A stretch of 64,000 nucleotides of DNA from Armatimonadota bacterium (GTDB lineage: Bacteria; Armatimonadota; UBA5829; DSUL01): NCBI GenBank assembly GCA_020846715.1, contig JADLDK010000022.1:1-64000 (forward strand), written 5' to 3'. The notes under the pieces were generated by a model. The model saw only the letters and a list, made by a program, of their open reading frames with translations. It was not told where the DNA came from and did not search any database. This document shows, piece by piece, positions 1-64,000 of the stretch (the stretch's first letter is position 1; each line of letters starts with the position of its first letter). Both the position numbers and the translations under genes were made by a program.

Positions 1-3000
1 CTGAAGCATCATTCCGGTCCCGCCGGTATGCACGTAGTAGTCCCCGCCACGCGCATTAACGGTAATCTGAGGATTTGTTTTTGACGCCGGTAGCAACAGT
101 GGAACGGATCTTCCGGTATAGCTCCCGTCACTCCACGGCGTCGCGGTGACAGACCCTGGAATTTCATTCACAGTTGTTCCGTTCGCCAGCCATCCCCATC
201 GCTTGCCATCCTGCGTCGTCACCATCTGGTCAGCGCCTCCGGCAACAATTGATAGCAGGAAATCAGAACTGCCGAATAGCGGCGCTGTCCGTCCGTTAAG
301 CCAGATGCTCAACGGAAACGTAAACAGGCCAGAACCGCTATAGCCAAGGTTTGGAAAGTTGACTGTATTGCCTGTCACAGTCATACTGGCGGGATCGTTC
401 GGGTAGTTGTTGTCGTACACTTTGATCTCGCCTCCGGAAACAGCGTACGGAGTTACGCAGTGAGCGAGGCTAAACGACCCAAGTATGACAGCGATGTCGC
501 CGATTGGGTTGGGTGAGAGCTCGGACAGCCGGGATGCCGGACTGCCGCAGAAAGGATTCCAGTCCCCCTCAAGGCAGGCCTGACTCGCCAGTTGAAGCAG
601 CGTTTCATTGCTCACCTGCGTCATCTGTCCTACACGAATGCGTGCCCACAGGTTGGTTGGACTGGCTGGTCCGTATAGAACGCCAAGGTGGCTCTTGGAC
701 CACGTTGGATCGAAGTTAACCGAGCTCTCGATAAACCCTGAGGGGAAATAAACATTGGGATCAAACTGTTGCGTGTTGAGTATTCCCTGCTTGAACATCA
801 GGCTGGTGCTGGCCATTCCGCCACAGGACCCTGTCATCGCATGCCCGACAAGCATATAAATCGGGAAGAATGCTTCGTACATCGGGTCCATGACATAGCT
901 TATGCAATGTCCGAATGCCCCGAGACAGTAATAGGCGTTTGTCCCGTAAACCGCGCTGAACTCCCGCCATCCGGGGTCATCGTAGCGATTTTCAAAGCCA
1001 AAGCCCCACAGATACGGGTACTCCGGCTCGGTCAAATGGAAGTTGTTTGGGTTAGCCTGAGGATTCGGCCAGAGGTTGTAGGTCACTACGTTCGGCCGCG
1101 TCCAGGGATCGTAAATAACCCAGCGGTACCCCGCACCAAATGGATTTCCCAGCGGCCCGTTTTTCCGGAGTCTACCTCGTCCGGGTAGCGTTGGAGTTTC
1201 CACTTTTATCCAGGAACCGTCACCGGCGCGATCTACTATAGTGGCTTCATACAGCTCCCAGTCGTCCGGGCACGGGCAGACCAGTCCGGGAGCTACAGGA
1301 GAAAGGTACACTTTGACCTGATCGTGGAAGTTGCTGCCGTTTATGGTCACGACAGAAGCGGCGTTGGCGGAGACGACCGTCGGATTATCGCGCACGACCA
1401 CGCGTGGAGTTGGGTATGTCTCACTTACGCCTGTCACCGAAACCGGGCCGACTACCTGCTGAATGTAGAATTGCACATTTTGGTAGGTGCACGTCCCACT
1501 CGGACACCCAGGGTACTGCACAACCAGATCGTTCACAACGGTTCCGGACATGCCAGTTCCATAGAAGGTTGGCGCGGCATAGATGCAGAACCCGCAATTG
1601 TCCACCTGTAACTGCACTGTCTGGTTTGCAGCGATTGGCTCGTTGAAGGAAAAAATACCTGAAGAGTTTGTAAGGGTTTGGTAGGCCGTGCCGCCCGCTG
1701 ACAGGGTCACGCGCCAGCCTGCCAATCCGGGTGAGCCTGACGTGAGTCCCGCGTTGACTTTTCCCCCAACTATAGCCTTCGGTAGCGTTGCAGACCCTTC
1801 GCCGTAAGAGACTTTCGCCCACGTCGAAGGATTAGATGGGCTTGCATCTCCCGGCGCCATGCTGACAGTGCCACTTGAGTTCCAGTTGGCATGAGCTACG
1901 GCCAGGCCATCAAACTCGTCCCACGACCCCAGTTTCGACACCGGAATTCGAAACTCCGTACAGGGCAAGCCTCCCATCTCAAAGCCGCACAAGCTTTTTC
2001 CAACGGCGTACTCGCTGGGGGGTGTACACGGCTGGCTATTCAGCATGCACTGAACCCAACCGCCTGCGCCGTCTCCATTCAACCAGGAGCCTGTCGGATC
2101 ATAGTCTCCCAGGCTGGTTTTTAGGTAAAAGTCCGTGCTGTCCGGCAGCGAGGTTCTGCTGTACGTAGGGTCCACCATGACGCCCATAGTGGTATTGGAG
2201 TACGGCCATCCTCCGGTGTTGTGTCTCGGAGCGGAAATGGCTACGAACAGGCTTGCAGGTGGTGTCTCATCGTACACCAGGTAGGCTATGCTATCCGGCT
2301 CATCGGGCCCGGCGTTATATGGCAGCACAAGCTGTTCTGCGCCCAGGTACTCCGAATCCACATTCAAATGACCGTCAACGGTAGGTCTGATGGAGGCTTT
2401 CGGCACGATCAAGTCGCGCGGCAGAATGCCAAACACATCGCCTGTAGCACCAAGTCCGTGGGACCCCACGTACCCTGTGATGTCCTCTGTGTTCCCACCA
2501 GTGCTGAAGGTTGCGAGCAGGTTCGTGCCTGTACGTAGTTCCTTAAAACGATTGCTCGAAATCTGGCTTTGTGTGCGGACACCTGACCAGATACGCACCT
2601 CGTCAATATTGCCAGAAAACGGGTTGGTGTAGACGTGCGGAGTAGACCGGGAATCCGCGCCGATCACTAGCTCCCGGCTCGGATCCGTACCGCTGCTTGC
2701 CAGTGGAAACGTGCCGGCACTGTTGCCATTGACGTAGAACGTGCAGTTTGTGCCGTTGTAGGTGACGGCAACGTGAGTCCACTGATACGCCGGGACGGTG
2801 ACTTGGGTAGCGGTCATCCGAGAAACGCCTTTGCGTGCGAAGCTGAGACGTGGGCAGAAGCCAAACCACCACGAGGAGGTGCTGTCGTGCCCCACAATAG
2901 TCTCGCAGCGGTCGCCATCCATTCGGTACACCCAGGCCTCTATGGTCATATTGGTCCCGAGGTCCTGAGTCATTTTGTTGGGAAATGCCGAGTAGGCGTT

Positions 3001-3126
3001 TGTGGAGCCGTTGTAGAGGGTGCTGCGAATAGGTGGTCCTACAGCACCTGCGGGCTTCATTGACGCAAGGAGCATAATGGCGGTTGCCACGCCCGCCAAC
3101 TTTACCAGTGTTTGCAGCTCTTTCAT
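1..3126 (-). CDS. Large secreted surface protein, LamG-like and cysteine-protease-like regions (partial, C-terminus off the left edge)
   Basis: An uninterrupted minus-strand frame from ATG at 3126 (1042 codons) leaves the window without a stop. The N-terminus is a signal peptide (residues 1-28, ending near PAGA). Residues about 45-200 look like a LamG/concanavalin-type jelly roll (TIEAWVY, HVAVTYNG, DEVRIW). Residues about 450-520 resemble a carboxypeptidase-regulatory/SdrB-like beta domain, and about 575-650 an IPT/TIG domain (INGSNF). Near 768 there is GSCGGMAS, and near 889-907 AHCVTPYAV followed by VYDNNYPND. This Cys, His, Asn order resembles papain-like enzymes such as C39-type domains. 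The motif reading is mine and activity is unproven. An AGGAGGGG Shine-Dalgarno lies just before the ATG. It is probably a cell-surface adhesin or hydrolase; the substrate is unknown. Confidence 0.75.
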   Translation of the reverse strand, partial: MKELQTLVKLAGVATAIMLLASMKPAGAVGPPIRSTLYNGSTNAYSAFPNKMTQDLGTNMTIEAWVYRMDGDRCETIVGHDSTSSWWFGFCPRLSFARKGVSRMTATQVTVPAYQWTHVAVTYNGTNCTFYVNGNSAGTFPLASSGTDPSRELVIGADSRSTPHVYTNPFSGNIDEVRIWSGVRTQSQISSNRFKELRTGTNLLATFSTGGNTEDITGYVGSHGLGATGDVFGILPRDLIVPKASIRPTVDGHLNVDSEYLGAEQLVLPYNAGPDEPDSIAYLVYDETPPASLFVAISAPRHNTGGWPYSNTTMGVMVDPTYSRTSLPDSTDFYLKTSLGDYDPTGSWLNGDGAGGWVQCMLNSQPCTPPSEYAVGKSLCGFEMGGLPCTEFRIPVSKLGSWDEFDGLAVAHANWNSSGTVSMAPGDASPSNPSTWAKVSYGEGSATLPKAIVGGKVNAGLTSGSPGLAGWRVTLSAGGTAYQTLTNSSGIFSFNEPIAANQTVQLQVDNCGFCIYAAPTFYGTGMSGTVVNDLVVQYPGCPSGTCTYQNVQFYIQQVVGPVSVTGVSETYPTPRVVVRDNPTVVSANAASVVTINGSNFHDQVKVYLSPVAPGLVCPCPDDWELYEATIVDRAGDGSWIKVETPTLPGRGRLRKNGPLGNPFGAGYRWVIYDPWTRPNVVTYNLWPNPQANPNNFHLTEPEYPYLWGFGFENRYDDPGWREFSAVYGTNAYYCLGAFGHCISYVMDPMYEAFFPIYMLVGHAMTGSCGGMASTSLMFKQGILNTQQFDPNVYFPSGFIESSVNFDPTWSKSHLGVLYGPASPTNLWARIRVGQMTQVSNETLLQLASQACLEGDWNPFCGSPASRLSELSPNPIGDIAVILGSFSLAHCVTPYAVSGGEIKVYDNNYPNDPASMTVTGNTVNFPNLGYSGSGLFTFPLSIWLNGRTAPLFGSSDFLLSIVAGGADQMVTTQDGKRWGWLANGTTVNEIPGSVTATPWSDGSYTGRSVPLLLPASKTNPQITVNARGGDYYVHTGGTGMMLQ

Positions 3127-3147
3127 GGTGCGCTTCCCCTCCTGCAC

Positions 3148-3189
3148 CTGAGTCCCTCCACTCACAGTCGAGCGTAGTGAAGGACTCAG
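3148..3189 (-). other. Hairpin in the 5' leader of the surface-protein gene
   Basis: CTGAGTCC (3148-3155) and GGACTCAG (3182-3189) are perfectly complementary, with CACT/AGTG inside as a second nested pairing. The hairpin sits about 22 nt upstream of the start codon at 3126 and next to its Shine-Dalgarno. It could affect translation or stability; no function is shown. Confidence 0.4.
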
Positions 3190-3197
3190 CGAAAAGC

Positions 3198-3301
3198 ACA
3201 AACGGGCCTTAGCAAAAACAGTCCGCTACACGGACGGTTATCTCTTTCTCGGCGCTCTCTGAAGGTCTGAACTTGATCGCAAGCGCGTCTAACCCGTTTG
3301 T
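3198..3301 (-). promoter_or_regulatory. Possible structured 5' leader closed by a 9-bp long-range stem
   Basis: ACAAACGGG (3198-3206) and CCCGTTTGT (3293-3301) form a perfect 9-bp stem enclosing 86 nt. Inside are GTCCG/CGGAC and CTTG/CAAG hairpins, so a three-way-junction shape is possible. It lies between the TATAAT box at 3321-3326 and the start codon at 3126, as a cis-acting leader RNA would. I could not match it to a riboswitch class I know. Confidence 0.35.
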
Positions 3302-3320
3302 AGGTGCCACGGTAATTTTC

Positions 3321-3326
3321 ATTATA
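3321..3326 (-). promoter_or_regulatory. Candidate -10 box for the surface-protein gene
   Basis: A perfect TATAAT on the minus strand, about 195 bp before the start codon at 3126. No convincing -35 is present: TTGTTC has a 15-bp spacer, and at the usual 17-bp spacing the hexamer is a poor match. It implies a long 5' leader containing the two structures listed above. Confidence 0.4.
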
Positions 3327-3422
3327 CACCCGCACGGCGCTGAACAATAGAAGAAAATTAGAAAATATTAAGGTGGCAATCGGATTGCTTTGCCGCGCTT
3401 ATGCTTCTGGCGGTCGCCCCTG

Positions 3423-3431
3423 TGCTAGAAT
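3423..3431 (+). promoter_or_regulatory. Extended -10 promoter for xerC-hslVU
   Basis: TGC followed by TAGAAT matches an extended -10 element (TGn-TATAAT). A start site near 3438 would fall almost on the GTG at 3439, which suggests a leaderless or nearly leaderless xerC message. No good -35 is visible. Confidence 0.35.
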
Positions 3432-3438
3432 ACCTCCT

Positions 3439-4425
3439 GTGTCTGGAGCAGCTTCTGAGAAAACGGGACAGACTGGACAGAGCGCGTCGGAAAACAGTCT
3501 CATTGACGTGCGTGAGTTGTTGAGAGCATTTGCTCTACATCTTCATGCGCTTGGACGCTCCGGCCATACGCAGCGAAACTATCTCTCCGACCTGCTGCGT
3601 ATCTTTTCAGCAGTTGCCCGGTCTCAGCGCGCTCCGGACGTTGTCCAGATCGACCGCAAAGCTGTTCGCAAATGGCTGGCTGCTGCGCGCCTGGCTGGCA
3701 AATCTCCTCGCACTATAGAGCGCCATCTCGCCTCTTTGCGCACGTTTCTGAAGTGGGCGCACGCGGCAGGGCATATTGCGGACCTTCCACCGCTGGACGG
3801 CTTGAGCGCAGGGCGCTACTCCAGGCTGCCGAAGCTGCTCAGTCAGACAGAGGTATCGAAGATGCTGGATGAGCGGCCACTGACAGATCCGCAACAAATT
3901 CGGGATGCGGCGATGCTTGAGCTCCTGTACGCAACCGGCCTTCGCATTGGAGAGCTGGTGTCGCTGAATGTGAAGGATGTACAGCGCGGGCAGGAGTTGC
4001 GCGTGCTTGGTAAGGGCGGCAAAGAACGCATTGTGCTCATCGGGTCACAGTCTCGTCAGGCACTGGATCGTTATCTAAGTATTGCCCGCCCGGCTTTGTG
4101 TTCCGATAGCTCGGAGACAGCTCTTTTTGTGGGCGCGCGTGGGAAGCGTATCAATGAACGCGTCGCGCGAAAGGTAGTGGAAGAGGCCGCGCTGGGCTAC
4201 ACCAACCTTCCTCACGCTGGCCCCCACACACTGCGCCACTCATTTGCGACGCATCTGCTGGAGAATGGAGCGGATCTTCGCACAATCCAGGAGCTTCTGG
4301 GGCACAGTGATCTGGCGACAACACAGGTGTACACACATGTTTCGCGCGACCGCATGAAGGAAGTCTATCGCAAGGCACATCCGCGAGCGCGCGCATCGGG
4401 TAAGCTTCCCGATACAGGAGACTGA
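3439..4425 (+). CDS. xerC: Tyrosine site-specific recombinase XerC/XerD type
   Basis: Integrase-family recombinase (328 aa from GTG 3439) of the type that resolves chromosome dimers at dif. The N-terminal SAM-like DNA-binding domain (YLSDLLRIF) is followed by the catalytic domain. Its residues are visible in order: Arg in ATGLRIGEL, Lys in GKGGKER, HTLRHSFATHLL (H-x-x-R), LGHSDLATTQVYTH (His and nucleophile Tyr). The frame is open from GTG 3373, but that start would add 22 residues unlike the family and would place a promoter-like element inside the gene, so 3439 is preferred; GTG 3508 is a third option. It abuts hslV with no gap, the xerC-clpQ-clpY order known from Firmicutes. XerC versus XerD cannot be told from this alone. 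Confidence 0.9.
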   Translation: MSGAASEKTGQTGQSASENSLIDVRELLRAFALHLHALGRSGHTQRNYLSDLLRIFSAVARSQRAPDVVQIDRKAVRKWLAAARLAGKSPRTIERHLASLRTFLKWAHAAGHIADLPPLDGLSAGRYSRLPKLLSQTEVSKMLDERPLTDPQQIRDAAMLELLYATGLRIGELVSLNVKDVQRGQELRVLGKGGKERIVLIGSQSRQALDRYLSIARPALCSDSSETALFVGARGKRINERVARKVVEEAALGYTNLPHAGPHTLRHSFATHLLENGADLRTIQELLGHSDLATTQVYTHVSRDRMKEVYRKAHPRARASGKLPDTGD

Positions 4426-4965
4426 ATGGCATTTCGTTCGACCACTATCCTGGCGGTTCACAAAGACGGCGCTGTCGCCGTTGGCGGCGACGGGCAGGTG
4501 ACACTGGATACGACGGTTTTCAAGAGCAAGGCTCGCAAGGTGCGCCGGCTCTATCACGATCAAGTCATCGTGGGTTTCGCTGGCTCTTCGGCGGACGCTC
4601 AAGCGCTTTCGGACAGGTTTGAGACCAAGCTGGAGGAGTCGCACGGAAATTTGCGGCGGGCTGTCGTCGAATTTGCGAAAGACTGGCGCACCGATAGAAT
4701 GCTGCGCAGGCTTGAGGCGCTGATCATCGTCGCGGACAAAGAGTGGCTTCTGGTCATCTCAGGTTCCGGTGACATCATAGAGCCGGACGACAACATTGCC
4801 GCTATCGGATCTGGCGCAGGATACGCAAGGGCGGCGGCCAGAGCCCTGGCGGAGAACACCAGCCTGACCGCCCGGGAGATAGTGGAAAAGGCGCTGGGTA
4901 TCGCCGCGGATATCTGCATCTACACCAACGGCAACATCACTATAGAAGAGATTAAGACGAGCTGA
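4426..4965 (+). CDS. hslV: ATP-dependent protease peptidase subunit HslV (ClpQ)
   Basis: N-terminal-nucleophile threonine peptidase, the proteolytic dodecamer of the cytoplasmic HslUV protease. The 179-aa length is normal. The mature end TTIL is preceded by MAFRS, so five residues must be removed to expose the catalytic Thr (residue 6). Family blocks [32 protein letters not shown] and AIGSGAGYA are all present. The ATG directly follows the xerC stop codon, so translation is probably coupled, and hslU follows after a short gap. Stress-linked degradation of regulators and misfolded proteins is the known family role. Confidence 0.96.
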
Positions 4966-4973
4966 CATTGCGC

Positions 4974-4998
4974 CCGGGAAGATCGGCCGGATTCCCGG
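4974..4998 (+). other. Intergenic hairpin between hslV and hslU
   Basis: CCGGGAA (4974-4980) and TTCCCGG (4992-4998) form a perfect 7-bp stem with an 11-nt loop. No T-tract follows, so it is more likely a processing or stability element, or a weak attenuator, than a full terminator. Confidence 0.35.
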
Positions 4999-5035
4999 CG
5001 ATCACGCGGGTGGATAGGCGTTGGCGGAACACACT

Positions 5036-6574
5036 ATGAGTACGATTTTTCAAGTAGGACCAGAGGGCGACGCAACGGCGCTTTCACAAGCCGAAGAGCA
5101 TGGGGCTATTCTCGATCTGACACCCTCAGAGATTGTCCAGGAACTGGACAAGTTCATCATTGGTCAGGAGAAGGCCAAACGCGCCGTCGCCATCGCTCTG
5201 CGGAACCGGCGCAGACGGCAGAAGCTCGCTGAAGACATTCGAGATGAGGTCATCCCGAAAAACATCCTTATGATCGGGCCGACAGGCGTCGGAAAGACGG
5301 AGATCGCTCGGCGTCTGGCGAATCTTGCCCATGCGCCCTTTATCAAAGTGGAGGCCACCAAGTTCACAGAGGTCGGCTATGTGGGGCGCGATGTGGACTC
5401 GATGGTGCGCGATCTGGTTCAGGTCGCTCATCGCCTGGTGGAAGACGAAGAGGTGGCAAAAGTCCGGGAGAAGGCCAGGGAGGCGGCCGTTGAACGGGTG
5501 CTCGATCTCCTTCAGCCTGGCGCAGACTCCACGCGCCCCGTGGACAAGATAGCAGCGGCGTTGGGAGGATACTTTTCACGCCAGCAGGGGCGCTCGGAAG
5601 AGGAACAGCCGGCGGAAGGCTTTGACTTTGAGTCTGAGGAGAGCGAGGAAGAGCTCAGCGACTACGACCGAAAGAAAGCGCAGATGGCCGAGCGAGTGCG
5701 CGCCAAGCTTCGTGCGCAACTTCTGGCCGGAGAACTGGAAGAGAGAACGGTTGAGATTGAGGTAGAGGACAACTCCAGCCCGTTTCTTCAGGTCTTTTCA
5801 CCGCAGGGGATGGAGGAGATGGGGATGGATTTGTCCGGGATGCTGGGCGGAATGATGCCGCGGCGCAAGCGGACACGCCGGGTCACAGTTGCTGAGGCGC
5901 GGGAAGTCCTGGCGGATCAGGTAGCGCGCGAGATGGTGGACCACGACAAAATCGTACGGGACGCCATTGAGCGAGCTGAGCAGGCGGGAATCATCTTTGT
6001 GGATGAGGTGGACAAGATCGCCGGACGTGAGCGCGGTGAAGGAAGCGGCCCTTCTGTGAGCCGCGAAGGCGTCCAGCGCGACATTCTCCCCATCATCGAA
6101 GGCTCCACCGTAATGACCAAGCAGGGTCCCGTGCGTACGCACCACATCCTTTTCATCGCTGCGGGCGCTTTTCACGTTTCGAAGCCGAGTGACCTCATTC
6201 CGGAGTTGCAGGGCCGCCTGCCTATTCGCGTTGAGCTTGAAAGCCTGTCCACCGAGGACTTCAAGCGCATACTCACAGAACCAAAGAACGCGCTCGTCAA
6301 GCAGTACACAGCTCTGCTGGAAACAGAAGCCGTGACTGTGGAGTTCAAAGAAGAAGCGATCGCTGCTATTGCTGAGATTGCGGCAGACGTAAACTCACGG
6401 ACGGAGAATATTGGCGCAAGGCGGCTGCACACCATTATGGAGCGCCTGCTGGAAGATATCAGCTTTGATGCGCCGAATCTGGCCGGCCAGACAGTGACGA
6501 TCGACGAGAGTTATGTGAAACAGCGACTGGCCGATCTGGCCAAAGACGAAGACCTGGCGCGATACATCCTCTGA
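5036..6574 (+). CDS. hslU: ATP-dependent protease ATPase subunit HslU (ClpY)
   Basis: AAA+ unfoldase that feeds substrates to HslV. Family blocks: the N-terminal [20 protein letters not shown]; Walker A GPTGVGKT near residue 80; the pore loop GYVGRD near 115; Walker [10 protein letters not shown] near 320; sensor/arginine region [10 protein letters not shown]; and a hydrophobic C-terminus ARYIL that docks into HslV. At 512 aa it is longer than typical (about 440-470); the extra length is in the acidic intermediate domain (about 180-290). ATG 5036 is preferred over the in-frame TTG at 5021. The gene converges on the carboxypeptidase gene. Confidence 0.96.
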
Positions 6575-6614
6575 TAGTGTCCTTACACGGCTTCACAGAG
6601 GCGCAGGACGCAGG

Positions 6615-8057
6615 CTATAGCCTCTCAGTCAGGCCCGCCAGATACGCGGCTATCTCGTCTTGCGCCTGCCGGCAGGGCGCTGTTCCTCCAAGCTGGTTGT
6701 TGAACAGGATCGAGAAAACCAGTGGCTGTCCGGCGGCAGTCGTCACGTATCCAGACAGACTGGAAACATAGCCGATATAGCCTGTCTTGGCGTGGACGTT
6801 GTTCTCGGCGGGAGTCTTCTTCATGCGGTTGCGCAATGTTCCGTCCACTCCAGCGACTGGCAGTGACTGATCGTAGTACTTGAAGTAGTTGTGCCGGTAC
6901 ATATAGCTCAGGAGCCGCGTGAAGTTTTCCGCGGTCATCAGATCCATCCGGGAGAGTCCGGAGCCGTCCGCCATACTGAGCGCATTCGTGTCGGCGCCTG
7001 CCTGCTTCAGCACCTCTGCCACAACAGCCCGGCCGCTCTGAATGCTGCCATCGTTCTTTATCACGGAACCCAACGTCCTCAGCAGCGCCTCCGCAATCAG
7101 ATTGTCACTCCATTTGTTAAGCGACATCAGAATATCACTCATTGGGTCTGAGAGATGCTGGCCGAGTAGGATCGCGTTTTCCGGCGCTCTCTCGGCGCCC
7201 ACTCCTCCGCTGACTTTGATCCCATCAGCCATCAGCAGCGCCCGAAGCACCTCTGATGTGTAGCGGGCCGGATCGTACACCGCAACTGCTTCCTGCGGTT
7301 TGTCAACTTTTTCGTCAATGGCCACAGCGCCACTTACCCGCACTACCCGCCCGGTCAGTTCGCGGTCGATGTTTAGTGACAGCGGTGTGCCAGCCTTGGC
7401 GGTTGTCACGGCGCTTATTGCGCGCATGTAGTTAGAAGCAGGCTCGATGACGACTGTGGCGGGTGCGCCAACTGAAGAGCCGGGCCGCGCGCTGAGCGCG
7501 ACGACGTTCTTGTTCAGGTTGAGTCCACCGACCGGAGCTGCGTAATAAGCCTCCAGATAGTCCCAGCTCCAACCTCCTCCGTACGGAGTTGTGTTAAAGT
7601 TGCCAGTGTCGGCGATGACTGCGCCTTCCACAGCTTTGAGTCCTCGCTGCGCTGCCTGACGCGCAAGGTCCTGTAGAGCCGGTGTATCAAAGGTTGGGTC
7701 TCCGGAACCGGCGATGTAGAGGTTCCCTCTGAGGACGCCGTCGGGCCCGATCGGCACTGCAGCGAGAAGACGGGTGCGGTAACGAAAGCCTGGTCCAAGC
7801 TGATCCAGTGCGGCCGCGGATGTCACAAGCTTCATGTTAGAGGCTGTGTTGAGCAGTGTATTCGGGTTCTTGCTGTAGACCACGGCGCTGGTGTCCAAAG
7901 TCTTGATAACACACGCGTGGATGCCATTGCTAAAAACCGGTCGGGACAGAATCTTGTCTACTGCGGTCTGAACGGAGGGGATGTCGGCAGGCGCCCACGT
8001 TGGGCAGGCGAGCAGTGTCAGCAGTATCGCCAGAGTGCGGCGGGAGCGAATCGTCAT
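6615..8057 (-). CDS. dacB: D-alanyl-D-alanine carboxypeptidase/endopeptidase, PBP4 (peptidase S13) family
   Basis: Secreted penicillin-binding protein that trims or cuts peptidoglycan cross-links in the periplasm. A signal peptide (residues 1-23) is followed by the three catalytic motifs: SNMK at 73-76 (SxxK with nucleophile Ser), SDN near 317, and HAKTG near 421. The 480-aa length and the large insert between SxxK and SDN fit the S13 family. It is convergent with hslU, with about 40 bp between them. An inverted repeat lies just upstream of the start. The gene stands alone; PBP3 or PAP2-type members of the same family are possible alternatives for the name. Confidence 0.92.
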   Translation of the reverse strand: MTIRSRRTLAILLTLLACPTWAPADIPSVQTAVDKILSRPVFSNGIHACVIKTLDTSAVVYSKNPNTLLNTASNMKLVTSAAALDQLGPGFRYRTRLLAAVPIGPDGVLRGNLYIAGSGDPTFDTPALQDLARQAAQRGLKAVEGAVIADTGNFNTTPYGGGWSWDYLEAYYAAPVGGLNLNKNVVALSARPGSSVGAPATVVIEPASNYMRAISAVTTAKAGTPLSLNIDRELTGRVVRVSGAVAIDEKVDKPQEAVAVYDPARYTSEVLRALLMADGIKVSGGVGAERAPENAILLGQHLSDPMSDILMSLNKWSDNLIAEALLRTLGSVIKNDGSIQSGRAVVAEVLKQAGADTNALSMADGSGLSRMDLMTAENFTRLLSYMYRHNYFKYYDQSLPVAGVDGTLRNRMKKTPAENNVHAKTGYIGYVSSLSGYVTTAAGQPLVFSILFNNQLGGTAPCRQAQDEIAAYLAGLTERL

Positions 8058-8080
8058 CAGCGCGTTCCTTCTCTGTTGAG

Positions 8081-8098
8081 ATTGGTCGATTCACCAAT
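8081..8098. promoter_or_regulatory. Inverted repeat upstream of dacB
   Basis: ATTGGT, six spacer bases, ACCAAT: a perfect 6-bp dyad 24-41 bp before the dacB start. Its size suits a dimeric repressor site. No regulator is assigned. Confidence 0.3.
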
Positions 8099-8294
8099 TG
8101 TAAGCGCTGATTAGCCGATGAAGCAAGTGCAGAAGCCTTAGACGCGCATGCTCAGCCCGTCCCGTGCTGTGTCGACAGCTCAGGCGGGAGGCACTCATTA
8201 GAAGCCGTTAGCACTCTGTCACCTCTATGAGTAGCTCAATAAGGCTCGGCGTGACGGCCTCTCCGTTTCCGGCCCGTAGGGTGCGCCTTTGCTG

Positions 8295-8768
8295 TTATGC
8301 GCCGGGCTGCGGGCTGCGGGTGGGTGGGCCTCCAATCGGCGGTCCGCCGTGGAGTCCCTGCATCTGCTGCTCAGCGGCGGCAGCTTCCAGCGCCTCTTTT
8401 TCCCGTTCGAAGTCCCGCAGACGCTCCAGGGCATGAATGGCCTGTCCGTAAGTGGGATCCAGCCCGATGGCGTGCTTGAAACACTCTTTCGCCTGATCGT
8501 AGTCTCCGGCAAGCTGATGCGCCTGCCCGAGGTTGAAGTGGGCTACGGGAGACGGCGCCAGATCCAGCGCCCGTTCTAATGCCGGCAGTCCCTCGCGAGA
8601 CTTGCCTGCCATGCAACAGGCGATGCCGAACATTTCAAGGAAAAGGCCTTCGTCCCATCCGTCCGCCTGGTGTTCCTGCAGCAGTTGATAGGCCTGCTGA
8701 TAGTCTTTAGACCTGATGGCCGCCCTGGCCGAGTCAATTACAGCGCGCAGAGGACTGTTGTCGTCCAT
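8295..8768 (-). CDS. TPR-repeat protein
   Basis: Short cytoplasmic protein of 157 aa built of tetratricopeptide repeats, recognisable from about residue 50 (PVAHFNLGQAHQLAGDYDQA, then PTYGQAIHALERL). TPRs mediate protein contacts; the partner is unknown. The C-terminus is charged (DFEREKEALEAAAAEQQ) and ends in a Gly-Pro-rich tail with GGPPIGGPP. The frame is open further upstream, but ATG 8768 has a GGAG Shine-Dalgarno at a good distance and begins the folded part. No operon partner is clear; dacB lies downstream in the same direction after 237 bp with no gene. Confidence 0.8.
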   Translation of the reverse strand: MDDNSPLRAVIDSARAAIRSKDYQQAYQLLQEHQADGWDEGLFLEMFGIACCMAGKSREGLPALERALDLAPSPVAHFNLGQAHQLAGDYDQAKECFKHAIGLDPTYGQAIHALERLRDFEREKEALEAAAAEQQMQGLHGGPPIGGPPTRSPQPGA

Positions 8769-9055
8769 TGTTATCTTCTCCGGTGACCTAAGCGATGATG
8801 TAACACTGTCAAACCGGCATCCGTGCACACACCCGGACGCCGAAGCCGGTCGCACGAAAATCAGGAGTCTTGCGCTCCTGTCAGTAGAGTAACTCAGACA
8901 GAGGAAAGGTCTGCCGATAGCAGCGCCCAATCCTCGCTTCCATTGTAGGAGTAACGGCGCGTAAACACAAGCCTTGACTGCACGAATAATGCGATTTCTT
9001 CACGTTTTCTGCAAAAAACGCCGTCTGCTTCGCTGGAAAAATGTCGCTGTGTGCC

Positions 9056-9877
9056 TCACAGCCTTCTATCATTATCCGAAAGCGTCAGAAATGCGGCCCT
9101 TCTGTCGCCCTTCCATATCTCGATCGCGCCGTTATGGTAGCGCAGGCGCACCTGGTCCTTTTCATCCAATAGAATGGAGCCTCCGTCACCAAGCCGGATT
9201 TCCTTGCCGTGGAGGTCAATCCCGGTCTTGTAGGAGCCATTGACGTCAATAGCTACGTCGCCCTTGCTGTCAATGTTGATCGCTCGCGTGAAGCCCCCGT
9301 CGCCGTGAATCTGCATCCCGAAATCGCAGGGCTTGGGCGAGCATGAAATGGACTGGACATTGACGCCTATATTTCGTGTGGCCTCAGAGCCTGTGTAGTC
9401 GTTGAACATCTCCACGTTCACGCCAAGGGCCACCGCTCTGTTGTGCGCAAAGACTTCCGAGTGCAGCCCTGCGGACCAGCCCGGACCGTACTTGTGCAGC
9501 CGGGAGCACAGAACGCATGCGTCCCCCTGCTCGTGATGCGTGTCGAGATGCGCATAGACAGTCCATGGGTAAGAGTTCTTCCCTTTCTCTTCGTGACTGA
9601 GTGAGAGAATCTCGTGCGTCATCGCCCGTCCGTTGTTGTCGTCCGAGCGCTGGAAGTGAATCATCGTGTCCAGTGGCTCCACCGGCGGGACGCCAAGGGA
9701 TACGCGCTGTTTCAGTACCTCACCGTCTGTCTTGAGCGAGCGGCCTTCTACCGCTTCTCTGGCCCATGCGGCCGCCCCGGAAACTCCTCCAAACGCCGCT
9801 GCAAGCGCTGTGCGCAAGAAGCCTCGCCGCGTTGTTTCTGGTGACCGGGCAGCTGTTTTTTGTGTTATTTGTTTCAT
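9056..9877 (-). CDS. Tat-exported protein of unknown function
   Basis: The N-terminus carries a twin-arginine signal (TRRGFLRTALAAAFGG, residues about 16-31), so export in folded form is expected. The rest (273 aa total) has short beta-rich segments: HFQRSDDNNGRAMTHEIL, HGDGGFTRAINIDSKGDVAI, LGDGGSILLDEKDQVRLRYH. The repeating DxxG turns recall trimeric beta-structured tail or collar proteins, but I do not recognise the family. A CxxC (ACVLCS) near residue 115 could bind metal or a cofactor. A GGAG ribosome site precedes the ATG. There is no evident operon partner. Confidence 0.75.
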   Translation of the reverse strand: MKQITQKTAARSPETTRRGFLRTALAAAFGGVSGAAAWAREAVEGRSLKTDGEVLKQRVSLGVPPVEPLDTMIHFQRSDDNNGRAMTHEILSLSHEEKGKNSYPWTVYAHLDTHHEQGDACVLCSRLHKYGPGWSAGLHSEVFAHNRAVALGVNVEMFNDYTGSEATRNIGVNVQSISCSPKPCDFGMQIHGDGGFTRAINIDSKGDVAIDVNGSYKTGIDLHGKEIRLGDGGSILLDEKDQVRLRYHNGAIEIWKGDRRAAFLTLSDNDRRL

Positions 9878-9993
9878 TTCTTTATCTCCATTGGGCTAAT
9901 GCGCTATTATAGGGGCGCGTGGACGCAGGCGGAAGAGACGCATTCTCGTCATTTACGTCATGGCCTGCAGTTGTCCTCAGTTAGGGTCACGGC

Positions 9994-10443
9994 ATGACTT
10001 ATGGACTGATCAGCGTTCTGTTCTTTATTGTGGGAGTCGTGTTGCTCCTCGCAGAGGCGCACGTGCCTGGGGGGCTCCTCGGCGTTATTGGAGCCGGTAC
10101 GATTGCGGGGGCGATCGCTGGCCTCCTCTTTCCTTCCCACTACTGGGTAGCCTTCGCCATTGCCTTCGCCGCAATGGGGGCTGTGAGCGCTGTGTTTTTC
10201 ATGCTTGTCTATCGCGTCTGGCGGCGGCGGATTCAGGGGCGGGATGTCATGGCGGCGTCCACGCTTGCAGATCAGGAGGGAGTGGTTTTAGAGACTGTGG
10301 ACGCTCACTCGATGGACGGAAAAGTCAGCGTTGGTGGGGATGTCTGGACGGCGCAGTCGGAAGAAACGCTTGAGCCTGGAACACCTGTCGTCGTCATCCG
10401 GATCGAAGGCGTGCGGGCGATTGTCCGCAGAAAGGCAGACTAA
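9994..10443 (+). CDS. NfeD-like membrane protein
   Basis: 149 aa with about three transmembrane segments (residues 5-25, 27-47, 52-75) followed by a small OB-fold (GVVLETVDAHSMDGKVSVGGDVW... VVVIRIEGVRAIVRR). This is the short NfeD architecture lacking the ClpP-like protease domain. Its stop overlaps the start of the next gene (TAATG), an SPFH/stomatin gene. NfeD and stomatin are classically paired and probably form a membrane microdomain complex for quality control. That role comes from the family, not from this sequence. Confidence 0.88.
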   Translation: MTYGLISVLFFIVGVVLLLAEAHVPGGLLGVIGAGTIAGAIAGLLFPSHYWVAFAIAFAAMGAVSAVFFMLVYRVWRRRIQGRDVMAASTLADQEGVVLETVDAHSMDGKVSVGGDVWTAQSEETLEPGTPVVVIRIEGVRAIVRRKAD

Positions 10444-11327
10444 TGGAAGGCCTGATTGCGATATTTGTCGCTCTTGTCGTTGGAATTTTCCTGCTCAGCA
10501 CAATTCGGCGGTCTATGACGTGGATTCGCCCGTTTCAACGAGGGCTGCACGAGCGTTTCGGTCGCTTTATGGAGACGCTGGAGCCCGGCTTCTACTTCAT
10601 CCCGAAGATCATACCTTTCATCGATGTTGTTGTGACGATGGATCTGCGCGAGTTCTTTGTGGAGATACCCGAAGCGCGCGTCATCACCCGGGACAACGTT
10701 GTGCTTGAGGTCGATTGCATCGTCTTCTACCAGGTGGTTGAGGCATCGAAGGCGTTTTATGAAGTCAACAATCTGGATGGTGCGGTCGTCAATCTGGCGG
10801 AGCCGGGTCTCAGAAACGTCATCGGCACCTTTACCGTGGACGAGGCTCTGGCTTCTCGCGAAATCATCAACACGCGGCTGCGTGACGACATGGACCGGTA
10901 TACGGACAAATGGGGCACGCGCGTGACGAAAGTCGAAGTCAAGCGCATTGACCCGCCAAAAGACATTCAGGAAGCAATGCACAAGGAGAAGACCGCCGAG
11001 CAGATTCGCCGCGCGGTCGTCATCGAAGCTGAGGGACAGAAGGCTGCGGCTATCAACGTTGCTGAGGGGCGCAAACAGTCAGCCATCCTGGAGGCTGAAG
11101 GGCAGATGCAGGCGCAGATTGATCTGGCAGAGGGACAGTCCAAAGCCATCACGCTGGTGCTGGACGCTTTGCACAATGGCAAGGTGGATGAAGAAGTGCT
11201 GAACTACATCTTCGTCAAAGACACCCTGCCAAAAATGTTCACCTCAGAAAGCAACAAATGGATTCTGAACTTCGACCTGCCTGACATTCTGAACAAAGTG
11301 AAAGCACTGGCTTCTCCGAAAGACTGA
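10443..11327 (+). CDS. SPFH/Band 7 (stomatin/slipin) family protein
   Basis: 294 aa: one N-terminal membrane segment (residues 1-20), a Band 7 domain (FGRFMETLEPGFYFIPKI, MDLREFFVEIPEARVITRDN, RLRDDMDRYTDKWGTRVTKV), then a long Ala/Glu/Gln-rich coiled coil (about 180-245, with EAEGQKAAAINVAEG) and an amphipathic tail. This is the slipin type. Such proteins form large rings at the membrane. It is translationally coupled to the NfeD gene, with which it should form a complex. Confidence 0.9.
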   Translation: MEGLIAIFVALVVGIFLLSTIRRSMTWIRPFQRGLHERFGRFMETLEPGFYFIPKIIPFIDVVVTMDLREFFVEIPEARVITRDNVVLEVDCIVFYQVVEASKAFYEVNNLDGAVVNLAEPGLRNVIGTFTVDEALASREIINTRLRDDMDRYTDKWGTRVTKVEVKRIDPPKDIQEAMHKEKTAEQIRRAVVIEAEGQKAAAINVAEGRKQSAILEAEGQMQAQIDLAEGQSKAITLVLDALHNGKVDEEVLNYIFVKDTLPKMFTSESNKWILNFDLPDILNKVKALASPKD

Positions 11328-11722
11328 GGGCGCGATCAGCGCCGGGCGCATTCCCAGGCTTCACCAGTAGGAATCCGTTTGAGCCTTTTGGGCTACGCAC
11401 AAACTCTGCTTCAGATCACTCTTCCAGCAGCCCACCCGGCTAGCTCTCGTTTGGCCCTTGCGTCCGAGGGGCGCGTATAACAGGCCGCTGGTGTATGCGG
11501 GGCGCTTTTGGATAAACTGCTAGCGTGTACCTTTACGGTGCACCGCTGAAGGCATAGCTGTCACTTCAGCTTCTGTCTCCAGGAGAGCCTCCGACGTCTC
11601 TTCACAGCCCTTACGGCATCGCTCACGCCGCTCCAAACCGCCTGCGAAAACTCCGTTGGCCGCTGTCGCAGTCGGGTTGAGATGGCGGCCGGCTGCTTGT
11701 CAGGAAATCAAAGCTGGACTGT
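11328..11722. other. 395-bp intergenic region, no gene seen
   Basis: No coding frame with a ribosome site was found. Two small hairpins are visible. GGCGC/GCGCC (11329-11343) lies right after the SPFH stop and may end that operon. GCTGAAG/CTTCAGC (11545-11570) is a perfect 7-bp stem with a 12-nt loop. Neither has a T-tract. The remainder shows nothing I can name. Confidence 0.4.
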
Positions 11723-12985
11723 ATGGTCAAGACAACTTTACTGAAAAATGGAGTTCGTGTTATCACTGAGCATGTTCCGTACGTGGAGAGTGTGGCGCTT
11801 GGTGTCTGGGTCGGCGCGGGCGCCAAGAACGAACAGCCTTCACAGTACGGCGTTTCTCACTTCCTGGAGCATATGCTTTTCAAAGGCACCCATCGTCGAA
11901 GCGCAAAAGGCATTGCGGATGAGGTGGCCTCGGTCGGCGGTCATATCAACGCCGCCACAGACCGTGAGTACACAACATATTACGTCCGCATGCTCAAGGA
12001 GTATGTGCCTCTTGGCATGGATGTGCTCACGGACATGGTTTTGGATTCGGCGCTGGATACGCAGGAGTTGGAGAGAGAAAAAGACGTCGTTGTGGAGGAG
12101 ATACGCCGCCATACAGATATGCCGGAAGACCATGTCCACGACGTCCTGGCGGAAGTGTCATGGGATGGACATCAACTTGGACACAGCGTACTGGGTAGCG
12201 AACAGACAGTGCGGAATGCGACCTCCGACACGCTCCGGGCGTACTTGCGGGAACATTACACGCCGCAGCATATCGTCGTGTCTGCGGCCGGTAATCTGGC
12301 GCACGAGCAGATTGTAGAGCTTGCCGAAGGCACGCTCGGGCAGTTGAGCGGGGAGTCTGTGGAGCAAGAGATTCCGCCGCTTCACCATCATCCGGATACC
12401 CGCCTTGTTGACAAGGACACTGAAGCCGCTTACTTCTGCCTTGGCGCTCCGGGTTATGCCGAGAAGGACGACCGGAAGTACGCGCTGGCCATTCTGGATG
12501 TTGTCATGGGCGGCGGGATGAGCAGTCGCCTGTTTCAGGAAGTTCGCGAGAAGCGCGGCCTGGCCTATGACATCGGCTCTTACCGGGTGAGCTTCCACGA
12601 GGGCGGAATGTTTGCGGTGTACGGCGGCACAGGGGTCAGCACTCTGGGCGAGGTAGTCAGCCTGGTGCATGATGAGTGCCGGCGCGTGCGCACAGAGCCA
12701 GTGCCGGAGGAGGAGTTCAAGCGCGCCCAGACACTGATCCGGGGTTCCCTGCTATTCTCTGAAGAGAGTATGGGAAGCCGCATGGGACGGATGGCCAGGA
12801 GTCTCTTGGACTACGGGCGTCTGATTACTCTGGAGGAAGTCATCTCGGCAATTATGGCGGTAACACCCCAGGACGTAATTGCTGTGGCCAACGAAGTGTT
12901 GCAGCCAGACAAAATGTCTATGGCGGTGATTGGTCCCGTGGAAGACGTTGAAAGGACGCTAAAGACGGCAGGCTTACCGTCTTGA
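11723..12985 (+). CDS. M16 family zinc metallopeptidase (processing-peptidase-like)
   Basis: 420-aa insulinase-family protein. The inverted zinc motif HFLEH (His46, Glu49, His50) is intact, and the distal Glu lies in EKDVVVEEIRRHTDMPEDH, so this is a catalytic member and not the inactive partner subunit. The C-terminal M16_C half includes EVREKRGLAYDIGSY, the conserved substrate-binding region. No signal peptide is present, so it is probably cytoplasmic, like Firmicutes YmxG/MlpA, which also sits next to dap genes. It runs in the same direction as dapB, 123 bp downstream. Confidence 0.92.
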   Translation: MVKTTLLKNGVRVITEHVPYVESVALGVWVGAGAKNEQPSQYGVSHFLEHMLFKGTHRRSAKGIADEVASVGGHINAATDREYTTYYVRMLKEYVPLGMDVLTDMVLDSALDTQELEREKDVVVEEIRRHTDMPEDHVHDVLAEVSWDGHQLGHSVLGSEQTVRNATSDTLRAYLREHYTPQHIVVSAAGNLAHEQIVELAEGTLGQLSGESVEQEIPPLHHHPDTRLVDKDTEAAYFCLGAPGYAEKDDRKYALAILDVVMGGGMSSRLFQEVREKRGLAYDIGSYRVSFHEGGMFAVYGGTGVSTLGEVVSLVHDECRRVRTEPVPEEEFKRAQTLIRGSLLFSEESMGSRMGRMARSLLDYGRLITLEEVISAIMAVTPQDVIAVANEVLQPDKMSMAVIGPVEDVERTLKTAGLPS

Positions 12986-13108
12986 AAGTCCCACTGGCTG
13001 TCTGTAACGCGAGGACGTCATCTCAGCGGCTTTCCTGGCGGTTGTCACGTGCAGGATACACGAGGCGCCGCGGCGGTGACATAGGGTTAAACTGGTAGGC
13101 GATAAGTG

Positions 13109-13873
13109 ATGTCAGACCCCGTTAGGGTTGGAGTTTCTGGATTTCTTGGGCGGATGGGCGCCAATGTAGTGGAAGCCGTGCAAGGCGCCTCGGACATGCT
13201 CTATGTTGGGGGCGCGGATCCTTCGGCACAAGCGAGTGTATCGGAAAATCGCTACGATCGAATAGAGGATCTGCTTGAAAATGCACGTCCCGACGTTGTA
13301 GTGGACTTCTCCGTTCCCGCCAGCGTCTATGACAACGCTATGAAGACTCTTCGCGCTGGGGCGCACTGTGTGGTAGGGACGACAGGGCTTTCGGAGGAAC
13401 AGCGTCAGTATCTCGACGACGCTGCCAGAGCGCGCTCCGTTGGCATTCTCGTAGCGCCGAACTTTGCGGTTGGCGCGGTTCTGATGATGGAGTTTGCCCG
13501 CAAAGCCAGCGCCTTTTTCGAAGGAGTTGAGATAATCGAGCTCCACCACGACAAAAAGGTGGACGCTCCGTCCGGGACAGCGCTCATGACGGCTGGTAAA
13601 ATAGGGGAAAACTGGCAGCCTGCAGCGCAATCAGATACCAGTAGAGCCCCTGCGCGTGGACAGGCCGTATCTGGAGTCGCTGTCCACAGCGTGCGCCTGC
13701 CTGGTCTGGTGGCGCATCAGGAGGTGCTTTTTGGCAATCCCGGAGAGGCGCTGACAATCCGGCACGATTCGTTCGACCGCAAGAGCTTTATGCCGGGAGT
13801 CCTGCTGGGCGTGCGTCGCATTCGCGAGCATCAGGGATTGGTGTACGGGTTAGAAAACTTCCTGTTCGGCTAG
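13109..13873 (+). CDS. dapB: 4-hydroxy-tetrahydrodipicolinate reductase
   Basis: Cytoplasmic NAD(P)H-dependent reductase that follows DapA in lysine/diaminopimelate synthesis. The N-terminal Rossmann motif GVSGFLGRMG is somewhat shortened. VGTTGLS and APNFAVGAVLM follow, then the signature HHDKKVDAPSGTAL (about residues 145-158) that holds the catalytic His and Lys. The 254-aa length is normal. GTG 13106 directly precedes ATG 13109, and either could be used. It is part of an asd-dapA cluster that supplies meso-diaminopimelate for peptidoglycan and lysine. Confidence 0.95.
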   Translation: MSDPVRVGVSGFLGRMGANVVEAVQGASDMLYVGGADPSAQASVSENRYDRIEDLLENARPDVVVDFSVPASVYDNAMKTLRAGAHCVVGTTGLSEEQRQYLDDAARARSVGILVAPNFAVGAVLMMEFARKASAFFEGVEIIELHHDKKVDAPSGTALMTAGKIGENWQPAAQSDTSRAPARGQAVSGVAVHSVRLPGLVAHQEVLFGNPGEALTIRHDSFDRKSFMPGVLLGVRRIREHQGLVYGLENFLFG

Positions 13874-13890
13874 ACTCTAGTTCGCTGGCC

Positions 13891-13928
13891 TGTCACCGGA
13901 CGGCCTGGCCGTACAGCTACCGGTGACA
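13891..13928 (+). terminator. Nested hairpin between dapB and asd
   Basis: TGTCACCGG (13891-13899) and CCGGTGACA (13920-13928) form a perfect 9-bp stem. The loop holds a smaller ACGGC/GCCGT hairpin. There is no T-tract, so this may be a terminator-like, attenuator or processing element. Confidence 0.4.
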
Positions 13929-14004
13929 AGACAGATTTCACTACAGGCCGCCTTCGATTAACTTCGACAGGCGCATTTCAGGAAAGGTTCAGCTTCATAA
14001 GATA

Positions 14005-15030
14005 ATGGAAAGCTACGAGGTCGTTGTTGTCGGCGCCGGTCTGGTCGGCGAAGAGATGGTCAAGGTTCTAAAGCAGCGGAAGTTTCCGGTTAAGAACCTC
14101 ACGATACTGGCCCGCAGCGCGCGCAAACAGATCATCGACGGCGATGAATACACCGTCCTGCCGACCTCCGCCGAAGCCTTTGATGGCAAGGATATTGCGT
14201 TTTTTGCTGGCACGGAAGGTGAGAAGGGAGCAAGCCAGACCTTTGGCTGGGAGGCGGTGAAGCGCGGGTGTTTCGTCATCGACAACGGGGATGATTTCCG
14301 TATGGACGACCGCGTGCCACTGGTGGTGCCGGAGGCCAATGCGGAAGACATCGCGTCGCATCAGGGCTTCGTCTCCAATCCCAACTGCAGCACTATCCAG
14401 ATGGTGGCAGCGCTTGCGCCACTCCACAGAAAGGCGAAGATGCGCCGCGTGGTTGTCTCCACCTACCAGTCCGTTTCTGGAAGTGGAGGCGGGGCTGTGC
14501 GCGAGCTCGAAAAGCAGGTGATGGAGTACGCTGAGGGTGGCGTAAAGACTGTTGAGCAATATTCTTATCAGATTCTGGGTAACCTGATTCCGCAGATCAG
14601 CAGCCTCAAAGACGAGTTTCCGGGGTACTACGGGGAAGAAATTAAAATGATCAAGGAAACTCGCAAGATCTTTGGCGTCCCGAATCTGCCCGTGTCTGCC
14701 ACCTGTGTGCGTGTACCGGTGCGCCGTGGGCACTCCGAAACGATCAACGTTGAGTTTGAGCACCCGATCACTCCGGATGAAGCGCGAAAGCTGCTGGCCG
14801 ATGAGCCGGGTATAGTTGTCATTGACGACCCGGCCAGCGGTAAATACCCCATGCCGCTGGACGTTGAGGATAAGGATGAGACGTACGTGGGTCGCATTCG
14901 CCAGGACCCGGGCAACCCCAATGCCCTGGATATCTGGGTGGTGGCCGACAACATCCGCAAGGGCGCGGCTACGAATGCCGTTCAGATTGCAGAAATTGCT
15001 GTCAAGAACGGTTGGTTGAGGAGAAACTGA
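14005..15030 (+). CDS. asd: Aspartate-semialdehyde dehydrogenase
   Basis: NADP-dependent enzyme that reduces aspartyl phosphate to aspartate semialdehyde, the branch point to lysine, DAP, methionine and threonine. N-terminal Rossmann fold (VVVVGAGLVGEEMVKVL), then NPNCST with the nucleophile Cys128, SVSGSGGGAVRE, and a catalytic-type His in RVPVRRGHSETINVEF. 341 aa is the expected length. The stop overlaps the dapA start (TGATG), so the two are translationally coupled. Confidence 0.95.
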   Translation: MESYEVVVVGAGLVGEEMVKVLKQRKFPVKNLTILARSARKQIIDGDEYTVLPTSAEAFDGKDIAFFAGTEGEKGASQTFGWEAVKRGCFVIDNGDDFRMDDRVPLVVPEANAEDIASHQGFVSNPNCSTIQMVAALAPLHRKAKMRRVVVSTYQSVSGSGGGAVRELEKQVMEYAEGGVKTVEQYSYQILGNLIPQISSLKDEFPGYYGEEIKMIKETRKIFGVPNLPVSATCVRVPVRRGHSETINVEFEHPITPDEARKLLADEPGIVVIDDPASGKYPMPLDVEDKDETYVGRIRQDPGNPNALDIWVVADNIRKGAATNAVQIAEIAVKNGWLRRN

Positions 15031-15968
15031 TGCCGCACAGCGCAAGGCAACCTCGATTCGGCCGGGTTCTGACCGCTATGGTCACACCGTTCAAGGCCGA
15101 TCTTTCTATGGACTACGACCGTGCCGCCGAGCTGGCCATAGCGATCATCGAGTCGGGTTCGGACGGCGTGGTGATCGCTGGTACAACAGGTGAGTCCGCA
15201 ACGCTGACTATGCAGGAGCAGGGAGAGCTCTTCCGTGTTGTACGGGAGGCCGTCGGTGACAAAGGCGCTGTAATCGGAGGCGCGGGCGCTAACTCCACCT
15301 CCGAGTGCCTTGAACTCTGCCATTACGCTCAGAAAGCCGGGTGTGATGCGCTGCTGCTGGTAGCTCCTTATTACAACAAGCCTTCTCAGGAGGGTTTGTA
15401 TCAGCATTTCAAGTACGTCACAGAGCACACGGAGTTGCCGATTATTCTCTACAATATCCCGGGGCGGTGCTCCGTCAACATGGAGCCTTCGACCGTAGCG
15501 CGACTTGCGAAGCTGCCGACAATCGTGGGCGTCAAAGAGGCCAGCGGAGTGCTGGATCAGGTAACTGACATTATCTCTCGCGTCCACCCCGTCCGCCCGG
15601 ATTTTGATGTCTATAGTGGGGACGACAGCATCACGCTTCCAATTATGAGCGTGGGCGGCGTTGGCGTGGTCAGTGTGGCGGGGCATCTGGTCAGCGCACA
15701 GATTCAGCAGATGGTGGCCGCCTTTGTGGAAGGGCGCCCTGAAGAGGCCGCCAGGCGCAACGCGGAGTTGTTCCCCTTCTTCAAGTCTCTGTTTATCACC
15801 ACGAACCCTGTGCCCGTGAAAGCTGCGCTGAAACTCAGCGGTTGGGACTGCGGGGGGATGCGCCTGCCCATGGTGGATGCGACGGAGGCAGAGATTTCCC
15901 AGCTTCAGGCGGCTTTGAACGCGCTGAAGAGCGGGGTGGATCTCAAGGCTGAGATCGCAAGAGTTTGA
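15030..15968 (+). CDS. dapA: 4-hydroxy-tetrahydrodipicolinate synthase
   Basis: Class I aldolase-type (beta/alpha)8 enzyme that condenses pyruvate with aspartate semialdehyde. Schiff-base Lys169 lies in GVKEASG. Tyr141 (LYNIPGR) and the GTTGES loop complete the active site. The ATG at 15030 overlaps the asd stop and has a strong GAGGAG ribosome site. A TTG at 15012 is in frame but lies upstream of that site. At 312 aa it carries a short N-terminal and C-terminal extension. It precedes and overlaps the RNase J gene. Confidence 0.95.
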   Translation: MPHSARQPRFGRVLTAMVTPFKADLSMDYDRAAELAIAIIESGSDGVVIAGTTGESATLTMQEQGELFRVVREAVGDKGAVIGGAGANSTSECLELCHYAQKAGCDALLLVAPYYNKPSQEGLYQHFKYVTEHTELPIILYNIPGRCSVNMEPSTVARLAKLPTIVGVKEASGVLDQVTDIISRVHPVRPDFDVYSGDDSITLPIMSVGGVGVVSVAGHLVSAQIQQMVAAFVEGRPEEAARRNAELFPFFKSLFITTNPVPVKAALKLSGWDCGGMRLPMVDATEAEISQLQAALNALKSGVDLKAEIARV

Positions 15969-17680
15969 AAGACTCTGTGGAAGTAACTCAGCTTGACGGT
16001 GAGACAGTCGTCGAAGCGCCTGTTCCTGACCCCAATGCCGTTGCGCTGATTCCGCTGGGGGGTGTGGGCGAAATCGGCAAGAACATGCTGCTGGTCTGTC
16101 ACGGCGGCAAGATCATTGTCATTGACGCCGGCTTGATGTTCCCTGATGAGCAGATGCTGGGGGTAGATCTGGTCATTCCGGACATCTCCTATCTCGTCAA
16201 ACGCCGCGAAGATGTTGTCGGAATTTTCCTGACGCACGGACACGAAGATCATATTGGTGGTCTTGCGTACCTCATCCGGGATGTACCGGCGCCGGTTTAC
16301 GCTACCCGTCTGACGCTCGGGCTTGTGCGCGGCAAGCTGGAAGAGCACGGACTTACGGACGACTTGTTGAATGACGTTGTCGCCGGTGATCGCATTGAGG
16401 CCGGGCCCTTTGAAGTTGAGTTCATCCACGTCGCTCACAGCATTCCCGACGCGTGCTCTTTGGCGGTGCGCACGCCTGCGGGGACTATCGTCCACACCAG
16501 CGACTTCAAGTTCGATCCCATGCCGCTTGATGGACGTCGCGCGGATATCGCCCGCTTCGCCGAGATCGGACGCGAAGGCGTTCTGGCTCTCACCAGCGAC
16601 AGCACCAACATCGAGCGGCCTGGTTTTACCCGCAGCGAAAGCGCCTTGTCTCAGACTTTTGACCGCATCTTCTCGGACGCTCCGGGGCGCGTGATTGCTG
16701 CCAGCTTTGCTTCCAACATTCACCGCATCCAGCAGATTGCGGACCTGTCCATCAAGCATAACCGCCACCTCGCCGTAGTCGGGCGCAGCATGGAGCAGAA
16801 TGTCCGTATAGCGCGGGAGCTGGGGTATCTGCAGATTCCGGACTGGGCGCTGATTTCGCTGGACCAGCTTGACAGCTATGCTCCAAATCAGATTACAGTG
16901 ATCAGCACAGGCAGCCAGGGTGAACCGCTATCTGTACTGGCGCGGCTTTCTATGGATGATCACCGGCGGCTGAAGATTCAGCAGGGCGATACAGTGATTA
17001 TCTCTGCCAAACCCATTCCGGGGAATGAAAACCTGGTTCAGCGCGTCATCAACAATCTCTTCAAGCGTGGAGCCAGCGTCATTTATGACGACATTGAAAC
17101 GGTGCACGTCTCCGGCCACGCTAACCGCGAGGAGTTGCGGATGATGCTGAATCTGCTACAACCGCAGTACGTTGTGCCAGTTCACGGTGAGTTCCGGCAT
17201 CTTGTGAAGTACGGTGAGATGGCTGTGGAGACCGGCTACCGGTCTGCGAATGTCTTCCGCTTGGAAGTCGGGGATATGCTGCAGATGACGGCGCAGGATG
17301 CTGAGATTATCGGCCATCTGCCGTATGCGGGCAACGTGATGGTGGATGGACTGGGTGTTGGAGATGTCGGCGATGTGGCGCTTCGCGACCGCTGGCATCT
17401 GGCGAATGACGGGGTTCTGGTGGTGGTCATCTCAATCGATCAGCATACAGGCCGCGTTCTGGCGGGCCCGGACATCATAGCGCGTGGGTTCATGGAGGAT
17501 GAGGAGGCTTTCCTCACCGAGGCTCGCGAAGTCGTAGCCGAGCGCCTGGAAACAATCTCTCCGGAAGCGGCGACAGACCCCGCAACCGCCAAGCTCGAGA
17601 TTCGCAGCGCTCTGGCGAAGTTTGTCAACGCCCGCACGCGGCGCCGCCCGGTCATCATTCCCACAATTATGGAAGTCTGA
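15965..17680 (+). CDS. rnj: Ribonuclease J
   Basis: Metallo-beta-lactamase/beta-CASP nuclease of 571 aa with 5'-exonuclease and endonuclease activity on mRNA and rRNA. IPLGGVGEIGKNM starts the fold. The zinc motif HGHEDHIGG begins at His91, and further ligands lie in HSIPDACSLA and HTSDFKFD. The beta-CASP part has SFASNIHRIQQI and STGSQGEP, and the C-terminal part VPVHGEFRHL. The start is TTG, overlapping the dapA stop by 3 nt; other starts nearby are possible. B. subtilis rnjB is likewise placed after dapA, which supports the assignment. A hairpin overlaps the stop codon. Confidence 0.95.
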   Translation: MKDSVEVTQLDGETVVEAPVPDPNAVALIPLGGVGEIGKNMLLVCHGGKIIVIDAGLMFPDEQMLGVDLVIPDISYLVKRREDVVGIFLTHGHEDHIGGLAYLIRDVPAPVYATRLTLGLVRGKLEEHGLTDDLLNDVVAGDRIEAGPFEVEFIHVAHSIPDACSLAVRTPAGTIVHTSDFKFDPMPLDGRRADIARFAEIGREGVLALTSDSTNIERPGFTRSESALSQTFDRIFSDAPGRVIAASFASNIHRIQQIADLSIKHNRHLAVVGRSMEQNVRIARELGYLQIPDWALISLDQLDSYAPNQITVISTGSQGEPLSVLARLSMDDHRRLKIQQGDTVIISAKPIPGNENLVQRVINNLFKRGASVIYDDIETVHVSGHANREELRMMLNLLQPQYVVPVHGEFRHLVKYGEMAVETGYRSANVFRLEVGDMLQMTAQDAEIIGHLPYAGNVMVDGLGVGDVGDVALRDRWHLANDGVLVVVISIDQHTGRVLAGPDIIARGFMEDEEAFLTEAREVVAERLETISPEAATDPATAKLEIRSALAKFVNARTRRRPVIIPTIMEV

Positions 17681-17697
17681 TTAGTCCCAGACTTCCA
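17670..17697 (+). terminator. Hairpin at the end of the dap-rnj operon
   Basis: TGGAAGTCT (17670-17678) and AGACTTCCA (17689-17697) form a perfect 9-bp stem spanning the RNase J stop codon, with a 10-nt loop. No T-rich run follows, so termination may be weak or Rho-assisted. Confidence 0.5.
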
Positions 17698-17818
17698 CAC
17701 CCCGCAACTGCTCGTCTGCCTCTCTTGCTCACCTATCCCTGCACTGTGTCCTGCTTGCGTTTCCAAAATACTTTACTAACGCAAGCAACTTTTTCGCTAT
17801 GTCGCACGTTTCTGTATT

Positions 17819-17864
17819 AGAAAGCTGTTCAATCGCAGGAGAATGCTTTCTCATTGAAATCAAT
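17819..17864. promoter_or_regulatory. Candidate MarR operator region
   Basis: Two dyads lie just upstream of the MarR gene: AGAAAGC (17819-17825) with GCTTTCT (17845-17851), and ATTGA-AA-TCAAT (17853-17864), which is 14-25 bp before the start. The second resembles the short AT-rich palindromes bound by MarR dimers, so autoregulation of the efflux operon is likely. Confidence 0.45.
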
Positions 17865-17877
17865 TTAGCTGTTAATC

Positions 17878-18444
17878 ATGCGGGGTCAGAATACGTCTAA
17901 GCAAGGGAGTGCCGGAGCAACTGAGATACCTGTTGGCGTCAGCGCAGCTTCGGATCTGGCTGCGGCCGATGGATGCGCTGCTGCTGTATTTGAGACGGTG
18001 CCGCTGGTCATGCGCGCTGTCAAGGGCGAAATAGACGCCAGGCGAGCGGTAGATTTGTCCATGCAGCAGTTCCGCGCGCTGAAGTTCATCGAGCGGCATG
18101 AAGGCGTCCATTTATCGCGCCTGACAGAACATGTCGGGGCCACCCTTTCGGCTGTCTCCAGGCTCGTTGACGGTCTGGTAGATCGTGGACTTCTTGACCG
18201 GGAGGTGTCTGAAGACGACCGCCGGCGCGTAAAGCTGCGTCTCACACCCCTGGGAGAACGGACCATCGCCGAAGTTCACGCCGTTGCTGTCGGGACTCTG
18301 GAGCGGATTCTGCAGCCACTCTCACAGACGGAGAAAAGCCTTATAATGCTGGCGATGAACACACTGCGCACAACACTCGAGCGCCATATTACCGCGCGCG
18401 CAGACTCACAGACCAGCTCTCACACCGGGGGATCCATTGCCTAG
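17878..18444 (+). CDS. MarR-family transcriptional regulator
   Basis: 188-aa winged-helix regulator. The core covers about residues 40-160: LSMQQFRALKFIERHEGVHL, LTEHVGATLSAVSRLVDGLV (recognition helix region) and the wing SEDDRRRVKLRLTPLGE. The N- and C-terminal extensions are Ala/Ser-rich and probably disordered. It overlaps the outer-membrane channel gene by 8 nt and is first in an efflux operon, so it most likely senses an efflux substrate and represses its own operon through the dyads upstream. Confidence 0.92.
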   Translation: MRGQNTSKQGSAGATEIPVGVSAASDLAAADGCAAAVFETVPLVMRAVKGEIDARRAVDLSMQQFRALKFIERHEGVHLSRLTEHVGATLSAVSRLVDGLVDRGLLDREVSEDDRRRVKLRLTPLGERTIAEVHAVAVGTLERILQPLSQTEKSLIMLAMNTLRTTLERHITARADSQTSSHTGGSIA

Positions 18445-19891
18445 ACCTTTGTTCCAATTGCCACCACTCTGCCTTGCACTCAGTCTTACATGCGCGCTGT
18501 CCGTGACGTTTACTGGTCGGTGTGTCGCTGAGCAGAGCACTGCGCCTGGACAGCCACAAGCGCAGAGCGCGCCTTCCGATCTGAGTGGCCCACTGACTCT
18601 GGAGCAGGCTGTCTTAGTTGCGCGTCAGAATCAGGGCAGTGTCCTCTCAGCGCAGCACGGCGTCACAGCGTCTGAGGAGCGTCTGAATCAGCAGAAAACC
18701 GGAAACTTGCCGATGCTCACAGGTAGCGTTTCGTACGCGGTAGCCGGGCGTACAAGCCGCGCGCTTTCTTCCGGAAACTTCGTCACCAGCACTACCACCT
18801 CCAGATTGCAGCCCGATGCCAGCCTTGATTTCAACATTTATGACGGTGGGTTGACCTCAGCGCGGGTGCGGCAAGCGCGGGCCGGAGTTGACAGCTCCAA
18901 AGCGTCGCTCAATACAGTGGAAAACGATCTCGGCCTCCTGGTGGCTAACGCCTACTACGGACAGCTTCGCGCCAGCGATCTATTGACCCTGCGCTCAGAG
19001 CAGGTGCGCCTGGCTGAGGAGCAGGTGCGTGGGGTGAAGGAGCGGATTTCTGCCGGAGCCGCAGCGGCAGCCGACGAGGCGCTCCCAATCTCGGAGCTTC
19101 GCAATCGTCAGGTGGATCTCATTCAGGCGAAAAACGACCTTGCCGTAGCCGCCAACGCACTTCGCAACACAATCGGGCTGGCAGCCGGTCCGCCGCTGAA
19201 ACTCGCACAGGAGGCTTCGCCGATCCCTCTGAAGATGGCTGTGCCCACGGACGACGCGTCGCGTATCTCACCGGATGCGCTGAATGCTCCGCCGTCTGCT
19301 GAGCTTCCCCCTGGCCCTGAAAGACCGCTATCCGAACTGCAGGCAGAGGCGCAGCGTCGCAGGCCGGAAGTCCAGCGCGCGCAGGCTCAGGTGCAGCAGT
19401 CGCGGGAGGGCATCAGAATCGCCCGCGTCAATCGCCTTCCCAGGGTGGATGCGTCACTGAGGGCCGATTGGACGCCCAACGCAGACTCCATGCGACAGAA
19501 CTGGACGCTTTTGACGGCTGTTGCGATGCCGCTTTTTGACGCCGGTTTGACGCGTGCGCAGGAGGAAGAAGCGCGGGCAAATGAGTTGAGCGCTCAGGCG
19601 CAACTGGAGCAGACGGTCAAGGACGTGGCCGCCGATGTGACAGACGCCTACAACAATTTACAGAGCGCCCGGGAGCGGGTGGGCGCAAGTCAGACAGCAC
19701 TCGAAGCCGCTCAGGTCAACCTGCAGCAGACAACAGAGCGCTATTCGCTCGGCGCGAGCGGTATCTCGGTAATTGAGCTTGTCCAGGCTCAGGTGCAGTA
19801 CGCCACTGCCGCCAACAGTGCCATTCAGGCTCAGTTTGACTATCAACTGGCGCGGGTTCAACTGGACCGCGCTGTGGGAAATCTGCAATGA
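18437..19891 (+). CDS. TolC-family outer-membrane efflux protein
   Basis: 484-aa channel subunit of a tripartite pump. A signal peptide (MPRPLFQLPPLCLALSLTCA, cleavage near GRCVA) is followed by two OEP repeats rich in Ala/Gln coiled coil (about 55-260 and 300-475), with the recurring pattern VANAYYGQLRASDL and DVTDAYNNLQSARERVGASQ. The start is TTG, overlapping the marR end by 8 nt, and GGGG lies just upstream. A Pro-rich linker (about residues 270-300) separates the halves. Together with the next three genes it makes a complete MacAB-TolC-like exporter. Confidence 0.92.
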   Translation: MPRPLFQLPPLCLALSLTCALSVTFTGRCVAEQSTAPGQPQAQSAPSDLSGPLTLEQAVLVARQNQGSVLSAQHGVTASEERLNQQKTGNLPMLTGSVSYAVAGRTSRALSSGNFVTSTTTSRLQPDASLDFNIYDGGLTSARVRQARAGVDSSKASLNTVENDLGLLVANAYYGQLRASDLLTLRSEQVRLAEEQVRGVKERISAGAAAAADEALPISELRNRQVDLIQAKNDLAVAANALRNTIGLAAGPPLKLAQEASPIPLKMAVPTDDASRISPDALNAPPSAELPPGPERPLSELQAEAQRRRPEVQRAQAQVQQSREGIRIARVNRLPRVDASLRADWTPNADSMRQNWTLLTAVAMPLFDAGLTRAQEEEARANELSAQAQLEQTVKDVAADVTDAYNNLQSARERVGASQTALEAAQVNLQQTTERYSLGASGISVIELVQAQVQYATAANSAIQAQFDYQLARVQLDRAVGNLQ

Positions 19892-19951
19892 CAGCAAAGC
19901 ATTACTACTCTCTCTCGCTCGGGTGCGCCGAAGAAGTCAGGATGCGCCGCA

Positions 19952-21580
19952 ATGCGTGAGCGCAGAAAGAAAAGCATCTGGCAGAACCGCGCCGTGTGGG
20001 TTCTCGGTATCGTCATCGTGCTTATCGCCGGTTTTGTCATCCAGCACCGCCGCAACGCGGATGAAAGCTCCCAGACTACTTATGAGTTTGGAGAAGTGGA
20101 AGTCGGCGATGTCCGCAGCTCCGTTACGGCCACCGGCACGATTCAGCCGTGGAAGACCGTTGATGTAAAATCCAACGTCGCTGGACGGGTGGACAAACTC
20201 GCCGTCGACCTTGGAGACCGTGTCAAGGCCGGACAGCTCATTGCTTTGATTGACCCGACAGACTCTGTCGCGGCAGTGACGCAGGCGCGCTCGGATGTTA
20301 TGTCTTCCCGCGCCAGCGCCGCTCAGGCGGCGGCGGCCAGCTCGGCGCAGCCGACGCTTACTCGTCTGTCAATTCAGGAGGCTCAGGCGAGCCTGGATTC
20401 CGCGCGCCAGTCCGTTGCTCAGGCGCAGGAACAGAAGAAACAGCTTCAGCAGGACCTGGCGACTCAGCAGGAAGTCACCAACCCTCAAAATCTCGAAAAC
20501 GCCCAGAGCGACCTGCACGAGGCGCAGGCTAATCTGGATGCCGCTACAGCCGAGTATGCCCGGCAGCAGAAGCTTTTGGCGAAAGGCTATACGTCGCAGA
20601 GTGAGGTTGACAGCGCCAGGGCCACTCTGGCTACCCGGCAAGCCTCAGCTAACACGGCACGGCAGCGGGAGAAGACAGTCAGCCGTCAGAATCAGCTTGC
20701 TGTTCAGTCACTGCAGGCGCGTATTAAACAGGCGGATGCCTCTATACAGGATAGTAAGGCTCGCGTCGCGCAGGCCACAGCCGCCCTCGCGCTGGCCAGA
20801 CGCAACAGCTTTCAGGATTTTGTAAAAAGCCAGCAGGCGCAGGCTGCGAAAGCGCAGGTGATGCGCAGCGAAGCCCAACTGGAGCAGGCTTCCACGAACC
20901 TCGGCTACACACGTATTCTCGCTCCACGGGATGGGGTGGTCATTCAGAAAAACGTAGAGGAAGGCACAGTTGTCCCGAGCAGCCGCGCGTCCATTGGCAG
21001 CACGAATGCGCTGCTTCAGATTGGCGACACATCGCGGTTGTGGATTGTCTGCCAGGTAGATGAGACTGATATTGGACAGGTGAGTCAAGGGCAGAGAGTC
21101 TCTATCAAGATAGACGCCTATCCTTCCATGCTCGTGGATGGCAGAGTTATCAGAATTGATCCGCAGGCGGTGCTACAGCAAAACGTGACTACTGTCCCCG
21201 TGACTGTGGAGATTCAGGATCCTGATCCCCGCTTCAAGCCCGGAATGACCGCGGATTGTGAGTTTATTGTGGACGAGGCTCTGGGTGTTCTGACTGTTCC
21301 GAATGAAGCTCTCCACGAAGAGAACGGCATTTACACAGTGCAGAAGATGGTCAACGGCAAGCCGAAAGACTTTGAAGTGGAAGTTGGTGTGCCCGGGCCA
21401 GAGACCACGGAGATCAAGTCCGGGTTGAAAGCAGGGGATAGCGTGATCACCCGCACCATCGAACCGGAGGCTTCCCAAGTGAACAACCCGCTGGCCTTTG
21501 GGCCGCCGGGGCGCAGAGGGTCCAGCAGTGGATCTGGCGCACGTCAGGGCGGGGGCGCTCGCGGGGGTGGCGGCAGGTGA
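19952..21580 (+). CDS. MacA-like periplasmic adaptor (HlyD/RND membrane-fusion family)
   Basis: 542 aa. One membrane anchor (residues 13-32, VWVLGIVIVLIAGFVIQ), then a lipoyl half-domain (GTIQPWKTVDVKSNVAGRVD), a long alpha-hairpin (about 105-300) that should contact TolC, the second lipoyl half (RILAPRDGVVIQKNVEEGT), a beta-barrel and a membrane-proximal domain. The hairpin is longer than in E. coli MacA. The C-terminus is Gly/Arg/Ser-rich (GGGARGGGGR). It overlaps the ATPase gene at the stop. Confidence 0.9.
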   Translation: MRERRKKSIWQNRAVWVLGIVIVLIAGFVIQHRRNADESSQTTYEFGEVEVGDVRSSVTATGTIQPWKTVDVKSNVAGRVDKLAVDLGDRVKAGQLIALIDPTDSVAAVTQARSDVMSSRASAAQAAAASSAQPTLTRLSIQEAQASLDSARQSVAQAQEQKKQLQQDLATQQEVTNPQNLENAQSDLHEAQANLDAATAEYARQQKLLAKGYTSQSEVDSARATLATRQASANTARQREKTVSRQNQLAVQSLQARIKQADASIQDSKARVAQATAALALARRNSFQDFVKSQQAQAAKAQVMRSEAQLEQASTNLGYTRILAPRDGVVIQKNVEEGTVVPSSRASIGSTNALLQIGDTSRLWIVCQVDETDIGQVSQGQRVSIKIDAYPSMLVDGRVIRIDPQAVLQQNVTTVPVTVEIQDPDPRFKPGMTADCEFIVDEALGVLTVPNEALHEENGIYTVQKMVNGKPKDFEVEVGVPGPETTEIKSGLKAGDSVITRTIEPEASQVNNPLAFGPPGRRGSSSGSGARQGGGARGGGGR

Positions 21581-22380
21581 TGGCCTCCGCAGTCACGCCA
21601 GACGGGACTCCACCTGTCATATCTGTGCGAGATATTTCCAAGATATACGACCTTGGCAGCACGCGCGTGCACGCGTTGCGCCACGTGGACCTGGACATTC
21701 ACCGCGGCGAGTTGATAGCGGTTATGGGACCCTCAGGCTCGGGTAAATCCACCCTGATGAACATCATTGGATGTCTGGACCAGGCCAGTGAAGGAGATTA
21801 CTGGCTGGACGGAGTGAACGTCTCGGACATGACGGAAGATGAACTGGCGCGGGTGCGCAACCGGAAAATGGGCTTCGTCTTTCAGCAGTTCAATCTGTTG
21901 CCCCGGACATCAGCTTTGAGGCAGGTGCAGTTGCCGATGATCTATAGCGGCGGAGAAGACCGGGAAAGCCGGGCTATAGAGGCGCTGAAAGCGGTTGGGC
22001 TCGGTGACCGGCTGGATCACAAACCAACGGAGCTTTCCGGCGGCCAGCAGCAACGCGTCGCCGTCGCCCGCGCGCTTGTCAACAACCCTACGCTAATCAT
22101 GGCGGACGAACCCACCGGCGCACTGGATACCCGCAGTGGACAGGAGCTTCTCGCTATTTTCCAGCGCCTGAACGCACAGGGTAAAACTATTGTGATGGTC
22201 ACACACGAATATGATGTAGCAATGCACTGCCGGCGCATTGTGCGCTTCAAGGACGGTCGCCTCGTTGCAGATGAATCTGTCGAACAGCCACTGGACGCTC
22301 TGGAAGAGCTTGCCAAACTGCCGCACTTTGCCGACGAGGAGGACGAACTGGCGCCGTCCATTGAGGAGGCCATTTCTTGA
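21580..22380 (+). CDS. MacB-like ABC transporter ATP-binding protein
   Basis: 266-aa nucleotide-binding subunit of the LolD/MacB type. Walker A GPSGSGKST, Q-loop VFQQFNLLPR, signature LSGGQQQRVAVARAL, Walker B LIMADEPTGALD and H-loop VTHEYDVAMH are all intact. GTG 21577 directly precedes ATG 21580; the latter overlaps the adaptor stop. The ATPase is a separate protein here, whereas E. coli MacB fuses it to the permease. The C-terminal tail is acidic. Confidence 0.94.
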   Translation: MASAVTPDGTPPVISVRDISKIYDLGSTRVHALRHVDLDIHRGELIAVMGPSGSGKSTLMNIIGCLDQASEGDYWLDGVNVSDMTEDELARVRNRKMGFVFQQFNLLPRTSALRQVQLPMIYSGGEDRESRAIEALKAVGLGDRLDHKPTELSGGQQQRVAVARALVNNPTLIMADEPTGALDTRSGQELLAIFQRLNAQGKTIVMVTHEYDVAMHCRRIVRFKDGRLVADESVEQPLDALEELAKLPHFADEEDELAPSIEEAIS

Positions 22381-22435
22381 CGCTTGATTGGGCACTCGCA
22401 AAGCTGAAGAAATCAGGGAAAACCGGAGGAGTCCG

Positions 22436-23743
22436 ATGAGCGTAACGCAGACACGCCCGGCCGTCGAGCCTTCGCTGGCGCATAGTATCGATCACATGAT
22501 TGCCGGTCCGGGTATGGGGATCGCTGAGGCAGTCCGCGTGGCGCTGGAGGGACTGGTTGCCAACAAACTGCGCTCCTTTCTGACAATGCTCGGGATCATC
22601 ATCGGGGTTTCGGCTGTGATCGTGATGGTTTCTCTGGGTCAGGGGGTGGCCAAAGCCACGCAGGAGCAGATTGAAAAGCTCGGGACGAACGTGCTCACCG
22701 TGCGCCCGGACTCCCAGCAGCAGGGTGGCGTCAATTTTGGGCTTGGCACCATGCAGACTCTCAAGCTCGCAGACGCGGAGACAGTCCTGCGCAGTTGTCC
22801 GGCGGTCAAAGCTGTTTCTCCGGAGTACGGCGGGCGGGGCACTGTTAAGTTTCAGGACCAGAACACCGTCACTCGTGTACAGGGGGCGGGACCGGACTAT
22901 TTCAGCATTCGCAATCAGCCCATCGCTCAGGGCAAAGGCTTCACCCAGGATGACATGGAGCGCAAGGCAAAAGTAGTTGTCCTGGGTGACAACGTGCGCC
23001 AGACGCTGTTTGGCAACATTCAGGCTGTTGGCAAGTATATCAAACTCAACGGACAGAGTTTCCTGGTGATAGGGGTTGTCGCGCCGCGCGGAGACAGCGG
23101 GTGGCGGAGCCCGGACGATCAGGTAACCATACCCGTCACCACTGCGATGGTTCGTGTGTTTGGCGTCGATTATCTGGATACGATGAGCGTGCAGGCCAAA
23201 TCGCCAGATCAGATGACTGAGGCGCAGGATGAGCTTGTTGCGGCACTTTCCCGGGCGCACAAGCTGCGACCGACCGATCCGCCGGATGTGCGTGTATTTA
23301 ACCAGGCAGATCTAACCGAGAGCGCCACACAGCAGACAAACTTCCTGACAATGCTGCTGGCGGGCATCGCGCTGGTGTCGCTTATCGTCGGTGGCATCGG
23401 GATTATGAATATTATGCTGGTCTCAGTCACGGAGCGAACGCGCGAGATTGGCATTCGCAAAGCTATCGGCGCGCGGCGCAGGGACATTCTCTACCAGTTT
23501 TTGATTGAGTCCACGACCCTCAGCCTAGTTGGCGGGCTGATTGGCGTCGCGCTGGGCATCGGCGTGGCGGTATGGATGGCCGTGCCCTCCGACCGTGGCG
23601 GCCTGGGTTTTCCCACCCTGGTGAGTTTGCCGCCCATCGTTGTATCGTTTGTTTTCTCCGCAGTGGTCGGGGTGGTCTTTGGCGTTTATCCTGCGGTAAA
23701 AGCCTCCACGCTTAACCCTATCGAAGCACTGCGGTACGAATGA
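22436..23743 (+). CDS. MacB-like ABC transporter permease (FtsX domain)
   Basis: 435 aa. One membrane helix after the N-terminal region (FLTMLGIIIGVSAVIVMVSLGQG), a large periplasmic MacB_PCD domain (about 80-290), then three helices forming the FtsX domain (TNFLTMLLAGIALVSLIVGGIGIMN..., ERTREIGIRKAIGARRRDI, ending ASTLNPIEALRYE). ATG 22436 is supported by a GGAGGAG ribosome site; the frame is open a little upstream. It is the mechanotransmission subunit of the pump. Confidence 0.94.
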   Translation: MSVTQTRPAVEPSLAHSIDHMIAGPGMGIAEAVRVALEGLVANKLRSFLTMLGIIIGVSAVIVMVSLGQGVAKATQEQIEKLGTNVLTVRPDSQQQGGVNFGLGTMQTLKLADAETVLRSCPAVKAVSPEYGGRGTVKFQDQNTVTRVQGAGPDYFSIRNQPIAQGKGFTQDDMERKAKVVVLGDNVRQTLFGNIQAVGKYIKLNGQSFLVIGVVAPRGDSGWRSPDDQVTIPVTTAMVRVFGVDYLDTMSVQAKSPDQMTEAQDELVAALSRAHKLRPTDPPDVRVFNQADLTESATQQTNFLTMLLAGIALVSLIVGGIGIMNIMLVSVTERTREIGIRKAIGARRRDILYQFLIESTTLSLVGGLIGVALGIGVAVWMAVPSDRGGLGFPTLVSLPPIVVSFVFSAVVGVVFGVYPAVKASTLNPIEALRYE

Positions 23744-23795
23744 AAAGCTCTCGCGCTGCCGCACTTCTCTAGCCGCAGCGAGTCAGGAGGAACGA

Positions 23796-24479
23796 ATGAG
23801 AGGTTCAATGCGCGCTGCGGCACTAACGCTCGCGGCAATGACAATTAGCGCTGTGGCGTATGCCCAGGGCAGCACCAACGCGGCTGCGTTTCAGAAGTTT
23901 CGCTCGCAGCACAAGTACACGTTTCAGCTCAGCACAACAGTCTTTCGAGGGCTGGCTGAGTGTGAGCGCACGGATTCCACCAAGTTGAAGCCGGCGCAGG
24001 CCAAGCAGATTCTCAGTGTGCTCAACCCTCTGCGCAAGCAGTCCAAGCTCACGCAGGATCAAGCGAAGTCTGCGATTCAGAAGATTCAGCGCGCTCTTGA
24101 TCAGAAGCAGTTGAGCGCGATTGACAAAGTACTCAACAGCAACGCGCGCCCTGGGTTTTCCGGATCTGGAAATCGGCCGGGCAACGCAACCGGTGCGAGA
24201 CCGGGCGGGAATCGTCCTGGGGGGCCAGCGGCAGGTAACAGACCGGCTTTTGATCCTTCCAAGATGAAGGATTTCAATCCGTTCAATCCCAGCAAGACCT
24301 CGCCCAACTATGAGCGGCAGTTGGACAGGGTAAAGCGCCTCTTCAGTTTTCTTGAGGCGCGCTCAGCCAACAAGCCGGCCACTCTGCAAATGATGCGGCC
24401 AGGGCAGGGCAGCCCGCGTGCTGGCGAAAAGAGACCCGGCAACAGGCCAGGCGCAAAGCCAGCACCGCGCAGAAGCTAG
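23796..24479 (+). CDS. Small secreted protein of the efflux operon, unknown function
   Basis: 227 aa with a signal peptide (cleavage near AYAQG, residue about 24). Residues 30-115 are helical with charged and Gln-rich segments (KLKPAQAKQILSVLNPLRKQ, LTQDQAKSAIQKIQ), somewhat like Spy/LTxxQ-type periplasmic proteins. The rest is a Gly/Pro/Arg/Asn-rich linker (GNRPGGPAAGNRP) and a basic tail. A strong AGGAGG site precedes the ATG. It follows the permease by 52 bp and precedes a strong terminator, so it is probably the last gene of the operon. A chaperone or sensor role is a guess. Confidence 0.75.
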   Translation: MRGSMRAAALTLAAMTISAVAYAQGSTNAAAFQKFRSQHKYTFQLSTTVFRGLAECERTDSTKLKPAQAKQILSVLNPLRKQSKLTQDQAKSAIQKIQRALDQKQLSAIDKVLNSNARPGFSGSGNRPGNATGARPGGNRPGGPAAGNRPAFDPSKMKDFNPFNPSKTSPNYERQLDRVKRLFSFLEARSANKPATLQMMRPGQGSPRAGEKRPGNRPGAKPAPRRS

Positions 24480-24520
24480 CCGTCTATCCGGCGCATTTTT
24501 TGCGTCCACCGAAATACAGC

Positions 24521-24554
24521 AAAGGCCTCCGGTCCGTCGAGACCGGAGGCCTTT
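24521..24554. terminator. Bidirectional terminator between efflux operon and small exported peptide gene
   Basis: A perfect 14-bp stem (AAAGGCCTCCGGTC at 24521-24534, GACCGGAGGCCTTT at 24541-24554) with a 6-nt loop. A on one side and T on the other give short U-runs in both directions, serving the genes that converge here. Confidence 0.85.
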
Positions 24555-24573
24555 CGCATGTTCTCCTTTGCTC

Positions 24574-24711
24574 TCAGGAGTTGAGGCTGCCGGGCGCCGG
24601 GGTTGTCGGAGCCGGCTTCTTGTCCTTAGCCTTGCAACTGCACGCGGACGCAGGAATGACTGCCGCGCTCAGCACCACCATAAGAGTCAATGCTGCAATG
24701 AACTTCTTCAC
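24574..24711 (-). CDS. Small exported peptide or lipoprotein (45 aa)
   Basis: GTG at 24711 opens a 45-codon frame with a classical signal sequence (VKKFIAALTLMVVLSAA), then a PASACSC site and a short Lys/Pro-rich tail ending PAPGSLNS. Cys after SA could be a lipobox or lie just beyond a signal-peptidase-I site (ASA). An AGAGGA ribosome site lies about 8 nt upstream. The frame ends just before the bidirectional terminator. Too short for most gene callers; the reading rests on the signal sequence, the ribosome site and the terminator position. Confidence 0.65.
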   Translation of the reverse strand: MKKFIAALTLMVVLSAAVIPASACSCKAKDKKPAPTTPAPGSLNS

Positions 24712-24928
24712 TTTTGTTCTGTCCTCTCATCCTTGCGGCTCGTGTGTCCGCTCCTGTATGAGACGCGGCAGGCAATGAAAATCTGACACTATGGAAAGAC
24801 AAAACTCAAGTGCGTACAACTTGAGTTTTCAGCAGATACTGGCCTGCAAGCCCGCACTGTTCTCGATTGCCGCTTTGTCTTGGGATTACTCGTCAGACTT
24901 TCTTGAGCGACACTTCCTAGTCTCCATG

Positions 24929-26302
24929 CTACTTCAGCCAGTGTACCAGTAAGGTCGCAAGACCGAGAAAAACGCTGAATCCAACTACGTCTTGAAAAGA
25001 CGTCTCGAAGGGGCCCGCCGTTGCCGCTGGGTCAAAGCCCAGTCTCTTCGACAGCATCGGAAAGATCGTTCCCATCAGTCCTGCTGTCAACATGGAGCAG
25101 CACATCGACACGCCAACAACGACACCGAACGGAGCGTGATGTGACCAGATGCCGCCTACCGTACCGAGTGATACGCCGCACGCCAACGCCAGAAGAAACG
25201 CCGCCGACAGCTCCTTGCGCACAGCGCGTCCCCACTTGACCAGCGAGATATGTCCGGTGTCCAGACCCCGTACAACAATAGCCGCGGCCTGCAAGCCCAC
25301 ATTGCCGGAAATAGCGGAAATGACCGGCATAAACGACGCCAACAGAATCACCTGCCGCAGCACTCTATCGAACCGGGAGACCACAAGACCTGCCACCAGT
25401 TCTATCAACATCGTCAATAGCAGCCACGGCAACCGCATTCTGGCCACCTGCGCCGGTGTGCGCTGATCCATCTCTTCGGCGTCCGTTCCCACAATCCGGG
25501 CAATGTCTTCGTTGAACTCCTCCACCAGGACGTCTATCACGTCGTCCACAGTCACAATGCCCATCATCCTGCCAGACTTCTCAAGCACCGGAATGGCAAG
25601 GAGGTCGTACTGAGAGATCAACTGCGCGACATCTTTCTGGTTCGTGTCCAGAGACACGCTCGGTGTCTGCTCAGAGATCAGGGACTGCACTTTGATGTCG
25701 GGGCGCGCGGTGAGAAGGTCAGCGATGCTGCACGAGCCAACAAACTGCTCTCGCGCACCCAGGACGTACACTACATTGATTGTTTCGAGCTCCCTGGCGT
25801 TTGTCTTCAGGTAATCCAGAGCCTGTGAGACAGTGTCTTTCGCGCTGAGTCTGGCAAAGCGCGTCGTCATAAGACGCCCGGCGGTGCGTTCAGGATACGC
25901 AAGCAGTTTGTGAACCTGCTTTGAGTCGGATTTGGCCAGCGTCGCCAGCAGTGGCTGGGACTCTTCTTCCCCATACTCGGATAGCAGCTCTGCCGCGTCA
26001 TCCATCGGGAGAATGTTCAGTAGACGCAAAATGCGATCCCGCGGCGAGTTGCTGATGAGGTATCTATTCGTTGTGGGGGAAACCTCATCCAGCACTTCAG
26101 CGGCTTCCTCATCCGGCAGCGCTTCAAAAGCGCGCAGGGCATGTGGGAGGTCCAGCTCGTCCAAAATGAACGCTATGGCGGATGGGTGAAGCTCTTGCAG
26201 AATGGCGCCGAGGGCCGCGGGTGAGTGTTTGGAGTATGGCCGGCGCAGGGCATGTTTGATTGTGTCAATTGTCTGGTGAATGTCTACGGGCGGCATCCTC
26301 AT
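24929..26302 (-). CDS. mgtE: Magnesium transporter MgtE
   Basis: 457-aa Mg2+ channel/transporter. Cytosolic MgtE_N domain (about 15-120, LPDEEAAEVLDEVSP, LPMDDAAELLSEY), paired CBS domains (about 125-255, AGRLMTTRFARLSAKDTV and IPVLEKSGRMMGIVTVDDVIDVL), then five membrane helices (about 280-457) with the pore motif region SGNVGLQAAAIVVRG. ATG 26302 is chosen because the frame upstream begins only with TTG; an ATG at 26296 is also possible. No Mg2+ riboswitch was recognised before it. Confidence 0.93.
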   Translation of the reverse strand: MRMPPVDIHQTIDTIKHALRRPYSKHSPAALGAILQELHPSAIAFILDELDLPHALRAFEALPDEEAAEVLDEVSPTTNRYLISNSPRDRILRLLNILPMDDAAELLSEYGEEESQPLLATLAKSDSKQVHKLLAYPERTAGRLMTTRFARLSAKDTVSQALDYLKTNARELETINVVYVLGAREQFVGSCSIADLLTARPDIKVQSLISEQTPSVSLDTNQKDVAQLISQYDLLAIPVLEKSGRMMGIVTVDDVIDVLVEEFNEDIARIVGTDAEEMDQRTPAQVARMRLPWLLLTMLIELVAGLVVSRFDRVLRQVILLASFMPVISAISGNVGLQAAAIVVRGLDTGHISLVKWGRAVRKELSAAFLLALACGVSLGTVGGIWSHHAPFGVVVGVSMCCSMLTAGLMGTIFPMLSKRLGFDPAATAGPFETSFQDVVGFSVFLGLATLLVHWLK

Positions 26303-26474
26303 CGTGCATCTGTTTCCTCTAATGCAGCTACACGGCAATTGTACCCACTAACTCTTTCGCCTATCCAAAAGGCCCAGAAAGTCAGTGTGCTCGCGTTATT
26401 TCGAGCCTATCAGGTAAAGTAAAAGAGGTCACAGCGCAGGGCCCTGGCAGACAACCGTACGAGGAGGACGATGC

Positions 26475-26633
26475 ATGAACGATCTCGGCAAGTGGATATA
26501 CGCGGTTGCGTGTGTTCTCATCCCTGTGTGCTGGGGATTGTTGATGGTGTGGTTGTTGAACCACTTTGACGGGATGCAAAGCCGCTCTGATGAGAACGGG
26601 GACACCGGTATCTCAAAGGAAGGCCGTACGTAG
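26475..26633 (+). CDS. Small single-pass membrane protein (52 aa)
   Basis: ATG 26475 is preceded by an excellent GAGGAGGA ribosome site. The protein has one hydrophobic helix (residues about 7-29, WIYAVACVLIPVCWGLLMVW) and a hydrophilic acidic/polar tail (GDTGISKEGRT). It ends 5 bp before the TauE/SafE gene, so the two are surely cotranscribed and probably act together. Family not recognised. Confidence 0.75.
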   Translation: MNDLGKWIYAVACVLIPVCWGLLMVWLLNHFDGMQSRSDENGDTGISKEGRT

Positions 26634-26638
26634 CGTTT

Positions 26639-27583
26639 ATGCTGGACTTCCACCTCGGAATAGGGCTGGGGCATGCGGTTTCACTTCCCGCGCTTGCGGG
26701 ACTTGGATTGCTCGTTGGCATCGTTGCAGGCATGTTCGGGGTGGGAGGTGGCTCCCTTCTAACACCCCTTCTTCTTCACGTCTTCAAAATCCCCGCTGCG
26801 ATCGCGGTCGGTTCCGGTTTGTCACAAAAATGTGGTAGCTCGGTCGTTTCCTTCGCCAAGTACCGTCACCTGAAACGCGGAGATCCGAGAATTGATCTGC
26901 TTATGATGGGCGGCAGTCTGATGGGTGTAGATGTGGGCAGTCGCTTTCTGGCCTATTTGTCTGGACGTCCGGATGTGCTGATTGCGGGACATCCGCTTCC
27001 TCTGGCTATCTTCGTTCTGGACTGCCTGTTCATTCTTGTGCTGGGATGCGCGTCTGTGGGCATGCTCGTCGAGGCTCGACTGGCGTTTCGAAATCCTGTC
27101 TCTCGTGGGGACAAGACGATCCCGGGATTTCTGGTCACCAAAGTGCGCATTCCACCTTTCGTTGATTTGCCAGAGGTTCAGCTTTACCGGGTGTCAGTTC
27201 CGTTGTTAGCCGCAATAGGTCTGGTGTTGGGAGCGGCGGAAGGCGTGATGGGCACTGGGGGAGGCATGCTGCTGATGCCGGTTCTGCTCTATGGCTTCGG
27301 ACTGTCGGCCCGAAATGCCGCCGGAACGGGCAACCTGCTGGTTCTGGCCACGGTATCACTCGGCGCCATCGAGCAGGCGCTCAGGGGTTTCGTCTCTCTC
27401 AGGTTGTCGATGGCGATTTTGGTGGGGTCGTCTGTCGGCGCTCAGATTGGCGCGCTGATCACACACCGCCTGTCCAACAGGGTCTTGCGGCTGATATTTG
27501 CGGTGGTTTTGGCCTTGACAGTTGTGTTTATCTGCTCAGACTTGCTGGCTACTATCCTGGCTCCTCTGCACTCTGCTCAATAG
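26639..27583 (+). CDS. TauE/SafE-family sulfite/anion transporter
   Basis: 314-aa inner-membrane protein with about eight helices. Two copies of the glycine-rich TauE signature are visible: GIVAGMFGVGGGSLLTPLLL near residue 30 and AAEGVMGTGGGMLLMPVLL near 200. The family exports sulfite, sulfoacetate or related sulfur compounds; the real substrate here is unknown. The cytosolic linker (about 130-175) is longer than average. It follows the 52-aa membrane protein and overlaps the convergent methyltransferase gene by 32 bp at the 3' ends. Confidence 0.9.
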   Translation: MLDFHLGIGLGHAVSLPALAGLGLLVGIVAGMFGVGGGSLLTPLLLHVFKIPAAIAVGSGLSQKCGSSVVSFAKYRHLKRGDPRIDLLMMGGSLMGVDVGSRFLAYLSGRPDVLIAGHPLPLAIFVLDCLFILVLGCASVGMLVEARLAFRNPVSRGDKTIPGFLVTKVRIPPFVDLPEVQLYRVSVPLLAAIGLVLGAAEGVMGTGGGMLLMPVLLYGFGLSARNAAGTGNLLVLATVSLGAIEQALRGFVSLRLSMAILVGSSVGAQIGALITHRLSNRVLRLIFAVVLALTVVFICSDLLATILAPLHSAQ

Positions 27584-28286
27584 ATACGAATCGGGCATTC
27601 TTGCGAGTCGCCTTCAGGTACGTCCACAGGCCCACAAGCATTGCCGCACCCGCGCACCACACCATTACTTCGATGTGGTGAGAACCTTTGAGGAGTGCCG
27701 CAAAATCCTCCCGGACATCCAGCCCAATGGAGATCAGTCCCCACAGGAGGATTGCATCCGCTTCCAGTTGTGCGGCGCGTAGTAAGGGACGTGGGACAAT
27801 AGGGCGTCGAAGTTTCAGGCTGTGCAGTGAGGGGATGAGCGCCCGGACCTCCCTCGTATACCGTTCGTGCTCTTCGCCAAAGCGCGTGCGCAGGCTGATT
27901 TCTTCGCGCCGGATAACAGGAATATGCGCAAGCAGAAATATGACCACAAAGGCCGTCAGAAGTGGAACGCTGTTCAGCGCAGGCATTATGCCAAGGCCTA
28001 TTGCGAAACTCGCGACGTACAGCGGGTGACGGATATACGAGTAGAGCCCTTCTGTCACAAGGGTTCGGGACGGCGCCTGTGCCTTCCAGCCTCTCGCGCA
28101 AATCCTGATCCATATCCCCAGAGCAATAAGCCCCGTGCCGACCACATCCAGTATCTCATCCGTGGACGCTGCCAGCGAGCTGAGTGTTCGGGGACGCGCA
28201 AAAAGAACTACCATGACGGCAAGGGGGGTGATCCAAAGCCAGTTTTGAGCGGCGCGCTTCTCAATTACTCTATGCACCAGTGACAT
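27552..28286 (-). CDS. Isoprenylcysteine carboxyl methyltransferase-like membrane protein
   Basis: 244 aa with several helices. The ICMT/PEMT core is clear: LVTEGLYSYIRHPLYVASF, then REEISLRTRFGEEHERYTRE with the cofactor-binding Glu/Arg pattern. A membrane-embedded SAM-dependent methyltransferase is expected; in bacteria the substrates are mostly unknown. The C-terminal part (about 180-244) adds two more hydrophobic segments. The 3' end overlaps tauE by 32 bp. Confidence 0.85.
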   Translation of the reverse strand: MSLVHRVIEKRAAQNWLWITPLAVMVVLFARPRTLSSLAASTDEILDVVGTGLIALGIWIRICARGWKAQAPSRTLVTEGLYSYIRHPLYVASFAIGLGIMPALNSVPLLTAFVVIFLLAHIPVIRREEISLRTRFGEEHERYTREVRALIPSLHSLKLRRPIVPRPLLRAAQLEADAILLWGLISIGLDVREDFAALLKGSHHIEVMVWCAGAAMLVGLWTYLKATRKNARFVSIEQSAEEPG

Positions 28287-28293
28287 CTCCAGG

Positions 28294-28327
28294 TAAGAAA
28301 AGGAAGCAGCCCCGTCTCGGAGCTGCT
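28294..28327 (-). terminator. Terminator after the sigma/anti-sigma operon
   Basis: Minus-strand hairpin AGCAGC/GCTGCT (28305-28310 with 28322-28327), extended inward by three more pairs around one mismatch, followed by a T-rich run read from 28304 to 28294. It lies between the DUF5666-like gene and the methyltransferase gene. Confidence 0.65.
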
Positions 28328-28372
28328 CCCAAAGCAGATAACCGTTATATTATAACCTGCGAATGGCCTTTT

Positions 28373-29161
28373 CTATCTTACCCTGAACCTCACGTTCACA
28401 ACATTCGCCTTCAGCGTCTGACCGTCCAGCGTCCCGCTTGAGCACACTGACTGCCCGGTCCGGAATTCGTTGAAGCTGATGACGCTCGGGCCGCTCTTGA
28501 GCAGAGTGTTGCCGTCTGTTCGCACCAGGACGACTTCGTTTCCGGTGTCCACTCGCAGCGCCAGACCTGGACTGTCAATCGCCGTGATCTGGCCACAAAC
28601 CTGCGTGCCAAACGGACAACCAGCGCCAGGTCCACGCCCAGCCGCAGTCATGCCAGCCGCTCCAGCGAACGGGCCCATAAGGCACATTCCGGCGCCTGGC
28701 CCACCTCTGCCAGCGCCTGGGCCCATTCCGCGACCTCTACCAGCTCCCATTCCCGCGCCCATGCCAGGGCCGGAAGCTCCACGGTAGAGGACGTTCAGCA
28801 TCAATGCATCCAACGTGCTGCCATTCATTTCACCGCAAGCCGTTACGGACTGACCAACCTTGATGTCTTTCAATGCTACGGCATCGGGGCCACTCTTCAC
28901 AACAGTACTGTTGTTCACGCGAATCGCCACTGCCTGCCCTGCCGCATTGACGTCAATGACGCCAGAGGCCGCGTTGATGGCTGTTATCTGTCCGGTAACG
29001 CGTGTCCCGCCAAACGGGCAGGCGACTCCCGATCCCATTCCTGCTCCCGGCCCAGCTCCGGCTCTTGGAGCCCGCGCCGGACCGCGCTGAGCAGAGGCTA
29101 TCCCGATAGTCATCGCCACTGCTAATGCAGCTGCGGCTAAGATAGTCACTCTTGACTTCAT
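28373..29161 (-). CDS. Secreted protein with two DUF5666-like repeats
   Basis: 262 aa with a signal peptide (cleavage near GIASAQR, residue 24). Two copies of a small beta domain are seen: VTGQITAINAASGVIDVNAAG...VGQSVTACGEM (about 55-125) and VCGQITAIDSPGLALRVDTGN...TGQSVCSSG (about 190-255). They are separated by a Gly/Met/Arg-rich stretch (GMGAGMGAGRGRG). Each copy has a CPFG and a Cys near the end, suggesting a disulfide. It is third in an operon with an ECF sigma factor and its anti-sigma factor, so it may be a target or sensor partner of that system. Confidence 0.8.
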   Translation of the reverse strand: MKSRVTILAAAALAVAMTIGIASAQRGPARAPRAGAGPGAGMGSGVACPFGGTRVTGQITAINAASGVIDVNAAGQAVAIRVNNSTVVKSGPDAVALKDIKVGQSVTACGEMNGSTLDALMLNVLYRGASGPGMGAGMGAGRGRGMGPGAGRGGPGAGMCLMGPFAGAAGMTAAGRGPGAGCPFGTQVCGQITAIDSPGLALRVDTGNEVVLVRTDGNTLLKSGPSVISFNEFRTGQSVCSSGTLDGQTLKANVVNVRFRVR

Positions 29162-29262
29162 TGCTGTATTCTCCAGTGTGTGCTGTTGGCGTCTGTCGGA
29201 CTGCCGCTGCAGTCCATGCCCTTTGCTGCCCTATAGACGACACGGGCGCTGGCGCATTCCCG

Positions 29263-30057
29263 CTAATTTTGACTTTCCAGATCATTCGCCAGAGCCTGCA
29301 GCTCTTCCGCGGGCAAATCTCCCATCACGACATATTTGTGAGTGGCGCCGGATCTGAACGCAGCGTTGGTGGAGTTCAAGCGGCACACTCCGCGTCCGCG
29401 CCCGCCGCCTCTACCGTGCCCGCGTCCTCGTCCGCGGCCCATGCCCATGCCGGAGCCACCTCCGAGCGGTTTTTCAAAGATGGAAAGCGTGCGCTCACCA
29501 CTGGTATAGACGAGGTGGGCTACTGGCCGTCCCCCGGCGCACGTGAAAAGATCCAGCCCGGTCAGCCGCCACCCGGGAGGCATGTTGCGCGGCAGACGTA
29601 TCGCAATTTGAGATGCTTGCGCGAAGCTGTGAAGGTCCGCGCTGGTGACTACAGACTCAGCTTGTGCGGGTGTCACCGCCGAATAGTGTTGATAGAACTC
29701 CTGCAAATCCGGATCTTGCTGATTGAGCGCCTGAGGATGGTGCTGGAAGATGACGAGTGCGGCGACCAGGACTGTCGCGACTGCGGCCAGAGCGGCTCGA
29801 GCCCGCAGTAACGCAAAAGGCGCGCTCGCTCCCGCAGGCTGACGCTGTTCCAACCGGGGAGCGATCTTCGCCCACATGCCTTCCGGCGGACTGGTCATTC
29901 CGATTCCAGAGATGATGCGCTCAGTTTCGGTCATATCTGCGACTCTCGCTGCGCACTGCGGACACGATGCAATGTGTGCGCTCAGGCCCGAGCGGTGGCC
30001 GGTCTCCACCGCCGTCAGGTGCTGGGCGACTCTCTCCAGGCTAATCTTGCACGACAT
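29263..30057 (-). CDS. Zinc-finger anti-sigma factor, membrane-bound
   Basis: 264 aa. The N-terminal zinc-binding ZAS motif H-x3-C-x2-C (His28, Cys32, Cys35) holds the sigma factor. One membrane helix follows (about 83-104), then an external domain with PGWRLTGLDLFTCAGGRPVA and a GMGRGRGRGHGRGGGRGRG low-complexity run (about 202-223). ATG 30057 is chosen because GGGG lies 7 nt before it; an ATG at 30063 is too close to that site. It overlaps the sigma gene by 17 nt, typical of sigma/anti-sigma pairs. The Arg/His/Gly-rich run could bind metal or polyanions (inference). Confidence 0.85.
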   Translation of the reverse strand: MSCKISLERVAQHLTAVETGHRSGLSAHIASCPQCAARVADMTETERIISGIGMTSPPEGMWAKIAPRLEQRQPAGASAPFALLRARAALAAVATVLVAALVIFQHHPQALNQQDPDLQEFYQHYSAVTPAQAESVVTSADLHSFAQASQIAIRLPRNMPPGWRLTGLDLFTCAGGRPVAHLVYTSGERTLSIFEKPLGGGSGMGMGRGRGRGHGRGGGRGRGVCRLNSTNAAFRSGATHKYVVMGDLPAEELQALANDLESQN

Positions 30058-30637
30058 TGGCATTCCCCTTTGCAGTGTCTGAGAGATTGACGAAAGGCGC
30101 CAGTCTCCTCGCCAGTGCGGCGCGTCCTCGCGCCAGCCGGGATAGAACTGTCCCGTAAGGCAGTTTCAGCCCCTCGGAAATTTGCGCAACCGACATCCCT
30201 TCCAGGTGACGCATCACGATCGGCAGTCTCTGGTTCTCAGGCAGAGCGGCAATCCCGCTTTTCACAGCAACCGCTAACGCCTGTCCCTCAGCTAAAGCAA
30301 GCGGATCAGGTTGACGTGGGTCCGCCTCCTGCTCCACGGCCTCAGCAGGCGCTTCCGGACGCCGGGCGCGCCCTTTCATGTAATCTTTCGATGCGTTTCT
30401 AGCGATCTGATGCAGCCAGACCAGAAAGCTTGAACTCACCCGCAGCCCCTTCAGATGCCGCCACGCGCGCACGTACGTCTCCTGGCACACGTCGTCCGCC
30501 TCATCCTTGTTCAATCCCTCAGCCAGCAGAAAATTGAAAATTCGGACGTGAGTGTCTTCAAACAGAGTCTCAAACGCTGCTTTGTCTCCCTGTTTCGCCT
30601 GCTCGACAAGAATGTGCGTCGGTAGTGCGCTCGGCAT
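30041..30637 (-). CDS. ECF-type RNA polymerase sigma factor
   Basis: 198 aa with region 2 (FETLFEDTHVRIFNFLLAEG, DEADDVCQETYVRAWRHL) and region 4 (LPENQRLPIVMRHLEGMSVA, KLPYGTVLSRLARGRAALA), and no region 1 or 3. The linker (about 90-115) is acidic and Pro-rich. It is the first gene of a three-gene minus-strand operon with its anti-sigma factor and a secreted DUF5666-like protein. An envelope signal is the likely input. Confidence 0.93.
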   Translation of the reverse strand: MPSALPTHILVEQAKQGDKAAFETLFEDTHVRIFNFLLAEGLNKDEADDVCQETYVRAWRHLKGLRVSSSFLVWLHQIARNASKDYMKGRARRPEAPAEAVEQEADPRQPDPLALAEGQALAVAVKSGIAALPENQRLPIVMRHLEGMSVAQISEGLKLPYGTVLSRLARGRAALARRLAPFVNLSDTAKGNANVVQD

Positions 30638-30785
30638 TAGGTGCAGATTCCACTCCCTCGTTTCTCTTATTAGACGACACCAGTCTGAAGATATTCCCTG
30701 GAATGTGAACTTAGAGGAAACCTTGTCCGCACGAATAACCAGTTGGTGGTAAACTCAGTGCCTGGCGTCGAGCCTGGAGAACGGT

Positions 30786-31634
30786 ATGCATAGTCATTTG
30801 TTCAGAAATCTTGCCTTGTCCTTTGTAGCGGTCTGCGCACTGGGTTCTGGCGCCTTTTGCGCGTCACGTCCCGCCGGGAGCGACAACCTCAAAATTGGAC
30901 TGCAGGCTTACACGTTCCGCTCGCACACTTTTGAAGAAGCAGTCGCCAAAACCTCATCTCTGGGACTGCGCTACATTGAAGGCTATCCGGGCCAGAAGCT
31001 GAGCGGCTCGATGCCAGGAGTCATCTGGTCTCCCGACGCCTCTGCCGGGGCTCGTCGCAAGGCCCGCCAGATTCTCCAGAACTACGGGGTGCAGATGCAC
31101 AACTTGGGCGTGGTAGGCTTGCCCGGCAACGAAGAAGAGTGCAGAAAAGTCTTTGACTTCGCAAAGGAGATGGGTGTCAAGGTTATCGTCTCGGAGCCCG
31201 AGGACGCCGCCTGGCCGATCGTGGAGCGTCTGACGAAGGAGTACAATATAAAGGTGGCTATCCACAACCATCCGGCTCCTTCTCACTACTTCGATCCTTC
31301 CTTTGAGATGAAAGTCCTGAGCAAGCTGAACCGTCGCATTGGAGCGTGTCCGGACGTCGGACACTGGGCGCGCAGCGGTTTTGATCCGCTGAACTCTTTG
31401 AAGATGTTGCGGGGGCGAGTGCTGGCGATGCACATCAAAGACCTGAACCGGAATGTGCCTGAGGCGCACGACGTTGTCTTTGGAACGGGTGTGATCAACT
31501 TCCCGGCGATATTCCAGGAACTGCGTAAACAGAGCTTTGAGGGAGTTATCTCCATCGAGTACGAAGGTGACCAGCCGGATCCGTTTGAGCAAGTCCAGAA
31601 GAGCCTGCAGTACTTGCGCGCTGTCGTGAGGTAG
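30786..31634 (+). CDS. Exported sugar phosphate isomerase/epimerase-like protein (AP endonuclease 2 TIM barrel)
   Basis: 282 aa with a signal peptide (cleavage near GAFCAS; a lipoprotein is possible). The barrel begins KIGLQAYTFRSHTFEEAVAK. Metal ligands of this fold appear in order: VIVSEPED, AIHNHPAPSHY, CPDVGHWARSG, AMHIKDLNR and ISIEYEGDQ. Exported relatives are common next to sugar catabolism genes in bacteria that degrade plant or algal glycans; the substrate is unknown. A GGAG site precedes the ATG. It stands alone, and the next gene, trxA, has its own promoter. Confidence 0.88.
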   Translation: MHSHLFRNLALSFVAVCALGSGAFCASRPAGSDNLKIGLQAYTFRSHTFEEAVAKTSSLGLRYIEGYPGQKLSGSMPGVIWSPDASAGARRKARQILQNYGVQMHNLGVVGLPGNEEECRKVFDFAKEMGVKVIVSEPEDAAWPIVERLTKEYNIKVAIHNHPAPSHYFDPSFEMKVLSKLNRRIGACPDVGHWARSGFDPLNSLKMLRGRVLAMHIKDLNRNVPEAHDVVFGTGVINFPAIFQELRKQSFEGVISIEYEGDQPDPFEQVQKSLQYLRAVVR

Positions 31635-31765
31635 CCCGCGCTGGTACGAAGCGCAGCGGCAGATGGCAGCGATGTTGAAGTCTGCTCAGGAACTCCTTTG
31701 CGCGTCACGCCGTTCACAAAAACGGATGCCCCCTGGCCCCGCACATATCAGGGGCGGTCTACGCG

Positions 31766-31794
31766 TAGCCGCATGACTTCAGTTTTACTATAAT
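31766..31794 (+). promoter_or_regulatory. Promoter of thioredoxin gene
   Basis: A perfect -10 TATAAT (31789-31794) lies 37 bp before the trxA start. The -35 TAGCCG (31766-31771) at 17-bp spacing is weak. Confidence 0.55.
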
Positions 31795-31830
31795 CGGCTC
31801 AGCATCCGTATTCGGAAAGGAAAGTCATTA

Positions 31831-32154
31831 ATGTCCAACGCAGCAGCAGTAACGGAATCCAGCTTTGAGCAGGAAGTGATCAACTCTCAGCAACCTGTCC
31901 TGGTGGACTTCTGGGCGACATGGTGCGGACCGTGCCGTCAGGTTGCCCCCATCGTGGATGAGATCGCCAAAGAATACGACGGCAAGCTGAAGGTTCTGAA
32001 GGTGGATGTGGACAACGAGCGCGCTCTGGCAATCAAGTATCGCATCCAGAGCATCCCTACACTTCTGTTCTTCAAGGGCGGTGAGGTCAAGGATCAGATC
32101 ATCGGATCCGTCAGCAAGCAGACGATTTCCGCCAAGGTGGACAACCTCGTCTAG
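31831..32154 (+). CDS. trxA: Thioredoxin
   Basis: 107-aa cytoplasmic disulfide reductase. The active site WCGPC is at residues 31-35, in FWATWCGPCRQVAPI. The cis-Pro (SIPTLLFF) and the C-terminal GG-type region are conserved. An AAGGAAAG ribosome site and a TATAAT promoter precede it, so it is probably transcribed alone and strongly. Confidence 0.96.
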   Translation: MSNAAAVTESSFEQEVINSQQPVLVDFWATWCGPCRQVAPIVDEIAKEYDGKLKVLKVDVDNERALAIKYRIQSIPTLLFFKGGEVKDQIIGSVSKQTISAKVDNLV

Positions 32155-32347
32155 AGGCTACTTTTCTGGCTGTTCTCCGCGTGTCGCCGGTGGACTTCTT
32201 TCATCGGCGGCCGCCGGCCTCTTTCACATCTAGCCTTCGCTTTAGCCCTCGGCGCGAATACCTTACAAGACTTTTTTGCCGCACATCTGTGTAGTGTGCC
32301 GGCCCATTCGTCCTCTCCGACTCTCCTCACCCCGCGGCAATATCAGG
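32155..32347. other. Intergenic region between trxA and the polysaccharide operon promoter
   Basis: No gene is seen. AGAGGC at the trxA stop pairs with GCCTCT about 70 nt on, enclosing a CGCCG/CGGCG hairpin and followed by TTTC; this may terminate trxA. The rest shows no feature I can support. Confidence 0.3.
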
Positions 32348-32376
32348 TTGACAACGGCAATCGCTCGTGTTAGGCT
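32348..32376 (+). promoter_or_regulatory. Promoter of the exopolysaccharide/exosortase operon
   Basis: Perfect -35 TTGACA (32348-32353), 17-bp spacer, -10 TAGGCT (32371-32376, a weak match). The weak -10 with a perfect -35 suggests a controlled or activator-independent low-output promoter. It implies a leader of about 390 nt before the first gene at 32772. The -10 lies within a 10-mer repeated 80 bp downstream. Confidence 0.55.
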
Positions 32377-32452
32377 GTACTTACTTTGGCAGGGAGTGGC
32401 TGCGCGCGGCCGCATATCCCCGATACACTAGCCGGGAGAAGTTGTCAGGTTA

Positions 32453-32534
32453 GGCTGTCTGTCAGCGTCGGCTATAGCAGAAAAGGGTGGCGTACCAGCC
32501 GTGTCCGGCCGGCGAAAGCTGACGGACTCTAGCC
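32453..32534 (+). ncRNA. Candidate structured leader RNA element of the polysaccharide operon
   Basis: GTCTGTCAGC (32457-32466) pairs with GCTGACGGAC (32518-32527) over 10 bp with one G-U pair. Directly inside, GTCGGC (32467-32472) pairs with GCCGGC (32508-32513), leaving a GAAA bulge. Outside, GGCT (32453-32456) pairs with AGCC (32531-32534). The apical part GGGTGG/CCAGCC can pair with one mismatch. The element lies in the untranslated leader. It does not match the GEMM c-di-GMP consensus or another riboswitch I know. Confidence 0.45.
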
Positions 32535-32625
32535 GCCGCCTGAACAGCGGGTAGTATTTGGTATTTGCTCAGATGGGTATTTGCCTGTGGGGCAACTCTG
32601 CCCTGCCCGTGCCACTGATAGTTTC

Positions 32626-32645
32626 GGAACTCCCCGATGAGTTCC
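32626..32645 (+). other. Hairpin in the polysaccharide operon leader
   Basis: GGAACTC, six-base loop CCCGAT, GAGTTCC: a perfect 7-bp stem. It is one of several local hairpins in the leader between the candidate structured element and the first gene. Confidence 0.4.
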
Positions 32646-32737
32646 TGTCCTGGAAGAGGAGTGGTGAAAAAGCTGTCACCGGAACAACCAGAGGAAGTCC
32701 CCTGTCAGACGCTTATGTCTGTGGACATCGGGCTGGC

Positions 32738-32767
32738 CTCCCCGTCACACATCAATGGTGACGAGGG
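32738..32767 (+). promoter_or_regulatory. Hairpin that can mask the ribosome site of the first polysaccharide gene
   Basis: CGTCAC (32743-32748) pairs with GTGACG (32758-32763). After one mismatch, CC pairs with GG (32765-32766), so the arm covers the GAGGG Shine-Dalgarno (32763-32767) of the gene starting at 32772. This arrangement could lower translation unless the helix is opened. Confidence 0.45.
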
Positions 32768-32771
32768 ATAG

Positions 32772-33533
32772 ATGCCGAAGAGTCTTGCTGTGGCGATCAC
32801 AGATTACACAGACCCTGCTTCGGCGCCACAGGTGAGGGAGCAGTTGGACCGGGAAAGGCGCGCGACTCTTGAGCAGATGGGTATTGATTTCGGCGCGCGC
32901 TGTGCCGCACAGCCTGCTGCGCGTGAAAGTCGCCTCTATCTGACTGTCAAGCGAGCGCTGGACATCGTCGTCGTCCTGCTGCTTCTTGCCCTCCTTGCGC
33001 CCGTGTTCGTCATAATTGGGCTGTCTATCTACATGGAAGATCGCGGCCCGATTTTCTACCGTCAAGTACGCGCGGGGAGGGATGGGCGTCCATTCACGTT
33101 TTACAAGTTCCGCAGCATGGTCGTCAATGCGGAGCAGATTCAGGAGCAGTTGCAGTCGAAGAACGAGGCGTCCGGCCCGATATTCAAAATGCGGGACGAT
33201 CCCCGCGTCACCAAGACCGGCCGCTGGCTGAGGCGTTCGTCTCTGGATGAGCTGCCGCAGCTTATCAATGTTCTTCTTGGGGATGTGAGTCTTGTGGGGC
33301 CGCGTCCGCAGCTTCCATCTGAAGTGGAGCAGTACAAGCCACACCACAGGCAGAGGTTGAGCGTACAGCCGGGGCTGCTGTGTCTTAGAGAAGTTTCCGG
33401 GCGCTCCAAGCTGACGTTTGAGGAGTGGGTGGAGTTGGACCTGCTCTATATTCAGCACCGGGGACTCAGGATGGATGCGTCGATCTTTCTGAGGGCTATT
33501 AAGGCGGTTTTGAAGGGTGATGGCGCTTATTAG
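32772..33533 (+). CDS. Undecaprenyl-phosphate sugar-1-phosphate transferase (initiating glycosyltransferase)
   Basis: 253-aa bacterial sugar transferase that starts repeat-unit assembly on the lipid carrier. One membrane helix (about 62-84) precedes the catalytic part: GPIFYRQVRAGRDGRPFTFYKFRSM, TKTGRWLRRSSLDELPQL, LVGPRPQL, and RLSVQPGLLCLREVSGRSKL. This is the short PglC/EpsB-like form, lacking the four-helix CoA-binding-like module of WcaJ. The N-terminal 60 residues are hydrophilic and not recognised. It is the first gene of the locus, after a long hairpin-rich leader. Confidence 0.93.
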   Translation: MPKSLAVAITDYTDPASAPQVREQLDRERRATLEQMGIDFGARCAAQPAARESRLYLTVKRALDIVVVLLLLALLAPVFVIIGLSIYMEDRGPIFYRQVRAGRDGRPFTFYKFRSMVVNAEQIQEQLQSKNEASGPIFKMRDDPRVTKTGRWLRRSSLDELPQLINVLLGDVSLVGPRPQLPSEVEQYKPHHRQRLSVQPGLLCLREVSGRSKLTFEEWVELDLLYIQHRGLRMDASIFLRAIKAVLKGDGAY

Positions 33534-33619
33534 CGCGATTTTGCGCGTATTTTGACGCAAGAGACGCTGTCAATGCGGCGATCAACTGTGCGGGTGGATC
33601 TCAAGCGAGGATTCTATTA

Positions 33620-34657
33620 GTGGGCATAACTGAACAACCAGGCACCGGAGCTTCCAGCGAAATCAAGGAGCGCAGGGCGCCAGCGCGAAAGGCTGAAACT
33701 CCTGCGCCAGTAAGGCGGACAGGCTCTGGCAAAACCGTTCTCTGGGTTGTGGCGGCGCTGGTGGTGGGCGTTGCCGTAGGCGTATTTGGGATGCGTCAGC
33801 GCTATAAGGCGCAGGAAGTGGTTGTCACCGTCAACGGCAGCCCGATAACAAAGGACCAGCTTTTTGACCGGCTGCAGAAGACGGCGGGCCAGGATGTGAT
33901 GCGAGCGATGGTTGCAGACCGGCTGGCGACACAGTACGCGGAAAAGCAGGGGCTGTCTCCGACCGATGCTGAAGTGGAAAAGCGGCTGGAGATAGAGCAA
34001 AAAAGTGAGCCCAAACTGGCGGAGATCTTAGCAAGAAGAGGGCTTAATCTGGGGGATTTCAAGGAGAACTTGCGCCTCAGCATGGCCAAAGCGAACGTTT
34101 TGACTAACGGTATCAAGGTTTCAGACAGCGACGTCAAAGCGTTTTACGAGAAAAACATCGACAAAAAGAATCCAAACGCGGCGTTTTACACGCCCGAGTC
34201 TGTGCAGATTGCCGTCATCGTGACCAAGACCGAAGCGGAGGCAAAGAAGGCGCAGGCAGATCTGAGCCGTAATATCCCGTGGCCGACTGTGGTGAAGACC
34301 TACAGTCAGGACAACAGCAAAGCCAACGACGGTGTGTTGCCGCCAACTTTTCGCGGCCGGTCACGATCCAGCCAGATTCCCGGTCTGGAGGACCTGATAT
34401 TCTCCATGAAAATTGGGGAGCAGGTTGGGCCAAAGCAGATTGTCGGCGCGTGGTGGATTATCCGCTGCCTGGATAAGAAACCAGCCGTAACCCGCTCATT
34501 TGCGGATGTGAAAGATGACTGTCTGACAGGCGCGGCTCTGCTCAAGGGTGGGAACGCCAACATCAAGAAGAGGCAGACGGCTTTTTCTGAGTTTCAGAAG
34601 AATGCCAAAGTTCAGGCCTTCTGGCCCAACTACGCTGAGGCAGTCAAGGTTAAATAA
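33620..34657 (+). CDS. SurA/PpiC-type peptidyl-prolyl isomerase, EpsD-like
   Basis: 345 aa. A Pro/Arg-rich cytosolic tail is followed by one membrane helix (about 36-56), then a SurA-N-like helical region (VVTVNGSPITKDQLFDRLQK, ... YAEKQGLSPTDAEVEKRL) and a parvulin-type domain (YTPESVQIAVIVTKTEAEAK... PGLEDLIFSMKIGEQVGPKQIVGAWWII). EpsD-family isomerases are standard members of exosortase/polysaccharide loci and may help fold or sort PEP-CTERM proteins outside the membrane. The GTG start at 33620 is the first in frame; no strong ribosome site is seen. Confidence 0.85.
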   Translation: MGITEQPGTGASSEIKERRAPARKAETPAPVRRTGSGKTVLWVVAALVVGVAVGVFGMRQRYKAQEVVVTVNGSPITKDQLFDRLQKTAGQDVMRAMVADRLATQYAEKQGLSPTDAEVEKRLEIEQKSEPKLAEILARRGLNLGDFKENLRLSMAKANVLTNGIKVSDSDVKAFYEKNIDKKNPNAAFYTPESVQIAVIVTKTEAEAKKAQADLSRNIPWPTVVKTYSQDNSKANDGVLPPTFRGRSRSSQIPGLEDLIFSMKIGEQVGPKQIVGAWWIIRCLDKKPAVTRSFADVKDDCLTGAALLKGGNANIKKRQTAFSEFQKNAKVQAFWPNYAEAVKVK

Positions 34658-34727
34658 GGTTTTGTCTTGAGAGGCGGACTCAGGACAGGCGCAACGCTCG
34701 CGCCATAGCAAACCGCCAGGAAGGTGG

Positions 34728-34793
34728 CCAATCCACGCGGATTGGTCAAAGTTCTTCCCCTGCGACCTCGCATTCACTGGAGTCGCAAGGGGG
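34728..34793 (+). promoter_or_regulatory. Two tandem hairpins before the PEP-CTERM gene
   Basis: CCAATCC-ACGC-GGATTGG (34728-34745) is a perfect 7-bp stem. CCCCTGCGAC (34757-34766) pairs with GTCGCA and GGGG (34782-34793) around one bulged A. The second ends 3 nt before the GAGGAG ribosome site. They may be mRNA stabilisers or translation controls for an abundant secreted protein. Confidence 0.4.
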
Positions 34794-34807
34794 TGAGGAG
34801 AATACAA

Positions 34808-35641
34808 ATGAGCAAACTAACAGGGATCGCCCTTCTAGGCGCGGCTATGGCTGCGGTTGCGGCGCCTTCGCACGCCGATCAGACGCAGCTCTTTACATTC
34901 AACAGTGTGAAGAGTGGTACTAAGACTGCCACTATCAGCGTTGAAGGATCATCCAAGACTGTCTATGTGGGCCTCTACAATGGGACACTCGGCTCACTCG
35001 GCGTGGATGTGTTCTGCACGGACGTTCGTCACGCCATCACCTTCAACCAGAGCTACACGACGTTGGCGCTTCTCGGGCAGGTGACGGACCCCGCAGCGGG
35101 CCTGTATTCCTACGCGGGCAACTATTACTACTCATCCGGGCCGGCGAACGCTCCCGTCGGGGCGGGTATGGCTTCGGCGTTGATCCCCGCGGATTACAAG
35201 CCGAGCGGTAGCCTTTCGGCATTTGACCGCTCTGTGGCTGTGGCCTACCTGACAGACACGTATTTGACTACTGCACAAACCAGCGTAGATGTTGCGGCAG
35301 CAGTCCAGATGGCGATGTGGGACATCATCACGGACGGTGGTGATGGTCTCGGGTCTGGTTATTTCACGAGTTCTGCCGGGGTGTTTGGAGCGAAGAGCGT
35401 TCAGACCTATATTACTGAGGCGTTGGGGCAAAGCCCGACTTCCACGTTTACCCAGTGGATTCAGGCGCCGAGGACAGCCGCCTACGCTCACGCTCAGGAC
35501 TTCGTCTACAAGGGCGCTACTTCTGTGACAATAACGCAGATCCCTGTTCCCGAACCCGCGTTCTTCCAGCTTGGAGCGCTTGTTGGAATGGGCGGTCTGG
35601 GGCTGTTCCGGGTAAGGGTTCGCTCCCCGCGGGCAGCCTAG
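34808..35641 (+). CDS. PEP-CTERM sorting-domain protein
   Basis: 277 aa. A signal peptide (cleavage near PSHADQ, residue 21) leads into a beta-rich mature region with Gly/Ser/Thr/Tyr (LYNGTLGSLGVDVFCTDVRHA, SYAGNYYYSSGPANAPVGAG). The C-terminus has PEPAFFQLGAL, a hydrophobic helix and RVRVRSPR: the tripartite tag recognised by exosortases. ATG 34808 has a GAGGAG site; an upstream in-frame start is less likely. It lies inside the exosortase/polysaccharide locus, four genes before the exosortase itself is read, and is followed by a strong hairpin. It is presumably a matrix or surface protein; the substrate is unknown. Confidence 0.88.
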   Translation: MSKLTGIALLGAAMAAVAAPSHADQTQLFTFNSVKSGTKTATISVEGSSKTVYVGLYNGTLGSLGVDVFCTDVRHAITFNQSYTTLALLGQVTDPAAGLYSYAGNYYYSSGPANAPVGAGMASALIPADYKPSGSLSAFDRSVAVAYLTDTYLTTAQTSVDVAAAVQMAMWDIITDGGDGLGSGYFTSSAGVFGAKSVQTYITEALGQSPTSTFTQWIQAPRTAAYAHAQDFVYKGATSVTITQIPVPEPAFFQLGALVGMGGLGLFRVRVRSPRAA

Positions 35642-35698
35642 GAGGACGTGCAGTTCCAGAGTTTCGCCAGACCAGGTGTCTGTGAGAAAAGTCTATTC

Positions 35699-35741
35699 GC
35701 AGCCGTGTTCCGCCACTTTCAGTGACGGACGCGGCTGCTTT
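35699..35741 (+). terminator. Terminator after the PEP-CTERM gene
   Basis: A near-perfect long stem begins GCAGCCG (35699-35705) and ends CGGCTGC (35732-35738), with CCG/CGG and CAC/GTG inside, followed by TTT. Because the next gene starts 230 bp on, it may split the locus into two transcripts. Confidence 0.65.
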
Positions 35742-35974
35742 CGTACGGCAGCTGTTAGCAGTCGCAGATGCATCTTTAGTTCAGAAAGTGCCCGAGTCTG
35801 GCGCGAAAAGCGGCACCTTTTGCGGTTTCTCTGCGTATTCAGACACTGAGCGAGTAGCGCCGCCTGCTTTTTGCCGCTGCGTCTGCCGCATATTGCAGCG
35901 CTGGTTGAGTGTGGAACAATATGCGCGGAGGTTCGGGCCCGCACGGTGCTGGCCGGCCTGATATTGCCCTGATT

Positions 35975-38197
35975 ATGGAAACTCCCTTCGATACCAGTCT
36001 GGACACGCCAGTCACCGTCCGGGAAGTCTTCGGCGTCCTCTGGCGGCGACTCTGGATAGTCGCGCTTATTCTGGCAGTTTCACTTGGAACGGCCGCGCTG
36101 ATTTCGTACAACACATCCCCCAGGTGGCGCGGGATCGGGCAGCTTATTCTGGTGCAGCGGACAGCGCCTGTGCCAGGAAGCGCCCAGCAGTCTGCTTCCG
36201 GCCGAGATATGGTGGAGTCTGTCAGCACGCAGGTTGGTATGCTCCAGAGCTATGAGGCCGCCCGGCGCACGCTGGAGTGGCTGCGCAACCAGGCTCTGAA
36301 AGGCGATGTGCCGGAGGATGTCGCTGCCGGACTTGACCCCTGGAAGCTGCAGGAAGACATTCAGGTCTCCTCCTCTGAGAATACGAACATCATCACCGTG
36401 CAGGTGGAAGCCCCGTCCAGAGAGCGCGCCCGCCTTCTGACAGATGCGGTCTGTAAAGCTTTTGTTGACTGGAAGAAAGTAATCTCCAGTCAGTCTTCTC
36501 AAGAAAACGTGAGTACTCTGGAAGATCGCGTGCGCAAGGCGCGGGATCAGCTTGCGGATGCTGAGCAGAAGGAAATCGCCTTCAAGAAAAGCCACGATAT
36601 GGTGGATGTGAACACCCAGTCCACCGCGAGCCTGCAGAAGTACCTCGGGCTGGAGGAGTCTTTCCAGAAAGCTCAACAGGAGTTGACTGTTGAAGAGTCG
36701 CGTCTGCGCGGGCTCGGCGCTGGGCTGAGAGAAGCCAACCGCAGTATCCAGAGCGGCACGGGTGTGCGCGACGACAGTATGGTGTTGACGCTGCAGCAGG
36801 AGCTTGAGTCACTGAAGATACAGCGCGCCAATGCCGCATTGAAGTTTCGCCCGGCCTACCCGGGAGAAGGCAACCTCAAAGACCTTGACGCCCGGATTGC
36901 CGACGTCAACGGACGTTTGCAGAAAGCGCTGCAAAGCACACTCGACAACAAGCGCCCGTCGCTTCAGTCTCAGGGACAGCTCAGCCAGCAGTACAAAGAT
37001 CAACTACTGGCTGTGGGTGCGCTGAGGGCACGCGTGAAGGTGGCGCGCAGCGCGCGCGACGCGGCGAAGAAATCTGTAGAAGATCTGCCTGCCACCAACC
37101 TTGCCTACGCGAAGTTGGCTCGCGACAAGGACCTGGCTTCGGGGCTGTTGACGTCTCTGCAGGCTGGTTTGAATGCTGCGCGCATAGAGCGCGACACCGC
37201 TAGCGGGAATGTCCAGATCAGTCAGTATGCGGTTGCGCCGGAGGATCCGTTTGTGCCCAACCACGGCAGAGACCTTGCTTTCGGCGCGGTTATCGGGGTG
37301 GCGCTTTCGCTGGCGGCTATTCTGCTGCTGGAGCAGACGGACCGGCGAATCCGCAGTGTGGAGGATGTGCGGCGTCTGGCTCCCGGGACGATCGTCGGGG
37401 CTTTGCCGCAGCTATCGTCTGCGGATTTGCAGGAGTTGCTGGCTGATGAGTCCGGGACAAGGGCCAACGAAGCCTACAGCCTGGCGCGGGCTAATCTGGC
37501 TCTGTCTCTTCCAGAGGTTTTCAACGGCAGCGCCCATGGAAGCCAGATCATCCTGGTTACCAGTGCGCTCCCGGGAGAGGGAAAATCCCTCACTGCAAAC
37601 CAGATGGCCAAGTCTCTGGCCAGAGCTGGAAAGTCAGTCATCCTGGTGGACGCCGACATGCGCCGTCCGACGCAGAACGATCTGTTTGGCACGGCGGAGG
37701 AGCTTGGGCTGGCGGATGTTCTGGTGGGGAAGGCCGGGCTGGACGATGCGCTGGTGGCCTCCGGGATTGAAAAGCTGAGTGTTCTGCACAGCGGCACGCC
37801 GGACCGCAACCCGTCCGAGCTTTTGTCGCACCCACGGATGAAGGAGCTTGTGGAGGAGTTGCGGCGCGAGGCTGAGATTATCATTCTGGACGCACCCGCC
37901 TGCGCGGTTGTTGCAGATTCGCTGCTGCTTGCTCCATTCGCCGATTGTGTGTTACACGTAGTAGGAGCGGGGATTTCAGAGGCGCCGGCTGTGCGTGACA
38001 CTGTCGCGGCGCTGGCGGCGGCCGCGCCAAAGTCCATGGTGTATTTTGTGAACCGCCTGCCGAAGAGTCACCGTCACGGTTATTCGTACTATGCGGACTA
38101 TGGGTATGCCCCGCGCAAGCGCAATGGACGCGGTGAGCTCGTGGTCATTGACCAGGTTGAAGACACGGAAAAGGAGAGCAGCGCGCATGAAAGCTAG
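35975..38197 (+). CDS. Wzz/Wzc-type polysaccharide co-polymerase with tyrosine autokinase domain
   Basis: 740 aa. Wzz domain with membrane helices at about 25-45 and 430-450, a long periplasmic coiled coil between them, then a BY-kinase. Walker A lies in LPGEGKSLTANQMA (Lys near 537), A' in VILVDADMRRP and Walker B in IIILDAPAC. Near the end a Tyr cluster (HGYSYYADYGYAP) is the usual autophosphorylation site. It controls chain length and couples polymerisation to export. GTG 35909 and ATG 35921 are in-frame alternatives; ATG 35975 begins the family's usual N-terminus. It overlaps the export gene by 11 nt. Confidence 0.92.
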   Translation: METPFDTSLDTPVTVREVFGVLWRRLWIVALILAVSLGTAALISYNTSPRWRGIGQLILVQRTAPVPGSAQQSASGRDMVESVSTQVGMLQSYEAARRTLEWLRNQALKGDVPEDVAAGLDPWKLQEDIQVSSSENTNIITVQVEAPSRERARLLTDAVCKAFVDWKKVISSQSSQENVSTLEDRVRKARDQLADAEQKEIAFKKSHDMVDVNTQSTASLQKYLGLEESFQKAQQELTVEESRLRGLGAGLREANRSIQSGTGVRDDSMVLTLQQELESLKIQRANAALKFRPAYPGEGNLKDLDARIADVNGRLQKALQSTLDNKRPSLQSQGQLSQQYKDQLLAVGALRARVKVARSARDAAKKSVEDLPATNLAYAKLARDKDLASGLLTSLQAGLNAARIERDTASGNVQISQYAVAPEDPFVPNHGRDLAFGAVIGVALSLAAILLLEQTDRRIRSVEDVRRLAPGTIVGALPQLSSADLQELLADESGTRANEAYSLARANLALSLPEVFNGSAHGSQIILVTSALPGEGKSLTANQMAKSLARAGKSVILVDADMRRPTQNDLFGTAEELGLADVLVGKAGLDDALVASGIEKLSVLHSGTPDRNPSELLSHPRMKELVEELRREAEIIILDAPACAVVADSLLLAPFADCVLHVVGAGISEAPAVRDTVAALAAAAPKSMVYFVNRLPKSHRHGYSYYADYGYAPRKRNGRGELVVIDQVEDTEKESSAHES

Positions 38198-39383
38198 ACT
38201 CGCCCTGTTTGCGCCTGTGGCGCTAATGGTTCTGCCGTGCGTCGGGATTTGCGCAACAGACACCGCTCCTCAACCCGCCTCTGCGGTTCAGACGGAGCCA
38301 GCCGCCTACGTCCTGGCGCCGGACGATGCGGTATCCATCAACGTGGCCAATTTCGCGAACCTTTCCACACAGGCCGTTGTGCTGCCGGACGGGAAGATCA
38401 CTGTCCCGCTTCTCGGGTCTATCAGCGTTGAGGGCAAGACGACCACGGAGCTTGCCAGGCTGCTGACAGATGAGTGGAACAAGTATGTGGTAGACCCGGT
38501 GGTGACGGTTGCGTTGACTCAGCGGCGCAAGGCCAGCGTGCTGGTTTACGGTTTTGCCAACAAGGGTGGCGAAGTCGAGTTTCGGCCTATGCTACACATC
38601 TCCGAGGCGCTTGCGCTGGCGGGTGGCGCAGCTATCAACGGGGATTTGCAGAAGGTTACCCTTACCCACCGCAATGGCGACAAGAAGGTGCTGGACCTGA
38701 CCAAGCCGGAGACTCTGCCGGGCACGGATCGGGATGTTGTGCTGCAGGAAGGCGACATTATCTACATTCCCGAGCGCCGGACACAGGTGAACGTGATTGG
38801 AGAGGTCAACCGTCCGGGCTCTTTTGACTATAGGGACGACATCACAGTGCTGGATGCGCTGGGGGCGGCTGGCGGCGTGCGTGACAGTGCAGACCTCTCA
38901 GCGGCCACTCTGGAGCGCGGCGGTAAGGAACAGCCTCTGGACCTGGAAGCTCTCCTGCGCCGTGGTGAGATGACGCCCAATATCAAGCTGGAGCCGGGTG
39001 ACCGGATTCTGGTGCCCGAGATTCAGAACCGCACCTATATTTTCGGCGCGGTCGCAAAGCCCGGGTGGTATCCGTTCAAGCCGGGAGACCGGGTTCTGGA
39101 CGCGCTGAACGCAAGCGGCATCGCTCAGAATGCCGACTACCGCAATGTGAATCTCATCAAGATTGACAAGACGGAAAAGACCGCTGCCGTCCAGACTGTC
39201 AACCTCGAGAATTTTCTGAAGAAGGGCGATGTCACGGCGAATGCCGCGCTTGCCCCCGGAGATGTCGTGTTTGTGAGCGAGAAGAAGCGCGCGTTCAAGC
39301 TGCAGGATGCGCTTGGCATCCTGAGCAGCATCAGCATCCTGGACAACACCTTCCGGATTCTCACCGGCGGCCGAAGGTACTGA
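38187..39383 (+). CDS. Wza-type polysaccharide export protein
   Basis: 398 aa. A signal peptide (MKARLALFAPVALMVLPCVGICA) is followed by a Poly_export domain (YVLAPDDAVSINVANF, LLGSISVEGKTTTELA) and three SLBB domains (VLVYGFANKGGEVEF, NVIGEVNRPGSFDYRDD, TYIFGAVAKPGWYPFKPGD). A hydrophobic amphipathic segment near the end (LGILSSISILDNTFRI) may be the outer-membrane part. ATG 38187 has an AAGGAG site and overlaps the kinase gene by 11 nt; the stop overlaps the exosortase start (TGATG). It should form the outer-membrane channel for the exported glycan. Confidence 0.93.
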   Translation: MKARLALFAPVALMVLPCVGICATDTAPQPASAVQTEPAAYVLAPDDAVSINVANFANLSTQAVVLPDGKITVPLLGSISVEGKTTTELARLLTDEWNKYVVDPVVTVALTQRRKASVLVYGFANKGGEVEFRPMLHISEALALAGGAAINGDLQKVTLTHRNGDKKVLDLTKPETLPGTDRDVVLQEGDIIYIPERRTQVNVIGEVNRPGSFDYRDDITVLDALGAAGGVRDSADLSAATLERGGKEQPLDLEALLRRGEMTPNIKLEPGDRILVPEIQNRTYIFGAVAKPGWYPFKPGDRVLDALNASGIAQNADYRNVNLIKIDKTEKTAAVQTVNLENFLKKGDVTANAALAPGDVVFVSEKKRAFKLQDALGILSSISILDNTFRILTGGRRY

Positions 39384-40309
39384 TGAGCCAGACGACCTTA
39401 CAGCCGGCAGACGCTCCTCCCGCAGACGTCCGACCGTCCCGCGGGTCTGTAGTTCAGAGTATCGCTTCCGCCGCCGGAGCTTTCTGGCGGGCGCCCTGGC
39501 CGGTCCGGCTGCTCAGCGTCGTCCTTGTTGTTTTGTATGCGCCGGTTGTCGCCGCTGCCGCGCGCGTCTGGGTGACGGATGACAAACAGGCGCACGGCGT
39601 TTTCATCTTCCCGGTCGTTTTGTTTCTGCTGTGGGTGCTGCGGGACGCTATCAGGCAGGCAAAGCCTTCCCCGAGTGCGTGGGGGCTGGCGCTTCTGTTT
39701 TTCGGGCTGGCGCTGGAGACGTTCAGCTATCTGCTGGGCATCAAATGGTTCCCTATGCTCTCGCTGATTCCCGTGCTGGCTGGGGTGATTCTGGCGCTGC
39801 ACGGGCGCGCGCTGCTGAAAGTGGTGGCCTTTCCGGTGCTGTTTCTCTTCTTCGCCGCGCCGCTGCCGGATGCCATTTCGCTGCCGGTCAGCGCCCAGAT
39901 TCAGCGCGCCAGCACAGACAGCGCCGTGTTCACCATGACGACCATGGGCTTTCCGCTGGTGCAGACCGGCAACCGCATCGACACGCCCACATGCTCAGTG
40001 GAGGTCGCGGAGGTTTGTAGCGGGTTCAAAAAGCTGACAGCCCTCATAGCCTTTGCGCTGCTTTACGGGTTTATGTTTCCGATCGGCCTCGGTAAGCGTC
40101 TGTTGCTCCTGGCCTCGGCCTACCCGATTGCGCTTTTCGCCAATGTCATCCGCATCTGCGCCCTGACCTGGATTGCCTCCACGTGGGGTGAGAATGCGCT
40201 GCACGCGGCGCACGATTGGGCGGAGCTGTCGGTGCTGGTGGTGTCTTTTGGTCTGTTCATTCTTGTTGGAAAGGCGGTTGGATGTCGAAGCCTGCGATTT
40301 TCAGTGTAG
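39383..40309 (+). CDS. xrt: Exosortase
   Basis: 308-aa multispanning membrane cysteine protease/transpeptidase that processes PEP-CTERM proteins. Catalytic residues in order: Cys212 in EVAEVCSGFKKLTAL, Arg257 in FANVIRICAL, His277 in HAAHDWAELS. About eight helices. The N-terminal 45 residues are hydrophilic. ATG overlaps the Wza stop, and the EpsI gene overlaps its 3' end by 28 nt. Substrates in the window are the two proteins with PEPAF tags. Confidence 0.95.
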   Translation: MSQTTLQPADAPPADVRPSRGSVVQSIASAAGAFWRAPWPVRLLSVVLVVLYAPVVAAAARVWVTDDKQAHGVFIFPVVLFLLWVLRDAIRQAKPSPSAWGLALLFFGLALETFSYLLGIKWFPMLSLIPVLAGVILALHGRALLKVVAFPVLFLFFAAPLPDAISLPVSAQIQRASTDSAVFTMTTMGFPLVQTGNRIDTPTCSVEVAEVCSGFKKLTALIAFALLYGFMFPIGLGKRLLLLASAYPIALFANVIRICALTWIASTWGENALHAAHDWAELSVLVVSFGLFILVGKAVGCRSLRFSV

Positions 40310-40914
40310 TCTGTCTGATCATGGCGACGGTGGCTCTGGCGGCCAACCGTGGCATTGCGCCGGTGGAGTCCGACACGCTCCAGCGCCTGCCGGTGGAGAA
40401 GTTCCCGAAGCAGGTTGACACATGGGCTATGGTGGATGACCGCCCGACGGACCCGGAGGTGCAAAAGGCCGTTCCCACTGCCCGGATAGTTGACCGCATA
40501 TACCAGGACAAAAACGGGCGGCTGATTAATCTTACACTGCTGACCGCCACGGACTACGCAGACTTTCACGATCCAAACATCTGCTTTCCGGGGCAGGGGT
40601 TTTCGCTGACGCAGGAGCGTCACAGGGAGATTGCCGGGCAGCCCGGGCGGTATATGGTGGCTCAGCGGCAGGACGTGCGCCAGCAGGTGTTTTACTGGTG
40701 GAGTGGGGGCGCGGCAGTTGACACAAAATATGGCAGAAACCAGATGGGCCGGTTGCTGGCTTTGCGGGACCGCCTGATGGGACATGAAGGCCAGTCGCTC
40801 TTTGTGCGCCTTATCGCCGATGACAGCGTTGAGGGGCAGGCGGCCATGAAGGACTTTCTTCGCAATGCAAAAGCGCCGCTGGCGGACCTGATGGCCGAGT
40901 CGCCGAAGTCCTAG
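40282..40914 (+). CDS. Exosortase-associated protein EpsI
   Basis: 210 aa with an N-terminal signal anchor (about 4-22) and a mature EpsI domain with PNICFPGQGFSLTQERHREI and VFYWWSGGAAVDTKYGRNQM. In many organisms this domain is fused to the exosortase; here it is separate but overlaps it by 28 nt. ATG 40282 is chosen because it starts the hydrophobic segment; the frame is open further back. The function is unknown beyond a constant link with exosortases and glycan export. Confidence 0.9.
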   Translation: MSKPAIFSVVCLIMATVALAANRGIAPVESDTLQRLPVEKFPKQVDTWAMVDDRPTDPEVQKAVPTARIVDRIYQDKNGRLINLTLLTATDYADFHDPNICFPGQGFSLTQERHREIAGQPGRYMVAQRQDVRQQVFYWWSGGAAVDTKYGRNQMGRLLALRDRLMGHEGQSLFVRLIADDSVEGQAAMKDFLRNAKAPLADLMAESPKS

Positions 40915-40946
40915 CGCTACTTTAGAGGAGACTTTCGACATCGGAT

Positions 40947-41798
40947 ATGTCTGAAGCTACGGCGACAATCGAACACCGCACGCCGCATCTGACCATCCGC
41001 CCGAGCCGCGGGTGGTCGCCCATCAATCTGCGCGAGCTGTGGATGTTCCGGGACCTGCTTCTGGTGCTGGCCGGGCGCGACGTGAAGCTGCGCTACCGCC
41101 AGACGGCTCTTGGCGCTATCTGGGTGATCCTTCAGCCGCTGATGGCCGCCGGCATCTTCGCGGTCGTATTCGGCAAAGTCGCTAAGCTGCCAAGCGACGG
41201 CGTCCCTTACTTCCTCTTTGCCTACGCCGGACAGCTCGGGTGGGGCGTCTTCAGCGGAACCCTCTCCAAAAGCAGCCTGTCTCTGGTGGGTAACGCCCAC
41301 CTTGTCAGCAAGATCTACTTTCCGCGCCTTGTTCTGCCCCTGTCCACCACGCTCGGAGTGCTGCTGGATTTCGCCGTAGCGCTCGGGATGATGGTAGTGT
41401 TGATGGCGCTCTATCACGTCCGCCCGCATGCAGGGCTGCTGCTGTTGCCGGTGTGGATGGTTCTGATTTTGATGCTTTCGCTGGGTCTGGGCCTGATAGC
41501 CGCCGCGCTCACGGTGAGCTACCGCGACATACAGCACATTCTGCCCGTCATCATCCCGTTCATCATGTATGCCAGCCCGGTCGCGTATTCCATGCAGGCC
41601 GTGCCCGCCAGTCTGAAGCCCTTCTTCCTGGTCAACCCGATGTCCGGCCTTCTGGAAGCCTTCCGCTGGTCGCTGCTTGGCACGGGACACCTGCGCCCGG
41701 ACTTCCTCGGCTACTCCGCCGCCGCAGCCGTCCTGGTATTCTTCTTCGGAGCCTTCTCCTTCCGGAAGATGGAGAGGAAGTTCGCCGATGTCATCTAG
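40947..41798 (+). CDS. Polysaccharide ABC-2 exporter permease (Wzm-type)
   Basis: 283 aa with about six helices: LWMFRDLLLVLAGRDVKLRYRQTALGAIWVILQP, then pairs near 70, 110, 150, 180 and 255. This is the O-antigen/teichoic-acid permease family. Its codons are strongly C-ending, unlike the genes that follow the exporter. It overlaps the ATPase gene by 11 nt. Confidence 0.93.
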   Translation: MSEATATIEHRTPHLTIRPSRGWSPINLRELWMFRDLLLVLAGRDVKLRYRQTALGAIWVILQPLMAAGIFAVVFGKVAKLPSDGVPYFLFAYAGQLGWGVFSGTLSKSSLSLVGNAHLVSKIYFPRLVLPLSTTLGVLLDFAVALGMMVVLMALYHVRPHAGLLLLPVWMVLILMLSLGLGLIAAALTVSYRDIQHILPVIIPFIMYASPVAYSMQAVPASLKPFFLVNPMSGLLEAFRWSLLGTGHLRPDFLGYSAAAAVLVFFFGAFSFRKMERKFADVI

Positions 41799-43050
41799 CT
41801 CCGACATAGCCATCTCCGTCCGGGGTCTCGGCAAGGCCTACACCATCGCCCACACCCAGGCGAAACACACCACTGCCGCCGAAGCGCTCATGAGCCGTCT
41901 GCGCCGTCCGCTGCAGCGCTCGGAGACGGAGACTTTCTGGGCGCTGAAGGATGTTTCGTTTGACGTGCGCCGCGGGGATGTGGTGGGCATCATCGGGCGC
42001 AACGGCGCGGGCAAGTCCACGCTGTTGAAAGTCCTCAGCCGCATCACCGAGCCGACCACCGGGGAGATTGACCTCTATGGCCGCGTCGGCAGCCTGCTGG
42101 AGGTTGGCACAGGTTTTCACCCGGAGCTCACCGGCCGGGAGAACATCTTCCTGAACGGCGCCATCCTGGGGATGCGCAAAAGCGAGATCCAGCGCCAGTT
42201 CGACGCCATTGTGGATTTTGCCGGCGTGGAGCAGTTTCTGGACACGCCCGTCAAGCGCTACTCAAGCGGCATGTATGTGCGCCTCGCCTTCGCCGTCGCC
42301 GCCCACCTGCGCTCCGAGATTCTGGTGGTGGACGAAGTGCTGGCCGTAGGCGACGCCGAGTTTCAGAAGAAGTGCCTCGGCAAGATGAAAGACGTCGCCA
42401 GCGGCGGAAGGACGGTGCTGTTCGTGAGCCACAATCTTGGGGCCATTAGAAGCCTCTGTAGAACGGCACTTGTGGTTTCGAACGGCGAGCTTACTCTTGA
42501 GGCTGACGCTGAAGAGGCGTGCCGCACCTACCTTCACGAGATGCAGACGACACCACAGGAACTTGACAGTCCGTCTGTCGTCCGCTCCGGAACCGGGGAG
42601 ATGCGTCTTACCGGAATACAACTACTGTCGCAGGATGCTGAAGTGAGCCAGGTCAGCGGCGGAGACGACGTAGTCTTTGCATTTGCTTACAAAAACAGCG
42701 GAACGCAGAAGCATGCGCAGCTTCTCCTCACGTGCTACGACCAACAGGATACGGCACTCTTCCACCTGCGGAGAGATATCGCGGCTTACGCGAAGGAAGG
42801 AGAGGTTGGGAACGGCGTTGTTCACTGCCAAATCAGGCGGCTTCCGCTAAACATCGGCCGGTACAGGCTTGCAGTCGCATTGCAGGATCCTGCCGGACAG
42901 AACCTCGACCATGTCTCTAATGCGTTTTCATTCGATGTCGTGAGCTGTCACTTCTATAACAACGGACAGACGCCCGATCCGCGCTATTCGCCGTTTCTTG
43001 TGGAACACCAGTTTACAGACGGGAGAAACGACTCTGGGAGCCGTAAATAG
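41788..43050 (+). CDS. Polysaccharide ABC exporter ATP-binding protein with Wzt-type C-terminal domain
   Basis: 420 aa. ATPase domain (about 8-250): Walker A GRNGAGKST, signature YSSGMYVRLAFA, Walker B ILVVDEVLAVGD and H-loop VSHNLGA. Then a Wzt_C-like beta-sandwich (about 270-410, GEMRLTGIQLLSQDAEV, DDVVFAFAYKNSGT), which in known systems binds the terminal modification of the finished glycan. ATG 41788 has a GAGAGGAAG site. Codon use changes sharply near 42420, at the ATPase/C-domain boundary, as if the C-terminal half came from another strain. Confidence 0.93.
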   Translation: MSSSSDIAISVRGLGKAYTIAHTQAKHTTAAEALMSRLRRPLQRSETETFWALKDVSFDVRRGDVVGIIGRNGAGKSTLLKVLSRITEPTTGEIDLYGRVGSLLEVGTGFHPELTGRENIFLNGAILGMRKSEIQRQFDAIVDFAGVEQFLDTPVKRYSSGMYVRLAFAVAAHLRSEILVVDEVLAVGDAEFQKKCLGKMKDVASGGRTVLFVSHNLGAIRSLCRTALVVSNGELTLEADAEEACRTYLHEMQTTPQELDSPSVVRSGTGEMRLTGIQLLSQDAEVSQVSGGDDVVFAFAYKNSGTQKHAQLLLTCYDQQDTALFHLRRDIAAYAKEGEVGNGVVHCQIRRLPLNIGRYRLAVALQDPAGQNLDHVSNAFSFDVVSCHFYNNGQTPDPRYSPFLVEHQFTDGRNDSGSRK

Positions 43051-43064
43051 GTGCACACGCCTTA

Positions 43065-43092
43065 ACACGGCCGTTTCTTTGGCGGTCCGTGT
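43065..43092 (+). other. Hairpin between wzt and the pyruvyltransferase
   Basis: ACACGG (43065-43070) and CCGTGT (43087-43092), with GCCG/CGG-type pairing inside. It sits in the only gap of more than 100 bp in this gene run and could attenuate or process the message. Confidence 0.35.
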
Positions 43093-43154
43093 ACGCATGA
43101 CAGCCGCGATGCCGCAACCGAGCCTTGGTACTGATAAGGGTGACTCCTAACCAG

Positions 43155-44393
43155 ATGCGCATCGTCGTTGAAAACAGCGGATATGAGCTCCTGAACGTTG
43201 GTGATGCGGCAATGCTTAGAGTTGCACTCACCAGATTACAGGCACTTTGGCCCGAAGCAGTATTTTATATTTTCACCACAGCGCCAGAACGGCTCAGCAA
43301 GTTTTGGCCGGCCGCCATCCCTCTCTCGCCACACGGGCGATACCTTTATCATGGACAAGGTAGTCTCTTCGGACCTCTGGCCCGTGTGCTCAGCCGACCT
43401 GAAGCCAGCTTGCGCTCCGCAGCACCGCAGGTGGCCTATAGTCTGACACGGATAAAAAAAAGAGCCTTACGCCGAGCGACGGATGAGTTAGATGAGTACT
43501 ACAGAGCACTCTCCTCGTGTGATCTTGTCGTTGCAAGCGGCGGTGGATATCTGACGGATACATTTCCATGGATGATACAAGGTGTATACGAGACTACGAG
43601 CTTGGCTTATCGTCTGCGAAAGCCAGTCGCCCTTTTAGGACACGGCCTCGGGCCAGTCGAAGATTACCGTCACCGGAGACAGTTGCGGGAGATACTAAGG
43701 GAGCCGGTGTTGGTAACGCTGCGTGACGGAGTATTCAGTCCTTCCTTGATACGTGAACTAGAGGCTCGATGCCAGAATGTTGTCGTCACGGGTGACGATG
43801 CTGTGGCACTGGCCTATAGCCTTTGTACCACCAAGCCTGGCCAGTACCTTGGTGTAGGTGTCCGACTATCTGATTACTCGGAAGCAGCCTCGAGCGATGT
43901 GCGCCAATTAACGCGGATATTTCAGACGCTGGGTCAGGAGTTAGGGTGCTCGTTTGCACCGTTGCCCATTTCGCAATACTGCGACGGAGAGGACGCAAAG
44001 GCCATTGAAGCGATACTCCAACGGGCAAAGCTCACGGCCGTAAGTGCGCCGGTTGCTACGCCGGAGGATGTCATCGCGCTGGCTGGCCGCTGCCGTGTTG
44101 TTTTTACAGGCTCCTACCACGCGGCGGTTTTCGCGCTGTCGCAGGGCGTGCCTGTAGTAGCCGTCCATAGGGCGACCTACTACGCGCAGAAATTTGAAGG
44201 GCTGGCGAAGCTCTTTGGAAAGGGCTGCAAAGTCCTGTCGTTTGACACGCCCGAGTTTTGTAGTGTTGCTGTGCAAGCTGCGCTCGAGTTGTGGGCTCAA
44301 GCGGTTGAACTCAGGGACGACTTGCTTGCGTGCGCTGCGGACCAGATACGGTGCGCGGAGTCTGCGTACGCCTCTTTGCGGGAGCGCTTGTGA
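43155..44393 (+). CDS. Polysaccharide pyruvyltransferase-family protein
   Basis: 412 aa. Typical N-terminus RIVVENSGYELLNVGDAAML, then VVASGGGYLTDTF, LGHGLGPVEDYRHR and, near the C-terminus, VVFTGSYHAAVFALSQGVPVV (the CsaB-type Ser-Tyr-His region). It would add a pyruvate ketal to a sugar of the repeat unit. ATG 43155 begins the conserved block; TTG 43125 and GTG 43140 are alternatives. Base composition is lower in GC than the exporter genes before it. It overlaps the next gene at TGATG. Confidence 0.85.
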   Translation: MRIVVENSGYELLNVGDAAMLRVALTRLQALWPEAVFYIFTTAPERLSKFWPAAIPLSPHGRYLYHGQGSLFGPLARVLSRPEASLRSAAPQVAYSLTRIKKRALRRATDELDEYYRALSSCDLVVASGGGYLTDTFPWMIQGVYETTSLAYRLRKPVALLGHGLGPVEDYRHRRQLREILREPVLVTLRDGVFSPSLIRELEARCQNVVVTGDDAVALAYSLCTTKPGQYLGVGVRLSDYSEAASSDVRQLTRIFQTLGQELGCSFAPLPISQYCDGEDAKAIEAILQRAKLTAVSAPVATPEDVIALAGRCRVVFTGSYHAAVFALSQGVPVVAVHRATYYAQKFEGLAKLFGKGCKVLSFDTPEFCSVAVQAALELWAQAVELRDDLLACAADQIRCAESAYASLRERL

Positions 44394-45352
44394 TGTCGAC
44401 ACCAGCAAGCGATATCTCCATCATTATCTGCACGCGTAACCGTGCCCCAGCGCTGCGCGAAACACTCATTTCAGTGTCGAAGGCGGATATACCCGCCGGG
44501 CTAAAAGCAGAATTGCTCGTTGTAGATAATGGGAGCTTTGACGACACAAAGGCGGTTGTTGAGCAGGCACCTATCCGAGCCATGCCTGTGCGCTACATCT
44601 ACGAACCGGCGCTTGGTCTGAGCCGGGCGCGCAACAGGGCGCTGGCTGAAGCAAAAGGTGATGTCTTTCTTTTCACCGATGATGACGTGCGCGTACCTGT
44701 GGACTGGATAGAAGGCATGTGCCGACCCGTCCTTGCAGGTGAAGCAGACGCCGTAGCTGGAGGCGTACGCCTGGCGCCGCACCTCGAACGAAAGTGGATG
44801 ACTCCCTGGCACAGGAGCTGGTACGCGTGTACGGAGCGGCTCGACCCTAGCGAGCCAGATGACATGGTGGGGGCGAACATGGCCTTCCACAGCCGTATAC
44901 GGGCGCGCGTGCCCGTTTTTGATTCGGCGCTCGGCGCGGGTGGTGTCGGGTTCGGTGAAGAGACCCTCTTTTCCTGGCAGCTAAAGGCGGCGGGCTATCG
45001 CCTTGCGGGAGCCCTCAACGTGTGTGTTGAGCACCACATGGACCCTTCTCGCCTGCTGCGTCGAAGCCTGATGAAAACAGCTGAGAGCTTTGGAAGATCA
45101 ACTGCGTATCTGAACTACCACTGGCGGCACCTGGATAGCCCGAGGGCAGCACAGTACCTACCGCGTGCGGTAGCGCGTCTGTGGCTAGAGCGCCTCCGCA
45201 GACCGACTGACGTCCTGCGCCGTGAAGGGGCGGCGGAGTGGGAGTTGGGCCGTGTACAAGAGATAGCCTTTTACCGCGCCTTCATCAAAGAGCGGATGCG
45301 GCCACGCCGCTATGCCCGCATGGGTTTGGAGCAGCTCGCCGATGTGGCCTGA
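44393..45352 (+). CDS. Family 2 glycosyltransferase, first of a tandem pair
   Basis: 319 aa GT-A fold. ISIIICTRNRAPALRETL at the N-terminus binds the nucleotide, LVVDNGS follows, and FTDDDVRVP is the metal-binding DxD region. The acceptor half has GVGFGEETLFSWQL, the ED-type catalytic region. No membrane helix. Its stop overlaps the next gene by 11 nt. The next gene codes for a protein of the same length and with long matching blocks, so the two arose by duplication. Confidence 0.92.
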   Translation: MSTPASDISIIICTRNRAPALRETLISVSKADIPAGLKAELLVVDNGSFDDTKAVVEQAPIRAMPVRYIYEPALGLSRARNRALAEAKGDVFLFTDDDVRVPVDWIEGMCRPVLAGEADAVAGGVRLAPHLERKWMTPWHRSWYACTERLDPSEPDDMVGANMAFHSRIRARVPVFDSALGAGGVGFGEETLFSWQLKAAGYRLAGALNVCVEHHMDPSRLLRRSLMKTAESFGRSTAYLNYHWRHLDSPRAAQYLPRAVARLWLERLRRPTDVLRREGAAEWELGRVQEIAFYRAFIKERMRPRRYARMGLEQLADVA

Positions 45353-46301
45353 GCCCGTTGTCAGCATCATCATCTGCACCCGCAATAGAGCCGACAGCTT
45401 GCGAGAGACGCTGGCTTCGGTAGGCCGTGTCCTTGTCCCGTCCGATCTTCCCGCTGAGCTTCTGGTAGTGGATAACGGCAGCACGGACCACACGCGACAG
45501 ATTACAGAGGAGTCAGACCTCCAGAACATGCCGGTGCGCTACATCTCTGAGCCGAGGAAAGGCAAAGGATATGCCTACAACACAGGAATGAGTGAAGCCA
45601 GCGGCGACGTCTTTATCTTCACAGATGACGACGTGCGCGTACCCGAAGACTGGATAGAAGGCATGTGCCGGCCGATCCTTGCAGGCGAAGCTGACGCCGT
45701 AGCTGGAGGCGTGCAGTTAGCACCGGATTTGGTACAGCCGTGGATGGAGCTGACACACCGTGTATGGTTAGCTTCGACAGAGCATCTGGTAAATCCCGCC
45801 GCAGTGACGCTGGTCGGCGCGAATATGGCTTTTGGACGTCACGTGCGACAGAAAGTACCCTGGTTTGATGTCGAGCTGGGGCCGGGGGCCATTGGGTTTG
45901 GAGACGAAACATTGTTTGCCGCACAACTGTCGGCGGCAGGCCATACCATTCAAAAGCGGTTGGTAGTCGCCGTTGAGCATCATTTTGACGGCTCGCGGCT
46001 GACACCTGCTTCTTTTGTCAAGCGGGCTACGGACGCTGGTCGGGCGGATGCGTACATCGCTTATCACTGGTGGCATAGCGAAAATCGGTTTAGATGCGCG
46101 AAGTACCTGGCGCTTGCGGCATTGCGAAAAGCGCTGCTATGTATGCCGGGAGGGCGTTACAGTAGTGCGGCACCCGCTTTGCGGGCACATTACAAGTACG
46201 GCCTCAGCGCGCAGACGCTCGTTGAAATGCGGCGTCCGCGAAACTATGAAAAGCAGGGGCTGGCGAAATTGCGTGGTATCCTCTGGAGTGAGGATGGATA
46301 G
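45342..46301 (+). CDS. Family 2 glycosyltransferase, second of a tandem pair
   Basis: 319 aa, the same length and layout as its neighbour: VSIIICTRNRADSLRETL, LVVDNGSTDHTRQITEES, FTDDDVRVPEDW, then AIGFGDETLFAAQLSAAG. The segment from 45648 to 45712 matches the neighbour at DNA level at 60 of 65 positions. The C-terminal half is more divergent, which suggests a different acceptor. The 3' end overlaps the next gene by 8 nt. Confidence 0.92.
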   Translation: MWPEPVVSIIICTRNRADSLRETLASVGRVLVPSDLPAELLVVDNGSTDHTRQITEESDLQNMPVRYISEPRKGKGYAYNTGMSEASGDVFIFTDDDVRVPEDWIEGMCRPILAGEADAVAGGVQLAPDLVQPWMELTHRVWLASTEHLVNPAAVTLVGANMAFGRHVRQKVPWFDVELGPGAIGFGDETLFAAQLSAAGHTIQKRLVVAVEHHFDGSRLTPASFVKRATDAGRADAYIAYHWWHSENRFRCAKYLALAALRKALLCMPGGRYSSAAPALRAHYKYGLSAQTLVEMRRPRNYEKQGLAKLRGILWSEDG

Positions 46302-47880
46302 CCTGACTATCAGCCGTCCGTCCCCCGCCCGTACGGCCGATCCGCTGGCCTTCCTGCTTGTGGCTTCAGCGCTCTGTTTTTTCTGGCTGGCCGTGGATAC
46401 ACCAACACCCTGGTCGGACGCAGGCGGTTACGAGAACATGCTGCGGCACTTTCTGGGCACGGGTGTTGTGGACTACATGCGTTGGTCCCAGCCAACGTTT
46501 ATTGGCGTACTCGCCCTGGCTGTGCCCTGGGCGCACGTGTTCGGTACCACCACACTGTCGCTAAGCTGTCTGGGTGCGTTTTATAGCGTGCTCTTGATGG
46601 GCGGTCTGTATCTACTGCTGGTTGGGCGCGTGCGGCCTTGGCTGGCGGTGGCGCTGTGCGCGAGCGTGTTCTGCTTTGAGGAGTTCCCGCTGAGTGCTCC
46701 GGCTTTTATGACGGACATTCCGTATATCCTCTATCTTGTCTGGTTTCTGGTGGTCCATCGCACATTGGAGGAGACGCACGAATCCGGTGGGCGTTGGGCA
46801 ATAGCACTCTTGTGGGTCTGCTGGGTGGCGTTGTTACTGCTTGCGGTGCTCACTAGATCCTTTGCGCTCGTCATTATCGCCGTGTTTGCCTTGCGCTCTG
46901 TGTTCCTGACCTCAGCGGATCGCACTTTTGCCATCAAGTGTCTTGTCCTGTCCGTCATCACCGCAGGGTTCAGTTTTCTGGTCGTAGGCAAGATGAGTGT
47001 GAACCGCTTCAGCGCGCTCGAGCTTACAGTCGCGCGGGAAGTGTTGGCAGAGCACCAATGGGAACGGCTCGATTTGCGCGCTTTCTGTGTGATTAGTCTG
47101 TTGACCGCCGCTGCGCTAACTCCGGCGCTGCTACTGACCTGGAAAAAGTCGGTACGGAAAGCGCCGGTGGTGGATGCCGTAGTCGCCGTGGCCGTCCTAG
47201 GACTCACAGCTTACTTTTGGACGCGCGGCCATCTGCCTACGTTGACGGGGCCTGCAATCGTCGCGTTCCACCAGCGTCTGCTGGCCGCTCCACTGCTGCT
47301 GCTTGCGCCAACTGGCGCAGTGTTGGGTTTTCGCTGGCTTCGCGATTACCTGCCCGGAATGGTGACTTCCACAGAACAGATACTGGCGACTATCGCGGTT
47401 TCGTCTCTCCTCGTGTTGCCAGTGATGCAGCACCCGGTAGCGCGTCACGCTCTACCCGCGATCGTGGCGCTTATTGTCTTGACAGGGTATCACAGCTCAT
47501 TCAAATTTGGACTGTGGCCGGGGGTGGGCGTACTGCTTCTCGTCGCGTTATCTACAGCAAGTCTTCTCTTCACAACGGCTGACCGACGCCTGAACGCAGC
47601 TCAGTTTGACGTGGCTCAGGGCGTTGTCGGGCAAGGGCAGCCCGCTGATACTATTTATGCAGGTTGGTCTTGGTTCTGCGCCTACAATATGCGGCCCGGC
47701 GCGCCAGCTACTCGTGACTATGTGGCGTCTTATCGTCACCTGAGAACGGCAGCCCCTATATCAGTTCTTACAGGCCCCGTCTCTTCGCGGCCCGCATCAC
47801 AGCCTGGCGTTACAGCAGGCGCCTTGGGCGTGGTCGGCCGCGTTTACGTATCTACCCGGCCCACAGAGGCCAACGAATGA
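46294..47880 (+). CDS. Multispanning GT-C-type glycosyltransferase-like protein
   Basis: 528 aa with about eleven membrane helices. After the first helix comes DTPTPWSDAGGYENMLRHFLGTG, an acidic loop like the catalytic loop of ArnT/PMT-type GT-C enzymes, followed by FMTDIPYILYLVWFLVV. No known family signature is certain. ATG 46294 has a GGAGTGAGG site and lies within the previous gene's end. It may transfer a sugar from a lipid-linked donor or act in chain assembly outside the membrane. It ends overlapping the next start by 4 nt. Confidence 0.75.
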   Translation: MDSLTISRPSPARTADPLAFLLVASALCFFWLAVDTPTPWSDAGGYENMLRHFLGTGVVDYMRWSQPTFIGVLALAVPWAHVFGTTTLSLSCLGAFYSVLLMGGLYLLLVGRVRPWLAVALCASVFCFEEFPLSAPAFMTDIPYILYLVWFLVVHRTLEETHESGGRWAIALLWVCWVALLLLAVLTRSFALVIIAVFALRSVFLTSADRTFAIKCLVLSVITAGFSFLVVGKMSVNRFSALELTVAREVLAEHQWERLDLRAFCVISLLTAAALTPALLLTWKKSVRKAPVVDAVVAVAVLGLTAYFWTRGHLPTLTGPAIVAFHQRLLAAPLLLLAPTGAVLGFRWLRDYLPGMVTSTEQILATIAVSSLLVLPVMQHPVARHALPAIVALIVLTGYHSSFKFGLWPGVGVLLLVALSTASLLFTTADRRLNAAQFDVAQGVVGQGQPADTIYAGWSWFCAYNMRPGAPATRDYVASYRHLRTAAPISVLTGPVSSRPASQPGVTAGALGVVGRVYVSTRPTEANE

Positions 47881-49025
47881 ACATCGCCCTTTTCGCCAGT
47901 GCTTTCTATCCACATGTTGGAGGAGTCGAGGAGCTCTCGCGCCAGCTTGCCCACAGCCTGACAGAGCGCGGCCATCGCGTCATCATTCTGACCAATCGCT
48001 GGCCGCGAAGCCTGCCGGAGTACGAGGAGTTTGAGGGGTTGCCTCTTTATCGCCTGCCGATGCGTGTCCCCGAAGGCAGCCTGAAAGCGCACGTCAGCTA
48101 CAGGCTCACAGGCGGCGGCATTCGCAGGCGAATGCTGGAGATCCTGCGCCAGCATCAGGTGGATCTGCTTCACGTCCAGTGCATCAGCACAAATGGCTAC
48201 TACGCGTGGCTGGCGGCGCAAGCGCTGCGGCTTCCGCTGGTCGCCACAGCCCAGGGCGAGCTGACTATGGACGCGGCCCACATCTATCAGCGCAGGACGT
48301 TTATGAACGCCTTTCTGCCTCGCCTGCTGTGCGATGCTGATTTCGTAACGGGGTGCTCTGAACAGACGCTTGCCGAGCTGCGAGAGCGGCGGCCGCCTAG
48401 GGCGCGTGGGCAGTGGCGCGTCGTCTACAACGGCGTGACAGCGGCGGATTTTGAGAGCGTGACGGAGTTTTCACACCCGCGCCCTTACGTTCTGGGCATC
48501 GGGCGCCTTGTGCCGCAAAAAGGATTTGACGTGCTGATGCGAGCATTTTCCAGCGCAGACCTGGCGGGGATTGATCTGGTCATTGCAGGGGAAGGGCCGG
48601 AGATCGAGCGTTTGCGGTCGCTGGCGCAGGAGCTCGGTATTTCGGAGCGTGTGCTGCTTTTCGGACGCGCTGACCGGACACAGGCTGCCGCCTTGTTCAA
48701 GGGCTGTCATTTTTTTGTGTTGCCATCCCGCCACGAGCCGTTTGGCATAGTGAACCTGGAAGCGATGGCGGCGGGGAAAGCCGTGGTCGCTACGCGAGTC
48801 GGCGGTGTTCCGGAAGTAGTCCTGGACGGCGAAACCGGCCTCGTCGTTCCGCGGGAAGACGAAAAGGCTCTCGCGGGTGCGATGAGTAAGCTGGCGAATG
48901 ATGAGCCTCTGCGGGAGAGGATGGGAGCGGCAGGCCGTGAGCGCGCGCGACTTTTCTCCTGGGACACCATCACCGAACAGTACCTGGAGGTGTACCAGGA
49001 AGCGTTGGGGCAAAACCGTGCCTGA
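47877..49025 (+). CDS. Family 4 glycosyltransferase
   Basis: 382 aa GT-B fold. N-terminal ALFASAFYPHVGGVEELSRQLA; C-terminal VLGIGRLVPQKGFDVLMRAF, IAGEGPEIERL, VLPSRHEPFGIVNLEAMAAG with the E-x7-E donor-binding pattern. It overlaps its upstream neighbour by 4 nt (ATGA) and its downstream neighbour by 8 nt. A retaining transferase acting on the growing repeat is expected. Confidence 0.93.
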   Translation: MNIALFASAFYPHVGGVEELSRQLAHSLTERGHRVIILTNRWPRSLPEYEEFEGLPLYRLPMRVPEGSLKAHVSYRLTGGGIRRRMLEILRQHQVDLLHVQCISTNGYYAWLAAQALRLPLVATAQGELTMDAAHIYQRRTFMNAFLPRLLCDADFVTGCSEQTLAELRERRPPRARGQWRVVYNGVTAADFESVTEFSHPRPYVLGIGRLVPQKGFDVLMRAFSSADLAGIDLVIAGEGPEIERLRSLAQELGISERVLLFGRADRTQAAALFKGCHFFVLPSRHEPFGIVNLEAMAAGKAVVATRVGGVPEVVLDGETGLVVPREDEKALAGAMSKLANDEPLRERMGAAGRERARLFSWDTITEQYLEVYQEALGQNRA

Positions 49026-50247
49026 CCTGATCTTCGTCTCTATGGAAAACTGGGACGAGGTCTGGCGGCGCAATCAGTTCGTGGTGGCGGAGCTGGCGCG
49101 GCGGCATCCGGAGACCAAGATTCTGTTTGTGGGGCTGTCCAGAGACTTCTCCCACGGACTGCGGACAGGAAACTTTGGAGCCCTGGCCGAGGGTGCGCCG
49201 GAGGCGGTTCCCGGTCTACCGAACATTCAATTTACGCGCCCGCCAAAGCTCTTTCCAAACACTCTGGCTGCGGGGCGAAGGATGAATGACGCTCTGGCGC
49301 GACGGCACATCCGGCGAACAGCGGCCGCAATGGGCATGACGAATCCCATCCTCTGGTTGAACCCTCATTCAGCCGTGCACATGGCCGGGCGGATGGGTGA
49401 GCGCTGCGTTATCTACGACATCACGGACGACTGGATTAGCTCGACACAGCAGCCCTGGCTCCGTGAGTTGACACGTTCTCAGGATGAGGCGCTTTGCCGG
49501 AAGGCGGATGCCGTCATCGTCTGCTCTGAGCATCTGTATAAGATAAAGCGTAATCTTACGACAAACCTGCACCTGATACCGAACGGAGTGGACGCCGCAC
49601 ATTACGCTTCAGTCCTCGAAGACGGACCATTACCAGCGACGGCGCAGACGTGGCGGAAGCCCGTTCTGGGCTACACGGGCACGATCCATCCGGAACGCGT
49701 GGACGTTGACCTGATCGAAGCGCTGGCGCGCAGCTTCCCGGGCGGAACAGTTGCCCTGGTGGGACCGAACATGCTGCCAGAAGCCGCCGCCGAGCGCCTG
49801 AACGCATGCGGGAACATTGTATTCACCGGCCCCGTAGCCTATGCTGAGATACCGGACTACATGCGGGCCTTTGACGTGTGCATAACGCCTCACCAAATGA
49901 CGCCGTTTACGGAGAGCCTCAACCCTATCAAGCTGTGGGAGTATCTGGCCGCGGGGAAGCCGATTGTGGCTACGGATGTGGCCGGCTTTCGGGATTATCC
50001 CGATCTGGTGAAGATAGCCAGAGACGCGGAGAGCTTCATGCAGGCAGTCCGGGCGGCGCTGGCGGAGGATGGCGCTCTGGCGCCTGCGCGGAGGGCTATT
50101 GCGACGGAGCATTCCTGGGAGTCCCGTGTGGATAACATCGAAGAAGTCATTGCAAGGTGCCTGCAGCGGTATGATCACGCGGATAAGAAGGGTGAATCCG
50201 GATGCACCGCTCCGCGTGAGGAGGCGAACGCCCAGAGTGACGTCTAG
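49018..50247 (+). CDS. GT-B glycosyltransferase
   Basis: 409 aa. The N-terminal half (VSMENWDEVWRRNQFVVAEL, DITDDWISS) resembles TuaH/EpsF-like transferases; the C-terminal half has LGYTGTIHPERVDVDLIEAL, GPVAYAEIPDYMRAFDVCITP and LWEYLAAGKPIVATD. GTG 49018 is chosen; ATG 49042 is a shorter option. It overlaps neighbours by 8 nt upstream and 11 nt downstream. The sugar is unknown. Confidence 0.88.
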   Translation: MPDLIFVSMENWDEVWRRNQFVVAELARRHPETKILFVGLSRDFSHGLRTGNFGALAEGAPEAVPGLPNIQFTRPPKLFPNTLAAGRRMNDALARRHIRRTAAAMGMTNPILWLNPHSAVHMAGRMGERCVIYDITDDWISSTQQPWLRELTRSQDEALCRKADAVIVCSEHLYKIKRNLTTNLHLIPNGVDAAHYASVLEDGPLPATAQTWRKPVLGYTGTIHPERVDVDLIEALARSFPGGTVALVGPNMLPEAAAERLNACGNIVFTGPVAYAEIPDYMRAFDVCITPHQMTPFTESLNPIKLWEYLAAGKPIVATDVAGFRDYPDLVKIARDAESFMQAVRAALAEDGALAPARRAIATEHSWESRVDNIEEVIARCLQRYDHADKKGESGCTAPREEANAQSDV

Positions 50248-50788
50248 CTGGCTCAAGCGAATCCTTGGCGGACTGCACCGTCGGCTCAGGCTGTTGGCTG
50301 TACGCGCCACGCACCCAAGCGCCAGATTTGGTTCAAAGTGTGACATCCGTGCACAGTTCGATCTGGACGTTTTCCCAGGAGCCAATATCAGGTTTGGTCC
50401 GGGGTGTATTGTGGACCGCGCAATGACTATTGAGTGTTATGGCTCGCTGGATATTGGGCCGCGAACCATCTTTGGTCACCACTGTACGCTTGCGGTTCGT
50501 GAGTCACTGATCATCGGGGAAGACTGCCTGATTGCAGAGCTGGTGTCCATTCGAGATCATGACCATAGATGCGACGATCTCACGATACCTTTTCGTGAAC
50601 AGGGTGCGGTGGTGGCGCCGGTACGGATTGGCCGAAATGTCTGGCTCGGGTCCAAGGCAACAGTGCTGAAAGGCGTCACTATAGGAGATAACGCTGTTAT
50701 TGGGGCAAATGCGGTGGTTACGCGAGATATCCCCGCGAATGCTATCGCCGTGGGGGTACCAGCGCGCGTAATTCGGATGAGGGACTGA
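50237..50788 (+). CDS. Hexapeptide-repeat acyltransferase
   Basis: 183 aa left-handed beta-helix. Repeats run from about 40 to 170 (IDIGPR, LIIGEDCLIAE, VRIGRNVWLGSKATVLKGV, TIGDNAVIGANAVVTRDI) and the end is VGVPARVIRMRD. A catalytic-type His pair is in IRDHDH. It probably O-acetylates a sugar of the repeat. GTG 50237 has a GAGGAGG site and overlaps the previous gene by 11 nt. The basic N-terminus (WLKRILGGLHRRLRLL) may touch the membrane. Confidence 0.9.
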   Translation: MTSSWLKRILGGLHRRLRLLAVRATHPSARFGSKCDIRAQFDLDVFPGANIRFGPGCIVDRAMTIECYGSLDIGPRTIFGHHCTLAVRESLIIGEDCLIAELVSIRDHDHRCDDLTIPFREQGAVVAPVRIGRNVWLGSKATVLKGVTIGDNAVIGANAVVTRDIPANAIAVGVPARVIRMRD

Positions 50789-50790
50789 AA

Positions 50791-51750
50791 ATGTCCGCGG
50801 GTCCGCAAGTGTCAGTAGTCGTGGTCAGCTACAACACGCGGGAGATGACGCTGGAGTGCCTGCGCACTCTCTCCGATGATATGAAGGAGATGCCGTGGGA
50901 GCTGTGGGTGGTGGATAACGCTTCGACGGATGGGAGCGCGGAGGCTGTGCGGGAGGCGTTCCCGGAGGCTCACGTGATTGCTAACGAGCACAACGTGGGT
51001 TTTGGCGCGGCCAACAATCAGGCCATCCGGCAGGCCAGGGGCAACTATCTGCTCCTCTTGAACTCCGATGCCTTTGTACAGCCCGGGGCGGTAAGACAGC
51101 TTGTGGACTATCTGGACTCACACCCCGATGTTGCCGTTGTCGGACCCAGGCTCATGAACGCTGACGGAACACTGCAGCAGTCGTGCTACCGCTTCCCTTC
51201 ACCGATGAGGGCGGTGTTTGAGCATCTGCTGCTTACTGCGGCTTTTCCGAATCATCCGCTGGTTGGTGACTACCGCTCCTGGCCGCATGACGAGGTTCGG
51301 GAGGTAGACTTTGCTATCGGCGCGTGTCTTCTGGTTCGCGCTGAGGCGTTGCAGGAAGTTGGATTGTTCGACGAGCGCTTTTTCATGTACGCGGAGGAGA
51401 CAGACCTTTGCTATCGGTTGCGGCGGGTGGGCTGGAAGGTAGTGTTTGTTCCCGAGAGTCAGGTGACGCATCTCGGTGGAGTAAGTGGCAGCTTCCAGAG
51501 TGACCGGACCTTCTGCGAGTTCCGGCGCGCGCAGGATCTGTACATCAGAAAGCATCACGGTTTGCCGGGTTTGCTGGTTTTTCGCTGCGCTACGGCATTT
51601 GGCGCTCTGGTGCGAATCCTCTGCTACAGTGTCCTGCGCGTGTCTCGCGGGGCCGGCGGACGCAAAGCGGGACGTGACGCTCTTACGTGGTGGCGTATCC
51701 TGCTGTGGACCGTGGGCTTCCGCGGGCCGGGCTTGAGAGAGGTAGCCTGA
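50791..51750 (+). CDS. Family 2 glycosyltransferase, rhamnosyltransferase-like
   Basis: 319 aa. SVVVVSYNTREMTLECLRTL, WVVDNASTDGSAEAV and LLLLNSDAFVQPGAV mark the GT-A nucleotide site, with DFAIGACLLVRAEAL and FMYAEETDLCYRL for the acceptor and catalytic part. This is the WbbL/RfbF-like group, unrelated in detail to the tandem pair upstream. The C-terminal region (about 255-300) is hydrophobic/basic and may associate with the membrane. Confidence 0.92.
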   Translation: MSAGPQVSVVVVSYNTREMTLECLRTLSDDMKEMPWELWVVDNASTDGSAEAVREAFPEAHVIANEHNVGFGAANNQAIRQARGNYLLLLNSDAFVQPGAVRQLVDYLDSHPDVAVVGPRLMNADGTLQQSCYRFPSPMRAVFEHLLLTAAFPNHPLVGDYRSWPHDEVREVDFAIGACLLVRAEALQEVGLFDERFFMYAEETDLCYRLRRVGWKVVFVPESQVTHLGGVSGSFQSDRTFCEFRRAQDLYIRKHHGLPGLLVFRCATAFGALVRILCYSVLRVSRGAGGRKAGRDALTWWRILLWTVGFRGPGLREVA

Positions 51751-51751
51751 A

Positions 51752-53149
51752 TTGAGTCAGGCCGCAGTTCAGAAACGATGGAGCCGGACCAGCCACGAGA
51801 TCGCCTCTGGGCGCTGGTGGGTATATGCTGTCATTGCGGGTGTTGTGGCGCTTGACCTGTGGTTGTTCAAGATTTCTGCGCTGGCCTCTGCCGCAGTGGC
51901 GGGAGTTTTGCTGCTGGTGCTGGCGGCTGTCCAGTGGCCGGCGCTGTTTCTGATGCTTGCGTTTGTGGCGATGCCCTTTCAGCAGTCATTGGGAGGTGAA
52001 GGCTCGCCGGTTCACTTCAGCGCTGTGGACATAGTGGCGGGAATTCTGGCTCTTGCGCTGCCTGTTATTTTGATGCGCCGACGCGCGTTTGCGCTTGGCC
52101 CGGCGGCCGTCCCGATTTTTGTCTTTCTGGGTGTGGACATTGTGTCCTCTACGGTTTCCTGGGACGGATTGGGGACCGGGGTTTCTCTGGCCAGAATGAC
52201 GGTTGCCACGCTGATTGCGGTGGCGATTTACGCCAACATAGACACGAGGCAACGGACAGCGTTGAACTGCTTCAACGCTTACCTTCTGGCGATTGATGTG
52301 CTTGCGGTATTCAGTGTGGTGGCGTTTCTGACAGGCGGTATTCACGCCAGCGAGTACACGCTGGGACTGCACAAGAATGCGCTGGGCCCGTCTTACGGTT
52401 GCGGAATTGTCATTGCTCTGGGGATGTTGCTGCTTGAGAAACCGTCTTCGAGACGGCGGCTGTGGCTCGCCGGGACGCTGTTTGCCGCTGTTGTCGGGAT
52501 TGTGCTCTCGCTTTCACGAGGAGGCTGGATTGCGACGGCCGCCGGCTGTCTTCTGCTACTTTTCCTGACGAAGCAGGTGCGGGCTTTTGTCTCCGGGTTG
52601 GTCATCGCCATTCCGGCGGCTGTGCTGGTATGGCACGCTCTGCCGGAGGAAGCCACGGAGTACGCGAGCGACATTTCCGCAAAGGCGCACACCATTCAGA
52701 CTCGCTTTGCGACGATGCAGGACGTAATGGCTGCTTTTCACAAGAGTCCGATCATAGGGGTGGGTGTGGGGCTGCGCAAGCAGGCTGAGCCGCACAATGT
52801 TTTTATTCTGACTCTGGGTGAGACCGGGATTCTGGGCGCCATTGGGTTTGTGGCCATGTTTGCCGGTGGTTTCTGGACGTTTGTCCTGGCGAGACGAACG
52901 GCCGGAAAGGACCGTTTGACTGACGAGATTCTCATTCTGGGGATGTCTGTCTTGCTTGTGTCCGTGACGCACGGCATGATGGATGTCTACTGGAGGCGCG
53001 GTGTCGGCTTTATGGGCTGGGCGGCTGTGGGCATGGCGGCCAACATCATTGCCACTTCGAGGCGGCGGCTGATACACGGCGAGACGAGAGCTCTGGCGAC
53101 GACGGCAGGTGAGGAAGAGGTGCTGGTTGCGCGTTCTTCTCCTGCTTGA
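51752..53149 (+). CDS. O-antigen ligase/polymerase-family membrane protein (Wzy/WaaL-like)
   Basis: 465 aa with about eleven helices. The family region VLSLSRGGWIATAAG is followed by a large outer loop (about 300-345) and EPHNVFILTLGETGILGAIGF, the conserved PHN/E pattern. It either polymerises repeats or attaches the chain to a lipid or protein. The TTG start follows the previous stop by 1 nt. It overlaps the next gene by 41 nt (GTG start) or 23 nt (TTG start). Confidence 0.88.
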   Translation: MSQAAVQKRWSRTSHEIASGRWWVYAVIAGVVALDLWLFKISALASAAVAGVLLLVLAAVQWPALFLMLAFVAMPFQQSLGGEGSPVHFSAVDIVAGILALALPVILMRRRAFALGPAAVPIFVFLGVDIVSSTVSWDGLGTGVSLARMTVATLIAVAIYANIDTRQRTALNCFNAYLLAIDVLAVFSVVAFLTGGIHASEYTLGLHKNALGPSYGCGIVIALGMLLLEKPSSRRRLWLAGTLFAAVVGIVLSLSRGGWIATAAGCLLLLFLTKQVRAFVSGLVIAIPAAVLVWHALPEEATEYASDISAKAHTIQTRFATMQDVMAAFHKSPIIGVGVGLRKQAEPHNVFILTLGETGILGAIGFVAMFAGGFWTFVLARRTAGKDRLTDEILILGMSVLLVSVTHGMMDVYWRRGVGFMGWAAVGMAANIIATSRRRLIHGETRALATTAGEEEVLVARSSPA

Positions 53150-54245
53150 TACACCGCACATGGCCGGGACGGAACGGCATGTGCTGACGCTTGGCGCGTC
53201 TCTGGCTGGATTGCAGATTACAGCGGTGATCGGGTGTCGTACGGGGAGTCCGCTGTGGCAGGCTGCCGGTGCGATGGACCTGGAGCGGATGGTGTTGCCG
53301 GAGGCTAGGAACGTAGCGAAGGTGATGCGCCTTGCGCATTCCGCTGGCTGTGATATTCTCCATGCCCACAATGGTCGAACCACTTTTATGGCGGCGCTGG
53401 GGGCGCTTGGCAGTGTCCCTGCGGTGGCGACCCAGCATTTTATTGACCCTGCGCACACGCTGTACGGAGGACTGGCTGGAAGAGTAATGGGGTTGGCTCA
53501 TCGCAGGGTGAACCGCCGCCTCAGCAAGATTATCTGTGTCTCTGAGGCGGTGCGGGAAGCTCTTTTGAAGCGGGAGAAGCTGGCTGAGACAAAGGTGCGG
53601 ACGATCCCGAACGGTATCGCGCAGCCTGAACCGCCGTCTCCCGAAGCTGTAGAGGCGATCCGGGTGGAGTTTGATCTTTCTCCGGAGAGACCGCTAGTCG
53701 TCTGTGTGTCGCGCCTGGAGCAGGAGAAGAACGTAGAGTGTCTGGTTGGCGCTATGCGGGAAGTTGTTCAGCGCCGCCCCGAGGCGCTTTGCCTGATTGC
53801 GGGTGATGGGTCGCAGATGGAGTCTCTGAGGGCGCAGGCCTCTGCAGCAGGGCTTGACCACAGCGTCGTTTTTGCCGGTTTTAGAAGCGATGCGCTGGCT
53901 TTGATGGCGCTTTCGCACTGCGTAGTGTTGCCGAGTCGCGCCGAGCCTTTTGGTCTGGTGCTGGCAGAGGCGATGGCCATGGGAAAGGCCGTAGTTGCCG
54001 CAAACGCGGGTGGGCCGCGGGAGATTGTGGTGGAGGGAAAAACAGGTTTTCTGGTCCCGCCGTCGGATTCTGCTGCGCTGGCACAGGCGTTGATGTGGCT
54101 GCTGGATGACGACAGCTTGCGCGTTGAGATGGGCGAGCGTGGACGTCAACGCTTTTTGTCTCATTATACGGCGGGGCGCATGGCGGAGGCGACAGCGGAA
54201 GTGTACCGTGAAGTCCTGCGTAAGCCCCAGATTAGAACCAGTTGA
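53109..54245 (+). CDS. Family 4 glycosyltransferase
   Basis: 378 aa from GTG 53109. The conserved part begins LRVLLLLDTPHMAGTERHVL, and TTG 53127, better placed after GAGGAAGAGG, may be the true start. GT-B halves: ILHAHNGRTTFMAALG, then CVSRLEQEKNVECLVGAM, IAGDGSQMESL, VLPSRAEPFGLVLAEAMAMG. It is the last transferase of the locus and lies before the glycoside hydrolase. Confidence 0.92.
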   Translation: MRKRCWLRVLLLLDTPHMAGTERHVLTLGASLAGLQITAVIGCRTGSPLWQAAGAMDLERMVLPEARNVAKVMRLAHSAGCDILHAHNGRTTFMAALGALGSVPAVATQHFIDPAHTLYGGLAGRVMGLAHRRVNRRLSKIICVSEAVREALLKREKLAETKVRTIPNGIAQPEPPSPEAVEAIRVEFDLSPERPLVVCVSRLEQEKNVECLVGAMREVVQRRPEALCLIAGDGSQMESLRAQASAAGLDHSVVFAGFRSDALALMALSHCVVLPSRAEPFGLVLAEAMAMGKAVVAANAGGPREIVVEGKTGFLVPPSDSAALAQALMWLLDDDSLRVEMGERGRQRFLSHYTAGRMAEATAEVYREVLRKPQIRTS

Positions 54246-54377
54246 CAGTCGTGAAGTTTGTGGAATAATGAAACAAGGATGTAAGTGTCTGAGCGTCCAC
54301 TGGTCAGACCACCCCAAATAGGCGACAGGGCTCTTTCTCCCGCCTGCCTAGCAACGCCTCGTATAAGGTCGGTAACT

Positions 54378-57300
54378 ATGTTTCACACCCTCTGCCGAAC
54401 CTCCCGAGTTCTCGCTGTAATCGTTCTTGTGACTGGGCTTTCGCTACTTTGTAGCCCGCTGTTTGCAGGCTGGAGCTCGGATCTACCACGTACAAACCTC
54501 GTAACGGCCGTTTCCGGGAAGCGAAACAACGTTTTCTACGTGGGCCAGCCGGTACAGTTTACATTCAACAAGTCCGGCGCTGTGCGCTATGAGGTGCGCG
54601 ACTACTACGGCGAGATGGTCGATCAGGGTCCGGTGCAAGCGCAGATAACCCTCAACGTGCACAAGCCGGGGTGGTACAAGCTCTATCTCTACGGAGCGGT
54701 GAGCCAGGAGCCGTGGGGGGCAGTGGTTGGCGGGACGACGTTTGTGATTTTCCGGAACACTCCGGGGTTTCCTGACCTTCCAGCAGCCAATGTTGGGCCG
54801 GGTGGCTCTTACTACTCCATGGACTCTCAGATGCGCGGGGTTATCGGCGCAGGGCCGTTCCGCCTTTTCGTGGCCGATGCGAGCAAGCCAGACGAGGCGA
54901 TAGCCAAGTTGGAGGCAGATGTGGCGCTGGATCAGCAGTACTATCTGCCGTTTGACCCTGTGCGCAAGAGAGTGCTTATGTGCGCGTTTCCAAACGGGAC
55001 AAGCGACACTGAAGGCGTGCGTCAGATAGTGAACCACTTTCGGGATACCATCCAGTACTGGGAGCCACGCAATGAGCCCCAGGGAACCCCTGCCGCCACG
55101 TTTGTGCAAAACGAAATGAAGCCCTTTTACGAGGTGGTAAAAAGCGTGGATCCATCGCTGAAGGTTATGGGGCCGGGTACGGTCAGCATTGGGCCGGGAC
55201 AGTTGAAATGGATTGATGATTTCTTCAAGGCCGGTGGTGGAGACTATATAGACGCGTTTTCCTTTCACGCCTACAACGCGGTGAATGGAGACCTCTGGTT
55301 AGCCCGCCATTCTCTGGAAGAGCTAAACAAAGCGCTTGCCCGGAACGGGAAGGCCGATATCGAGAAGTGGCAGACAGAACAGGGCTACTTCGCTCCCGTT
55401 TATGGCTCCTACCAGCCGCGGCTCCAGGGGCGCTGGACGATGGTCCAGATGATGGTCTATGAGCAGTTTGGCATTCCGAAGGAGCACAACCACTACTGGT
55501 ATGACAAGAGTCATGGCTTCTGGGACTTTCCTACGTGGTGGGAGAATGACGACGGCAGCCTGAACCCGGCGGCGCCTCTGCTCAGAGTCTGGTCTGAAGA
55601 GCTGTGGGGGACGACATTTTCCAAGGCCTACGATTTTGGCGCGTCCGGCAATAATCTGTACGTGGGGAGTCTGTTCTCGGGGCCTTCGAAGAAGGTTGCG
55701 GCGTTTATGAGCGCCGGAAGCACGGATGGGGAAGTGACGCTGCGGGTGACTGGGCCAGGTGACCTGCACTGCGTGTCGGCCTTTGGCGTCGCCCAGGACT
55801 ACAAGGTGGTTGACGGCAAGGTGACGCTGGTGGTTTCGGAGTTGCCTGTCTACGTGGAGATTGCCTCTGACCAGACGATAGAGGTGGTTCCTCAGGAGTG
55901 GTCAACGAACCTGGCGCGTATTCCGGGCGTTGTGGTCAAGTCATCCGGTTCAAGCGCCAATCTGGACCGGATTAACAACGGGCAGTTGGAGAACTGGTAT
56001 TACGCTCAGGGGCAAAGCGCGGGGCCGTGGGTTGACGATACCGGCGTTTTTCCGGCGTGGGTAGAGATTGACCTCCCCAAGGTCCGCCCTGTTGACCGCG
56101 TGGTCATCTTTGCTGCTCCACCCTGGCAGTCGCAAAGCACGCTTCTGGACTACGAACTGCAGTACGACAAAGATGGGCAGTGGGTGACCATTGACCACAT
56201 TCAGGAGCCGACGCGGACTTTCAAAGTCTATACACCACCGGTGCGCTGTTCTGTTGACAGCTTTTTCTCCGACCGATGGGTGTTTCAACACCATTTTGCC
56301 CCGGTGACTACCGGGAAGCTGCGAATCTTCGTTCACGATGTGACGTGGGGCGGTGGCGCGACACAGGACGTTGTGGCGGCAGGCGGGCAGACCGGGCCCC
56401 ACAAACTGAACCTGCGCGAGATTGAGATCTATGACACCAGCTCACCGATGTACAGTCTGAGCGGACGGATTACGGATGCCAGCGGCAACGGTGTTCCTGG
56501 CGTTCAGATGATTGTGAGCGGTTGGGAAAACCGGAGCGTTCAGGCGGATGAGGAGGGTAACTACCGGGTGGACGGGCTCGTGCAGGGGGCCGCGTACAAG
56601 ATCAGCCCTTCCAAGCCTGGACTCAACTTTTCGCCGAACTGGTATGAGTCCCCGGCGTGGTCCGCCAGCGCGAAACAGGACTTCGCTGCTTCGTCTGTAG
56701 TGCCGGGACAAGGCAGCGGCCTGACGGGCGATTACTACTTCAACCGTTTCTCCAATGGCGCTCCCGTAATCTTTGGACAGCTTGTATTCACACGGGTTGA
56801 CCCGGAGATTGACTTTGACTGGGATCTGAACCCACCGATATCCTGGGCGCACGATCACTTCTCCGTGCGCTGGCAGGGACAGGTTGTGCCTCGCTACACA
56901 GAGCCGTACACATTTCAGGTGTCTCTTGGCGGGCCGTGGGGTAACAGCACAAGCTGGCAGTGCCGCCTGTGGGTGAACAAAGAGCTTGTCATTGACAACT
57001 GGGACAACCCGCGTAGCCAATCCAACAATCACGGCACGATCAATCTGGTTGCTGGAAAGAAGTACGACATCAAGCTGGATTACAGCAAAGCGCAGGGGTG
57101 GATGGAGGCGAAGCTGCGTTGGTCGAGCCCGACGCAAGCTCTCGAGATCGTCCCGCAGTCTCAGCTTTTTCCTGCGGTCTCCGGCAGTGCTGTGAATGAG
57201 CCGCCTGTTGCGTATGGATTTTCGAGAGCGTTGACAGAGGAGCCTGAACCGCTGCTTTTGTTGGCGGCCGATCCTGAGAGCCGGCCACTGATCTACCGGA

Positions 57301-57734
57301 TTGTCAACCCGCCGGCGAATGGGACTCTGACAGGCGCCGCGCCCAACCTTTTGTACACGCCTGCGGCGGGTTTTGCGGGTCAGGACAGCTTTACTTTCAG
57401 GGTGAGCGATGGCTATCAGTATTCTAACGTTGCCACTGTGACTCTGAATGTGCAGCCGCGTCATCCTTACATCAAGCTGACCACCACCTCTCCACCGCAG
57501 ACGGCTATTCCGGGGAGCCGCGTGCTGCTTACTGTAACCTGCACCAATACCTCTTCCAGCCCGGCGGTGAATGCGGTGGTGAAGGGAATGGTGCCGGCTA
57601 ACACAGTGTATGTGGAGGACAGCGCAACGGATGGAGGGGTTTATGACGCCCGGGACGGCGCTGTGCGCTGGGTTCTTCCAAGGCTGGAAGGTGGGCAGTC
57701 CAGAACTGTTTCCTACCGGGTGCGCATCAAGTAG
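54378..57734 (+). CDS. Secreted multidomain glycoside hydrolase (clan A, GH39-like) with PA14 and Ig-like domains
   Basis: 1118 aa. A signal peptide (MFHTLCRTSRVLAVIVLVTG, cleavage near LFAGW) is followed by a beta domain, then a TIM barrel (about 130-440) with YWEPRNEP (acid/base Glu233) and QTEQGY (nucleophile Glu334), the spacing expected in clan A. Next are a discoidin-like beta domain (about 520-690), a carboxypeptidase-regulatory-like domain (YSLSGRITDASGNGVPG), a PA14-type domain (GLTGDYYFNRFSNG), a cadherin-like repeat and a DUF11-like end (SYRVRIK). ATG 54378 has AAGG upstream. At the end of a polysaccharide locus, it is likely to cut or remodel the exported glycan, as PslG does. Confidence 0.8.
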   Translation: MFHTLCRTSRVLAVIVLVTGLSLLCSPLFAGWSSDLPRTNLVTAVSGKRNNVFYVGQPVQFTFNKSGAVRYEVRDYYGEMVDQGPVQAQITLNVHKPGWYKLYLYGAVSQEPWGAVVGGTTFVIFRNTPGFPDLPAANVGPGGSYYSMDSQMRGVIGAGPFRLFVADASKPDEAIAKLEADVALDQQYYLPFDPVRKRVLMCAFPNGTSDTEGVRQIVNHFRDTIQYWEPRNEPQGTPAATFVQNEMKPFYEVVKSVDPSLKVMGPGTVSIGPGQLKWIDDFFKAGGGDYIDAFSFHAYNAVNGDLWLARHSLEELNKALARNGKADIEKWQTEQGYFAPVYGSYQPRLQGRWTMVQMMVYEQFGIPKEHNHYWYDKSHGFWDFPTWWENDDGSLNPAAPLLRVWSEELWGTTFSKAYDFGASGNNLYVGSLFSGPSKKVAAFMSAGSTDGEVTLRVTGPGDLHCVSAFGVAQDYKVVDGKVTLVVSELPVYVEIASDQTIEVVPQEWSTNLARIPGVVVKSSGSSANLDRINNGQLENWYYAQGQSAGPWVDDTGVFPAWVEIDLPKVRPVDRVVIFAAPPWQSQSTLLDYELQYDKDGQWVTIDHIQEPTRTFKVYTPPVRCSVDSFFSDRWVFQHHFAPVTTGKLRIFVHDVTWGGGATQDVVAAGGQTGPHKLNLREIEIYDTSSPMYSLSGRITDASGNGVPGVQMIVSGWENRSVQADEEGNYRVDGLVQGAAYKISPSKPGLNFSPNWYESPAWSASAKQDFAASSVVPGQGSGLTGDYYFNRFSNGAPVIFGQLVFTRVDPEIDFDWDLNPPISWAHDHFSVRWQGQVVPRYTEPYTFQVSLGGPWGNSTSWQCRLWVNKELVIDNWDNPRSQSNNHGTINLVAGKKYDIKLDYSKAQGWMEAKLRWSSPTQALEIVPQSQLFPAVSGSAVNEPPVAYGFSRALTEEPEPLLLLAADPESRPLIYRIVNPPANGTLTGAAPNLLYTPAAGFAGQDSFTFRVSDGYQYSNVATVTLNVQPRHPYIKLTTTSPPQTAIPGSRVLLTVTCTNTSSSPAVNAVVKGMVPANTVYVEDSATDGGVYDARDGAVRWVLPRLEGGQSRTVSYRVRIK

Positions 57735-58058
57735 GGAGAGCTCGCGGGGATGCGCCGCTGTGGTTCAGTGGCGAATGTCTGTTGGGGCAGGGCGCAGTTC
57801 GTGGAACACAAGCTGTAGAGGCGCGATAACCGAACTGGACAAAGCCCCTGCGGCTGCGCTTGACAGGGCAGCAGGCGGCGTTTACCATTAGAAGGGACGA
57901 GGCTTTCTCCTGTCTGGGACCCGGACGCTGGGCGTCCGGTTGGAGTGGGAGCTCGGCCCGCCACATTTGACTCGAGTTCTGGCTTGTGGGTACGTCACAG
58001 TGGGCTGTGGCCGTGAACCTGAGCCTATGCCGTACTGCGCACCTCCTGGGAATCTCAA
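57735..58058. other. 324-bp intergenic region with a hairpin
   Basis: No gene is seen. CCGGACGC-TGG-GCGTCCGG (57921-57939) is a perfect 8-bp stem with a 3-nt loop. No T-run follows, so it is at best a weak terminator for the locus. The rest shows nothing nameable. Confidence 0.45.
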
Positions 58059-58676
58059 TTGAACTTTTTGCACCGAATCTTTGTCACTGTCTGCCTGGCT
58101 GCTGCCGTGTGTCTGGTCATGCCAACAGCAAGCTCCGGCGCCAGCTTTGAAGGGCTTGGCGATCTCAGCGGAGGAGCGTTCAACAGCGATGCGCGGGCCG
58201 TTTCTGCTGACGGGTCTGTGGTTGTGGGCGTCAGCCAGTCCGCTTCCGGGGAACAGGCTTTCCGCTGGACGGCGCAGACGCAGATGCAGGGACTGGGCGA
58301 TCTGGCGGGCGGCAGCTTTTTCAGCGCTGCTTTCGGAGTCTCGGCAGATGGAAGCGTTGTTGTTGGGGATAGCGAATCCAGCAACGGGCGCGAAGCCTTC
58401 CGGTGGACGAGTTCCGGCATGGCCGGTCTGGGAGATCTGGCTGGCGGAGGATTTTTCAGTCAGGCTCGCGGAGTGTCGGCGGATGGGTCCGTGGTGGTTG
58501 GGTCCAGTGACACCGCGGACGGGCGTCAGGCGTTCAGGTGGACGCAGGGGTCTGGAATGCAGGCGCTGGCTGATCTGGCGGATGGCGACGTCTATGGTGA
58601 GGCAATAGCCGTCAGCGCAGACGGGTCTATTTCCGCCGGATATGGGGACACAGCCCAGGGCTACGAGGCAGCCTAA
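58059..58676 (+). CDS. HAF-repeat extracellular protein, 5' part of an interrupted gene
   Basis: TTG 58059 opens a frame with a signal peptide (cleavage near SSGAS, residue about 28) and four HAF-type repeats, each with a pattern like GLGDLAGG, SADGSVVVG and EAFRWT. The frame ends at TAA 58674-58676 in the middle of a repeat: EAA-stop-WTG, where EAFRWT is the usual form. The same frame continues open to 60077. A single C-to-T change from CAA would explain the stop. It is probably a disrupted gene, though a sequencing error or readthrough is possible. The 205-aa product alone would be a truncated repeat protein. Confidence 0.8.
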   Translation: MNFLHRIFVTVCLAAAVCLVMPTASSGASFEGLGDLSGGAFNSDARAVSADGSVVVGVSQSASGEQAFRWTAQTQMQGLGDLAGGSFFSAAFGVSADGSVVVGDSESSNGREAFRWTSSGMAGLGDLAGGGFFSQARGVSADGSVVVGSSDTADGRQAFRWTQGSGMQALADLADGDVYGEAIAVSADGSISAGYGDTAQGYEAA

Positions 58677-60077
58677 TGGACAGGGGTTACAGGTCCGGTC
58701 GGGATATCTACGCTCGGCGGTCTCAGCTTTTTCAGCGCTGCCAACGCGATTTCCGCCAACGGCGTTTTTCTGGCGGGGGCGAGCATTTCCAGCAACGGAT
58801 GGGAAGCGTTCCGATGGAGCGGCGCCAACGGGTTTGAAGCGCTGGGAGACCTTCCCGGTGGTGACTTCTACAGTGAAGCGACGGGGATATCCGGGGACGG
58901 CTCGATCGTGGTTGGGCTGAGCACGAGCAGCGCCGGCACAGAGGCTTTCATCTGGGATAGCGCCCACCACATGCGTCCGTTGAAGCAGGTATTGGAGCAG
59001 GACTACGGGCTGGATCTTACGGGATGGAAGCTTGAGCGCGCAAACGCGATCAGCGCGGACGGATCTACTATTGTGGGACGGGGACTGGACCCACAGGGAC
59101 GCGTGCAGGCCTGGCGAGCGGTGCTGGGCGCATCCCAGGCGACTGTGGCTTCTCCGGTTGTGGCGGACGACGGTGTGGGGACTGTGAGCACGACGCAGCT
59201 TCACGCGACGTGGACAGACGCGGATGCTGGCGACGTGGTTGAATACGAAGTGGCTGCGGGGACCAGCCCGAGCGCTGATCCGGGTGAGTTTGTGACAGGT
59301 TGGACGTCTGTGGGCGTGTCGGTTGAGACGACGCTTTCGTCGCTGGCTTTGACGCCGGGTGAGCGTTATTACATTTACGTCCGCGCCCGTGGAGCGACGG
59401 GGCCGTGGAGCGCTCCGGGCATCAGTGACGGTATTCTGGTTGTCCACAGCGCTTTTTCTTCTCCGGGTGCTGCGAAGCTGCTGGCTGACGGCAAGGCGGT
59501 GCTTTTGCAGGGCGTGGTGCGCACGAGTGACGCAGCGCAGACGTCTGGACGGGGGTACGTGCAGGCGGTCGATCGCTCCAGCGGTATCGGCGTTGAGGCG
59601 ATGACTGGCGCAAGCGGAGACAGCGTGGAGGTGGCCGGAGTTTTGGCGACGGTTGACGGAGAGCGCACGCTCTCAGACGCTGGCTGGCGGACACTCTCGC
59701 ACCCGGGTGAGCCACGAGCGCTGGCTACCTCGGGCGACGACCTCCAAAGTGGCCCGTTTTCTTACAATCCGATGAGTGGCGCTGGACAGACGGGGACGAG
59801 CCAGGGAGCGCAGAACCTTTCTACGGTGGGGCTCTTGATGCGCGTGTTCGGGCGGGTTCTCACTACCGCGCAGGATCATATTACGATAACGGACGGCGCG
59901 TTTGCTGATAACGGGTCTGTCAGAGTGGAGACAGCGAGCTTCACCGCGCCCGTAATGGCTGGTGACTTTGTGGCGGTGACAGGCATCTCCGGTCTACGCA
60001 AGGACGGGTCAGACCTGCGATCCGTGGTGCGGGCGCGCACGGTCTCAGACATTCAGGTGCTGAGTGCGGCAGAGTAG
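58677..60077 (+). CDS. HAF-repeat extracellular protein, 3' part of an interrupted gene
   Basis: This continues the frame of the previous entry after TAA 58674-58676. It has two further HAF repeats (EAFRWSG, EAFIWDSA), then a fibronectin type III-like domain (about residues 150-250 of the part, TWTDADAGDVVEYEVAAGTS) and a C-terminal OB-fold-like domain (VLLQGVVRTSDAAQ... FGRVLTTAQDHITITDGA). No ATG, GTG or TTG is available until GTG 58908, which would start mid-repeat and without export signal, so independent function is doubtful. The whole protein would have been about 672 aa and probably surface-exposed. Confidence 0.75.
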   Translation, partial: WTGVTGPVGISTLGGLSFFSAANAISANGVFLAGASISSNGWEAFRWSGANGFEALGDLPGGDFYSEATGISGDGSIVVGLSTSSAGTEAFIWDSAHHMRPLKQVLEQDYGLDLTGWKLERANAISADGSTIVGRGLDPQGRVQAWRAVLGASQATVASPVVADDGVGTVSTTQLHATWTDADAGDVVEYEVAAGTSPSADPGEFVTGWTSVGVSVETTLSSLALTPGERYYIYVRARGATGPWSAPGISDGILVVHSAFSSPGAAKLLADGKAVLLQGVVRTSDAAQTSGRGYVQAVDRSSGIGVEAMTGASGDSVEVAGVLATVDGERTLSDAGWRTLSHPGEPRALATSGDDLQSGPFSYNPMSGAGQTGTSQGAQNLSTVGLLMRVFGRVLTTAQDHITITDGAFADNGSVRVETASFTAPVMAGDFVAVTGISGLRKDGSDLRSVVRARTVSDIQVLSAAE

Positions 60078-60121
60078 GCTGGACGCTTTCTAACTTCGCA
60101 GGGTTGCGGAGACAGCAGTTA

Positions 60122-60156
60122 GAAAAAAAGAGCGCCAGGCCATTTGGCCCGGCGCT
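60122..60156 (-). terminator. Rho-independent terminator of the second PEP-CTERM gene
   Basis: AGCGCC-A-GGCC (60131-60141) pairs with GGCC-C-GGCGCT (60146-60156) with one mismatch and a 4-nt loop. On the minus strand it is followed by C and seven T (complement of 60123-60129). A textbook terminator. Confidence 0.9.
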
Positions 60157-60188
60157 TGTTCGTTTGAGAGAATCAGCTCTTGAAGTAA

Positions 60189-60992
60189 TTAGCGCTCTGC
60201 CGTACTGCGCTTTCTCGCTCTGAAAAATCCCATTGCGCCCATTGCGCCGAGCGCCCCAAGTTGCAGGAAGGCGGGCTCCGGAATAAGGGCTGGGATTTGA
60301 AGCGGAATCTGGAAGTTACGCTGATTTCCCGGGCCTGCCAGAGATACACCTGAGGCCAGAGCGTGGCTGACGGAAGTGCCGTCTGAAAACGTGAAGCTCA
60401 CCGTGGCCGGCGTAGCCGGGTTGAACAGAATCGGCCGGAAATCTACAATGCCCGGATCGATGTCTGTCTGAAACTCAAAATACTCGCCCACATCAAACCC
60501 TTCGAAGGCATACTGCAGAACGGAGGAAACTGGATCCAGACCACCGAGGCTGTTGTTGTCTGGCAGCTCTGGGAGTATCTGCGTCCAGGCGAGCCCGTTG
60601 AACGCTGAGCCATCCATCCGCCCGGCCGACTCCAGCACTGCCCAGTCAAAGACATGAGAGTTGTCGTTGATAGTGAGTGAAAAGCCCGTGAGCGCAGCGC
60701 CGGAAGTGGACTCGGTGCGGATCTGGATGACGGGAGTGTTCAGTGAGACGGGTGAGGCGGGGACACTGGGCGCCGCGGTAGGGTCTTTCCGGTTGTAGGC
60801 GCCCATTATCTGGCCGGACAGGCCAGCGCCGGATACTCCCTGAGAAGTTGATCCGAAAATTGTCAAAGCGATCGAGTTGGTACCAGGGTCTGCCATTGCG
60901 GCTGGTGGCGCAATTAGGAGCGTCGCTAATACGGCAGATGTCACGGCCGCAATTCCCCCGGCTATCGTTCTTCCCCTCAAAAGATGTAGCAT
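60189..60992 (-). CDS. PEP-CTERM sorting-domain protein
   Basis: 267 aa. A signal peptide (cleavage near PAAMADP, about residue 36) precedes a beta-rich mature part (ALTIFGSTSQGVSGAGLSGQ, VSFTFSDGTSVSHAL). The end has PEPAFLQLGAL, a hydrophobic helix and FRARKRS. The tag nearly matches that of the other PEP-CTERM protein at 34808-35641 although the mature parts differ. ATG 60992 is chosen because it begins the signal peptide; the upstream frame has only a non-ATG start. It is a likely substrate of the exosortase at 39383. The leader upstream has a perfect hairpin. Confidence 0.85.
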   Translation of the reverse strand: MLHLLRGRTIAGGIAAVTSAVLATLLIAPPAAMADPGTNSIALTIFGSTSQGVSGAGLSGQIMGAYNRKDPTAAPSVPASPVSLNTPVIQIRTESTSGAALTGFSLTINDNSHVFDWAVLESAGRMDGSAFNGLAWTQILPELPDNNSLGGLDPVSSVLQYAFEGFDVGEYFEFQTDIDPGIVDFRPILFNPATPATVSFTFSDGTSVSHALASGVSLAGPGNQRNFQIPLQIPALIPEPAFLQLGALGAMGAMGFFRARKRSTAER

Positions 60993-61076
60993 GATGACAC
61001 GTATTCCCAGGTGCTCGCGACGAAAACCGAGCAAAAACTTTTTCCAGGCCCGATATGCCTGAAAGTCTATAAGTTG

Positions 61077-61177
61077 AAAGCGGCGACTGGCCGCCGCTTT
61101 TCGAGGAAATCTGCTCAGATAGGGGGTTGCTTCAGCCGCACCGCCGACAACTCACAGGCCCTTCCGACAGAATTGCC
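61077..61177 (-). ncRNA. Candidate short transcript or attenuated leader upstream of the PEP-CTERM gene
   Basis: A promoter at 61184-61192 (minus) would start an RNA near 61177. A perfect hairpin AAAGCGGCG/CGCCGCTTT (61077-61085 with 61092-61100) ends it about 100 nt later. Either a small RNA or a terminator-containing leader for the PEP-CTERM gene would fit. The U-run after the stem is short, so termination would be partial. No known RNA family was recognised. Confidence 0.35.
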
Positions 61178-61183
61178 ATACCC

Positions 61184-61192
61184 ATTGTAGCA
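61184..61192 (-). promoter_or_regulatory. Extended -10 promoter on the minus strand
   Basis: TGC followed by TACAAT (minus strand) fits an extended -10. The -35 at 17-bp spacing (TGGTTT) is weak. It would drive the candidate short RNA and possibly the PEP-CTERM gene downstream. Confidence 0.4.
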
Positions 61193-61311
61193 CGCTCGCT
61201 TGCGCAAAACCACCCAGATGAGCCTGTTTGCCGCTAGCAAAACTACCTGATTTCCCCAAATCTCGGGCAATTCCACGGATAAACTGCGGAGTTTGCCGGG
61301 TTCCGGGCACA

Positions 61312-61341
61312 TTGCCGCGCAAACCGGCTGCGGGTTACAAT
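61312..61341 (+). promoter_or_regulatory. Promoter of tRNA-Ser
   Basis: -35 TTGCCG (61312-61317), 18-bp spacer, -10 TACAAT (61336-61341), placed 45 bp before the tRNA. Confidence 0.55.
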
Positions 61342-61386
61342 AGGTGGAAGTTTCGCGCAGGCGCATCTGTCTGTGGAAGCCTCTGC

Positions 61387-61474
61387 GGAGAGGTGGCCGA
61401 GTGGTTTAAGGCAACAGTCTTGAAAACTGTCCTGGGGCCTGTCCCCAGCGCGAGTTCGAATCTCGCCCTCTCCG
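61387..61474 (+). tRNA. tRNA-Ser (anticodon TGA)
   Basis: An 88-nt class II tRNA. The acceptor stem GGAGAGG (61387-61393) pairs with CCTCTCC (61467-61473), with G as discriminator at 61474. D-arm with GGCCGAGTGG, anticodon loop CTTGAAA with TGA, a long variable arm with CCTGGGG/CCCCAG, T-arm GCGAG-TTCGAAT-CTCGC. CCA is not encoded. The long variable arm is typical of serine tRNAs. Confidence 0.95.
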
Positions 61475-61787
61475 TTTGTTCTCCCCGTTTGCGATTCGGT
61501 TCTGCACCCGGAAGGATGCTGCGGCGCTGTTTTGTTACGTTCTCCACCTGCGAAGGCGGCTGCAATCTGCGGCGCGTCATCCGCTGGAACTCCCTGACCT
61601 CCTGCAACCGTTATTCTCCGTGGCTCGGCATTGCGCTTCGGTGGCGCGGCTTCCGGGCTCACGAAGGGTCTGTTTTTGAACGCGGCGCTACGGAAGTGTG
61701 GCCGGGGATGACATAATTACTGGAGGCGTACGCGCCAGGGTCCCGCAATGGCGGTGGCTCTCTGGGGATTCGCTGACTGTATAACTG
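61475..61787. other. 313-bp intergenic region after tRNA-Ser
   Basis: No gene is found. A CATAAT at about 61713 could be a -10 box for the next gene, but no -35 at good spacing is visible. No clear terminator hairpin was found after the tRNA. Confidence 0.3.
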
Positions 61788-63398
61788 ATGAGAGATTCTG
61801 GAAGGCACGAAAAAGGCAGGGGGGTGCTTTCACGTCTGCGGAAATGCGGACGTGACGGTATCGCAACAGTCGCCATTGTTGTGGCTGGCGGCCTGACGAT
61901 GCTTCTGATGTGGCTGACGCCGTATCATCCGAAGGCCTCTTCCTCTGACAAAGCTATTGTTTATCCTGTGTCCGGGCTGGATAGCCGGGCCGCGCTTCTT
62001 CCTTCCGAAATGACCACGCAGGCCGGGAGCCTGAGCGACGACAGCGGTGACGGGTGGAACGGAGTGCCGCCCCCGCAGCCGCGCGACCACGCGCGGGAGA
62101 CTCCTGGTTACACACTCTGGCGTGTCGCTTTTCAAAACGCGCTCAAGAAGCTGGATAAGGCGGGACTGACGACGGAGGCTCAGGAACTGAGGCGCTGGTT
62201 TCACAAGTATCACGCGCATGAAGCGACCCGATGCCTGGCAGGCGAAGGGCCCGCAGCGGCCGTATCCCCACTTTTCAATGCGCGGGAAGTGAGGCGGCGA
62301 ATTTCTCCACCTCCCGCTACCGGCTTCCAACGCTTTTACGGATACAAGGTTGTGCTGCCGTGGAACCGAGCTGTTTACTACTACCGCGGAGATCCGATCA
62401 GCCCTGACACGCCGTTTCTTCTCCACGACAGGGGTGTCAGTGACTCCGGCTCTCCAGCCCGGCTGATGGACGGCTTGGAAAATCTTTTCCGCGAGGCCGG
62501 CGTCACCGATGAGGTCACCCGTCGAGTACTGCTCAGAGTCTCCGCAAGGGAGGGCGGATTTGACGCGATAAACACCTGGGACACGGGTTATGTTTCGGTC
62601 GGGTTCATCCAGTTTACGACAGGTGAGCGCGCGGCCGGACACTCACTTGTCCGGGTGCTGCAGCGTATGAAAGACGCTCAGGCGCGAAAGCCTGCCAACG
62701 AGTTCAAACGCTTCTTTTCTGATCATGGCATTGACGTGCGGCAGGGTGAGCTTTTTGTGCGCGATCCGCTGACCGGCGAGGTCAAGACTTCGCAGGATGC
62801 GGTGAAGTTGATTATCGAGGACAAGAGACTTGTCGCGATCTTTCAGGACGCGGGGCGAAAGTCCCGCGCGTTCCAGGTGGCACAGATACGGGAGGCGTTC
62901 AGGTCTTACTATCTGGCGGATAAGTTCTTCAGAATTCCTGTGACGGAAGTGTCTGTCCAGGTTGGTGAGGAGCCAGTCCGGAAGAGGTATGCCTACGGGG
63001 ATGAAGCTGTGCGGGTGGCGTCTGAGGCACAGAGCGCAGTCTCTGTCGCGGATGTTTCGGCAGCGACGGCGTCAGGGGAAAGTGCGCCTGGTGAGGACGC
63101 GCCGCAGACCCTCCCCGTGAAGCGCGTTGTGAGAAGACTGCCGGACCTGGTGGCGCGCTACTCAGATGTGCTTTACAGCGAGCGCGGCAGAGTGGCCCTG
63201 ACTGACCGGGCGGTGCAGCGCGGCGTCAAGAACGCCTCTGCAACTTTTCTGGCTGTCCTCGCGGAAGTGGCCGAAGGCCTCCCGCCAAATCTGAAGATGA
63301 TCCGTGGGCGGGAGAGCCAGATAGTGGCGGGTGTGAAGAACCGCATTGACGTGGTAAGCTCAACTGCCGATCCTCGGATGGCTGCGGCGAACCAGTGA
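61788..63398 (+). CDS. Membrane-anchored protein with lysozyme-like motif
   Basis: 536 aa. A basic N-terminus and one membrane helix (about 26-44, TVAIVVAGGLTMLLMWL) put the rest outside the membrane. The central region (about 240-300) has REGGFDAINTWDTGYVSVGFIQF. This Glu-containing stretch with SxGFIQF resembles the catalytic region of lysozyme/transglycosylase-fold enzymes, so peptidoglycan or glycan cleavage is possible. The C-terminal third is low in known signals, with an Ala/Ser/Glu linker near 420-440. It overlaps the GNAT gene by 4 nt (GTGA). The family is not firmly recognised. Confidence 0.75.
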   Translation: MRDSGRHEKGRGVLSRLRKCGRDGIATVAIVVAGGLTMLLMWLTPYHPKASSSDKAIVYPVSGLDSRAALLPSEMTTQAGSLSDDSGDGWNGVPPPQPRDHARETPGYTLWRVAFQNALKKLDKAGLTTEAQELRRWFHKYHAHEATRCLAGEGPAAAVSPLFNAREVRRRISPPPATGFQRFYGYKVVLPWNRAVYYYRGDPISPDTPFLLHDRGVSDSGSPARLMDGLENLFREAGVTDEVTRRVLLRVSAREGGFDAINTWDTGYVSVGFIQFTTGERAAGHSLVRVLQRMKDAQARKPANEFKRFFSDHGIDVRQGELFVRDPLTGEVKTSQDAVKLIIEDKRLVAIFQDAGRKSRAFQVAQIREAFRSYYLADKFFRIPVTEVSVQVGEEPVRKRYAYGDEAVRVASEAQSAVSVADVSAATASGESAPGEDAPQTLPVKRVVRRLPDLVARYSDVLYSERGRVALTDRAVQRGVKNASATFLAVLAEVAEGLPPNLKMIRGRESQIVAGVKNRIDVVSSTADPRMAAANQ

Positions 63399-63994
63399 AT
63401 GCTTCTGAACTGAGGCTCCACCGGATATCGGACGCATCGGATCCTCTCTTTCTGCCGTGGCTTGATCTGTTTCAGACGGCCTTTCCTCCGCATGAACAGA
63501 TTCAGTTCAGCAGGCTGCTTGGCCTGTTGAATGCGGACGCCCCGGACGTGAGCCTTGTCGCAGCTCTGGTAGACGGTAAGTTTGCCGGCATGGCGCTGTA
63601 TGAGCGGCGGGGTGACGTGGCGGCGCTCTGGTATCTGGCAGTGTGCCCAGAGCATCGGAGTCAAGGAATTGGCGCAAAACTTTATAAGACTATTATCAAA
63701 AGTCTGGACTGTGTGCGTGCGGTAGTCTATGAGATTGAGCGGCCGGACCAAATGCCGGATGAGACTCAGCGGCGGCTGGCGGAGCGGCGAATGGAGTTTT
63801 ACCGGCGGATGGGCGGGAGGATTGCGCTCAATCTCCGCTTCTGGATGTCGGTTGGCGACTGGCAGCCAAGGACCTTGATGTATCTGGTTATTCATCAACT
63901 GCAGCCCATAAGTGTAGAAGATGTCTTGCGAATCTTCTACAATTTGTTTCCAGAAGGAATTGAACCCCTTAGCGAGCCGCTCGTCCTGAAGTAG
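63395..63994 (+). CDS. GNAT-family N-acetyltransferase
   Basis: 199 aa. GNAT core with LAVCPEHRSQGIGAKLYK as the acetyl-CoA-binding motif A (about residues 89-106) and VYEIERPDQMPDETQRRLAE after it. The region GVAALW-type strand before motif A and YRRMGGRIAL near residue 135 are typical. The substrate is unknown. The GTG start overlaps the stop of the previous gene, so coupling is likely. Confidence 0.85.
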   Translation: MNASELRLHRISDASDPLFLPWLDLFQTAFPPHEQIQFSRLLGLLNADAPDVSLVAALVDGKFAGMALYERRGDVAALWYLAVCPEHRSQGIGAKLYKTIIKSLDCVRAVVYEIERPDQMPDETQRRLAERRMEFYRRMGGRIALNLRFWMSVGDWQPRTLMYLVIHQLQPISVEDVLRIFYNLFPEGIEPLSEPLVLK

Positions 63995-64000
63995 AGCAGC

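Follow-up and report, generated by a model that had tools for sequence, protein, structure and literature searches.

Introduction

Two described leaders come closest to the one analysed here. The psl exopolysaccharide operon of Pseudomonas aeruginosa has a leader with a hairpin of Shine-Dalgarno (SD) and anti-SD sequence that is under the control of RsmA; this hairpin depends for its stability on RsmA, bound in its loop (PMC7652899). The iraD leader of Escherichia coli, which is under CsrA, contains a short open reading frame (ORF) that is translationally coupled to the gene (PMC7652899). Long polysaccharide operons are moreover the usual clients of processive antitermination systems (PMC7819879), and an RpoN promoter has been reported for a PEP-CTERM gene (PMC9850573).

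Here we describe the region that precedes an exopolysaccharide/exosortase gene cluster in an Armatimonadota bacterium. The window, i.e., the whole stretch of DNA that was analysed, comprises 64,000 nt, and the source genome (G000) has 3.2 Mb in 69 contigs and is 94% complete. The genes of the locus are as follows:

31831-32154, thioredoxin gene, the upstream neighbour of the leader
32772-33533, + strand, first gene, polyprenyl-phosphate sugar transferase (Bac_transf, PF02397, E 1e-61) of 253 aa
33620-54245, + strand, rest of the cluster: peptidylprolyl isomerase (PPIase), PEP-CTERM-like protein, Wzz/tyrosine autokinase, SLBB export protein, exosortase, EpsI-type protein, ABC exporter and glycosyltransferases
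54285-57734, last gene, 1149 aa

Among named genomes, the top match of the sugar transferase is an Armatimonadetes MAG (60% identity). The cluster is like the described exosortase/PEP-CTERM exopolysaccharide loci (PMC1569441) in having an autokinase, an SLBB export protein, an exosortase and an EpsI-type protein, each of which scores above a general NCBIfam cut-off. Unlike those of the described loci, the exosortase falls outside named subtypes such as XrtA: it is below their NCBIfam cut-offs and reaches those of the general exosortase models only.

With the psl leader, the region shares the exopolysaccharide operon, a long, predicted untranslated leader, an SD paired in a predicted leader hairpin and a CsrA-family gene in the genome. 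It differs in that the hairpin is predicted to be stable by itself and that its loop (ACAUCAAU) has no GGA. Like iraD, the first gene begins where a short ORF ends; the ORF is putative here, and the gene unrelated. In two other members of the class (G009 and G025) a sugar-transferase gene is preceded by a c-di-GMP-I riboswitch (RF01051), which is absent from the leader here.

Results and Discussion

Promoter and Predicted Transcription Start

The following elements define the leader:

32348-32353, + strand, -35 box TTGACA, read directly from the sequence, 424 bp 5′ of the ATG at 32772
32368-32376, + strand, extended -10 element TGtTAGGCT, after a 17-bp spacer
32383-32771, + strand, predicted 5′ leader of ~390 nt, placed from the promoter

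The original prediction had a perfect -35 box about 420 bp before the first gene, and TTGACA is indeed present there, so the leader is long. It had named the -35 box only; the -10 box, TAGGCT, lies at 32371-32376 with a TG at 32368-32369, one base ahead of it. TTGACA by itself occurs 38 times in the window, and, scored as a sigma-70-type site, the combination of -35 and -10 ranks in the top three for the + strand of the whole window. We also counted matches to TTGACA-N17-TAGGYT and to a reversed control pattern in four members of the family and in the other 24 genomes of the class. The family members gave 8 matches vs. 1 control match and the other genomes 5 vs. 14, which shows that the pattern is enriched in this family alone. 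Three of the eight family matches precede the orthologous wzc/exosortase operon (one in G001, two on separate contigs of G003), and a PEP-CTERM/sugar-transferase unit of G001 has TTGACA-N17-TATGCT ~240 bp upstream. The promoter of the leader thus appears to be real and is well supported by its score and its recurrence in relatives. From its position, transcription is predicted to start near 32383. A start close to 32772 is unlikely because the promoter layout is conserved in relatives.

The + strand of the leader contains no RpoN promoter, and matches to the -24/-12 pattern in the window are no more frequent than in shuffled sequence. In another member of the class (G020), a CRISPR-like array with the repeat GTTGCACCGGTCCTCCGGGGCCGGTGAGGATTGAAAC was seen 3′ of a TTGACA-N17-TAGGCT site (L100).

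The Predicted Hairpin Over the Shine-Dalgarno Sequence

Two elements lie directly before the first gene:

32739-32768, + strand, SD-burying hairpin of about -16 kcal/mol, pairing the SD GAGGG at 32763-32767
32637-32771, + strand, possible leader ORF of 44 codons, whose TAG directly precedes the sugar-transferase ATG in the same frame

A final hairpin covering the SD had been placed at 32738-32767, and the hairpin found here does pair the GAGGG, so that by prediction the SD is sequestered in a stable leader hairpin. Opening the SD is predicted to cost 14.0 kcal/mol, more than at any other of the 42 starts scored in the window, a few of which are placed approximately. Compared to shuffled upstream sequence the cost is modestly significant (p 0.03). 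By these folding estimates the last hairpin is a clear outlier among the elements of the leader. In the units of G001 and G003, by comparison, the SD of the first gene is open (3.6 to 4.5 kcal/mol), which indicates that the burial is not conserved along with the promoter.

We consider it about an even chance (a probability of roughly 0.5) that this hairpin restrains translation of the first gene; it may be opened either by coupling to the leader ORF or by an RNA-binding protein. A housekeeping-type promoter at 32348-32376 would then give rise to a leader of ~390 nt before the exopolysaccharide/exosortase cluster, and the hairpin at 32739-32768 would be the main functional feature of this leader, hiding the SD of the first gene. 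We infer that the sugar transferase, the chain-starting enzyme, would be translated poorly as long as the hairpin stays closed. One candidate opener is a ribosome on the 44-codon ORF (translational coupling): as the ORF ends at the ATG in frame, ribosomes translating it would open the hairpin. The other is changed binding of an RNA-binding protein, e.g., CsrA. These two are possibly the most economical openers, and the evidence does not choose between them.

For the ORF, the coding signal from codon usage has a p of 0.062 in a test that detects only 39% of real gene pieces, and there is no Pfam match. A second leader ORF at 32573-32758 was discarded, as it shows no coding signal (p 0.20) and no Pfam match. 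The genome contains one csrA gene (E 2e-23). GGA sites are not enriched in the leader (10 vs. 8.1 expected, p 0.28); AGGGA at 32764 overlaps the SD and one further ARGGA is found at 32391. Restraint by the SD hairpin is thus favored by the high-scoring promoter and its recurrence in relatives, the cost of opening the SD, the ORF abutting the ATG, the presence of csrA and the precedent of the SD/anti-SD hairpin in the psl leader. Against it stand the open SDs of G001 and G003, the lack, in the genomes compared, of a homologous leader that could show selection on the hairpin (see below), the modest p-value of the opening cost, the coding signal of the ORF, which comes from a test of low power, and the GGA sites without enrichment.

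Should the prediction for the SD hairpin hold, the hairpin would set the amount of the chain-initiating enzyme and so the amount of polysaccharide. Taken with the c-di-GMP-I riboswitches of G009 and G025, it would then seem that one step of polysaccharide synthesis is controlled in related bacteria by different leader RNAs. This would be helpful for annotating regulation in a phylum that has been little studied, and involves no new principle.

Stability of the Leader Fold

The foremost alternative to restraint by the SD hairpin is that the leader is an ordinary long 5′UTR whose hairpins have no dedicated regulatory role beyond, at most, protection of the mRNA from decay, and that control takes place at the promoter. 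We hold this to be possible, with a clearly smaller chance than the restraint of translation. It bears in particular on two hairpins further upstream:

32446-32542, + strand, long multi-part stem-loop with a GAAA bulge in the minimum free energy (MFE) structure, -47.2 kcal/mol
32626-32645, + strand, perfect 7-bp hairpin with the loop CCCGAT, arms 32626-32632/32639-32645

Both had been read from the sequence before. The multi-part stem with its GAAA bulge, previously given as 32453-32534, is present in the MFE structure, with 10-nt arms at 32457-32466/32518-32527, and the 7-bp hairpin was found exactly as described. When folded alone, the stretch 32446-32545 has a z-score of -3.75 (0 of 200 shuffles reach its energy), a value for a stretch that was chosen after the fact. 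When the best 100-nt stretch of the leader was instead compared with that of shuffled leaders, the p-value was 0.085. A perfect 7-bp hairpin also arises in 11% of the leaders when shuffled (p 0.11). Both the big stem and the 7-bp hairpin are within chance expectation, which fits an ordinary 5′UTR. The 5′-most hairpin of the leader is not above shuffles either (z +0.6).

The leader as a whole folds to -163.9 kcal/mol vs. -145.9 ± 5.9 kcal/mol in shuffles (p 0.005), which speaks against an ordinary 5′UTR, as does the SD hairpin being the most closed of the 42 start positions. Yet when 320 segments of 389 nt were taken from all over the window, ~3% of them reached a z-score of -3, i.e., ordinary segments that fold equally well. 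We therefore regard the predicted fold of the leader as moderately stable, not striking. The related units of G001 and G003 are preceded by leaders of ~240-290 nt, so that long leaders seem to be the rule in this group, and no conservation of the leader was found among relatives, both of which are in line with an ordinary 5′UTR.

The hairpin loop at 32633 is complementary over 7 nt to 32726-32732, a match that was dropped, as several such pairs are expected by chance. The leader also contains GTATTTG three times (32554-32583), possibly a protein-binding site. Elsewhere, a folding scan over the window placed the segment 24401-24600, near the end of the ORF 23796-24479, with its most extreme outliers (z about -5).

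Search for Known RNA Families and Homologues

The original prediction had seen in this region the layout of a riboswitch or other translation switch that could be matched to no known class. A search with the Rfam covariance models, as had been proposed, gave no match to the leader at gathering score and nothing noteworthy up to an E of 10, so that the second part of the statement holds. The GEMM consensus had been reported as absent, and c-di-GMP-I is likewise not matched in the leader by Rfam. The accompanying idea of control by c-di-GMP is reasonable for the class, in which 24 of 28 genomes contain c-di-GMP-I riboswitches, and does not apply to this leader. The source genome has two such riboswitches, on other contigs. 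The copies just upstream of a sugar-transferase gene are those of G025 (L013:2241-2317, - strand) and G009 (L015:2278-2355, - strand).

DNA searches of relatives, including nhmmer and blastn against the orthologous loci, detected no homologue of the leader. A covariance model (R1) built on the stem from the single sequence found no credible match but itself in 28 genomes of the class and 151 of the phylum (best other match E 0.38). Nor is there a second copy in the source genome, where only the window itself matches besides short chance matches. The best of these are 17 and 18 nt long and lie within open reading frames, and a repeat or mobile element was thus rejected. Judged from these comparisons, the leader would be either genus-specific or diverged past recognition. 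The three leaders aligned from G001 and G003 are near-identical (mean column identity 94%); between them 1 of 97 predicted pairs is changed on both sides, and the covariation term does not favor the structure, so that this alignment speaks neither for nor against it. In these wzc-operon leaders (L097:1536-1615, L098, L106) a long hairpin is seen right after the predicted start, with -38.7 kcal/mol and a z-score of -3.1 for L097:1536-1615.

A new, lineage-specific riboswitch class would have the stem at 32446-32542 as part of its aptamer, and a ligand or other signal would set access to the SD hairpin. We regard such a riboswitch as improbable, and find it just as doubtful that an undescribed RNA would here stand in for the c-di-GMP-I riboswitch found before a sugar-transferase gene of other class members. 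The multi-part stem does lie upstream of an SD-burying hairpin, and the c-di-GMP-I riboswitches before sugar-transferase genes indicate that members of the class do control this step through a ligand. Riboswitches are, however, usually widespread, while no Rfam family, no second copy in the genome and no match to the stem model in the class or phylum was found, and the stem, taken as the best one of its leader, lacks significance. With no recognisable aptamer, no homologue in relatives and upstream hairpins no stronger than shuffles, the reading as a riboswitch is not borne out. In the literature searched we found no paper joining Armatimonadetes with a riboswitch, and exosortase and riboswitch are joined only in passing, in three papers. 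Nothing found here shows a new riboswitch; what the leader suggests is a well-known type of control at translation.

Transcription Elongation and Extent of the Operon

A processive antitermination leader (RfaH/ops, LoaP or EAR type) for reading a long operon is the least probable explanation and in our view very unlikely: a long polysaccharide operon is the usual client type and the GGTAGTAT at 32550-32557 fits the ops core GGTAGNNT, but GGTAGNNT is expected by chance about once per ten such leaders, Rfam detects neither EAR nor JUMPstart in the leader up to an E of 10, the genome has one NusG-family gene and no paralogue (at most one such gene per genome of the class), and the sole terminator-like site in the leader is weak and occurs at the rate of shuffles. 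Intrinsic attenuation was rejected as well, as the leader has no good terminator. The lack of a good terminator and of a NusG paralogue makes control of translation likelier than control of transcription elongation, which is unlikely.

Two further sites bear on the length of the transcript:

35699-35738, + strand, strong hairpin between the PEP-CTERM-like gene (gene 3) and the autokinase gene (wzc), -30.8 kcal/mol
54242-54269, + strand, separate promoter-like site before the last gene, TTGACA-16-AATAAT (11/12), with TG before the -10

The operon had been proposed to span 25 kb. This length has to be reduced, as the last gene has a promoter-like site of its own, a strong hairpin lies within the cluster and the genes are found in two loci in G001. 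The internal hairpin was missed by the terminator scan and stands out from its shuffles (z -3.83, 0 of 200); it may mark where a first transcription unit ends or is processed. In G001 each of the two loci has a promoter-like site, whereas in the window the genes are joined. Based on the promoter-like site of the last gene and the hairpin at 35699-35738, the operon comprises at most ~21.5 kb (32772-54245) and may consist of two transcription units.
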